40,342 bases of DNA from Buttiauxella izardii (GTDB lineage: Bacteria > Pseudomonadota > Gammaproteobacteria > Enterobacterales > Enterobacteriaceae). The DNA lies in contig NZ_QZWH01000025.1 in the NCBI RefSeq assembly GCF_003601925.1, forward strand, positions 1 through 40,342, given 5' to 3'. Both the position numbers and the translations under genes were made by a program. This document shows positions 1 to 40,342 of the stretch, one piece after another. The notes beneath the pieces are model-generated. The model saw only the letters and a program-made list of their open reading frames with translations. It made no database searches and was not told where the DNA came from. Numbering within the stretch: position 1 is the stretch's first letter; each line of letters opens with the position of its first letter.

Positions 1-133
1 CCAGCCCTCACCCCAGCCCTCTCCCCCAGGAGAGGGAGAAAACAGATTAGCCGGGCTATCCCCTCTCCCTCAGGATAGGGGGAAAAGAAAGTCCCCTCTC
101 CCTCAGGGAGAGGGTTAGGGTGAGGGTGGACTC
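1..133. repeat. C/G-rich palindromic repeat, left end of window
   Basis: This stretch is built from CCCTCACCCCAGCCCTCTCC-type and GGAGAGGG-type blocks in alternating orientation, ending in GGGTTAGGGTGAGGG. Outer and inner arms are complementary, so it can fold into one or more hairpins. The same family recurs at 11771-11846, 16609-16838, 34330-34424 and the right edge of the window. It lies upstream of the hycA promoter. The copy may be cut by the window edge. Confidence 0.85.
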
Positions 134-154
134 AAAATGTCACCCCCCGTCAAA

Positions 155-175
155 CATGTCGAAATGACATGTCAT
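155..175. promoter_or_regulatory. Candidate FhlA upstream activating site for hycA
   Basis: The dyad CATGTC-gaaat-GACATG (155-171) contains TGTCGAAATGACA, followed by TGTCATT. Near-identical TGTCGAAA(C)GACA occurs in the hycA-hycB gap and a related cluster lies upstream of hydN, so the motif is shared by exactly the genes expected in the formate regulon. FhlA is the known sigma-54-dependent activator of these operons in E. coli. Assignment to FhlA is by position and motif recurrence; no fhlA gene is in the window. Confidence 0.65.
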
Positions 176-234
176 TCCTGTGGCTATTCGCCACCATTTA
201 ATACAAAAACCAATAATTTCAAACAACTACAATA

Positions 235-251
235 TTGGCACGAAACGTGCT
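235..251 (+). promoter_or_regulatory. Sigma-54 (-24/-12) promoter of hycA operon
   Basis: The sequence TTGGCAC followed by GTGCT places GG (237-238) and GC (249-250) exactly 10 bp apart, the spacing required by RpoN holoenzyme. It lies about 37 bp upstream of the hycA ATG and about 65 bp downstream of the candidate FhlA dyad, the usual enhancer-promoter arrangement. The expected transcript start is near 262. Confidence 0.75.
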
Positions 252-287
252 CTGTAAACGCATCAGCAAAAACAGAGTGATTTAATA

Positions 288-743
288 ATGAACATTTGGG
301 AATTGAGCGAAAAAGCCGAATACATTGCCGACAAGCATCAGCGCTTGCTCGCGCAGTGGCAGCAATACTGCAATACGTTGATTCAGGGCATCACCCTTTC
401 TAAAGCAAAACTGCATCACGCAGTAGGCTGCAATCCTGATGATTCTCTGCGCTTTTTCTTATTTGACCATTTCGTGATCAACGTTCGACTGGCAGAAGGC
501 TTTAACAGCCATACCATTGAATATTATGTAGAAAAACGTAATGGTGAAGACAGAGTCCTGATTGCAAAAGCCATTCTTGATGACCATGGCCAGGTAGACA
601 ACAGCATCAGCAACCGTGACCGTGAAAATGTGCTCGAGCATTACCTCGAAAAAATTCACCCGGTCTACGAAAGCCTGTACAGCGCAGTAAACAGCGATAC
701 CCCGGTATCAATGGTTCAACTGCAACAACGTGCTCAGGCCTGA
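288..743 (+). CDS. hycA: Formate hydrogenlyase regulatory protein HycA
   Basis: The product has 151 residues, close to the 153 of E. coli HycA, and is the first gene of the hyc operon. HycA is known as a negative modulator of FhlA-dependent transcription of the formate regulon; it is cytoplasmic and has no recognisable catalytic motif. The protein is hydrophilic and mostly helical in appearance, with no signal peptide or membrane segment. The ATG at 288 follows the -24/-12 promoter by about 37 bp. The gap of 87 bp to hycB holds a further TGTCGAAACGACA dyad, as expected for an internal FhlA site. Identification rests on length, position and sequence resemblance to HycA. Confidence 0.93.
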   Translation: MNIWELSEKAEYIADKHQRLLAQWQQYCNTLIQGITLSKAKLHHAVGCNPDDSLRFFLFDHFVINVRLAEGFNSHTIEYYVEKRNGEDRVLIAKAILDDHGQVDNSISNRDRENVLEHYLEKIHPVYESLYSAVNSDTPVSMVQLQQRAQA

Positions 744-756
744 TTGCCCTGTTGGG

Positions 757-779
757 TGTCGAAAACTGTCGAAACGACA
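757..779. promoter_or_regulatory. Internal candidate FhlA site between hycA and hycB
   Basis: TGTCGAAACGACA (767-779) is a perfect 5-bp dyad around AAA, preceded by another TGTCGAAA half site at 757. It resembles the hycA upstream dyad. E. coli also carries an FhlA-responsive site in this gap. The role is inferred. Confidence 0.55.
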
Positions 780-830
780 AACTTCGGCACAGTTTCGTCA
801 TAAATGATGATGTGCTCTAAGGATGACCTG

Positions 831-1436
831 GTGAATCGCTTTATTATCGCCGACTCCAAACTCTGCATGGGTTGCCATACCTGTGAGGCGGCTTGCTCTG
901 AAACGCACCGTCTGCACGGCCTGCAATCTATGCCACGCCTGAAAGTGATGCGTGACGCGAATGAATCCGCGCCGCAAATATGCCATCACTGCGAAGATGC
1001 GCCGTGTGCAGGCGTTTGCCCGGCTAACGCCATTACTCGCGTCGATGGCGCGGTGCAGCTTAATGAAAGCCTGTGCGTCAGCTGCAAACTCTGCGCAATC
1101 GCCTGCCCATTCGGCTCTATCGAATTTTCCGGCAGCCGCCCGATTCATATCCCGGCGAATGCCAACAGCCCGAAAGCGCCACCTGCACCGCCTGCTCCGG
1201 CTCGTGTCAGCTCGCTTATCGACTGGGTGCCTGGCGTTCGCGCTATCGCTGTGAAATGCGACATGTGCTTCTTCGATGAAAGCGGCCCGGCGTGTGTGCG
1301 CACCTGCCCAACCAAAGCGCTGCGTGTGGTTGATAACAATGACATTGCTAAATCCAGCAAGCTCAAACGTGAACTGACTTTGGGCGCGACGCTTGGCGAT
1401 CTCACCCTGTTTACCCAGCCTGAGGTGAAAAAATGA
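831..1436 (+). CDS. hycB: Hydrogenase-3 electron-transfer iron-sulfur subunit HycB
   Basis: HycB is the polyferredoxin-like subunit that carries electrons from formate dehydrogenase-H to hydrogenase-3 on the cytoplasmic side of the membrane. From the chosen start the protein has 201 residues (E. coli 203). Four cysteine groups are visible: C12-C15-C18-C22 near the N terminus, CHHCEDAPCAGVCP, CVSCKLCAIACP, and CDMCFFDESGPACVRTCP, enough for four [4Fe-4S] clusters. A proline/alanine-rich linker (KAPPAPPAPA) separates the last two. I chose the GTG at 831 because AAGGA at 819-823 is well spaced and the protein then begins MNRF, as in E. coli; an upstream in-frame ATG at 804 lacks a ribosome site. 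It overlaps hycC by 4 bp, implying translational coupling. Confidence 0.96.
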   Translation: MNRFIIADSKLCMGCHTCEAACSETHRLHGLQSMPRLKVMRDANESAPQICHHCEDAPCAGVCPANAITRVDGAVQLNESLCVSCKLCAIACPFGSIEFSGSRPIHIPANANSPKAPPAPPAPARVSSLIDWVPGVRAIAVKCDMCFFDESGPACVRTCPTKALRVVDNNDIAKSSKLKRELTLGATLGDLTLFTQPEVKK

Positions 1437-3241
1437 GTGCTTTTATCCTGATTCATTGGGCGCTGATAGGCTTTGTATTAAGCGCCGTTCTGGCGGGTAT
1501 CACGGCATTTAATAAACCGATTAGCGGCTTTATTGCCGGGATCGGCGGCGCGATAAGCTCAGTGTTGGTGCTGATTGCCGGTTTCCAGGCGCTAACCGGA
1601 TTCAGCGGTATGGCGCAAATCTGGCACCAGAGTTTGCAGCTCAACGCGTTTAACGGCGTGTGGCTGGTGACGCTGGCGCTGCCAGGCCTGTTTATCTCTC
1701 TGTTTAATATCGACTGGCATCGTCATAACGCGATTAAAGCGAACGGCTTGTTGGTGAATCTGGTGATGGCGGCGGCAGTTGCCGCACTGGTGGCGGATAA
1801 CATCGGCATGTTAGTGGTGCTGGCGGAAATCGTCGCACTCGCTGGCTACTTCCTCACCGGCTGCCAGAAATCCGGGCAACTTTGGTTCGCGCTTGGCCGC
1901 CTCGGCACCGTATTGCTGGCGATCGCTTGTTGGATGCTGTGGAAACAATACGGCACGCTGAGCTACGCCGAACTGCATCTGCTGACTAACGGCGCGCCAA
2001 TTAGCTCTGTCGTCTGGCTGCTCGGCCTGGTCGGTTTTGGTTTGATGGCGGGGATTATTCCGCTGCACGGCTGGGTGCCGCAAGCACACGCCAACGCTTC
2101 TGCTCCGGCAGCCGCGCTGTTCTCCGCTGTAGTGTTGAAAATCGGCCTGTTCGGCATCATGAGTTTCTCGCTTATCAGCAACGCAATGCCGTTATGGTGG
2201 GGCGTTTTAGTGGTGGTTTTAGGGATGATTACGGCGTTTATCGGCGGCCTTTACGCGCTGATGGAACACAACATCAACCGCCTGCTGGCTTACCACTCGC
2301 TGGAAAACATCGGCATTATTCTACTCGGCCTCGGCTGCGGTTTGATTGGCCTGGCGCTAAACGAATCGGCGCTGGTCGCACTCGGCATGATTGGCGGCCT
2401 GTATCACCTGTTCAACCATAGCGTGTTCAAAACCACATTGTTCCTCGGCGCGGGCGCGGTCTGGTTCCGTACCGGTCATCGCGACATTGAAAAGCTCGGT
2501 GGAATTGGCAAGCGTATGCCGCTGATTTCTATCGCCATGCTGGTCGGTTTGATGGCAATGGCTGCATTGCCGCCGCTGAACGGCTTTGCGGGTGAGTGGC
2601 TGATTTACCAGTCGTTCTTCCATCTCGGCACGTTGCCGCTGTTTGTTGCTCGCTTCCTCGGCCCAATGCTGGCGGTTGGACTGGCGATTACCGGCGCACT
2701 GGCAGTGATGTGTATGGCGAAGGTTTATGGCGTGACTTTCCTCGGTGCGCCTCGCACGCCGGAAGCTGAAAACGCGACCTCTGCCCCATTCCTGATGAAC
2801 CTGTCCGTGGCTGCATTGGCGGCCTGTTGTGTGATTGCCGGTGTCGCCGCGCCGTGGCTGATTCCGCTGCTGCAAAACGCGATTCCGCTACCGCTGGAAA
2901 CCGCCAATACCACCGTTTCACAACCGATGATCACCCTGCTGCTGATTGCCAGCCCGCTGCTGCCATTCATTCTAATGGTGATTTTCCGTGGCGACCGTCT
3001 GCCAAACCGCTCACGCGGCACGGCCTGGGTTTGTGGTTACGACCACGAACAGGCGATGGTGATTACAGCGGGTGGTTTTGCTCAGCCAGTAAAAGCGGCG
3101 TTTGCGCCACTGCTGAAACTGCGCAAAACCCTGAACCCGGTGAAATGGGTGCCTGGCTGGCAGTGTGATTGCCTGGCGGGGACGTTCCGTCGCCTGGCGA
3201 TGATTGAACTGGCGGTGTTGCTGGTTGCGGTTTGCGCTTAA
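1433..3241 (+). CDS. hycC: Hydrogenase-3 membrane subunit HycC
   Basis: This 602-residue, highly hydrophobic protein (E. coli 608) belongs to the NuoL/M/N antiporter-like family of complex I and anchors hydrogenase-3 in the inner membrane together with HycD. About 14 or more transmembrane segments run through the length. Family signatures are visible, including GWVPQAHANASAPAAALFSA around residue 210 and the lysine-containing FNHSVFKTTLFLGAGAV in the central region. The start overlaps the hycB stop (ATGA). Whether the complex pumps ions is not settled by sequence; charged residues typical of the family are retained. Confidence 0.96.
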   Translation: MSAFILIHWALIGFVLSAVLAGITAFNKPISGFIAGIGGAISSVLVLIAGFQALTGFSGMAQIWHQSLQLNAFNGVWLVTLALPGLFISLFNIDWHRHNAIKANGLLVNLVMAAAVAALVADNIGMLVVLAEIVALAGYFLTGCQKSGQLWFALGRLGTVLLAIACWMLWKQYGTLSYAELHLLTNGAPISSVVWLLGLVGFGLMAGIIPLHGWVPQAHANASAPAAALFSAVVLKIGLFGIMSFSLISNAMPLWWGVLVVVLGMITAFIGGLYALMEHNINRLLAYHSLENIGIILLGLGCGLIGLALNESALVALGMIGGLYHLFNHSVFKTTLFLGAGAVWFRTGHRDIEKLGGIGKRMPLISIAMLVGLMAMAALPPLNGFAGEWLIYQSFFHLGTLPLFVARFLGPMLAVGLAITGALAVMCMAKVYGVTFLGAPRTPEAENATSAPFLMNLSVAALAACCVIAGVAAPWLIPLLQNAIPLPLETANTTVSQPMITLLLIASPLLPFILMVIFRGDRLPNRSRGTAWVCGYDHEQAMVITAGGFAQPVKAAFAPLLKLRKTLNPVKWVPGWQCDCLAGTFRRLAMIELAVLLVAVCA

Positions 3242-3251
3242 GGAACCTGAG

Positions 3252-4178
3252 ATGAATACCATTTTCTTTTCGTTGATTCAGGCGCTGGTGTTGTTTGCCG
3301 TCGCGCCGTTGTTGTCCGGTATTACCCGCGTGACTCGCGCCCGCATGCACAACCGCCGTGGGCCTGGCGTGATGCAGGAATATCGTGACCTGTTCAAACT
3401 GTTCAGCCGTCAAAGCGTGGCTCCGGCAGCTTCCGGCTGGGTGTTCCGCCTGATGCCGTTTGTGATGGTTGGCGTGATGCTGACGATTGCCACCGCGCTG
3501 CCAGTGGTGACGCTGTATTCGCCACTGCCGTCGCTGGGCGATTTGATAACGCTTATCTACCTGTTCGCGATTGCGCGTTTCTTCTTTGCGATTGCAGGCC
3601 TCGACACCGGTAGCCCGTTTACCGGCATCGGTGCCAGCCGTGAAGCGATGCTCGGCGTGTTAGTTGAACCGATCCTGATTCTGGGACTGTGGGTTGCGGC
3701 GCAAGTCGCGGGCAGCACGCATATCAGCAATATCGCTTCCACCATTTACCACTGGCCTGTCACACACAGCTTAACGCTGATTCTGGCGCTCGCTGCCTGT
3801 GCCTTCGCCACCTTTATCGAAATGGGCAAGCTGCCATTTGACCTCGCAGAAGCCGAGCAAGAATTGCAGGAAGGCCCGTTGACCGAATACAGCGGCGCGG
3901 GTTTTGCGGTGCTGAAATGGGGGATTTCCCTCAAGCAATTAGTGGTGCTGCAAATGTTCGTCGGCGTGTTCCTGCCATGGGGCCAGATGAGCGAATTTAG
4001 CTGGGGCGGCCTGGTGATTGCGCTGGCTCTGGCGGCAGTAAAACTGGTGGCTGGCGTGCTGATTATCGCGCTGTTCGAAAACAGCATGGCGCGTTTACGA
4101 ATGCTGGAAACCTCGCGCATTACCTGGGCCGGTTTTGGCTTTGCCTTTTTAGCCTTCGTCTCCTTGCTGGCGGCGTGA
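3252..4178 (+). CDS. hycD: Hydrogenase-3 membrane subunit HycD
   Basis: HycD is the NuoH-like membrane subunit that links the cytoplasmic hydrogenase arm to HycC. The protein has 308 residues (E. coli 307) and about eight hydrophobic helices. Family marks include HNRRGPGVMQEYRDLFKL near residue 30, FIEMGKLPFDLAEAEQELQEG and the C-terminal RITWAGFGFAFLAF. The ATG at 3252 is preferred over an upstream in-frame GTG/ATG because AGGA at 3241-3244 is correctly placed and the protein then begins directly with its first membrane helix, as in E. coli. It follows hycC by 10 bp. Confidence 0.96.
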   Translation: MNTIFFSLIQALVLFAVAPLLSGITRVTRARMHNRRGPGVMQEYRDLFKLFSRQSVAPAASGWVFRLMPFVMVGVMLTIATALPVVTLYSPLPSLGDLITLIYLFAIARFFFAIAGLDTGSPFTGIGASREAMLGVLVEPILILGLWVAAQVAGSTHISNIASTIYHWPVTHSLTLILALAACAFATFIEMGKLPFDLAEAEQELQEGPLTEYSGAGFAVLKWGISLKQLVVLQMFVGVFLPWGQMSEFSWGGLVIALALAAVKLVAGVLIIALFENSMARLRMLETSRITWAGFGFAFLAFVSLLAA

Positions 4179-4195
4179 TTTAAGAGAATTTATCT

Positions 4196-5905
4196 ATGTC
4201 TGAAGAAAAGATTGGCCAACATTATCTCGCGGCGCTGCATAAGCAATTTCCTCATGCGGTGATCGACGAAGCGTGGCAGACCAAAGACCAAATCACCGTC
4301 ACCGTGAAGCTCAACATGCTGCCAGAAGTGGTGGAGTGGCTTTACTACCAGCAAGGCGGTTGGTTATCCGTATTGTTCGGTAACGATGAACGCCAGTTGT
4401 GCGGCAACTACGCGGTTTACTACGTGCTTTCCATGGAAAGCGGCGTGAAATGCTGGATCACCGTGCGCGTTGAAGTGGACGCTGATAAACCTGAATTCCC
4501 GTCTGTGACGCCGCGCGTTCCAGCCGCCGTTTGGGGCGAGCGTGAAGTGCGTGACATGTACGGCCTGCAACCTGTTGGCCTGCCGGATGAACGCCGTTTA
4601 GTACTGCCGGATGATTGGCCAGACGACCTGTATCCGCTGCGTAAAGACAGCATGGATTACCGTCAGCGCCCGGCTCCGACCACCGATCAGGAAACTTACC
4701 AGTTCATTAACGAGCTGGGCAGCAAGAAGAACAACGTGGTGCCGATTGGCCCGCTGCACGTCACTTCTGACGAACCGGGCCACTTCCGCCTGTTCGTTGA
4801 CGGCGAGAACATTATCGACGCCGATTACCGCCTGTTCTACGTCCACCGTGGCATGGAAAAACTGGCTGAAACCCGCATGGGTTATAACGAAGTGACGTTC
4901 TTGTCTGACCGTGTTTGCGGTATTTGCGGCTTCGCCCACAGCACCGCGTACACCACGTCTGTTGAGAACGCGATGGGTATCGTGGTGCCAGAACGCGCCC
5001 AGATGATCCGTGCAATTTTGCTGGAAGTGGAACGCCTCCACAGCCACCTGCTGAACCTCGGCCTGGCTTGCCACTTTGTCGGCTTCGACTCCGGCTTTAT
5101 GCAGTTCTTCCGCGTGCGTGAGATGTCGATGAAAATGGCGGAAATCCTCACCGGCGCGCGTAAAACTTACGGCCTGAACCTGATTGGTGGGATCCGTCGT
5201 GATCTGCTGAAAGACGACATGATCCAGACGCGCCAGCTCGCACAACAGATGCGCCGCGAAGTGAAAGACCTGGTCGATATCCTGATGAGCACGCCAAACA
5301 TCGAACAGCGTACCGTCGGCATTGGCCGTCTTGACCCGCAAATCGCTCGCGATTTCAGTAACGTCGGCCCAATGGTTCGCGCCAGCGGCCACGCCCGTGA
5401 CACCCGCGCCGATCACCCGTTTGTGGGTTACGGTTTGCTGCCGATGGAAGTCCACAGCGAAACCGGCTGTGACGTGTTGTCGCGCCTGAAAGTGCGTATC
5501 AACGAGGTTTATACCGCGCTGAATATGATTGATTTTGGCCTCGATAACTTGCCTGGCGGCCCGCTGGCGGTTGACGGTTTCACCTATATTCCAAACCGTT
5601 TCGCGCTTGGCTTCTCTGAAGCGCCACGCGGCGATGACATTCACTGGTCAATGACCGGCGATAACCAGAAGTTGTACCGCTGGCGCTGCCGTGCGGCGAC
5701 CTACGCCAACTGGCCGACGCTGCGTTACATGCTGCGTGGCAACACCGTTTCTGACGCGCCACTGATCATCGGCAGCCTCGATCCTTGCTACTCCTGTACC
5801 GACCGCATGACGGTGGTGGATGTGCGTAAGCGCAAGACCAAAGTGGTGCCGTACAAAGAGCTTGAGCGCTACAGCATTGAACGCACCAATTCGCCGCTGA
5901 AATAA
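4196..5905 (+). CDS. hycE: Hydrogenase-3 catalytic large subunit HycE
   Basis: HycE is the [NiFe] catalytic subunit that reduces protons to H2. It has 569 residues, identical in length to E. coli. An N-terminal NuoC-like domain (about 1-170) precedes a NuoD/large-subunit domain. The nickel ligands are visible as C241 and C244 in RVCGICGFAHS and C531 and C534 in DPCYSCTDR. The last 32 residues after R537 (MTVVDVRKRKTK...) form the C-terminal extension that HycI removes after nickel insertion in E. coli; both the protease gene and the cleavage context are conserved here. The start is 17 bp after hycD. Confidence 0.98.
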   Translation: MSEEKIGQHYLAALHKQFPHAVIDEAWQTKDQITVTVKLNMLPEVVEWLYYQQGGWLSVLFGNDERQLCGNYAVYYVLSMESGVKCWITVRVEVDADKPEFPSVTPRVPAAVWGEREVRDMYGLQPVGLPDERRLVLPDDWPDDLYPLRKDSMDYRQRPAPTTDQETYQFINELGSKKNNVVPIGPLHVTSDEPGHFRLFVDGENIIDADYRLFYVHRGMEKLAETRMGYNEVTFLSDRVCGICGFAHSTAYTTSVENAMGIVVPERAQMIRAILLEVERLHSHLLNLGLACHFVGFDSGFMQFFRVREMSMKMAEILTGARKTYGLNLIGGIRRDLLKDDMIQTRQLAQQMRREVKDLVDILMSTPNIEQRTVGIGRLDPQIARDFSNVGPMVRASGHARDTRADHPFVGYGLLPMEVHSETGCDVLSRLKVRINEVYTALNMIDFGLDNLPGGPLAVDGFTYIPNRFALGFSEAPRGDDIHWSMTGDNQKLYRWRCRAATYANWPTLRYMLRGNTVSDAPLIIGSLDPCYSCTDRMTVVDVRKRKTKVVPYKELERYSIERTNSPLK

Positions 5906-5916
5906 ACGGAGTCACC

Positions 5917-6462
5917 ATGTTTAACTTCATCAAAAAAGCCATTAAAGGCGGCGTAGCCACCGAGTCGTACCCGCTACAGCCGATTGCCGTGGACCCTAAT
6001 TTCCGTGGCAAACCGGAACACAATCCGCAGCAGTGTATCGGCTGTGCGGCGTGCGTGAACGCCTGTCCGTCTAACGCCTTAACCGTGGAAACCGACCTGG
6101 TGGCCGGGCAACTGGCGTGGACTTTCAATCTTGGGCGCTGCATTTTCTGCGCGCGCTGTGAAGAAGTCTGCCCAACGGCGGCCATCAAGCTTTCGCAGCA
6201 ATATGAACTGGCAGTGTGGAACAAGGCAGATTTCCTGCAACAGGCGCGTTTCGACCTGTGCAACTGCCGCCAGTGCGGCAAGCCTTACGCGGTGCAAAAA
6301 GAGATTGATTACGCGATTGCGCTGCTTGAGCACAACGGCGACAAATTCGCCGAAGCGCACCGCGCCTCGTTTGAAACCTGCCCGGAATGCAAACGCCAGC
6401 AAAGCCTGGTGTCTTCCGACCAAATCGACCTTAGCCGCCAGATAAGAGAGGTGCGCTCATGA
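5917..6462 (+). CDS. hycF: Hydrogenase-3 ferredoxin-like subunit HycF
   Basis: The protein has 181 residues (E. coli 180) and is the NuoI-like subunit passing electrons between HycB and HycG. Two classical cluster motifs are present, [12 protein letters not shown] (near residue 43) and [12 protein letters not shown] (near residue 76). A cysteine-rich C-terminal part follows, with [12 protein letters not shown] and CPECKRQQ, which could bind a metal. A GGAG-like ribosome site precedes the ATG at 5917. It overlaps hycG by 4 bp. Confidence 0.96.
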
Positions 6463-7223
6463 GTATGTTACTCGGCCCGCGCGACGATAAAGGCATGCCT
6501 GTGCCAATGACGGTGGATGAGTCCATCGCCAGCATGAAAGCGTCGCTGCTGAAAAAAATTAAACGTTCCGCGTATGTTTACCGCGTTGACTGCGGTGGTT
6601 GTAACGGCTGCGAAATCGAAATTTTCGCCACCCTTTCGCCACTTTTCGACGCAGAACGCTTCGGGATCAAAGTGGTTCCGTCACCTCGCCATGCGGACAT
6701 TTTACTGTTTACCGGCGCTGTCACTCGCGCGATGCGTTCCCCCGCGCTGCGTGCCTGGGAATCAGCGCCGGACCCTAAAATTTGCATCTCTTACGGTGCA
6801 TGTGGCAACAGCGGTGGCATCTTCCACGACCTGTATTGCGTCTGGGGCGGCACCGATAAAATCGTTCCTGTAGACGTTTATATTCCTGGCTGCCCGCCAA
6901 CGCCTGCGGCAACGCTGTACGGTTTTGCTATGGCGTTAGGTTTGCTGGAGCAGAAAATCCACGCTCGCGAAGCCAGCGAAATGGACGCGCAACCGGCGCA
7001 GATTCTGCACCCGGATATGGTTCAGCCATTGCGTGTGCGTATCGACCGCGAAGCACGTCGCCTGGCGGGTTATCGCTATGGTCGCCAGATTGCTGACAAT
7101 TACATGGAAAACCTCACCGCCGGTAGCGGCAGTGTTGAGCAGTGGCTGGCGCACGAGAACGATCCGCGTCTGACTGAAATCGTCGGTAATCTCGAAGCAC
7201 TGGTGAAGCAGGAGCGCGTGTAA
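6459..7223 (+). CDS. hycG: Hydrogenase-3 small subunit HycG
   Basis: HycG is the NuoB-like small subunit (254 residues, E. coli 255) holding the [4Fe-4S] cluster next to the nickel site. Cluster ligands are visible in [13 protein letters not shown] (near residue 45), [12 protein letters not shown] and [14 protein letters not shown]. There is no twin-arginine signal, consistent with a cytoplasm-facing enzyme. It starts within the hycF stop and its own stop touches the hycH start (ATG at 7223), so the three are translationally coupled. Confidence 0.97.
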
Positions 7224-7633
7224 TGAGCGAGTCGGTGGTGTTTTGCCAGCTTAGCCGTAAGTTTGTCGATGAAAATGACAACACACCGAGTGATGCGCAA
7301 CAGGTGGTTTATTACAGCCTGGCAATCGGCCACCATCTCGGCGTTATCGACTGCCTGAAAGAGAACCTGGTTTGTTCGTTTGAGCCTTACAAAGCGTGGA
7401 TTGCCACGCTTGAAGAAGGCAGCGAAGCGCGGCGCAAAATGGAAGGTGTGCCGCGTTACGGCGAAATTGTTATCGACCAAAGCCATGTGGTTTTGTTAGC
7501 GAAAGCGTTTGATGCCGCCAAACCAACGCAAACCGAACAGCAGCAGGAATGGAGCCAGGAATTGCTCGATATGCTGCAAGCCATTCAACAAGAACCCGCC
7601 ATTTATTTGATGGTTCGGAGACGCTATGACTAA
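7223..7633 (+). CDS. hycH: Formate hydrogenlyase maturation protein HycH
   Basis: HycH has 136 residues, exactly as in E. coli, and is needed for assembly of hydrogenase-3; its molecular task is not well defined. The sequence is soluble with no cysteine motif or membrane helix. It overlaps hycG by one base and hycI by 8 bp (7626-7633), so it belongs to the coupled distal part of the operon. Identification is by position, length and resemblance to HycH. Confidence 0.93.
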   Translation: MSESVVFCQLSRKFVDENDNTPSDAQQVVYYSLAIGHHLGVIDCLKENLVCSFEPYKAWIATLEEGSEARRKMEGVPRYGEIVIDQSHVVLLAKAFDAAKPTQTEQQQEWSQELLDMLQAIQQEPAIYLMVRRRYD

Positions 7634-8099
7634 CGTTTTATTGTGTGTCGGCAACAGCATGATGGGTGACGACGGCGCAGGCCCGTTGCTCGCTGAAAAG
7701 TGCCAGGCTGCCCCGCAAGGCGACTGGGTGGTTATCGACGGCGGCACCGCACCTGAAAATGACGTGGTGGCGATTCGCGAATTGCGCCCGCAAAGATTGC
7801 TGCTGGTCGATGCCACGGATATGGGCCTTGCGCCAGGTGAAATCCGCATCATCGACCCGGACGATATCGCCGAAATGTTTATGATGACCACCCACAACAT
7901 GCCACTCAATTACCTGATTGATCAGCTGAAAGAGGATGTTGGCGAAGTGATTTTCTTAGGCATTCAGCCGGATATCGTCGGCTTTTATTACCCGATGACC
8001 GACGCGATCAAAGCGGCGGTCGAGACGGTGTATCAGCGCCTGGCGAACTGGGAAGGCAAAGGCGGTTTCGCGGATTTGGAAGCGCCAGAGTTCGAGTAG
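7626..8099 (+). CDS. hycI: Hydrogenase-3 maturation endopeptidase HycI
   Basis: HycI is a peptidase-family-M52 endopeptidase that removes the C-terminal extension of HycE after nickel insertion. The protein has 157 residues (E. coli 156). Conserved nickel-contacting positions are visible: the acidic residue in GNSMMGDDGAGP (D16), D62 in LLVDATDMG, and the histidine in MTTHNMPLNYL (about 90). It ends the hyc operon; a REP pair lies immediately downstream. Confidence 0.96.
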   Translation: MTNVLLCVGNSMMGDDGAGPLLAEKCQAAPQGDWVVIDGGTAPENDVVAIRELRPQRLLLVDATDMGLAPGEIRIIDPDDIAEMFMMTTHNMPLNYLIDQLKEDVGEVIFLGIQPDIVGFYYPMTDAIKAAVETVYQRLANWEGKGGFADLEAPEFE

Positions 8100-8103
8100 T
8101 TTT

Positions 8104-8172
8104 TGTCGGATGACGCTGCGCTTATCCGACCTACGTGTTTTGTGGGTCGGATAAGCGTTAGAGTCATCCGAC
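8104..8172. repeat. Paired REP palindrome downstream of hycI
   Basis: TGTCGGATGACGCTGCGCTT...(8104-8135) is followed by its inverted partner ending GTCATCCGACA (8144-8172), giving a long imperfect inverted repeat with an 8-nt centre. It sits between the convergent ends of hycI and the antitoxin gene, so it could end or stabilise both transcripts. The same REP core occurs at 15139, 28375 and 33491, with a variant at 26817. Confidence 0.85.
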
Positions 8173-8181
8173 AGTGGTAAA

Positions 8182-8466
8182 TCAGACGTAATGAATATCG
8201 AGTGAAATCCTTGCGCCACAGGCGGCGGCATAGCGTTCGAGCATTTTGACACTGGCACTCAGGGGGTTTTTCTCAAGACGGCTAATACCCGTCGAATTTG
8301 TTCCGAGCTTATTTGCTAGCTCGGTTTGCGTCAGTCCAGCCCGTTCGCGCATTTCATATAAAGCCTGAACCAGCGCCAGTTCCCGATCGGCTTCGTTGTA
8401 AGCCTGCACGGACTCATCATCGCTGAGCATTTTCGTTTTCAGTGCATCAAGAGAGACGGGTTTCAC
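8182..8466 (-). CDS. XRE-family antitoxin (HigA-like)
   Basis: This 94-residue protein has a clear helix-turn-helix of the XRE/Cro type in its middle (RERAGLTQTELANKLGTNST, then GISRLEKNPLSAS). The N-terminal part probably contacts the toxin. It starts with GTG overlapping the stop of the upstream toxin gene (GTGA, 8463-8466), the toxin-first order of HigBA-type modules. By family analogy it neutralises the partner and represses the shared promoter. No counterpart exists at this place in E. coli. Exact subfamily cannot be fixed without a search. Confidence 0.85.
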   Translation of the reverse strand: MKPVSLDALKTKMLSDDESVQAYNEADRELALVQALYEMRERAGLTQTELANKLGTNSTGISRLEKNPLSASVKMLERYAAACGARISLDIHYV

Positions 8467-8777
8467 TTCATAAACTCCTTCAGCCTTATCCGGGCAATTT
8501 CAATGGCGCTTGCCGGGGTTTTGAGTGTCTTTTTAGTAAAGGCATGCAGAATATAAATAGTTTGCCCATAACTAAAAGCATAGACCACCCGAGCAATATC
8601 TTTGTCGCCCACGCGCAGCTCAAAAAGCCCACCGCCCAGCACCCGGCTATGAGGCATTCTAAGTTGGTTACCTTCAGATTCCAGCCGCTCAATTAAGCGA
8701 AACATACGACCTCGCAATTGCGAAGGTAAAGTAATGAGCTCTTCGGCTGCCGCTTCATGCGTCAATATTGTATACAT
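8463..8777 (-). CDS. RelE/HigB-family toxin (Gp49-like)
   Basis: The 104-residue protein resembles the phage-Gp49/HigB branch of the RelE superfamily, whose members are ribosome-dependent mRNA interferases. Visible family traits are the central GGGLFELRVGDKDIARVVYAF block and the following GQTIYILHAFTKKTLKTPASA, the usual hydrophobic strand plus FxKKtxKtP stretch. A GGAGG ribosome site lies about 7 nt upstream of the ATG at 8777. It is followed directly by the antitoxin gene with a 4-bp overlap. The module is inserted between hycI and hydN on the opposite strand, so it is not part of formate metabolism. Confidence 0.85.
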   Translation of the reverse strand: MYTILTHEAAAEELITLPSQLRGRMFRLIERLESEGNQLRMPHSRVLGGGLFELRVGDKDIARVVYAFSYGQTIYILHAFTKKTLKTPASAIEIARIRLKEFMK

Positions 8778-8885
8778 TCTAACCCCTCCGTCCGCTGAAA
8801 CATAACAGCAGGGAAAAGTTTCCTGAATTCATTTCGAGATTTGCCTGCAGGGTTTGCGAGCCGCTTTCCAGAAGCCTCTGTCATT

Positions 8886-8926
8886 TGCCCAAATGACATC
8901 GTCATATGTGTCGAAGTCACTGTCAT
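8886..8926. promoter_or_regulatory. Candidate FhlA site cluster upstream of hydN
   Basis: The stretch holds AAATGACATCGTCAT and then TGTCGAAGTCACTGTCAT, i.e. several TGTCG/TGACA half sites like those near hycA. It lies about 110-150 bp upstream of the hydN start, a normal enhancer distance for a sigma-54 activator. Function is inferred from motif recurrence. Confidence 0.55.
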
Positions 8927-8974
8927 CCCTTCCCCGATCAATGCGCCACGCCTTGAATCACGCTAGGTTCAAAG

Positions 8975-8991
8975 TTGGCACACTTTATGTA
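8975..8991 (+). promoter_or_regulatory. Probable sigma-54 promoter of hydN-fdhF
   Basis: TTGGCAC gives a perfect -24 element with GG at 8977-8978. Ten bases further the -12 dinucleotide reads GT (8989-8990), not the consensus GC. The element is otherwise well placed, 46 bp before the hydN ATG. The 8-bp arms AAGTTGGC (8972-8979) and GCCAACTT (9000-9007) form an inverted repeat that straddles the core promoter. Confidence 0.5.
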
Positions 8992-9035
8992 TGTCTATCG
9001 CCAACTTATAAAAACACTCTATCCAGGAGTTCATG

Positions 9036-9581
9036 ATGAACCGCTTCATCATTGCTGATTCGAGCAAATGTATTGGCTGCCGCACTTGCGAAGTGGCCTG
9101 TGTCGTGTCCCACCAGGAAGTGCAGGATTGCGCAACATTAACGCCGCAAACCTTCCTCCCGCGCATTCATGTCATTAAAGGCGTGAATGTTTCTACCGCA
9201 ACGATGTGCCGTCAGTGCGAAGACGCGCCTTGCGCTAACGTCTGCCCGAATGGCGCGATCAGCCGCGAGCACGGTTTTGTGAATGTGATGCAAGAACGTT
9301 GCATCGGCTGCAAAACCTGCGTGGTGGCTTGCCCATACGGCGCGATGGAAGTGGTCGTTCGCCCGGTAGTGCGCAACAGCGGCGCGGGCTTAAACGTGAT
9401 GGCAGAAAAAGCCGAAGCGAATAAGTGCGACCTTTGCCACACCCGCGCATCCGGCCCGGCGTGTATGGAAGCCTGCCCAACCAACGCGATTATCTGTGTT
9501 GATCGCAACAAACTTGAACAAATGAGTGCCGAAAAACGCCGTCGTGCTGCGTTCGACGCCACTTCATCTTTGATTTTCTAA
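9036..9581 (+). CDS. hydN: Ferredoxin-like electron transfer protein HydN
   Basis: HydN is a 181-residue polyferredoxin (E. coli 175) related to HycB and associated with formate dehydrogenase-H electron transfer. Four cluster motifs are visible: CIGCRTCEVAC at the N terminus, CRQCEDAPCANVCP, CIGCKTCVVACP and CDLCHTRASGPACMEACP. Two adjacent ATGs exist at 9033 and 9036; AGGAG at 9025-9029 is better spaced for 9036, giving MNRFIIADSS as in E. coli. It is probably co-transcribed with fdhF 35 bp downstream. Confidence 0.95.
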   Translation: MNRFIIADSSKCIGCRTCEVACVVSHQEVQDCATLTPQTFLPRIHVIKGVNVSTATMCRQCEDAPCANVCPNGAISREHGFVNVMQERCIGCKTCVVACPYGAMEVVVRPVVRNSGAGLNVMAEKAEANKCDLCHTRASGPACMEACPTNAIICVDRNKLEQMSAEKRRRAAFDATSSLIF

Positions 9582-9616
9582 TTCCACTAAATTCACTTTT
9601 AACAGGTCTGTTACTG

Positions 9617-11767
9617 ATGAAAAAAATTACCAGCGTCTGCCCATACTGTGGCGCAGGCTGCAAACTGAAACTGGTTGTTGAGAAGAACAAAATTATCCGT
9701 GCCGAAGCGGCTGATGGCGTGACCAACCAAAATGAACTCTGCCTGAAAGGTTACTACGGCTGGGATTTTCTCAACGACACTAAGCTGCTCACACCGCGTC
9801 TGACGCAGCCAATGATTCGTTACGAAAAAGGCGGAAAACTCCAGCCAGTGAGCTGGGAAGAAGCCATTAGCTATACCGCGAAACGCCTGAAAGCGATTAA
9901 AGAGCAATATGGCCCACGCTCGATTATGACCACCGGTTCGTCGCGCGGAACGGGTAACGAAACCAACTATGTGATGCAGAAGTTTGCACGTGGCGTGCTG
10001 CATACCAACAACGTCGACTGCTGTGCGCGTGTTTGCCACGGGCCGTCGGTTGCCGGTTTGCAGGTGACGCTGGGAAATGGAGCGATGAGTAACTCCATCG
10101 GCGATATCGAAAACTCAAAATGCCTGCTGGTGTTTGGCTATAACTGCGCTGATTCGCACCCGATCGTGGCGCGTCGTGTGATTAAAGCGAAAGAAAATGG
10201 CGCGAAAATCATTGTTTGCGATCCGCGCCGCATCGAAACCGCACGCATTGCCGATCAGCATTTGCAGCTGAAAAACGGCTGCAATATGGCGCTGGTCAAT
10301 GCCTTTGGCTACGTGCTGCTCGAAGAACAACTCTACGATCAAGAGTACGTGGCGAAATACACCGAAGGCCTGGACGCTTACCGCGAAGTGGTCAAAGGCT
10401 ACGCGCCAGAAGACGTCGAGCATTTAACCGGCGTTCCGGCACATCAGGTTCGCCAGGCGATGCGCACCTTTGCCGCCGCCCCTTCTGCCACCATCATGTG
10501 GGGCATGGGCGTGACGCAATTCGGCCAGGCGGTTGACGTGGTGAAAGGGCTTTCCAGCCTTGCGCTGCTGACCGGCAACCTGGGCCGTGAAAACGTCGGT
10601 GTTGGCCCGGTTCGTGGGCAAAACAACGTGCAGGGCGCTTGCGATATGGGCGTTTTGCCAAACCAGTTCCCTGGGTATCAGGATGTGGTTGATCCGCAAG
10701 TTCGTGCCAAATTCGCCAAAGCGTGGGGCATCAACGCCGAGGATATGGACGACAAAGTTGGCGTGCGTATTACCGAAGTGCCGCACATGGCAATTCACGG
10801 CGAGATGAAAGCCTACTACATCATGGGCGAAGACCCGTTGCAGACCGAAGCCGATCTCGGCCTGGTGCGCAAAGGTTTTGCCGCCCTCGATTTTGTGGTG
10901 GTGCAGGACATTTTCATGACCAAAACCGCCGAAGTCGCCGATGTGATTTTGCCAGCCACTTCATGGGGCGAGCACGGCGGCGTGTTTACCTGTGCAGACC
11001 GTGGCTTCCAGCGTTTTGAAAAAGCCATCGAGCCGAAATACAACGTCAAACGTGACTGGGAAATTATCAGCCTGCTCGCCACCGCGATGGGCTACCCAAT
11101 GCACTACGAAAACAACCAGCAAATCTGGGATGAGCTGCGCGAACTTTGCCCGCTGTTCTACGGCGTCACCTATGAAAAAATGGGCGATATGGGCCATGTG
11201 CAGTGGCCGTGCCCGACGCTGGATCATCCTGGTACGCCGTATCTCTACAAAGACAGCAAGTTCGATACGCCAACCGGCAAAGGCCAGTTGTTTGCCGCCG
11301 AGTGGCGCGCACCTGCCGAAACGCCGGATGCAGAATATCCGCTGGTGCTATGCACCGTGCGCGAAGTCGGCCACTACTCTTGCCGCTCAATGACCGGCAA
11401 CTGTGCGGCGCTGCAAACTCTGGCGGATGAGCCTGGCTTTGTGCAGATGAACCCGGCGGATGCTGAAAAGCTCGGTATCAAAGACAAGCAACTGGTGTGG
11501 GTGAGTTCGCGTCGCGGCAAAGTGATCAGCCGTGCGGAAGTCAACGAGCGCATTAACCTTGGCTCGGTTTACATGACCTATCAATGGTGGATTGGCGCAT
11601 GTAATGAACTGACGCAAGACAATCTCGACCCGATTTCCAAAACACCGGAAACCAAATATTGTGCAGTGAATGTCAGCCAGATTGCCGACCAGCAATGGGC
11701 GGAAAATTATGCGCAGACAACCTACAGCGATATGAAGGCGCGTTTGCGCCGGGCTGTAGAGGTTTAA
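9617..11767 (+). CDS. fdhF: Formate dehydrogenase-H, cysteine (selenium-free) form
   Basis: This 716-residue molybdopterin enzyme (E. coli 715) oxidises formate to CO2 and feeds electrons to hydrogenase-3. The [4Fe-4S] ligands are C8, C11, C15 and C42 (CPYCGAGC and ELCLKG), followed by K44. H141 and R333 (in PVRGQNNVQGACDMG), the active-site partners, are kept. The key difference is residue 140: codon 10034-10036 is TGC (Cys) in NNVDCCARVCHGPSV, where E. coli has UGA for selenocysteine. The reading frame is therefore open throughout and needs no SelC/SelB. The gene lies between hydN and hypF, whereas E. coli fdhF is unlinked to hyc. No strong ribosome site is seen; ACAGG lies about 11 nt upstream. 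Confidence 0.97.
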   Translation: MKKITSVCPYCGAGCKLKLVVEKNKIIRAEAADGVTNQNELCLKGYYGWDFLNDTKLLTPRLTQPMIRYEKGGKLQPVSWEEAISYTAKRLKAIKEQYGPRSIMTTGSSRGTGNETNYVMQKFARGVLHTNNVDCCARVCHGPSVAGLQVTLGNGAMSNSIGDIENSKCLLVFGYNCADSHPIVARRVIKAKENGAKIIVCDPRRIETARIADQHLQLKNGCNMALVNAFGYVLLEEQLYDQEYVAKYTEGLDAYREVVKGYAPEDVEHLTGVPAHQVRQAMRTFAAAPSATIMWGMGVTQFGQAVDVVKGLSSLALLTGNLGRENVGVGPVRGQNNVQGACDMGVLPNQFPGYQDVVDPQVRAKFAKAWGINAEDMDDKVGVRITEVPHMAIHGEMKAYYIMGEDPLQTEADLGLVRKGFAALDFVVVQDIFMTKTAEVADVILPATSWGEHGGVFTCADRGFQRFEKAIEPKYNVKRDWEIISLLATAMGYPMHYENNQQIWDELRELCPLFYGVTYEKMGDMGHVQWPCPTLDHPGTPYLYKDSKFDTPTGKGQLFAAEWRAPAETPDAEYPLVLCTVREVGHYSCRSMTGNCAALQTLADEPGFVQMNPADAEKLGIKDKQLVWVSSRRGKVISRAEVNERINLGSVYMTYQWWIGACNELTQDNLDPISKTPETKYCAVNVSQIADQQWAENYAQTTYSDMKARLRRAVEV

Positions 11768-11770
11768 GAC

Positions 11771-11846
11771 CACCCTCATCCCAACCTTCTCCCCCAGGAG
11801 AAGGAGTTTTTCCCCCTCTCCTGGGGGAGAGGGTCGGGGTGAGGGC
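11771..11846. repeat. C/G-rich palindromic repeat between fdhF and hypF
   Basis: CACCCTCATCCCAACCTTCTCC...GGAGAAGG is followed by CCCCCTCTCCTGGGGGAGAGGG and GGGGTGAGGGC. Outer and inner arms are complementary. It begins 4 bp after the fdhF stop and ends 20 bp before the hypF start, so it fills the intergenic space and could attenuate or process the transcript between them. Confidence 0.85.
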
Positions 11847-11866
11847 AAACGTTTTAAGGAACAATA

Positions 11867-14104
11867 GTGAATCTTAACGGCGTGATGCTACGCATTCGCG
11901 GCAAAGTTCAGGGCGTTGGCTTCCGGCCATACGTCTGGCAACTGGCGCAAAAACTCAAACTCACCGGCGATGTCTGCAATGACGGCGCGGGAGTTTTAGT
12001 GCGCCTTGCGTCTTCGCCCGAAACGTTTATCAGCGAGCTTCACGCCCATTGCCCACCGCTTGCGCGTATCGACAGCGTCGAACAAACCGAAATGCTTTGG
12101 GAAACACTGCCGCAGGATTTCACCATTCGCCACAGCGCGGCCAGTACAATGGACACCCAAATCGTGCCGGACGCTGCGACCTGCCCGGATTGCCTGCGGG
12201 AACTTAACGACCCCAACGACCGCCGCTATCGTTATCCGTTTATCAATTGCACCCACTGCGGCCCGCGCTTCACGATTATTAAGGCGATGCCGTACGACCG
12301 CCCAAACACTGTGATGGCGGCGTTCCCGCTGTGCCCGGCGTGTGAAAAAGAGTACCGCGACCCGATGGACAGGCGTTTTCATGCCCAGCCGGTCGCCTGC
12401 CCGGAATGCGGGCCGCAAATCGCCTGGCAAAGTGGCGAGCAAAAACTCGAGCGTGAAGCTGCGTTACAAGCCGCCATTTCTGCGTTAAAAGACGGGAAAA
12501 TCGTCGCCATAAAAGGGCTGGGCGGTTTCCACCTCGCGGTGGATGCGTGCAACGATGCCGCGGTTTCCCGCCTGCGCACCCGTAAACATCGCCCGGCAAA
12601 ACCGCTGGCGGTGATGCTTCCTGACTCAACGGATTTACCCGCCGAAGTCGCCGCACAACTCAATACGCCAGCGGCACCGATTGTGTTAATAGAGAAGTCC
12701 GCATTAAGCGGGTTAAGTGAATTTATCGCCCCGCATTTAAGCGAAGTGGGCGTGATGCTGCCCGCCAACCCGTTACAGCACTTGTTGATGCAGGATTTCG
12801 GCGGCCCGCTGGTGATGACTTCCGGGAATTTAAATGGCAAAACGCCTGCCATCACCAATCAGCAAGCCCTTGAAGAACTGGCGGATATCGCCGACGGCTG
12901 GCTGCTGCATAACCGCAATATCGTGCAGCGCATGGATGATTCCGTGGTGCGCGCCGAGGGTGAAGTGCTGCGCCGTGCGCGGGGTTTTGTGCCGGATGCA
13001 CTGCCATTGCCGACAGGTTTTGATGCTTTACCGCCTATTTTCGCCACTGGCTCTGACCTGAAAAACACCTTCTGTTTGCTGCGCGGCAACCAGGCGGTAC
13101 TCAGCCAGCATTTGGGCGACCTCGCGGAAGAAGGCGTTGAGCAGCAATGGCAAAAAGCGCGTGAATTGATGTTTGATGTCTATAGCTTCACGCCGCAAGT
13201 TGTTGCGGTAGATGCGCACCCCGGCTATCACAGCGCCCGCCTGGGGCTTGAAATGGGTTTGCCCGTGCGCAAAGTGTTGCATCACCACGCGCACGCTGCG
13301 GCTTGTCTCGCAGAACACGGCTGGCCGTTAAACGGCGGCGATGTGATTGCGCTGACTCTTGATGGCATTGGTTATGGTGAGAACGACCAGCTTTGGGGCG
13401 GCGAATGCCTGCGCGTGAATTACCGTGAGTGTGAACATCTTGGCGGCCTGCCTGCCGTGGCGCTGCCCGGTGGCGACCTCGCGGCTCGTCAGCCGTGGCG
13501 CAATCTTCTCGCCCATTGCGCAACCTTTGTCCCGAACTGGCAGCAACTGCCTGAAACAGCCGTCGTTCGGGAACAAAACTGGCCGTTGTTGGCGACAGCC
13601 ATCGAGCGCGGAATCAACGCGCCACTCGCCTCATCTACTGGCCGATTATTCGATGCCGCCGCTGCGGCACTGAACTGCGCGCCGCTACAGCAAAGTTATG
13701 AAGGCGAAGCCGCCTGTCGCTTTGAAGCGCTGGCATCACAAAGTGGCAATTGCCCACACCCGGTCACGCTGCCGGTTATCGACGGCAAGCTGGATTTGGC
13801 AACCTTCTGGCAGCAATGGCTGAACTGGCATGACTGCGCTACCGCTCGCGCCTGGGCGTTCCATGATGCGCTGGCAAAAGGCTTTGCCGATTTAGCCCGC
13901 ATCCATGCGCGTGAGCTTTCCATTAACACCATCGTGTTGAGCGGTGGCGTTTTGCATAACCGCCTGATGCGCGAAAGATTTTCGTATCACCTCGCAGATT
14001 TCACTCTGCTCTTCCCGACACTGTTACCGGCCGGTGACGGTGCGCTGGCATTGGGTCAGGCACTGGTTGCCGCCGCCCATTTCACCCTTCCTTCACAAGG
14101 ATAA
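11867..14104 (+). CDS. hypF: [NiFe] hydrogenase maturation carbamoyltransferase HypF
   Basis: HypF converts carbamoyl phosphate to the carbamoyl-adenylate used to build the cyanide ligands of the NiFe site. The protein has 745 residues (E. coli 750). Domains in order: an acylphosphatase-like domain ([16 protein letters not shown] near residue 12), two zinc fingers with CxxC pairs at 106/109, 128/131, 156/159 and 178/181, a YrdC-like domain, and a Kae1-like domain with HHHAH at 472-476 and the terminal GGVLHNRLM block. Start is GTG at 11867 behind AAGGA (11856-11860). Together with the next gene it forms a tight pair, 1 bp apart. Confidence 0.97.
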
Positions 14105-14105
14105 A

Positions 14106-15131
14106 ATGATGTTATTGCGTGTTCTTCGTGACAATCCACGCGCCGCAGTTTTGCTCGTGGTGTTAGTCGCCGCTAATCTTGCCGCCTGGGCCTGGGCGCT
14201 GGTTTCGTTCCACCACAGCACAGCGCTGATGGCCGCGAGTTTGCTGGCCTGGTGCTACGGCCTGCGCCATGCGGTCGATGCCGATCACATTGCGGCGATT
14301 GATAACGTGACGCGCAAAATGATGCAGCAGGGAAAACGCCCGTTTGGTATCGGCGCCTGGTTCTCGCTGGGCCATTCCAGCATTGTGGTGCTGGCGTCGG
14401 TAGCGATTGCCGCCACGGCGGCGGCTTTCCAGAGTGATATGGACTGGTTCCATGACGTCGGCGGTGTGATTGGCACGGCGGTTTCGGCCTGTTTCTTACT
14501 GGCAATGGCGCTGGTGAATCTGGTGATTTTACGCGGCGTGTGGCGCAACTTCCGTCAGCTAAAACGCGGCGAACCGCTGTCTGCCGAAGCAACCGATTTT
14601 AACGGCGGCGGCATGATGAGCTGGCTGTTCCGTTCTACGTTCAAGATGATCAACAAAAGCTGGCACATGTATCTGGTGGGCTTTTTGTTCGGCTTAGGTT
14701 TTGATACTGCGACAGAAATTGGCGTGTTGGGCATCTCTGCCGCCAGTGCTTCGAGCGGCATGTCGATGTGGTCGATTCTGGTGTTCCCGGCGCTGTTTGC
14801 CAGCGGCATGGCGCTGATTGATACGCTCGACAATATGATTATGGTGGGCGCATATGGCTGGGCGTTCAACAAGCCGCAGCGCAAACTCTATTACAACATG
14901 ACGATTACCGGCACCTCGGTTGTGGTGGCGTTGTTCATCGGCGGCATGGAAGCATTAGGGCTGCTGGCGGATAAATTCGACCTACATAACGGCGTGTGGA
15001 AATGGGTGGACGCGCTCAATGAAAACCTCGGCAACGCGGGCTTTATCGTGGTGGGGTTGTTTATTGCCTGCTGGATTGTGTCGATGCTGAACTACCGCTG
15101 GAAAGGGTACGATTCACTGGTGGTTCGCTAG
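14106..15131 (+). CDS. High-affinity nickel permease, HoxN/HupN/NixA (NiCoT) family
   Basis: The 341-residue membrane protein carries the NiCoT signature RHAVDADHIAAIDN (HX4DH) in its second hydrophobic segment, plus LGFDTATEIG and FPALFASGMALIDTLDN, all hallmarks of the nickel/cobalt permease family. About eight membrane helices are visible. The start (ATG 14106 or the adjacent 14109) lies 1-4 bp after the hypF stop, with AAGGA at 14097-14101, so it is translationally coupled to hypF. Its partner genes indicate nickel supply for hydrogenase-3. Cobalt as an alternative substrate cannot be excluded from sequence. Confidence 0.92.
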   Translation: MMLLRVLRDNPRAAVLLVVLVAANLAAWAWALVSFHHSTALMAASLLAWCYGLRHAVDADHIAAIDNVTRKMMQQGKRPFGIGAWFSLGHSSIVVLASVAIAATAAAFQSDMDWFHDVGGVIGTAVSACFLLAMALVNLVILRGVWRNFRQLKRGEPLSAEATDFNGGGMMSWLFRSTFKMINKSWHMYLVGFLFGLGFDTATEIGVLGISAASASSGMSMWSILVFPALFASGMALIDTLDNMIMVGAYGWAFNKPQRKLYYNMTITGTSVVVALFIGGMEALGLLADKFDLHNGVWKWVDALNENLGNAGFIVVGLFIACWIVSMLNYRWKGYDSLVVR

Positions 15132-15138
15132 GTAATTT

Positions 15139-15211
15139 TGTCGGATGACGCTGCGCTTATCCGACCTACAACTGCATTCGTTGGGCGGATAAGCGTTAGC
15201 GTCATCCGCCC
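15139..15211. repeat. Paired REP palindrome between nickel permease and avtA
   Basis: TGTCGGATGACGCTGCGCTT...(from 15139) faces an inverted partner GGGCGGATAAGCG...CATCCGCCC (15183-15211). It occupies the gap between two convergent genes and coincides with a point where local gene order departs from E. coli. It may act as a bidirectional transcript end. Confidence 0.85.
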
Positions 15212-15222
15212 TTTCAATGCAA

Positions 15223-16479
15223 TTAATTACCGCTTTCGGCCCACGCCCGCTCGATCTCTTCGGCAAGAATCTTCACGCCCGCTTCGATTTTCTCCGGCTC
15301 CGGCACGTAGTTCATGCGCATGCACTGATGCGTGTGCGGCCACGGTTTATCAAGGCCCGGGAAGAAGTAATCCCCTGGCACCATCAACACGCCGCGCTTT
15401 TTCAGGCGCTGATAAAGCAGCTCGGTGGAAATCGGCAAATCTTTAAACCACAACCAAAGGAAAATCGCCCCTTCTGGTTTGTGGATCAGGCAGCGTTCTG
15501 GCGACAAATAGCGGCGAATGGTCGCGATTGTGTCCTGAACACGCTGGTAATAAAACGGTTTAATCACGGTTTCGGACAAGCGCAGCAAATCGTTACGCTT
15601 GATCATCTCGCACGCCATCGCCGGGCCAACACCGCCTGGGGCGAGGCTGATAATGCCGTTCATGTTGCTGATTGCAGAGATGATTTTTTCATTGGCGATG
15701 ATGATGCCGCAGCGGCTGCCCGGCAGGCCGAGTTTCGACAGGCTCATGCACAGGATGATGTTCGGGTTCCACAGCGGGCGCGCTTCGCTGAATATAATGC
15801 CGGGGAACGGCACGCCATAGGCGTTATCGATAACCAACGGAATGCCGTGCTGGTTTGCCAGCGCATCGAGCTTAATCAGCTCTTCGTCGGTGATGACGTT
15901 GCCCGTCGGGTTGGTCGGGCGCGACACGCAAATCATGCCGGTGTCCGGGCCGATATGCAGGTGTTCGAAATCGACGTGGTATTTAAACTGGCCTTCCGGC
16001 AGCAGTTCGATATTCGGGCGCGTTGAGACAAAAAGGTCTTCTTCAAGGCCGGAATCGGCATAACCGATGTATTCCGGAGCCAGCGGGAACAACACCTTTT
16101 TGGTGCTGCCATCGGCGTAACGCCCGGCGAACAGGTTAAACAAGTAGAAAAACGCGCTCTGACTGCCGTTTGTCAGTGCAATATTCTGCGGGCTAATATC
16201 CCAACCTAATTCTGTGCGCAGCATCTGCGCCAGCGCGTCGAGTAGCTCACTTTTCCCCTGCGGGCCGTCGTAATTGCACAATGCGTCGGTCATTTTCCCG
16301 CTCGCCAGCATGTCTGTCAGCAATGCCTGGAAGTAGTCGTTCATCGCAGGAATTTGCGCCGGATTACCGCCACCGAGCATGATCGCTCCAGGTGTGCGCA
16401 GGCCGTCGTTGAGATCCTCCATCAGGCGCGTGATGCCTGCATGGCGGGTGAATTTGTCGCCGAAAAGTGAAAACGTCAT
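15223..16479 (-). CDS. avtA: Valine--pyruvate aminotransferase AvtA
   Basis: AvtA is a class-I/II PLP-dependent aminotransferase that interconverts valine/2-oxoisovalerate with pyruvate/alanine. The protein has 418 residues (E. coli 417). The PLP-lysine is K249 in SLSKLGLPGSRCG, preceded by the VIDNAYGVPFPG aspartate-tyrosine region and SRPTNPTGN. The C-terminal substrate arginine lies in MRMNYVPEPEKI. The gene is monocistronic, convergent with the nickel permease. The 347-bp gap upstream holds its promoter region and the repeat array at 16609-16838. Confidence 0.96.
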   Translation of the reverse strand: MTFSLFGDKFTRHAGITRLMEDLNDGLRTPGAIMLGGGNPAQIPAMNDYFQALLTDMLASGKMTDALCNYDGPQGKSELLDALAQMLRTELGWDISPQNIALTNGSQSAFFYLFNLFAGRYADGSTKKVLFPLAPEYIGYADSGLEEDLFVSTRPNIELLPEGQFKYHVDFEHLHIGPDTGMICVSRPTNPTGNVITDEELIKLDALANQHGIPLVIDNAYGVPFPGIIFSEARPLWNPNIILCMSLSKLGLPGSRCGIIIANEKIISAISNMNGIISLAPGGVGPAMACEMIKRNDLLRLSETVIKPFYYQRVQDTIATIRRYLSPERCLIHKPEGAIFLWLWFKDLPISTELLYQRLKKRGVLMVPGDYFFPGLDKPWPHTHQCMRMNYVPEPEKIEAGVKILAEEIERAWAESGN

Positions 16480-16608
16480 AACGTAGATCTGTCTTTGACC
16501 ATCAAAAAGAGGCTAACCATAGCGCCGGAGAAGACGCGGTGCAAACGCATTAAGGATAGCCTCTGATGGGCAATGTGCTGCTGATTTTTGATTTGTCAGC
16601 ATAAACCA

Positions 16609-16838
16609 CCCTCACCCCAACCCTCTCCCTGAGGGAGAGGGGGAAAGGGCCAATAATCCCCTCTCATGGGGGAGAGGGGGAAAGGGCCAACAATTCCCTC
16701 TCCTGAGGGAGAGGGGGAAAGGGCCAACAATTCCCTCTCCTGAGGGAGAGGGGGAAAGGGCTAACAATTCCCTCTCCTGAGGGAGAGGGGGAAAGGGCCA
16801 ACAATTCCCTCTCCTGGGGGAGAGGGCTAGGGTGAGGG
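16609..16838. repeat. Six-unit tandem array of 37-bp palindromic units
   Basis: Six copies of CCCTCTC(C)..GG(G)GAGAGGG start at 16621, 16658, 16696, 16733, 16770 and 16807, a period of 37 bp (one step of 38). Neighbouring palindromes are joined by an almost constant linker GGAAAGGGCCAACAATT. The array is flanked by the usual family ends, CACCCTCACCCCAA on the left and CTAGGGTGAGGGC on the right. Single copies elsewhere in the window lack this amplification. There are no unique spacers, so it is not a CRISPR array. Its right end overlaps the last codons and stop of malS. Confidence 0.9.
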
Positions 16839-18851
16839 CATCCCCGCCCAAACCACCATCACTTTGTCATCGCCTGCGGCGCGGCTAAAACCGTACCCCT
16901 GCTTCATACTTAGCGTGTTTTGCTCTCCCGCCCCAATCGCCGGATGGCGGGCGCGGAACTGGCTGATTTTCTGCCAGTGCGTAAGAGTTGCAACGTTTTG
17001 ACCCCAGTTCATATCAGAACGCGTGCCCTGAAGCGGGTCGGAACCGGTCGCGCCAAACGGGCGTTCGGTTTCATCACCGTAGAAAATCTGCACCGCTCCC
17101 GGTGCCAGCAACAGCAATTCTGCCGCGCGTTGGCCACCTTCGCGGAACAGGCGAGTATCGTGCGATGAAAGGTAGCTAAGAACGTTGAAATCCTGCAATT
17201 TTGACGACATTTGCTGCCATGTCAGATCCATATCCGCCAGGCAGTTCACCGCTTTTGCTGCCTGTTCCTGATAATCGAAGTTGATCATCGCGTCGAAGCC
17301 GCTGGTGTAGTAATCGCTTTTCATCACGCCATGGCCCCAGGATTCGCCGGTCATCCAGAATGGCGTATCATCCAGCTTCTTGTCCGGATTGACCTTTTTC
17401 CATTCGGCGAGAGCGGCAACAGACTGCTCTTTAAGCTGCTGCCAGCCTGCTTTTTCAACGTGTTTTGCGGTGTCTACCCGGAAACCGTCGATGCCATAAT
17501 CGCGCACCCATTGGCTCAGCCAGTGGGTCAGATAATCACGCACGGTGCCGCCCGCAATCTCTTTGGCGTGGGTATCAGGCTTGTGACGATAAAATATCGG
17601 CAGACCCGCAGGCTGCGTGGATTCGGTTTTCAAGTCCGGCAAGAACGCCAGCGACATGGTTAAGTCATCAAAACCGGGCGTGTCGTAATCGCCGATATCG
17701 GTGCGGATCCAGTTTTTCCCCCACCAGTTTTGCCAGGCGGTTTTGTCACCAAAATTGATGTAATCATTGAAAGAGTGCCAGCTCTGACCAGGGCCAGGTT
17801 TCCAGTCCGTCCAGTGTTTGCCGAGGGTTTTAGTGAGTTCATCACCTTTCAAATACAGCGCACCAAACTGATATTCCTGCATATCGGCAAGCGTGGCGTA
17901 GCCAGTGTGGTTCATCACCACGTCGAACAAAATGCGAATGCCGCGTTTGTGGGCCTCATCGACCAACGTGCGCAGCTCATCTTCGGTGCCCATGTTGGCG
18001 TCGAGTTTTGTCCAGTCCATGGTGTAGTAGCCGTGGTAGGCGTAATGCGGAAAGTCCCCTTTCGTGCCGCCGCCGACCCAGCCGTGGATTTGTTCGAGCG
18101 GCGAGCTAATCCATAACGCGTTCACGCCCAGTTGCTGTAGATAATCGAGTTTTTGCGTTAACCCCGCCAGGTCGCCGCCGTGGAACGTGCCGATTTCTTG
18201 CATACCGTCTTTGTGGCGACCGTAGCTGTTGTCATTGCTGGGATTACCGTTTTCAAAACGGTCGGTCAGCACGAAATAGACGGTGGCGTTGTGCCAGCTA
18301 AAAGGCGCGGCCTGTTTGGTGGCTGTGGATTCCAGAAGCAATAGACCGTTGCTGTTCGCGGCAGGCATTAGGGTAATCTGGCCTTGTTTGACCGTCGCCG
18401 TCTGGCCGCTGTAGAAATCGCGCACTTCGCTGCCTTCCGGGAAGGTTTTACTGACATCCATGGTAAGCGGTTTGCCGTCCCATTTTGGGCACTGGCGAGT
18501 GACATCAACCGGCGCCGCCTGCGCCTCACTCATCACACTCAAACTGAGCGTTGGCGTTCCACTGCGCGTGTCAATTTGCACCCGATACTCGCCATCGCGG
18601 AACAGACGCCAGACCGGAGCCTCGCCCTCACAGGGTTTTAGCGAAAGTGCCTGATTCAGCTTGATGGTTTCTGCGGGCTGCCAGCAGGCCTGGTCGAGTT
18701 TAAGACTGAGCGGCAATGTGCCTTTGGCAAGTTTCCCCTCGCTGACGAATAAGCCAGGATTTTGCTCTTTAAATGCAGGCAAACCGGGTGCCGTCCACGC
18801 GGCCTGGACAAGGCCGGGAAACAGAAGAAATAACAGAGGTAATGTTTTCAT
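16827..18851 (-). CDS. malS: Periplasmic alpha-amylase MalS
   Basis: MalS hydrolyses maltodextrins in the periplasm before uptake. From the ATG at 18851 the protein has 674 residues (E. coli 676), starting with a signal peptide (MKTLPLLFLLFPGLVQA). An N-terminal beta domain is followed by the glycoside hydrolase family 13 barrel. Catalytic residues are D460 in DGFRVDTAKHV, E503 in TGESWGHG and D565 in LSSHDTR. An upstream in-frame start at 18890 would put 13 polar residues before the signal peptide, so I reject it. The C terminus reads ...VVWAG-MPSP-stop; the last residues and TAG are encoded by the adjoining repeat. MalT-like boxes lie upstream. Confidence 0.95.
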   Translation of the reverse strand: MKTLPLLFLLFPGLVQAAWTAPGLPAFKEQNPGLFVSEGKLAKGTLPLSLKLDQACWQPAETIKLNQALSLKPCEGEAPVWRLFRDGEYRVQIDTRSGTPTLSLSVMSEAQAAPVDVTRQCPKWDGKPLTMDVSKTFPEGSEVRDFYSGQTATVKQGQITLMPAANSNGLLLLESTATKQAAPFSWHNATVYFVLTDRFENGNPSNDNSYGRHKDGMQEIGTFHGGDLAGLTQKLDYLQQLGVNALWISSPLEQIHGWVGGGTKGDFPHYAYHGYYTMDWTKLDANMGTEDELRTLVDEAHKRGIRILFDVVMNHTGYATLADMQEYQFGALYLKGDELTKTLGKHWTDWKPGPGQSWHSFNDYINFGDKTAWQNWWGKNWIRTDIGDYDTPGFDDLTMSLAFLPDLKTESTQPAGLPIFYRHKPDTHAKEIAGGTVRDYLTHWLSQWVRDYGIDGFRVDTAKHVEKAGWQQLKEQSVAALAEWKKVNPDKKLDDTPFWMTGESWGHGVMKSDYYTSGFDAMINFDYQEQAAKAVNCLADMDLTWQQMSSKLQDFNVLSYLSSHDTRLFREGGQRAAELLLLAPGAVQIFYGDETERPFGATGSDPLQGTRSDMNWGQNVATLTHWQKISQFRARHPAIGAGEQNTLSMKQGYGFSRAAGDDKVMVVWAGMPSP

Positions 18852-18908
18852 AGGTTTAAGCCTGTGATTATCTTTTACCCAGTGTGGCACTCTTTTAATT
18901 AACTGAAT

Positions 18909-18940
18909 TCATCCCCAAATTGGATAATCGGGGATGAGTT
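18909..18940. promoter_or_regulatory. Divergent pair of MalT-like boxes upstream of malS
   Basis: The dyad TCATCCCC (18909-18916) ... GGGGATGA (18930-18937) presents GGGGATGAATT on the - strand and GGGGATGAGTT on the + strand. Both resemble the MalT box (GGGGAKGAGG). It lies 58-86 bp upstream of the malS ATG. malS is a known MalT target in E. coli; the box assignment here is by motif and place. Confidence 0.65.
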
Positions 18941-18976
18941 AAAAGGGTGAGTGATCGCGTTATCAATTTGTGCCGA

Positions 18977-18998
18977 ATATGCGATAACCATCGCATAT
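18977..18998. promoter_or_regulatory. Perfect 9-bp palindrome in the malS-bax intergenic region
   Basis: ATATGCGAT-aacc-ATCGCATAT is a perfect inverted repeat in the divergent 315-bp gap between malS and bax. It could be an operator or an RNA hairpin. I do not recognise the factor. Apart from this and the MalT-like boxes I see no gene in the gap. Confidence 0.45.
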
Positions 18999-19166
18999 CA
19001 CAATACTTTTTAACGTCATAAGAAGATCGTACGTGACATCGTTTCAGAATCGGATTATTTCTTTTGGTGCTCTGAAGGTCTATTTTTGTTAGTATCCGCG
19101 TTTACTTTATTCGAAACCTTTAGCAAATAAGGCACAGAAAACGCAACGATCCGACCAGGAGATCTA

Positions 19167-20000
19167 ATGATATCAACCCCAATCCGACGATTTGGGGCTG
19201 CGATACTTATGTTACTGACCTTCAGTTTTTCAACTGGGGTATTAGCAAGTAAACATGAGCCAAAATCGCATAAAGCCCAATTAGTTAAGACTAAAAGCAC
19301 AGCGACACCAAGTAAGAAACTGGCAAGTAGTAAAAAAGAGTATTCTCGCAATAGTGAAATTGCATCGCTCCCTGATTTGCGAAAATACCCTTCCGGAACA
19401 CCCAGGAAAAAAGCGTTTCTCCGGACGGTCATGCCATACATTACAAGTCAAAATGCAGCGATCCGATCTGACCGTAACTGGCTGGTTTCTAAGCAGTATG
19501 AGAGAAACTTTTCACCGTCAGAGCGTACACGCATGAAAGATATTACCCAGCGCTATAAAATTGCGTGGAATGGTAATACTAAGCGTGTGCCGTGGAATCA
19601 GCTGATGGAAAAAGTCGACATCATTCCTACCAATATGGTGGCAACGATGGCCGCAGCCGAGAGTGGCTGGGGTACTTCTAAGCTCGCACGTAGTAATAAC
19701 AACTTGTTTGGTATGAAGTGCAGCAAGCGCCATTGCAACAGCGAACCTGGCAAAGTAAAAGGCTATTTGCATTACGATTCAGTTAAAGAAGGCGTTAACG
19801 CTTACGTAACAAATCTGAATACGCATCCGGCCTATAAATCGTTCCGTACATCACGCGCTCAATTGCGTAAAGCGGATCAAGAAGTTACGGCCAGCAATAT
19901 GATTCATAAGCTGAAAGGGTATTCCACACGCGGTAGCAGCTATAACAACTACCTATTTGCGATGTACCAATCCAATCAGCGTTTTATGGCACCGAACTAA
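19167..20000 (+). CDS. bax: Bax protein, glucosaminidase-family
   Basis: The 277-residue protein (E. coli 274) starts with a signal-like hydrophobic segment (residues 9-27, ending ...GVLASK), followed by a lysine/serine-rich linker. The C-terminal half is a mannosyl-glycoprotein endo-beta-N-acetylglucosaminidase-like domain (FlgJ/AtlA type), with the candidate catalytic glutamate E165 in MAAAESGWGTSKLARSNNN and NLFGMKCS following. Its physiological role is poorly known; peptidoglycan cleavage is inferred from the family. It is divergent from malS and ends before a strong terminator. Confidence 0.93.
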   Translation: MISTPIRRFGAAILMLLTFSFSTGVLASKHEPKSHKAQLVKTKSTATPSKKLASSKKEYSRNSEIASLPDLRKYPSGTPRKKAFLRTVMPYITSQNAAIRSDRNWLVSKQYERNFSPSERTRMKDITQRYKIAWNGNTKRVPWNQLMEKVDIIPTNMVATMAAAESGWGTSKLARSNNNLFGMKCSKRHCNSEPGKVKGYLHYDSVKEGVNAYVTNLNTHPAYKSFRTSRAQLRKADQEVTASNMIHKLKGYSTRGSSYNNYLFAMYQSNQRFMAPN

Positions 20001-20038
20001 ATAACTAAAATAGATTGTTAATAATAAGTAATAATTTC

Positions 20039-20068
20039 ACGCCTTCCTCTGGAAGGCGTTTTTTTTTT
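20039..20068 (+). terminator. Rho-independent terminator of bax
   Basis: ACGCCTTCC-tct-GGAAGGCGT forms a perfect 9-bp stem with a 3-nt loop, followed by a run of nine or more T. It lies 38 bp after the bax stop and just before the convergent xylR stop. Confidence 0.92.
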
Positions 20069-20070
20069 GC

Positions 20071-21249
20071 TTAAACCAATATTTCACTGTGCCGCTCACG
20101 ATGTTCCTTCGGCGTGGCGTCATATTCTTTTTTGAATACTGAATAGAAATATTGCAAAGAGGGGTAACCACACATTTGCGATATTTCGTTGATAGACAAC
20201 GACGTAGAAACTAACAAACTTCGCGCTTTCTCGAGTTTCTCCGCATGAATCATGGCGTGAATGGTTTCGCCCACTTCCTCTTTAAAACGCTTCTCCAGAT
20301 TCGAGCGCGAAATCCCTACGGAATCGAGCACCTGCTCCACTTTGATGCCTTTGCAGGCGTGGTTGCGGATGTAGTGCATTGCCTGGATGACGGCTGGATC
20401 ATGCAAAGAACGGTAATCCGTAGAGCGGCGTTCAACCACTCGTACCGGCGGCACTAAAACGCGCTGTAACGCGAGCGGCTCGTTGTCCATCAAGCGATGC
20501 AGCAATTTTGCCGCCTGATACCCCATCTGCCTTGTGCCTTGCGCCACTGACGAAAGAGCCACGCGCGACAGATATCGCGTCAGTTCCTCGTTATCAATGC
20601 CAATCACACAGAGCTTTTCCGGCACCGGAATATGCAAATGTTCGCAAACCTGTAGCAAATGCCGCGCTCGTGCATCCGTGACGGCGATAATCCCGGTTTG
20701 TGGCGGCAGCGTTTGCACCCAATCCGCCAGGCGATTTTGCGCGTGTTGCCAGTTTTCGGGTGCCGTTTCGATGCCCTGATACACCACGCCACGGTATTTT
20801 TCTTTTGCCACCAGTTGGTTAAACGCATATTCGCGCTCCATCGCCCAGCGCTTACCGCTGGAGTTTGGCAAACCGTAGAAAGCAAAACGCTGTACGCCCT
20901 TTTCTTTAAGGTGCAAAAAGGCACTTTCCACCAGTGCGTGATTGTCGGTGGCGATGTAATGCACCGGCGGATAGTGCTCCGGCAAGTGATAAGAGCCGCC
21001 GACGCCGACAATCGGGACGTCTGCCCCATCTAACAGGCGCTGGATTTCCGTATCGTCAAAATCGGCAATCACACCATCACCGAGCCACTCCTTGATGTTG
21101 TCGATGCGAGCACGAAAATCTTCTTCAATAAAAATGTCCCACTCGGATTGAGACGCCTGCAAATATTCGCCTACCCCTTCCACCACCTGGCGGTCGTAGG
21201 CCTTATTGGCATTGAATAACAACGTAATGCGATGACGTTTCTCAAACAT
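20071..21249 (-). CDS. xylR: Xylose operon transcriptional activator XylR
   Basis: XylR binds D-xylose and activates xylAB and xylFGHR. The protein has 392 residues, the same as E. coli. The N-terminal two thirds is a LacI/periplasmic-binding-protein-like xylose sensor (GIIAVTDARARHLLQVCEHL, VIGIDNEELTRYLS), and the C-terminal ~100 residues form an AraC-type double helix-turn-helix (VGISRSNLEKRFKEEVG and SINEISQMCGYPSLQYFYS). An upstream in-frame TTG at 21270 exists; I chose the ATG at 21249, behind CAGGA, which matches the family start (MF.KRHRITLLF). It lies downstream of xylFGH on the same strand. Confidence 0.97.
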   Translation of the reverse strand: MFEKRHRITLLFNANKAYDRQVVEGVGEYLQASQSEWDIFIEEDFRARIDNIKEWLGDGVIADFDDTEIQRLLDGADVPIVGVGGSYHLPEHYPPVHYIATDNHALVESAFLHLKEKGVQRFAFYGLPNSSGKRWAMEREYAFNQLVAKEKYRGVVYQGIETAPENWQHAQNRLADWVQTLPPQTGIIAVTDARARHLLQVCEHLHIPVPEKLCVIGIDNEELTRYLSRVALSSVAQGTRQMGYQAAKLLHRLMDNEPLALQRVLVPPVRVVERRSTDYRSLHDPAVIQAMHYIRNHACKGIKVEQVLDSVGISRSNLEKRFKEEVGETIHAMIHAEKLEKARSLLVSTSLSINEISQMCGYPSLQYFYSVFKKEYDATPKEHRERHSEILV

Positions 21250-21297
21250 GCTTTTGTTTCCTGATAACAAGACCCTATGTGCAATAGCATAACCGCA

Positions 21298-21328
21298 ACA
21301 ATGCCGGGCAACCTTCCCCCGGCATTGT
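21298..21328 (-). other. Strong hairpin between xylH and xylR
   Basis: ACAATGCCGGG (21298-21308) and CCCGGCATTGT (21318-21328) form a perfect 11-bp stem with a 9-nt loop in the 95-bp gap between xylH and xylR. No T run follows on the - strand, so it looks more like an mRNA-stabilising or processing element that lowers xylR expression relative to xylFGH than a simple terminator. Function is inferred. Confidence 0.6.
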
Positions 21329-21344
21329 GATCATTTACACATTC

Positions 21345-22526
21345 TTATGCTCTGCGTTTGGTTGCCGAGTCCATCCACACGGCCAGCAGTAAAATCGCGC
21401 CTTTGACGATGTACTGCCAGAATGTAGGAACATCCATCATGCTCATGCCGTTATCCAGTGAGGCCATGATAAATGCGCCCATCACCGCCCCGGCAACGCT
21501 CCCAATGCCGCCCGCAAGACTCGTCCCGCCAATCACGCACGCCGCGATAGCATCAAGCTCAGCGATGTTCCCGGCGGAAGGTGAACCCGCCCCCAGGCGC
21601 GAGCTGAGAATCAGACCGGCAATGGCGACCATTAAGCCATTGATGGCGAAAACGGCGAGTTTGGTGCGCTCAACATTAATACCAGAAAGTCGTGCCGCTT
21701 CGATATTGCCGCCAATCGCATAAATGCGCCGCCCGAAAGCGGTGCGGGTCGCCATAAACATGCCGGCCAGCAACAACAGTGTGAGGATCAGCACGGGCGT
21801 TGGCACGCCGCGATAATCATTGAGCAGCCAGATAGCCCCTAACACGATCACCGCTGTGATAGCCTGCCGCCCAACGATGCCGGTGGATGCAGGGGTTGCT
21901 AAACCTAACGCTTCACGCCGAGTGCGCATCCGCCACTGCCACGCCACAAAAATGACCAGCCCTAATGTTCCGATACCAAAGCCAATACCATCCGGCAGGT
22001 AGCTTTGCCCAATTTGTGACATCGCCGCGCTGGTTGGCGAAACCGTGGTGCCGTTAGTAATGCCAATCAGCACGCCGCGAAACGCCAGCATTCCCGCCAG
22101 CGTGACGATAAACGACGGCACTTTACGATAGGCCACCCACCAACCGTTCCACGCCCCCAGAACCAGCCCGAGCACCAGCGTAACGGCGATCGTCAGCGGT
22201 AAAGGCCAACCCAGCCAGACGTCAAAAATAGCGGCAACACCGCCGAGTAACCCCATCATCGACCCCACAGAAAGGTCGATTTCTGCCGAGATAATCACAA
22301 ACACCATACCAACCGCCAGAATCCCGGTAATGGCGGTTTGCCGCAGCAGGTTCGAGACGTTTCTGGCGCTGAGATAAGCGCCGTCAGTGGTCCAGGTGAA
22401 AAACAGCATAATCACGACAATCGCCGCAATCATGACAAAAACCTGGAGATTCAGCGCCCGTAAACCCGCAAAAGGCGAAGCCGTGGGTGCCGTAAGTTTC
22501 ATTTCAGACGGGTTGCTTTTCGACAT
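21345..22526 (-). CDS. xylH: D-xylose ABC transporter permease XylH
   Basis: XylH is the membrane permease of the high-affinity xylose importer. The 393-residue protein (same as E. coli) has about ten hydrophobic helices and the family blocks [18 protein letters not shown] and [18 protein letters not shown] chose the ATG at 22526 because GAGGAG lies 8 nt upstream; the in-frame GTG at 22535 sits directly on that ribosome site. The start lies inside the end of xylG (23-bp overlap), so the two are coupled. Confidence 0.96.
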
Positions 22527-24045
22527 GTTTTTCACTCCTCAGTGCGGCTTCCATGACCTGCTCCTGGGTCAGGTTGTGGTTTATCAGGTCAGCTTTGATT
22601 CGCCCCTCGTGCATTACCAGCACGCGGTCGCTCAGACCGAGCACTTCTGGCAATTCCGAGGAGATCACAATGACCGCAATCCCTTGCTGAACCAGTTGAT
22701 TGATCAGTTTGTAGATTTCATATTTCGCGCCGATATCTATGCCGCGCGTCGGTTCATCAAGGATCAGGATGCGTGGATTGAGCAGCAGACATCGCGCCAG
22801 AATCGCTTTTTGCTGATTGCCGCCGCTGAGTCGGCCAATTGCCAGTTCAGGCGATGAGGTTTTTACCTTTAACCGGGCAATGGATTGCAGGACGCAATTT
22901 TGTTCTGCGGCGTCATCAAGGTGCGAGAGCGCACCGGAAAACTGGCTAAGTGCTGCCAGCGTGATGTTTTGCCCGACCCCCATCACCGGCACGATGCCGT
23001 CTTTTTTTCGATCTTCGGGCACCATCGCAATTCCGTGTGCAATGGCCTGCTGGCAGTTGCCAATCGTCACCGGTTGGCTATCAATAAAAATACGTCCTTC
23101 AGATTTACCCGGCCAGACGCCAAATAAACACTGCACCGCTTCGGTTCTTCCGGCACCGACCAGCCCGGCAATGCCCAGAATCTCGCCCTTGTGTAACGAA
23201 AACGAAATGTCGTTTACCCGTTTAATCTGGCGGTTGACCGGATGCCAGGCGGTGAGATGCTCGACACGCAGAATTTCATCGCCGGTCTGGTGCGGTTCGT
23301 TGGGGTACAACGCCGTCAGTTCACGCCCCACCATCATGGTGATGATGTCCTCTTCGCGCATCGCAGTGGCATCACGCGTGCCGATGGGCTGCCCATCGCG
23401 GATGACGCAGATGGTGTCGGAAATGGCTTTCACTTCATTGAGTTTGTGAGAGATATAAATGCAGGCAATGCCATGCGCTTGCAGGTCACGAATGATTCTG
23501 AGCAACACGGCGGTTTCTTGTTCGGTGAGCGAAGCCGTGGGTTCGTCGAGGATCAGCAATCGCACCTGTTTATTCAGCGCTTTGGCGATTTCGACCAGTT
23601 GCTGTTGGCCCAACCCCAGCGAACCGACGCGAGTATCCGGGGAAATATTCAGGCTCACCTGCGCCAGCAGTTTCTGGCAGCGCAGCGTCATGGTGTCGTA
23701 ATCCAGCACGCCATATTGTGAAAGCTCAGCACCGAGGAAAATGTTCTCCAGCACCGTCAGATGCTTAACCAGCGCCAGCTCCTGGTGAATAATCGCAATC
23801 CCTTTGCGTTCGGTATCGCGAATATGGCTCGCCTGGAGTTTTTCACCGGCAAACCAGATTTCTCCTTCGTAACTGCCAAACGGGTAAATGCCGCACAGCA
23901 CTTTCATCAGCGTTGATTTGCCCGAGCCGTTTTCGCCACACAGCGACATCACTTCACCCGCCTCAACGGAAAGGCTGACGTTATCGACGGCCTTCACCAC
24001 ACCAAAGGCTTTGGTGATGTTTTTCATTTCCAGTAAACAAGGCAT
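22504..24045 (-). CDS. xylG: D-xylose ABC transporter ATP-binding protein XylG
   Basis: XylG is the tandem ATPase of the xylose importer, 513 residues as in E. coli. The first nucleotide-binding domain has Walker [10 protein letters not shown] (37-45), the signature-like [14 protein letters not shown] and Walker [12 protein letters not shown]. The second has the degenerate [25 protein letters not shown] and [12 protein letters not shown]. This asymmetric pattern is standard for CUT2 sugar importers. A GGAGG ribosome site precedes the ATG. It overlaps xylH. Confidence 0.97.
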
Positions 24046-24102
24046 AGCCCCTCCTTTACCTGTTTTAAGGGTATCGCCCGCGGCAAGCGCGGGCGCAGTG
24101 GG

Positions 24103-25095
24103 TTATAGCTCGCTCTTTTTGTGGAAACCGTCTGCCACAACGGTGCTATCGATGTTGGCTTTATCGACTTCGATTGGCGTCAGCAGGCGCGACGGAACGT
24201 CTTTAACGCCATTATTCAACTTAGCGTCAGAGGCAGGTTGTTTGCCTTCTCCGAGTTCAACGGCAATTTCCGCCGCCGTGTTTGCAAGCTGGGTGATTGG
24301 CTTATACACCGTCATAGTTTGCGTACCCGCAATAATGCGTTTTACGCCCGCCAGATCCGCATCCTGCCCGGAAATAGCGACTTTGCCCGCCAGGCCTTGC
24401 GCGCTCAGAGCCTGAATAGCGCCGCCCGCAGTTGCATCATTTGAAGCGACGACGGCATCAATTTTGTTGTTATTGGCGGTTAACGCATTTTCCATAATTT
24501 TCAATGCGTTTTCTGGCAGCCAGCCGTCAGCCCATTGATCGCCGACAACTTTTATTTTCCCGCTATCAATATACGGTTTTAATACTTTCATCTGCCCGGC
24601 ACGGAACAGCTTGGCATTATTATCAACCGGGGAGCCGCCCATTAAGAAATAATTACCAGAAGGCACTTTATTAACAATGCTTTGCGCCTGAAGCTCACCG
24701 ACCTTTTCATTATCAAATGAGATGTAATAATCAATGTCGGCATTATTAATCATGCGATCATAAGCTAATACTTTAATCCCTTCTCTTTTCGCTTCGGCAA
24801 TCACATTACTTAATACCTGGCCGTTGTAAGGAATAATGACTAGCACATCGACGCCACGGTTAATCATGTTTTCAATTTGCGACATCTGGGTTTCTTCGTT
24901 GCCATTCGCAGACTGCACAAAGACTTTTGCTCCCAGCGACTCGGCTTTAGCAACAAAGATGTCGCGGTCTTTCTGCCAGCGCTCAAGGCGCAAGTCATCT
25001 ATCGCCATACCAATTTTAACTTCTTTCGCGATACCGCTGACGCTTGTGAGAACGAGTGAGGCACACAACGTTAGTAAGAGGTTCTTAATCTTCAT
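24103..25095 (-). CDS. xylF: D-xylose periplasmic binding protein XylF
   Basis: XylF captures xylose in the periplasm for XylGH. It has 330 residues, as in E. coli, with an N-terminal signal peptide (MKIKNLLLTLCASLVLTSVSG). The mature part is a two-lobed sugar-binding protein with VLVIIPYNGQVLSNVIAEAK, DAVVASNDATAGGAIQAL and AISGQDADLAGVKRI, the last two being ligand-contact regions of the family. It is the first gene of xylFGH(R), divergent from xylA across a 378-bp control region. Confidence 0.97.
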   Translation of the reverse strand: MKIKNLLLTLCASLVLTSVSGIAKEVKIGMAIDDLRLERWQKDRDIFVAKAESLGAKVFVQSANGNEETQMSQIENMINRGVDVLVIIPYNGQVLSNVIAEAKREGIKVLAYDRMINNADIDYYISFDNEKVGELQAQSIVNKVPSGNYFLMGGSPVDNNAKLFRAGQMKVLKPYIDSGKIKVVGDQWADGWLPENALKIMENALTANNNKIDAVVASNDATAGGAIQALSAQGLAGKVAISGQDADLAGVKRIIAGTQTMTVYKPITQLANTAAEIAVELGEGKQPASDAKLNNGVKDVPSRLLTPIEVDKANIDSTVVADGFHKKSEL

Positions 25096-25473
25096 ATTAT
25101 TATTACCTGTAGGGGTGGTGATTAATCGGATTAAAAATTATTAACATCTGTCGACCGGAAAGGATTGTTGTCTGTGAATTGAATTCCAGCAATTACAGAT
25201 TTTCCTCTTCTGATTACGTTTTTTTGTTTAATTGTTAATTTATGATGGCGATCTGCTTTTAAATTAACAGACTCATTTGTTGCTTTATTTATTGGAATAA
25301 CGCTCGAAAGATTCAATCGCATTAATTTCACTGTTTTTTGCGAGACAGCGCACATTTGAGCATTCTCTTAATCGCAGTGTGAAATAACGTAATTGAGCAA
25401 CGTCTTAGGAAAATAGAGGATGGTGACAGAATCGCTTACTCGCCGCCCCCTGATTAAGATTACGGAGTCAATT
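25096..25473. promoter_or_regulatory. Divergent xylF-xylA control region
   Basis: This 378-bp gap between divergent xylF and xylA holds no supported gene and is AT-rich. A perfect 10-bp inverted repeat, TGTTAATTTA (25233-25242) and TAAATTAACA (25260-25269), lies near its centre. Close to xylA, GCAGTGTGAAATAACGTAATTG (25374-25395 region) closely resembles the E. coli xylA promoter stretch as I remember it. XylR and CRP control both directions in E. coli. Exact operators here are not resolved. Confidence 0.6.
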
Positions 25474-26796
25474 ATGCCCGCTTATTTCGACCAACTTGAC
25501 CGTGTACGTTTTGAAGGCCCTAAATCCACCAATCCTCTGGCATTTCGCCATTACAATCCTGATGAAATCGTGTTGGGAAAACGCATGGAAGAACACCTGC
25601 GTTTCGCTGCGTGCTACTGGCATAACTTCTGCTGGAATGGGGCGGATATGTTTGGCGTTGGTTCATTTGAACGCCCGTGGCAGCAAGCGGGCGATGCCAT
25701 TGCGCTGGCAAAAAACAAAGCCGATGTCGCGTTCGAATTCTTCCATAAACTGAACGTGCCGTATTACTGCTTCCATGATGTCGATGTGTCGCCAGAAGGC
25801 GCCTCGCTGAAAGAGTATCTGAATAACTTCGCGCAAATGACTGAAGTGCTGGCGCAAAAACAGCAAGAAACCGGCGTGAAATTGCTGTGGGGTACGGCAA
25901 ACTGCTTTACCAATCCACGTTACGGCGCAGGTGCTGCCACCAATCCCGATCCGGAAGTGTTCTCCTGGGCAGCGACTCAAGTCGCCACCGCGATGAACGC
26001 CACGCATAAATTAGGCGGCGAAAACTATGTGCTGTGGGGCGGTCGTGAAGGTTACGAATCCCTGCTCAACACCGATCTGCGCCAGGAACGGGAGCAAATT
26101 GGCCGCTTTATGAATATGGTGGTTGAGCACAAACACAAAATTGGTTTCCGTGGCACGCTGCTTATCGAGCCAAAACCGCAAGAGCCAACCAAACACCAGT
26201 ATGATTATGATGTTGCGACGGTTTATGGCTTCCTGAAGCAGTTCGGCCTGGAAAAAGAGATCAAGGTAAACATTGAAGCCAACCACGCCACACTGGCCGG
26301 TCACTCCTTCCATCATGAAATTGCCAGCGCAATTGCACTGGGCATCTTCGGATCTGTTGACGCCAACCGTGGCGACCCGCAGTTGGGCTGGGATACCGAC
26401 CAGTTCCCGAACAGCGTGGAAGAAAACTCGCTGGTAATGTACGAAATTCTGAAAGCGGGTGGCTTCACTACCGGCGGCCTGAACTTTGACGCCAAAGTGC
26501 GTCGCCAGAGCACGGATAAGTACGATCTGTTCTATGGTCATATTGGTGCGATGGATGTGATGGCGCTGTCGCTGAAAATTGCCGCACGTATGATTGAAGA
26601 TGGTGAGCTGGATAAACGCGTCGCCAAACGTTATAGCGGTTGGAATGGTGAAGTTGGCCAGCAAATTCTGAAAGGGCAAATGTCGCTGGCGCAAGTTGCG
26701 CAGTACGCTGAGCAACATAACCTGGCACCACAGCATCAAAGTGGGCATCAGGAATTGCTGGAAAACCTGGTGAATCATTATCTGTTTGATAGATAA
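25474..26796 (+). CDS. xylA: Xylose isomerase XylA
   Basis: XylA converts D-xylose to D-xylulose in the cytoplasm. The protein has 440 residues, as in E. coli. Active-site H101 and D104 are in [10 protein letters not shown]; metal ligands lie in [45 protein letters not shown] and LNFDAK. I chose ATG 25474 with GGAG at 25464-25467; an upstream in-frame ATG at 25420 would add 18 residues absent from the family and has its ribosome-like GAGG directly abutting. It is followed by xylB. Confidence 0.98.
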
Positions 26797-26816
26797 GTTT
26801 AATTCGTAACCCATGT

Positions 26817-26847
26817 GGTGGATGACGCTTCGCTCATCCACCCTACG
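26817..26847. repeat. Single REP-variant hairpin between xylA and xylB
   Basis: GGTGGATGA-cgcttcgc-TCATCCACC followed by CTACG is a REP-type hairpin with the core altered from GTCGGATGA to GGTGGATGA on both arms, i.e. a compensated change. It lies within the xylAB transcript and may tune xylB expression. Confidence 0.75.
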
Positions 26848-26871
26848 AAATACTTTCAAGGAACTGCCACT

Positions 26872-28326
26872 ATGTATATCGGAATCGATCTCGGCACTTC
26901 GGGCGTTAAAGCGATTTTGCTCAGTGAGCAAGGCGAAGTGCTGGCCTCACAGACTGAACCGCTGACGGTATCGCGCCCGCATCCGTTATGGTCGGAGCAA
27001 AACCCTGAACACTGGTGGCAAGCCACAGACCGCGCGATGAAAGCGCTCTGTGAAAAGCATTCTCTTGCAGGCGTAAAAGCCATAGGGATTGCCGGGCAAA
27101 TGCATGGCGCAACCTTGCTTGATAAGCAGCAAAACATATTACGTCCGGCGATTCTCTGGAACGACGGGCGCTGCGGCGAAGAGTGCGCATTGCTGGAAGC
27201 CAGCGTGCCTGATTCGCGCAAAATTACCGGCAACCTGATGATGCCCGGTTTTACCGCGCCAAAGCTGCTGTGGGTTCAGCGCCACGAGCCTGAAGTTTTT
27301 GCGAAAATCGATAAAGTGCTGTTACCAAAAGATTATCTGCGACTGCGTATGACTGGCGCTTTCGCCAGCGATATGTCGGACGCCGCTGGCACGATGTGGC
27401 TGGATGTCGCGAAGCGCGACTGGAGCGACAAAATGCTCGACGCCTGCCAACTCACACGCCAGCAAATGCCGGACTTATTTGAAGGCAGTGAAATTACCGG
27501 CACATTGAAAGCCGATGTGGCTCAAGCATGGAATATACCTGCCGTTCCCGTCGTTGCAGGCGGCGGTGATAACGCAGCAGGCGCGGTCGGTGTGGGCATG
27601 ATGGACGCAGGCCAGGCGATGTTGTCGCTCGGCACTTCGGGCGTTTACTTTGCGGTCAGCGAAGGGTTCCTGAGCAAACCGGAAAGCGCGGTCCACAGTT
27701 TCTGCCATGCGTTACCCAACCGCTGGCATTTAATGTCGGTGATGCTGAGTGCTGCATCGTGCCTCGATTGGGCGGCAAAACTCACCGGCATGGAAAACGT
27801 TCCGGCGTTACTGGCGGCGGCTGAAAAAGCTAATCAGGAAGCGGGCGATATCTGGTTCCTGCCTTATCTTTCAGGCGAACGGACGCCGCACAATAATCCG
27901 CAGGCAAAAGGCGTGTTCTTTGGCCTGACGCATCAGCACGGCCCGGCAGAGCTGGCGCGCGCGGTGTTAGAAGGTGTGGGTTATGCGCTGGCGGATGGTA
28001 TGGATGTAGTGCATTCCTGCGGTGTGACGCCGCAAAGCGTGACGCTGATTGGCGGCGGAGCGCGAAGCCCATACTGGCGGCAAATGCTGGCGGATATCAG
28101 CGGGCAAACACTGGATTACAGAACGGGTGGAGATGTTGGCCCAGCTTTGGGTGCTGCGCGCCTGGCGCAAATTGCAGTGTCGCCGGAGAAATCGTTGCAA
28201 TCGCTGCTTCCGCAGTTAGCGCTTGAGCAGCAACACAAACCTGATATGGCTCGTCATGAGCAATACAAAGCGCGTCGCAAAGTGTTTAACCAGATTTATC
28301 AGCAGTTGTTGCCGTTGATGTCTTGA
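26872..28326 (+). CDS. xylB: Xylulokinase XylB
   Basis: XylB phosphorylates D-xylulose to xylulose-5-phosphate for the pentose phosphate pathway. It is a 484-residue FGGY-family kinase, same length as E. coli. Visible blocks are YIGIDLGTSGVKAI (phosphate loop with the first aspartate), GIAGQMHGATLLD, VAGGGDNAAGAVGVG with the catalytic aspartate near residue 233, and LIGGGARSPYWRQMLADI. The start at 26872 has AAGGA at 26858-26862; the longer reading frame would begin within the REP element and is rejected. It converges with gntU. Confidence 0.98.
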   Translation: MYIGIDLGTSGVKAILLSEQGEVLASQTEPLTVSRPHPLWSEQNPEHWWQATDRAMKALCEKHSLAGVKAIGIAGQMHGATLLDKQQNILRPAILWNDGRCGEECALLEASVPDSRKITGNLMMPGFTAPKLLWVQRHEPEVFAKIDKVLLPKDYLRLRMTGAFASDMSDAAGTMWLDVAKRDWSDKMLDACQLTRQQMPDLFEGSEITGTLKADVAQAWNIPAVPVVAGGGDNAAGAVGVGMMDAGQAMLSLGTSGVYFAVSEGFLSKPESAVHSFCHALPNRWHLMSVMLSAASCLDWAAKLTGMENVPALLAAAEKANQEAGDIWFLPYLSGERTPHNNPQAKGVFFGLTHQHGPAELARAVLEGVGYALADGMDVVHSCGVTPQSVTLIGGGARSPYWRQMLADISGQTLDYRTGGDVGPALGAARLAQIAVSPEKSLQSLLPQLALEQQHKPDMARHEQYKARRKVFNQIYQQLLPLMS

Positions 28327-28334
28327 GTGTGTTG

Positions 28335-28368
28335 AAAAAAATGACGCTCTGGGTTTGCCAGAGCGTCA
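28335..28368. terminator. Terminator between convergent xylB and gntU
   Basis: TGACGCTCTGG-gtttg-CCAGAGCGTCA is a perfect 11-bp stem. On the - strand it is followed by seven T (the A run 28335-28341), making a good rho-independent terminator for gntU; on the + strand only AATTT follows, so it may also serve xylB weakly. Confidence 0.85.
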
Positions 28369-28374
28369 AATTTA

Positions 28375-28405
28375 TGTCGGATGACGCTGTTGTATGACCT
28401 ACGAG
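28375..28405. repeat. Single REP-type element over the gntU stop
   Basis: TGTCGGATGACGCTG then TTGTATGACCTACGAG is a degenerate REP copy. It overlaps the 3' end of gntU, whose TAG is read from the CTA of the element (28399-28401). It sits at the xylB/gntU junction, a place where gene order departs from E. coli. Confidence 0.7.
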
Positions 28406-29739
28406 AGCAAACTAAAAGCAATCATCCCGACCAGCGCACCCGTGGTGCCCAGAATCGTTTCCATCATGGTCCAGGTTTTCAGGGTTTGGCCTTCGGTTGC
28501 ACCCGTAAACTTACCAAACAGCCAGAAACCGGCGTCGTTGACGTGGCTCACCACAATCGAACCGCCTGCGATACAAATCGACAAAGCCGCCATTTGTGCG
28601 CCGCTGTAGTTCAGTTGCTCGATAACCGGCATCACCAGGCCAACAGCCGTTAAACACGCCACCGTTGCAGAACCCTGAATAATACGCACCGCAGCCGCCA
28701 GCACGAAGCAGGTCACCGCAATCGGCAAGCCTAAACCCGTCAATGCTTCACCTAATGCCGGGCCAACGCCTGAGTCCACCAGCACTTGCTTGAACACGCC
28801 GCCCGCACCGATAACCAGCAGGATAATGCCCGCCGGTTGCAGAGCCGCACCGCAGATTTCCATGACTCGCTCTTTCGCCATACCCTGACGGTACGCGAGG
28901 CCGTAAATCGCCACCAGACACGCCACCAGAATTGCAGTGAACGGGTGGCCGATAAACTCGAGCCATTGGTAGAGCGTGGAGCCTTGCTCGACGAAACGCG
29001 CGGCGATGGTTTTCATGCCGACCAGCACCAGCGGCAGCAAAATCAGCGACAGGCTAAAGCCGAACGATGGCAGTTTACCTTCGCCCAAATGCGGTTCGCT
29101 GATGTCGTCAGGAATATGCAATTCAACATATTTACTGATGAAGTTACCAAACAGCGGCCCGGCGATAATCATGCTCGGGATTGCAGCGCACAGGCCGAGC
29201 AGAATCATCCAGCCAAAGTCGGCGTGCATTTGCGAAGCCAGTAACATCGGCGCAGGCCCAGGCAGCAGAAACGCCGCCGCTGCGGCAACGCCCGCAAACA
29301 GAGGAATCACGAGTTTGACGAGGTTGGTGCCGGTGTGGCGCGCCATAGAAAATGCCACGCTAATCAGCAGAACAATCGCCACTTCGAAGAACAGCGGGAG
29401 TGCACAAATCAAACCAGCCAGGCCAATCGCATAATGTGCGCGGCTGTGGCCGAAGGACTTGAGCATTTTGACGGCGATTTGGTCAACCGCGCCGGTTTCA
29501 TGAAGAATTTTACCGAACATCGCACCGAGCGCGACGACGATGGCGAGGAATCCAAGTGTCCCGCCCATCCCTTTTTCCATGGTTGCCGCGATTTTATCGA
29601 GCGGCATTCCGGAAAACATCCCTGCACCAATTGAAACCACCATCAAAGCAACGAAGGCGTGCATACGCGCCTTCATCACTAAAAACAGCAGCAGCAAAAC
29701 GGAGCCGACTGCTGTTAAAACAAGCGTTAATGTACTCAC
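28399..29739 (-). CDS. gntU: Low-affinity gluconate transporter GntU
   Basis: GntU is a gluconate:H+ symporter of the GntP family. It has 446 residues, as in E. coli, with about 12-14 membrane helices and conserved stretches PLFFEVAIVLLISVAFS, GPAPMLLASQ, RIIQGSATVACLTA and GGSIVVSHVNDAGFW. It starts with GTG, overlapping the gntK stop by 4 bp (GTGA), so synthesis is coupled to the kinase. Transcription is expected from the gntK promoter under GntR control. Confidence 0.97.
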   Translation of the reverse strand: MSTLTLVLTAVGSVLLLLFLVMKARMHAFVALMVVSIGAGMFSGMPLDKIAATMEKGMGGTLGFLAIVVALGAMFGKILHETGAVDQIAVKMLKSFGHSRAHYAIGLAGLICALPLFFEVAIVLLISVAFSMARHTGTNLVKLVIPLFAGVAAAAAFLLPGPAPMLLASQMHADFGWMILLGLCAAIPSMIIAGPLFGNFISKYVELHIPDDISEPHLGEGKLPSFGFSLSLILLPLVLVGMKTIAARFVEQGSTLYQWLEFIGHPFTAILVACLVAIYGLAYRQGMAKERVMEICGAALQPAGIILLVIGAGGVFKQVLVDSGVGPALGEALTGLGLPIAVTCFVLAAAVRIIQGSATVACLTAVGLVMPVIEQLNYSGAQMAALSICIAGGSIVVSHVNDAGFWLFGKFTGATEGQTLKTWTMMETILGTTGALVGMIAFSLLS

Positions 29740-30269
29740 TGCGCACTGCCTTTATTAATCACATCAATCGTGCTGGCGACCACGCCTTCAAGGGATTGGT
29801 CGATATCCACCACCAGAACATCCGATTCGTCAGACTTTGGTTCTTCCAGCGTTTCAAACTGAGTCACCAGCATCTGCGTTTTGAAGAAATGGCCTTTACG
29901 CGCTTTCAGGCGGCTTTCAATCACTTCGAAATCGCCTTTCATGTAGATGAAAGAGAGATTCGGGTTGCCGTCACGCAACTGGTCGCGATAAACCTTTTTC
30001 AGCGCCGAGCAGACGATCAGGGAAACTTTGTTGGTGCGTTGCATGGCGAATGCCGCGTCGTTTAATGCTTGCAGCCATGGCTTGCGGTCTTCGTCATTTA
30101 ACGGCTCACCGGAAGCCATTTTCATGATATTGCAGCGCGGATGAAGGAAATCGCCGTCGAGGAACGCGGCTTTAAGTTGATGAGCAACTTCACTCGCGAC
30201 AGCAGATTTACCGCTGCCAGAGACGCCCATCAGGACGTAGATGTGGTTTTCGTGGTTGGTAGTGCTCAT
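29736..30269 (-). CDS. gntK: Gluconokinase GntK
   Basis: GntK phosphorylates gluconate to 6-phosphogluconate for the Entner-Doudoroff and pentose phosphate pathways. The 177-residue protein (E. coli 175) has its P-loop at residues 15-22 (GVSGSGKS), DGDFLHPRCNIMKM, and SLIVCSALKKVYRD, typical of thermoresistant gluconokinases. It lies 182 bp downstream of gntR, behind two GntR-type operators, and overlaps gntU. Confidence 0.97.
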   Translation of the reverse strand: MSTTNHENHIYVLMGVSGSGKSAVASEVAHQLKAAFLDGDFLHPRCNIMKMASGEPLNDEDRKPWLQALNDAAFAMQRTNKVSLIVCSALKKVYRDQLRDGNPNLSFIYMKGDFEVIESRLKARKGHFFKTQMLVTQFETLEEPKSDESDVLVVDIDQSLEGVVASTIDVINKGSAQ

Positions 30270-30294
30270 AGCGTAGCTCCGACGGACGAGATGC

Positions 30295-30322
30295 TGTTAC
30301 GGGTAACTGTTATCGGTAACAT
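30295..30322. promoter_or_regulatory. Two adjacent GntR-type operators upstream of gntKU
   Basis: TGTTACGGGTAAC (30295-30307) and TGTTATCGGTAACAT (30308-30322) are two back-to-back palindromes of the TGTTAC-x-GTAACA type recognised by GntR in E. coli. They lie 26-53 bp upstream of the gntK ATG, where they would occlude the gntKU promoter in the absence of gluconate. Confidence 0.8.
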
Positions 30323-30376
30323 TGTCCAGAGAGCTTCAGCAATTAGCAATAACCATTAGCTTGCAAAGTGTATAAG

Positions 30377-30392
30377 TGTGAACTAAATCAAA
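30377..30392. promoter_or_regulatory. Candidate CRP site for gntKU
   Basis: TGTGAACTAAATCAAA matches the CRP pattern TGTGA-N6-TCACA with one mismatch in the right arm. It lies about 55 bp upstream of the GntR operators. CRP activation of gntKU is known in E. coli; the site here is predicted from motif only. Confidence 0.55.
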
Positions 30393-30415
30393 AAAACAGT
30401 GCGTAAATATTCCGA

Positions 30416-30437
30416 GTTGCAGCCATGAAGCTGCAAC
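30416..30437 (-). terminator. Hairpin after gntR, possible weak terminator
   Basis: GTTGCAGC-catgaa-GCTGCAAC is a perfect 8-bp stem 15 bp after the gntR stop. The - strand sequence beyond it is AT-rich but has no long T run, so termination may be partial, allowing some read-through into gntKU. Confidence 0.55.
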
Positions 30438-30451
30438 CTGAAATCATTCTG

Positions 30452-31447
30452 TTATATAGAGCCGCCCGGCGACAGCGTAAAACCTAAATCCAGCATTTGC
30501 GGCGTCACCGTTTCGCCACGAATGCGCGCCAACAATCGCTCGGCACCAATACGGCCCATACGTTCACGCGGCGTTAATACGCTGGCAAGACGCGGTTCCA
30601 TCACCTGGCCGATATCGTGGCCGTGGAAACCGGCAATCGCCATATCCTTCGGAATGCTCAAACCCTGGCGCTGGCATTCAAACGCCGCACCGATGGCTAA
30701 GTCATCGTTGGTACAGAAGATGCTGTCGAGCTGCGGGTATTCGCGGCGCGCCTGGCGGAACAGTTCGATACCAGTGGAGTAAGAAGAGGATTGTTCAACC
30801 ATCACGCTGTAAGGCACCAGGCCCGCGTCCAGCATGGCTTGCTCGTAGCCTTTTCTCTTGATCACGGTACGTTCATCCAGACGAGCGCCGAGGTATGCAA
30901 CGTGGCGGTGGCCACGAGCGATAATCGCCGCCGTCATCTGGCGAGCCGCTTCAAAGTTATCGAAGCCGACCGCAATGTCGAGGCACGGGGAAATGCTGTC
31001 CATTAGTTCCACAACCGGAATGCCCGCCACTTCAATCATCTTTAACGTGCGTGGGGTATGGGTGCGTTCGGTGAGGATCAGTCCGTCGATATTCCAGGAA
31101 AGCATCGATTCCAGGCGCTCTTCTTCCAGCTCCGGTTTATAGCCGTAGTGGGCAAGCATGGTCTGGTAGCCGTAAGCATCAATCACGTTTTCAATGCCGC
31201 GTAATACTTCGGCGAAAACCTGGTTGGTCAGCGAGGGCAATAACACGCCGATGGCGCGGCTGGTCGAGTTGGAAAGGATGTCTGGTGCGCGGTTAGGAAT
31301 GTAGCCAAGTTCATCAAGGGCTGCGGCAATTTTTACCTGTAACGCAGCAGAAACCTGGTCAGGGTTACGCAAAAAGCGGCTGACGGTCATTTTTGTTATG
31401 CCAACGCGATCTGCAACGTCCTGTAATACCGGTCTTTTCTTTTTCAT
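30452..31447 (-). CDS. gntR: Gluconate utilisation repressor GntR
   Basis: GntR is a LacI-family repressor that releases DNA when gluconate is bound. The 331-residue protein equals E. coli in length. The N-terminal helix-turn-helix is LQDVADRVGITKMTVSRFLR, followed by the hinge (AALDELGYIPNRAPDILSN) and a periplasmic-binding-protein-like effector domain (residues ~60-331). Its target palindromes are present in front of gntK. It is on the same strand as, and upstream of, gntKU. Confidence 0.97.
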   Translation of the reverse strand: MKKKRPVLQDVADRVGITKMTVSRFLRNPDQVSAALQVKIAAALDELGYIPNRAPDILSNSTSRAIGVLLPSLTNQVFAEVLRGIENVIDAYGYQTMLAHYGYKPELEEERLESMLSWNIDGLILTERTHTPRTLKMIEVAGIPVVELMDSISPCLDIAVGFDNFEAARQMTAAIIARGHRHVAYLGARLDERTVIKRKGYEQAMLDAGLVPYSVMVEQSSSYSTGIELFRQARREYPQLDSIFCTNDDLAIGAAFECQRQGLSIPKDMAIAGFHGHDIGQVMEPRLASVLTPRERMGRIGAERLLARIRGETVTPQMLDLGFTLSPGGSI

Positions 31448-31498
31448 TATCTTGCTGTGCGGGTTATCAATCGACAGCGAAGTTTAGCACGGACGCAG

Positions 31499-31530
31499 CA
31501 CAACCTTCCCCAGTTTCGAGGAAGGTTGTG
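31499..31530 (-). terminator. Hairpin between yhhW and gntR
   Basis: CACAACCTTCC and GGAAGGTTGTG form a perfect 11-bp stem with a 10-nt loop, 22 bp beyond the yhhW stop and 52 bp before the gntR start. No long T run follows. It may end or process the yhhW transcript. Confidence 0.55.
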
Positions 31531-31551
31531 ACCGGTAACTAATGGTAATTC

Positions 31552-32247
31552 TTATACTGGCGGAAGATCGAACAGCAGAATTTCACTCGCTTCGTTGGCA
31601 TGAATCGAAATCGCTTGCTCATCCCACACGGCGATGGCGTCGCTGGTTTTGGCCTGAGTGCCATTAATCGACACATTACCTTTGACAACCTGCACCCAAA
31701 TGCGGCGATCTGCCGGGATTTGGTAGACAGATTGTTCGTCTTTCGCCAACGCCCAGCGCGACAATTCCATATCCTGATTCACTTTCAAAGAACCGTCACG
31801 CGCATCTGGCGACAACACTAACTGGCGACCCTGCGGTGCATCAAAGCGGCGCTGATCGTAACGCGGCGTGATGCCTGTTTTCTCTGGAATGATCCAGATT
31901 TGGTACAGACGCAGACGCTCGGTATCGCTTGGGTTGTACTCGGAGTGCGTAATCCCGGTGCCAGCGCTCATAATCTGGAATTCACCCGCCGGAACTTTCT
32001 CTTCGTTACCCATGCTGTCGCGGTGCGCTACGGCCCCTTCGAGCACATAAGTCAGGATTTCCATGTCTTTGTGCGGATGGGTACCGAAACCTTCACCGGC
32101 TTCCACCACGTCTTCGTTAATTACCCGTAATGCCGAGAAACCCATGAAATTGGCATCGTAATAGTTAGCGAATGAGAAGGTGTGCCAGCTATCCAACCAA
32201 CCATGATTCGCGTGACCACGTTCTTCAGCTTTTCTTAAAAAGATCAT
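31552..32247 (-). CDS. yhhW: Pirin-family quercetin dioxygenase-like protein YhhW
   Basis: YhhW is a 231-residue bicupin of the pirin family, the same length as in E. coli, whose YhhW has quercetin 2,3-dioxygenase activity. Metal-site histidines and glutamate are visible in FGTHPHKDMEILTYVLEG and GITHSEYNPSD. I chose ATG 32247 behind GGAG; the longer frame from 32307 would add 20 residues lacking family support. The physiological substrate is unknown. The 124-bp gap to yhhX probably holds its promoter. Confidence 0.94.
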   Translation of the reverse strand: MIFLRKAEERGHANHGWLDSWHTFSFANYYDANFMGFSALRVINEDVVEAGEGFGTHPHKDMEILTYVLEGAVAHRDSMGNEEKVPAGEFQIMSAGTGITHSEYNPSDTERLRLYQIWIIPEKTGITPRYDQRRFDAPQGRQLVLSPDARDGSLKVNQDMELSRWALAKDEQSVYQIPADRRIWVQVVKGNVSINGTQAKTSDAIAVWDEQAISIHANEASEILLFDLPPV

Positions 32248-32371
32248 TTTGTTTCTCCGCAATTCGTTTTGATGGGATAAGTGTGGACCCGAATCGGAGA
32301 TGATCATAGAGGGCGAAAATTGACGCCTCTGTTCAAAAAAAGTGAACGAGTTTGAGGCGTCTTTTATCAGG

Positions 32372-33409
32372 TTAAGCGAGGGTGACGGTTGAAGGAGACG
32401 CCTGCTCGAAACCGCGTTCGAGGATCTCGAGGTTGGTCATTGCTTCAATTTCTCTGACGTAATTGGGTATGCCGTTGAGGATGGTTTCATACAGCGCGTC
32501 GTACACGCGCCCGTAATCGCCCACTTCCGGTTTCAACTCTTCGCGCACGGTTTCACCCGCGTCGTTCACATACTCAAGCACGCCGACGCTGCTATCTGCT
32601 GCAAAGCCCGGTTCGCCCGGCATGATGTACGCCTTCAGGCTGGTTTCTTGCTGGTCGATACCGTATTTAACGAACGAGCCTTTGGTGCCGTGTACCTGGA
32701 ATTTCGGATAGTCGATTTTCACCAGGTGGCTGGTTTTGACGATGGCTTTCAGATCGCCATAGAACAGCTGCGCTTCAAAAGTATCGTCCGGGTTGGCTTT
32801 ATTGCGCACGCTACGAATGTCGTAAGCGACGTGGTCCGGGCGGCCAAAAATAGAAATGATTTGGTCCATGGTATGCACGCCCAGGCCATAAAACGCGCCG
32901 TCGGCTGGCAGGCCAGGTTTGGTTTCCGCAACCGGGCGATACATATCAAAGTGGCTTTCAATTTCGACGATTTCGCCGAGTTTTCCGCTTTCGATGGCTT
33001 TTTTCATCGTCAGGAAGCAGGAGTCAAAACGACGATTCTGGTAAGGCGTGACGGTCAGTCCTTTGGATTTCGCCAGCTCAAACAGCTGTTTGGCTTCGGC
33101 GAGCGTTGGCGTAAACGGTTTTTCCACCAGCACATTTTTGCCCGCTTCCAGCGCGCGTTTCGCGTAATCAAAGTGGCTGTCTGCATGGGTGCAAACCACC
33201 ACCAGTTTCACCTGCGGGTCATTAAGAATGTCGTCGAGTTGGCTGGTGAAATGGATGTGGCTGTATTCCGGCTGCTGCTCGATTTCTGGTTTTTCATGGC
33301 GACGGAAGATATGAGCCACGTGGAATTTATCTTTGCGAACCAGAACGTAAGGAAGGTGATAACGGGTGGTGCTTTTGCCAAAACCTATGAAAGCGCAGTG
33401 TAGGGTCAT
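32372..33409 (-). CDS. yhhX: Gfo/Idh/MocA-family oxidoreductase YhhX
   Basis: YhhX is a predicted NAD(P)-dependent oxidoreductase of 345 residues, equal to E. coli. The N-terminal Rossmann fold has FIGFGKSTTRYHLPYV; the family hallmark EKPFTPTLAEA and the catalytic-region YGLGVHTMDQII follow. Its substrate is not established. ATG 33409 is preceded by AAGGA and is used in the family; the frame extends upstream to 33439 without support. It lies next to ryhB on the same strand, with a REP element between. Confidence 0.93.
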   Translation of the reverse strand: MTLHCAFIGFGKSTTRYHLPYVLVRKDKFHVAHIFRRHEKPEIEQQPEYSHIHFTSQLDDILNDPQVKLVVVCTHADSHFDYAKRALEAGKNVLVEKPFTPTLAEAKQLFELAKSKGLTVTPYQNRRFDSCFLTMKKAIESGKLGEIVEIESHFDMYRPVAETKPGLPADGAFYGLGVHTMDQIISIFGRPDHVAYDIRSVRNKANPDDTFEAQLFYGDLKAIVKTSHLVKIDYPKFQVHGTKGSFVKYGIDQQETSLKAYIMPGEPGFAADSSVGVLEYVNDAGETVREELKPEVGDYGRVYDALYETILNGIPNYVREIEAMTNLEILERGFEQASPSTVTLA

Positions 33410-33490
33410 TGCTTTGTCCTTTTTGACTTTGAATTGCAATTACCATACTTCAGACGCTGGCGGATGGCATGAGATTTTGCGGACGATTTT

Positions 33491-33523
33491 TGTCGGATGA
33501 CGCTGCCGCTTATCCGACCTACG
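33491..33523. repeat. Single REP element between yhhX and ryhB
   Basis: TGTCGGATGACGCTGCCGCT...TATCCGACCTACG is a full REP copy with an extra C in the loop. It lies between the ryhB terminator and the yhhX start, on a stretch with no gene. Confidence 0.8.
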
Positions 33524-33606
33524 AATAATTTGCCCGAATGAGTTGGAGTTGTAGCAGCGAAGGATTCGGCCGTCGGCGGCGTAGCCAGGCTTCAACTCAG
33601 AAGGGC

Positions 33607-33704
33607 AAAAAAAAAGCCAGCTCAAGGCTGGCTAAGTAATACTGGAAGCAATGTGAGCAATGTCGTGCTTTCAGGTTGTCTCCGTAGGGGTCTCCCCTGA
33701 ACGC
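33607..33704 (-). ncRNA. ryhB: Iron-responsive small RNA RyhB
   Basis: Read on the - strand, the RNA contains the conserved core CCTGAAAGCACGACATTGCT followed by CACATTGCTTCCAG, then the terminator AGCCAGC-cttga-GCTGGCT with a run of nine U (33607-33633). RyhB pairs with mRNAs of iron-using proteins with the help of Hfq. The predicted start at 33704 follows a TATTAT -10 (33711-33716) and TAGACA -35 (33735-33740). A Fur box overlaps the promoter. The neighbours yhhX and yhhY are the same as in E. coli. The 5' segment differs from E. coli, with AGGGG-aga-CCCCT forming a short stem. Confidence 0.93.
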
Positions 33705-33709
33705 ATGGC

Positions 33710-33728
33710 AATAATAATCATTATCATT
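33710..33728 (-). promoter_or_regulatory. Fur box and promoter of ryhB
   Basis: On the - strand AATGATAATGATTATTATT closely matches the Fur consensus (GATAATGATAATCATTATC). It overlaps the -10 hexamer and spacer of the ryhB promoter, so iron-loaded Fur would block transcription. Confidence 0.85.
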
Positions 33729-33827
33729 CGCACTTGTCTACTATTTTTTAGAAATAATTGGCAGTTGACGGAAAGTAAAAAGTCAATAATGTTGAAGGGG
33801 TTACTTAACCATTTGAGGAGAAAAGGA

Positions 33828-34325
33828 ATGAGCGAAATTGTGATACGCCATGCGGAATTAAGAGATCTGGAGGCTTTACGTCAGATTAACGCCCAGCCAG
33901 AGGTTTATCACAACACGCTACAGATTCCTCATCCTTCGCTAGAAATGTGGGAAGAACGAATGAAGCATCCACCTTCAGGGCGCAGGAGCCTGGTGGCTTG
34001 CATCGACGATGTCGTTATCGGTCATTTGGTGCTGTCCGTTGAACCCAACCCGCGCCGCAGCCACGTTGCCACTTTCGGGATGAGTGTTTGCGGGCAACAT
34101 CGTAATCGCGGCGTCGCCAGCGCATTACTTAAAGCAATGGTAGACCTGTGCGATAACTGGCTGCGCGTCGAGCGAATCGAGCTGACGGTGTTCGTTGATA
34201 ACAAACCTGGCGTGGCGGTTTACCGCAAGTTCGGTTTTGAGATTGAAGGGACGGGCAAGAATTACGCGCTGCGCGACGGGCAGTATGTGGATGCGTATTT
34301 TATGGCTCGGTTTAAACCGAGTTAA
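33828..34325 (+). CDS. yhhY: GNAT-family N-acetyltransferase YhhY
   Basis: YhhY is a 165-residue GNAT acetyltransferase (E. coli 162), reported to acetylate some amino acids in E. coli. The acetyl-CoA-binding motif is GQHRNRGVASALLKAMVDLC, and the C-terminal FVDNKPGVAVYRKFGFEIEG block is typical. The ATG at 33828 follows GAGGAGAAAAGGA and gives MSEIVIRHAE; the longer open frame from 33660 runs across ryhB on the other strand and is rejected. A repeat follows its stop immediately. Confidence 0.94.
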   Translation: MSEIVIRHAELRDLEALRQINAQPEVYHNTLQIPHPSLEMWEERMKHPPSGRRSLVACIDDVVIGHLVLSVEPNPRRSHVATFGMSVCGQHRNRGVASALLKAMVDLCDNWLRVERIELTVFVDNKPGVAVYRKFGFEIEGTGKNYALRDGQYVDAYFMARFKPS

Positions 34326-34329
34326 CAAT

Positions 34330-34424
34330 GCCCTCACCCCGGCCCTCTCCCACAGGAGAGGGAGAAGGGAAAGGGGGAAAAACCGGACAGTCCCCTCTCC
34401 CTGGGGAGAGGGTTAGGGTGAGGG
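34330..34424. repeat. C/G-rich palindromic repeat between yhhY and ggt
   Basis: GCCCTCACCCCGGCCCTCTCC...GGAGAGGG at the left faces CCCCTCTCCCTGGGGAGAGGGTT and GGGTGAGGGG at the right. It fills the 105-bp space between the convergent yhhY and ggt ends and could serve as a shared transcript end. Confidence 0.85.
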
Positions 34425-34430
34425 GAAAAC

Positions 34431-36197
34431 TCAATATCCCGCAGTCAAATCATCCACCGAACGTGGGTCAGATGCCCCATACAACATGCCGTCCGGCGCG
34501 ACCATAATGCTTTGCGTACTGCCCATCGCCTCTTTCACCTGCACGTTCTGCCCTTTTTCTTTCAGCAGCTTGATGGTGTCCGGGCTGAAGCCTTTTTCCA
34601 CACGCAACTCGTCCGGCAACCATTGATGATGGAAGCGCGGCGCATTGGTCGCTTCGGCGACGTTCATCCCGTAATCAATGGTGTTCATAACCATTTGCAG
34701 CACAGTCGTGATAATTCGGCTGCCGCCAGGGCTGCCGGTCACGAGCCAGGTTTTACCGTCTTTCACCACGATAGTTGGCGACATCGACGACAACGGGCGT
34801 TTATGCGGCCCCACCGCGTTGGCATCGCCGCCCACCAGCCCGTAAACGTTCGGTACACCCGGTTTGGCTGAGAAATCATCCATCTGGTTATTCATCAGAA
34901 TGCCGGTGTTACCCGCCACAATGCCGGTGCCAAACACGGTATTGAGCGTATAAGTCACCGCCACGGCATTGCCGTCTTTATCCACCACCGAGAAATGCGT
35001 GGTCTGGTTGCTTTCATACGGGGCGAGTTTGCCGGGTTTGATTTCGCTCGACGGACGCGCTTTGTTGATATCTATCTGTTCTGCCAAAGATTTCGCATAG
35101 GCTTTGTTGGTCAAAGCCTGCCACGGCACTTTCACAAAATCCGGGTCGCCAAGGTATTCCGAGCGATCGGCATAAGCATATTTTTCGGCTTCTGCGGTGA
35201 GTTGCATCGCATCGGCGCTGCCGAAACCGTATTTAGCGAGGTCGAAGTTTTCCAGAATATTAAGGATTTGCACGATGTGGATACCACCGGATGACGGCGG
35301 CGGCATGGAGAAAATTTCATAGCCGCGATAGGTGCCGCTAATCGGCGCACGCTCCACCGCTTTGTAATTTGCCAGGTCCGCTTTGCTAATCAGCCCGCCA
35401 TTTTTGGCCATTTCATCGGCGATTTGATCGGCAATGGCCCCTTTGTAGAACGCATCCGGGCCATTTTCAGCAATCATTTCCAGACTTTTGGCGAGGTTGG
35501 TTTGCACCAGTTTGTCGCCCTTTTGCAGCGGCTCGCCGTCAGCTTTCCAGAAAATCGCTTTGCTGTTGGGATGATTCGGAAGCACTTCCGCGCCATAGAC
35601 TTTTAAATCTTCTGCCAGCGCGTCGTTCACTGTAAATCCGTACTGCGCCAGTTTGATCGCAGGCTGAATCACTTTGTTGAGTGGCAATGTGCCGTATTTT
35701 TCCAGCGCCATGGAGAAGCCCGCAACGGTGCCTGGCGTGCCGGAAGCCAGATGCGAAGTGAGGGATTTTTTGCTGTCGGCGTTGCCCTGCGCATCAAGGA
35801 ACATATCGCGCGAGGCTTTTTCAGGAGCCATTTCACGGAAATCAATGGCAGTGGTTTTACCGTCTTTGGTGCGCAGCATCATAAAGCCACCGCCGCCAAT
35901 ATTCCCCGCCTGCGGATGAGTCACCGCCAGCGCAAAGCCCACGGCAACGGCGGCATCCACCGCATTCCCGCCCTGCTTCAGAATATCGACGCCCACTTGC
36001 GTGGCGAAAGCGTCTTGAGAAGCCACCATGCCATTTTCAGCACGAACGGCATGGTGCACATCCGCTTCAACACCATAAGATACCGGGGGCGCTGGCGGAG
36101 GGGGCGCGGCACTAACCGAGAGGCAAAGTCCTATCATCAGCGCCGGAACGGTCATCCAGCGCAGAATTTCCGCACGAGTCGTTTTCCACTGCTTCAT
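34431..36197 (-). CDS. ggt: Gamma-glutamyltranspeptidase precursor Ggt
   Basis: Ggt cleaves or transfers the gamma-glutamyl group of glutathione in the periplasm. From the ATG at 36197 the precursor has 588 residues (E. coli 580). It begins with a signal peptide (MTVPALMIGLCLSVSA, residues ~15-30) and a proline-rich junction. Self-cleavage exposes T399 in NQTTHFSVVDKDG as the N-terminal nucleophile of the small subunit; the lid and substrate motifs PLSSMSPTIV and TGSPGGSRI are conserved. GGAG lies 9 nt before the chosen ATG; two upstream in-frame starts (36212, 36227) are less suitable. Confidence 0.97.
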   Translation of the reverse strand: MKQWKTTRAEILRWMTVPALMIGLCLSVSAAPPPPAPPVSYGVEADVHHAVRAENGMVASQDAFATQVGVDILKQGGNAVDAAVAVGFALAVTHPQAGNIGGGGFMMLRTKDGKTTAIDFREMAPEKASRDMFLDAQGNADSKKSLTSHLASGTPGTVAGFSMALEKYGTLPLNKVIQPAIKLAQYGFTVNDALAEDLKVYGAEVLPNHPNSKAIFWKADGEPLQKGDKLVQTNLAKSLEMIAENGPDAFYKGAIADQIADEMAKNGGLISKADLANYKAVERAPISGTYRGYEIFSMPPPSSGGIHIVQILNILENFDLAKYGFGSADAMQLTAEAEKYAYADRSEYLGDPDFVKVPWQALTNKAYAKSLAEQIDINKARPSSEIKPGKLAPYESNQTTHFSVVDKDGNAVAVTYTLNTVFGTGIVAGNTGILMNNQMDDFSAKPGVPNVYGLVGGDANAVGPHKRPLSSMSPTIVVKDGKTWLVTGSPGGSRIITTVLQMVMNTIDYGMNVAEATNAPRFHHQWLPDELRVEKGFSPDTIKLLKEKGQNVQVKEAMGSTQSIMVAPDGMLYGASDPRSVDDLTAGY

Positions 36198-36321
36198 CGT
36201 TATTTTCTCCATATTGAGTCCAGTCAATCGCCCATTAAGCCTGGTCTAAAAATCCTAAATAACCATCGGGTTGGTGGAAAACGATTAAACTTAGTAGATC
36301 CCCCAAATGGAGGAAGTGAAG

Positions 36322-36774
36322 ATGAAAAAAAGACTACTTATGGCGGCTTTGCTGCCTTTGACCTGTTTGGCACAGCCGATTAATACACTGAATAACCCCA
36401 ATCAACAGGGTTACCAGATCCCCAGTCAGCAACGGATGCAGCAGCAAATGCAAACGCAGCAGACGCAACAAAAAGGGATGTTAAATCAGCAGTTACAAAC
36501 GCAAACCCGCGTGCAGCAACAGCATCTGGAATCGCAGATAAACAATAATTCGCAGCAGGATGTCTTCAAAGTGAAGAAAACATTGCCGAATGAGCTGGAT
36601 GTCGGGACGCAGCAAGTGCTGCCGAATAACAATGGCGGAATGTTGAGTGGAAGTAGTAGCGCAAGCAGTCAGGATCACATGCTGCAACCGAGAAACAATG
36701 GCAGCATGCTCAATCCTAATGGCAACTCGACCACGTTACAGCCGAGCATTCCGTTAAAAACTATTGGGCCGTAA
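36322..36774 (+). CDS. yhhA: Gln-rich secreted protein of unknown function YhhA (DUF2756)
   Basis: This is a 150-residue protein (E. coli YhhA 146). A signal peptide ([17 protein letters not shown]) is followed by [20 protein letters not shown], then a glutamine-rich, probably helical stretch ([20 protein letters not shown]) and an Asn/Ser-rich tail ending PLKTIGP. No catalytic motif is visible; its function is unknown. The start at 36322 follows GGAGG at 36309-36313. It is divergent from ggt and its 3' end overlaps the convergent ugpQ by 14 bp. Confidence 0.92.
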
Positions 36775-37504
36775 AGTTCGGGCCAATCTGGTCGATGCGG
36801 TCAGTGCAAATGGTATCGACTCCCCAACGCAGCAGCGTGTCTGCGCGTTGGGGATTATTCAGGGTATAAACCAGAATATGTAATCCCGCCGCTTTGAGTT
36901 CGCGCACGCGAGCTTCATCGAGCAATTTATGATTCAGGTGAATAGAAACGCAGCCCAACCGGGTAGTGAGTTCACGCCAGTCATCGCGCCATTCATCCAG
37001 CAATAAACCTCGCGGCAACTCGGGAACCGCATGTTGTGCAGCTTCCAGCGCTTCGATAGAAAATGACGACAGCAATGGCGCGGTTTGCCCTTGCCAAAAT
37101 TCACGGGCGGCCAGCGCAATAACTTTGCCTGTTTCGCTGTCCGTGCCGGTTGTCGGCTTGATTTCGATATTGACCATCATGCCGTGCTGTTTACAGCGCG
37201 CCGCCACTTGCGAAAGCAGCGGTAATGGCTCGCCTTTAAACTCGGTGCTAAACCAGCTTCCGGCGTCCACATTGAGCAACTTATCCCACGGCAAATCCCC
37301 GGCAATTCCCCAGCCGTTGCTGGTGCGCTCCAGCGTGTCGTCATGGAGCAGGAAGATTTGCCCGTCTTTTGAAAGTTTGGCGTCAAACTCAATCATGGTG
37401 TGGCCGTAACGTGCGCCAACATCAATCGCCGCCAGAGTGTTTTCCGGTGCCAGTTTTCCACCGCCGCGATGGGCGGCAACTTTTGGGTAAGGCCAGTGAC
37501 TCAT
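36761..37504 (-). CDS. ugpQ: Glycerophosphodiester phosphodiesterase UgpQ
   Basis: UgpQ hydrolyses glycerophosphodiesters to glycerol-3-phosphate and an alcohol in the cytoplasm. It has 247 residues, as in E. coli. The GDPD catalytic residues are visible as H12-R13 in [14 protein letters not shown], with E20, [12 protein letters not shown] and [11 protein letters not shown]. It is the last gene of the ugp operon, overlapping ugpC by 4 bp. Confidence 0.96.
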
Positions 37505-38562
37505 AGACGTTGTCCGTTTTCTTTATCGAAGAAATGTAGATGATTTTCAGGCAGATGTAGCCATAGCGTGCTGCCGGGTTGCGGGCGTTCCTGATGCGCC
37601 AGGCGCACCACCATTTTCTGCTCGCCCCAGCGTCCGTGCACTAAATTATCTGCGCCGAGCATCTCCAGCGTGTCGACCATAAACGGCACGCCGCCTGCGG
37701 TTTGTGAGCTTAGCGCAATATGTTCCGGGCGGATACCCAGCGTCACCGCGCGCCCTCGATGCACGCTTCCCAACGGCAACGCCATGCCGCCTGCCAGTTC
37801 AAAACGGGTGCCGTCTGCGCTGATATTGCCTTCCAGCAAATTCATGGCGGGCGAGCCGATAAAGCTCGCCACAAAGCGGCTTGCCGGACGTTCGTAAACT
37901 TCCACCGGCGTACCGATTTGTTCGGCGACGCCTTTGTTCATCACCATCACACGCTGCGCCAGCGTCATCGCTTCGACCTGATCGTGCGTGACGTACAAAC
38001 TGGTGGTTTTCAGGCGGCGGTGCAGTTGTTGCAGTTCGAGGCGCATTTGTACGCGCAGCTTGGCGTCGAGGTTGGAGAGCGGTTCGTCAAACAGGAAAAC
38101 TGCCGGGTCACGCACAATCGCACGCCCCATCGCGACGCGTTGGCGTTGCCCGCCGGAAAGCTCACGCGGGCGGCGTTTAAGCAAACCATCGAGTTCGAGA
38201 ATACGCGCCGCTTCCACCACTTTTTGCTGAATATGCGCTTTGCCCATGCCACGGATTTTCAGCCCCCACGCCATGTTTTCTTCCACGCTCATATGCGGAT
38301 AAAGCGCGTAATTCTGGAACACCATCGCAATGCCGCGCTCTTTCGGTTCCATTTCGGTGACGCGCTGGCGGTCAATCCAGATATCGCCGCTGGTGACGCG
38401 CTCAAGCCCGGCGACCATGCGCAGCAAAGTCGATTTTCCGCAGCCCGACGGCCCGACCATCACGATAAATTCGCCGTCCGCCACATCGAGCGTTAACGGT
38501 TGAATCACTTGGGTTTTGTTATCCCAGCTTTTGCTGACTGCCTGTAATTTTAAACCTGCCAT
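37501..38562 (-). CDS. ugpC: sn-Glycerol-3-phosphate ABC transporter ATPase UgpC
   Basis: UgpC is the MalK-like ATPase of the G3P/glycerophosphodiester importer (353 residues, E. coli 356). Walker A is GPSGCGKST (37-45), the signature [14 protein letters not shown] and Walker [13 protein letters not shown]; a C-terminal OB-type regulatory region follows (about 235-353). It starts 5 bp after the ugpE stop and overlaps ugpQ. Confidence 0.96.
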
Positions 38563-38567
38563 GGAAG

Positions 38568-39413
38568 TTATTTCTCACTATCAACAAGGCCACGCACGAA
38601 CGCGCGTTGCATGGCTAAAACGATAATTACCGGGGGAATCAGCGTCAGTAACATGGCCGCCATCACCTGATTCCACTGGGTCGAGCCTTCACCGGAAGAC
38701 ATCATGCCTTTGATACCCGCCACGGCGGTGCCGAGGTTGACGTCGCTGATAATCAGCAGCGGCCACAGGTATTGGTTCCAGCCGTAGATAAAGGTGATGA
38801 CGAACAGCGCCGCAAGATTAGTTTTTGAGAGCGGCAACACGATGTCGCGGAAGAAGCGCATCGGTGTTGCACCATCAATGCGAGCCGCTTCCATGAGCTC
38901 ATCGGGCAGCGTCATAAAAAACTGGCGGAACAGGAACGTAGCAGTCGCCGAAGCCATTAGCGGCAACGTGAGGCCGGTGTAACTGTCGAGCATTTTGAGG
39001 TTGGCGATCACTTCCACCGTCGGGAAAATTCGCACTTCGACTGGCAGCATCAGGGTGATAAAAATCATCCAGAAGAACAGGTTACGCAGCGGAAAACGGA
39101 ACCAGACGATGGCAAAAGCAGAGAGCATCGAAACGGTGATTTTGCCGATGGTGATCACCAGCGCCATCACGAAACTGTTGAGCAGCATCAGGCCAAATGG
39201 CGCACTGTTGGCCCCCACGCCATTCACCCAAATATGGGTCATGTTTTCCAGCAAATGGGTGCCGGGAATAAGCGTCATCGGCGTTTGAAACACGGCTTCG
39301 TTGTCCAGCGTTGCCGCCACAAACGCGACGTACAGCGGGAACAGAATCACGATGATGCCGAGGATGAGCAGGGTATGGCTGAAAATGGTCAGCCCGCGGC
39401 GGTTCTCAATCAT
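38568..39413 (-). CDS. ugpE: sn-Glycerol-3-phosphate ABC transporter permease UgpE
   Basis: UgpE is one of the two inner-membrane permease subunits, 281 residues as in E. coli, with six hydrophobic helices. The coupling-helix EAA motif reads [20 protein letters not shown], followed by [12 protein letters not shown]. Its start overlaps the end of ugpA by 4 bp. Confidence 0.96.
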
Positions 39414-40297
39414 TGGTAGCGCACCTTACGTTCCACGAAACGAAACTGAATCACCGTCAGGATGATGACTAAGAACATCAGCACCACCGATTGCGCCGCC
39501 GATGCGGAAAGGTCGAGGCCTGCAAAACCTTCACGGTAAATTTTGTAGATAAGCGTGGTCGTCGCCTGGACCGGGCCACCGCCGGTTGCGGCGTCGATCA
39601 CCGGGAAGGTGTCGAAAAACGCGTAAACCAGGTTCACCACCAGCAGGAAGAAGCTCACTGGCGCAATCAGCGGCAGCGACAATTTAAAAAAGCGGCGCAC
39701 CGGGCCTGCTCCGTCAATAGAAGCGGCTTCGACCAGCGAGCGAGGTATCGATTGCAGGGCGGCGAAAAAGAACAGGAAGTTGTAGCTGATTTGCTTCCAT
39801 ACCGAGGCAAACACCACCAGGAACATCGCCTGGCCGCTGTTTTGCGCGTGGTTCCAGTGGTAGCCAAACTCTTCCAGCACATGCGTTAAAAGGCCGCGAC
39901 CTGGGTTAAACAAGAAGATCCACAATACGGCGGCAATGGCCGGAGCAACGGCGTAAGGCAGCAGCATCAGCGTTTGATAAATACGGCTGCCGCGCACTAC
40001 GTAATCCGTGAGAGCGGCGAAAAATAGCGACACCAGCAACCCGCTGCCCGCCACTAATCCACTGAAAATTAAGGTGGTGTAGAAAGAGTCGAGATAATAG
40101 CTGTCGTGGAAAAGCTGTTTGAAATTATCCAGCCCGACAAAGGTGCTTGAAAGCCCAAACGGATCGACGTTTTGCAGCGAATACCACAGCGCTTCGCCCG
40201 CAGGCCAGATGAAAAAGATAATGGTGATAATCAACTGCGGCAAAACCAGCGCATAAGGCAGCCAGCCGGAGCGGAATACCGGGCGTGAAGATGACAT
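39410..40297 (-). CDS. ugpA: sn-Glycerol-3-phosphate ABC transporter permease UgpA
   Basis: UgpA is the partner permease, 295 residues as in E. coli, with about six membrane helices. The EAA motif is [20 protein letters not shown] followed by [13 protein letters not shown]. The gene starts 45 bp from the window end; the binding-protein gene ugpB would be expected next on the same strand but lies outside. The Pho-type promoter is also outside. Confidence 0.96.
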
Positions 40298-40324
40298 AGT
40301 GTGGCTCTTGTTAATGGCATTGTC

Positions 40325-40342
40325 GCCCTCACCCCAGCCCTC
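40325..40342. repeat. Partial C/G-rich palindromic repeat at right edge
   Basis: The last 18 bases, GCCCTCACCCCAGCCCTC, are the start of another copy of the repeat family, cut by the window end. They are identical to bases 4-21 of the window. Confidence 0.8.

Follow-up and report, generated by a model that had tools for sequence, protein, structure and literature searches.

A cysteine-type formate dehydrogenase-H gene beside the hydrogenase-3 operon of Buttiauxella, in a genome that also has a selenocysteine-type copy

Formate dehydrogenase-H (FDH-H) of E. coli, encoded by fdhF, has selenocysteine (Sec) at residue 140. The fdhF gene that lies beside a hydrogenase-3 operon in Buttiauxella izardii has a cysteine codon at this position. 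Is it a selenoprotein gene that has recently lost its Sec codon, as the first-pass annotation proposed, or an enzyme of another kind? To answer, we used the whole 40,342-nucleotide stretch of DNA that carries the gene (hereafter the window), the rest of the genome and FdhF sequences from other bacteria.

Codon 140 of the window fdhF and its SECIS region

The fdhF open reading frame (9617-11767, + strand) encodes a 716-residue protein matching the Fdh-alpha profile TIGR01591 with 922.4 bits, for a cut-off of 666. Among the best 80 of 591 relatives, the nearest named ones belong to Buttiauxella species, with 97% protein identity. Codon 140 (10034-10036, + strand), at the Sec position, was read directly as TGC within NNVDCCARVCHGPSV. 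The corresponding codon is TGA in a Sec paralogue of the same genome, described below. Alignment with this paralogue confirmed that C8, C11, C15, C42, K44, H141 and R333 are all kept. This list, with cysteines 8, 11, 15 and 42 as [4Fe-4S] ligands, is that of the first-pass annotation. In a search of the genus, the 11 other genomes also have a Cys copy, free of internal stops and 96-97% identical to that of the window; codon 140 is TGC in 11 of the 12 genus copies and TGT in one. The TGC codon is therefore neither chance nor an isolated read error, and we give practically no credence to an assembly or base-call artefact hiding a real TGA.

The Cys-type FdhF of Intestinirhabdus alba (L137:10001-12145), as well as that of L148, has Cys and not His at residue 141 (CARVCCGPSV). 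Matches to three molybdopterin-oxidoreductase Pfam domains are retained in these proteins, whose function is possibly lost or altered.

The SECIS region was compared in a set of 234 FdhF sequences, of which 232 were kept (73 Sec and 159 Cys). Because some genomes appear under two locus identifiers, a set reduced at 93% identity was also used; of its 92 representatives, 28 are Sec and 64 are Cys. At codons 147-148, GGTCTG, the SECIS loop core, is found in 73/73 Sec sequences versus 1/159 Cys sequences (the exception is L116), and in 28/28 versus 0/64 representatives. The Gly and Leu codons at these positions are variable in Cys copies, and the window copy has GGTTTG (10055-10060, + strand). The Rfam SECIS_2 model scores 83.2 bits on the Sec fdhF of the genome, above the gathering score of 70, and only 30.1 bits on the window copy (10029-10083), where a faint SECIS remnant may persist. 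The window FdhF thus departs from a selenoprotein FDH-H by its TGC codon, its loop core and its SECIS_2 score. Cys140 and its place in an old Cys clade, which also includes three Shewanella Sec representatives, identify it as a Cys-type FdhF.

The Sec copy of the same genome and the spread of the pair

The genome contains 14 matches to PF00384, three of them with one in-frame TGA. One of the three genes is a second fdhF, whose product shares 65.5% amino acid identity with the window copy (467/713) and 87.7% with an E. coli FdhF. The first-pass annotation had named a second, Sec-type fdhF elsewhere as evidence against its own reading; as to existence, this gene was found. The other two TGA-containing molybdopterin oxidoreductase genes resemble FdnG/FdoG by size. 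The selenium machinery is present over cut-offs, with selA at 619 bits, selB at 768 bits and tRNA-Sec (selC) at 78.9 bits. This gene content suggests that the cell can make Sec. With a Sec fdhF and selA, selB and selC at hand, the Cys copy is no stand-in for a lost Sec enzyme. Independence from selenium, also put forward at first, would hold for the window protein but not for the cell, given these genes and the three TGA genes.

The Sec fdhF lies near acs and actP genes. In the 12 kb around it, tblastn gave no match to mdtN, mdtO, mdtP, yjcO, gltP or nrfG, the neighbours of fdhF in E. coli. At the hydN locus of one E. coli genome, no fdhF separates hydN from the hypF that comes next; in another E. 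coli genome, fdhF is located between mdtP and yjcO.

The two forms occur together in 12/12 genomes of the genus search, the Cys copy being 96-100% and the Sec copy 65-66% identical to the window copy. In the family search, 145 of the 295 genomes covered gave one or more FdhF matches with E up to 1e-200. Hand sorting (no internal stop, about 72% identity or more, and membership of the window clade only where the row was in the 96-row tree described below) placed 77 genomes in the window-type Cys group. SelB is over its cut-off in 67 of the 77; in 64 of these it is accompanied by another FdhF match, counted as a match and not each inspected for TGA. Among the ten without SelB, eight have a single copy and two have a second copy without TGA. 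The Cys clade is common to many Enterobacterales genera, with TGC and TGT codons mixed. Thus, many enterobacteria seem, from their gene content, to keep a Sec and Cys FDH-H pair in one cell.

Could the window gene nevertheless result from a recent single-base loss of Sec, or be an alternative allele in this Buttiauxella strain? TGC is one base away from TGA and the SECIS_2 model still gives some score, but the Sec gene stands at a separate locus, the Cys copy is found in all 12 genomes of the genus search, its codon varies within the clade, and none of the 63 Cys representatives besides the window copy has a SECIS core. Moreover, at four-fold sites the window copy agrees with the Sec copy of its genome in 113/238 cases and with the Hafnia Cys copy in 140/293, about equally low values. 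The conserved pair of Cys and Sec genes refutes this reading, whose probability we regard as negligible. On sequence grounds, the window fdhF is an ordinary Cys isoenzyme, an old and widely shared second copy with no recent mutation.

Cys and Sec forms in FdhF trees

Two trees were used, one of 96 rows and one of 57 rows, the latter computed with a mixture model after blanking residues 140-155. The first-pass annotation had asked whether Cys arose once or several times. Cys and Sec are not cleanly separated: the 57-row tree contains six label changes (five to six in bootstrap trees), at least four of which are forced by well-supported branches. In the 96-row tree, the clade of the window copy comprises 45 Cys and 3 Sec representatives, and it includes four Serratia species (L127, L129, L131 and L142). 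The three Sec members (L145, L212 and L214) come from a Shewanella fodinae record and from two genomes of genus g159, taken as Shewanella; one genome of g159 shares its match coordinates with the S. fodinae record. They are the less ordinary part of the picture and are worth following.

In L226, a genome of family f9, the starts of a Cys and a Sec fdhF are about 12 kb apart. Both copies fall in a small branch made up of three Sec and two Cys representatives, where a separate origin of the Cys form is suggested.

Forcing the 22 Cys rows of the window clade together without the Shewanella Sec sequences changes the log-likelihood by -97 (AU p 4e-8). Under a two-state model the ancestor is Cys, with P about 1.00 for the clade and 0.98-0.99 for the Shewanella pair (two trees, three rootings), and a Sec-to-Cys-only model fits worse than a two-way model (likelihood ratio 19-25); these values assume homogeneous two-state rates, with uneven sampling and a clade chosen after viewing the tree. 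Because the Shewanella Sec copies are nested in the Cys clade and a Cys ancestor is favoured, a Cys-to-Sec conversion is suggested. The Cys-FdhF lineage of the window would then be the stock from which the Shewanella Sec FdhF was re-made, a proposal that we put forward tentatively, with confidence a little short of even. About five independent Sec losses, as counted on the 57-row tree, are a possible alternative, and recurrent losses are known in the FdhA family; the ancestral-state fits speak against it. If true, the Shewanella conversion means that Cys/Sec exchange in formate dehydrogenase runs both ways.

L145, L212 and L214 have both the SECIS loop core and the codon for Arg149 that is found in their Cys neighbours; SelB is present in their cells. 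Arg149, located inside the SECIS region, occurs among the 92 representatives in the three Shewanella Sec copies, two Shewanella-genus Cys copies, two Cys copies of the sister genus g217 and L136 (Cys), and in no classic Sec copy. Its presence argues against the transfer of a whole classic SECIS. The SECIS_2 model scores 34.6 bits on L145, below gathering and barely over the window Cys copy, and finds no match (E up to 1) in the Shewanella Cys copy L138.

Local gene conversion, through short exchanges, is another possible origin of the Shewanella Sec codon. We compared the three Sec copies in windows of 60 residues. In the segment holding codon 140 (residues 121-180), Shewanella Cys and L222, a classic Shewanella-genus Sec copy, are nearly tied, with 78 to 78 for L145, 80 to 75 for L212 and 78 to 77 for L214, and all three Sec copies are nearer L222 in residues 601-660. 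However, in 12/12 windows each resembles the Shewanella Cys copy more than it does E. coli Sec, and they stay in the Cys clade in the tree with residues 140-155 blanked.

A match with E up to 1e-200 was obtained in 10/129 genomes of the genus Shewanella. By identity, five of them have a window-type copy: three have both forms, one has Sec only, and in G1030 both copies are shortened. A full-length SelB match is present in the four genomes other than G1030. The Sec match of G1030 is limited to residues 1-452 and its Cys copy to 62-715, and selB is matched in two pieces; in this genome, the Sec trait may be in decay. SelB over cut-off is absent from both genomes of the sister genus g217, which are Cys only.

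Gene neighbourhood, proposed role and known systems

The hydrogenase-3 operon, hycA to hycI, occupies 288-8099 (+ strand). It is followed by hydN (9033-9581, + strand; NF007658, 371.9 bits, cut-off 260), directly 5' of fdhF, and hypF (11867-14104, + strand; TIGR00143, 891 bits, cut-off 466) comes directly 3'. The hydN match stops 38 bases before fdhF and the hypF match starts 103 bases after it. HycA, HycC, HycI, HydN and HypF are over their NCBIfam cut-offs. In the same profile scan, HycB and HycE reached no family cut-off and HycG passed only that of the general NuoB subfamily, so that these three names rest on position; hycD, hycF and hycH, the scan having taken in the other hyc products, are named by gene order. 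The first-pass annotation was right to describe a Cys form of FDH-H next to hydrogenase-3 genes.

Between hycI and hydN, 8182-8777 (- strand) encodes a Gp49/DUF891-type protein and a helix-turn-helix protein, resembling a toxin-antitoxin pair. Between fdhF and hypF (11766-11852) lies a long hairpin with an energy of -64 kcal/mol and a z of about -8. It belongs to a repeat dispersed over the genome, with 76 matches (palindromic places counted on both strands), and is therefore not specific to the operon.

Upstream of hydN, an imperfect candidate sigma-54 site, TTGGCACACTTTATGTA, was found at 8975-8991 (+ strand) by a pattern search with the sigma-54 consensus, allowing up to three mismatches. 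Similar sites precede hycA (position 235) and the Sec fdhF, which is consistent with one formate regulon. A perfect 9-bp inverted repeat read in the sequence at 8879-8898 (no strand assigned), TGTCATTTG-CC-CAAATGACA, is a possible activator site, perhaps FhlA-like.

In the window clade, 30/44 Cys representatives whose flanks were long enough have hydN immediately before fdhF, and 26/45 have hypF immediately after it. For Sec representatives, the figures are 14/28 and 0/25. Thus, hydN accompanies FdhF generally and is no marker of Cys copies; it is the hydN-fdhF-hypF order that marks the Cys clade. No hydN, hypF or hyc relative was found in the flanks of ten Cys representatives of Klebsiella/Enterobacter/Citrobacter type (L101 and L086 among them).

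Considering the observed sequence, paralogy, gene order and co-occurrence with a Sec copy and Sec machinery, we think it quite likely that the window fdhF is an old Cys paralogue that provides hydrogenase-3 with an FDH-H independent of selenium, a Sec isoform being encoded at another locus. By analogy with the known chemistry of the family, formate would be oxidised at a Mo-bis-MGD centre that has Cys140 as a ligand, and His141 and Arg333 would be active-site residues. As the gene neighbourhood suggests, electrons would most likely pass from the [4Fe-4S] cluster of FdhF to HycB and on to hydrogenase-3, and HydN, encoded alongside, probably helps assembly. The Cys isoform would sustain the formate hydrogenlyase (FHL) under limited selenium supply or UGA decoding, and the Sec isoform would give higher turnover, a division of labour by selenium supply that we infer. 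FHL could also be served by the Sec copy alone, as in E. coli, which would weigh against the isoenzyme reading.

Alternatively, the Cys copy might not be an FHL subunit and might act as a formate dehydrogenase in its own right, with HydN or some other ferredoxin-like protein as its partner. Its immediate neighbour is hydN rather than hycB, hydN is not directly upstream in 14/44 clade Cys representatives, the ten flanks mentioned above showed no hyc, hydN or hypF relative, and possible moonlighting of E. coli FdhF has been raised (PMC7384014). The hyc operon nevertheless adjoins the window gene, and most H2 production in Pectobacterium atrosepticum requires a Cys FdhF (PMC7384014); we consider a separate enzyme unlikely. 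A partnership with hydrogenase-4 was rejected for this genome, where one group-4-type hydrogenase large subunit was found, the only other match being 27% identical. With natural Sec and Cys pairs of this kind, what selenium contributes to an enzyme could be tested in a native setting; a Cys FHL is also attractive in hydrogen engineering.

Termite-gut treponemes reportedly pair Sec and Cys fdhF isoforms in one cell; they belong to another lineage and pathway than Buttiauxella. The E. coli FdhF is of the same family as the window copy and differs by Sec140 and its SECIS. For FdhA, a 2006 survey counted seven Sec-to-Cys events and zero Cys-to-Sec, and it noted what resembles a SECIS remnant in the FdhA of Mannheimia (PMC1794560). 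Sec-to-Cys changes are described as uncommon and found chiefly in FdhA and SelD (PMC13188914), and the available text of PMC4340222 contains nothing on Cys forms.

Two published systems come closest, and with them the Cys FdhF class and the hydN-fdhF(Cys) order are already in print, the class being, as first annotated, not new (PMC7384014, PMC6004506). In Serratia liquefaciens, hydN forms one unit with a Cys-type fdhF, as in the window, and a Cys variant of E. coli FdhF is 20-fold less active (PMC6004506). Buttiauxella has a Sec copy, whereas the available text of that study mentions none for S. liquefaciens. The FdhF of P. atrosepticum (ECA1250) resembles the window copy by Cys140 and by a locus tag adjoining that of hypF (ECA1251) in an FHL cluster (PMC7384014). 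It is reported as 85% identical overall to E. coli FdhF (PMC7384014), versus 66.5% (80.2% positives) for the window copy. Among our 159 Cys sequences, the top identity to E. coli FdhF is 68.3%, none reaching 70%; judged by this published figure, P. atrosepticum FdhF may belong to a different branch, or the 85% may denote similarity. It works with hydrogenase-4 (FHL-2) in a cell without Sec machinery (PMC7384014), whereas the Buttiauxella copy lies beside hydrogenase-3 in a genome with intact selA, selB and selC.
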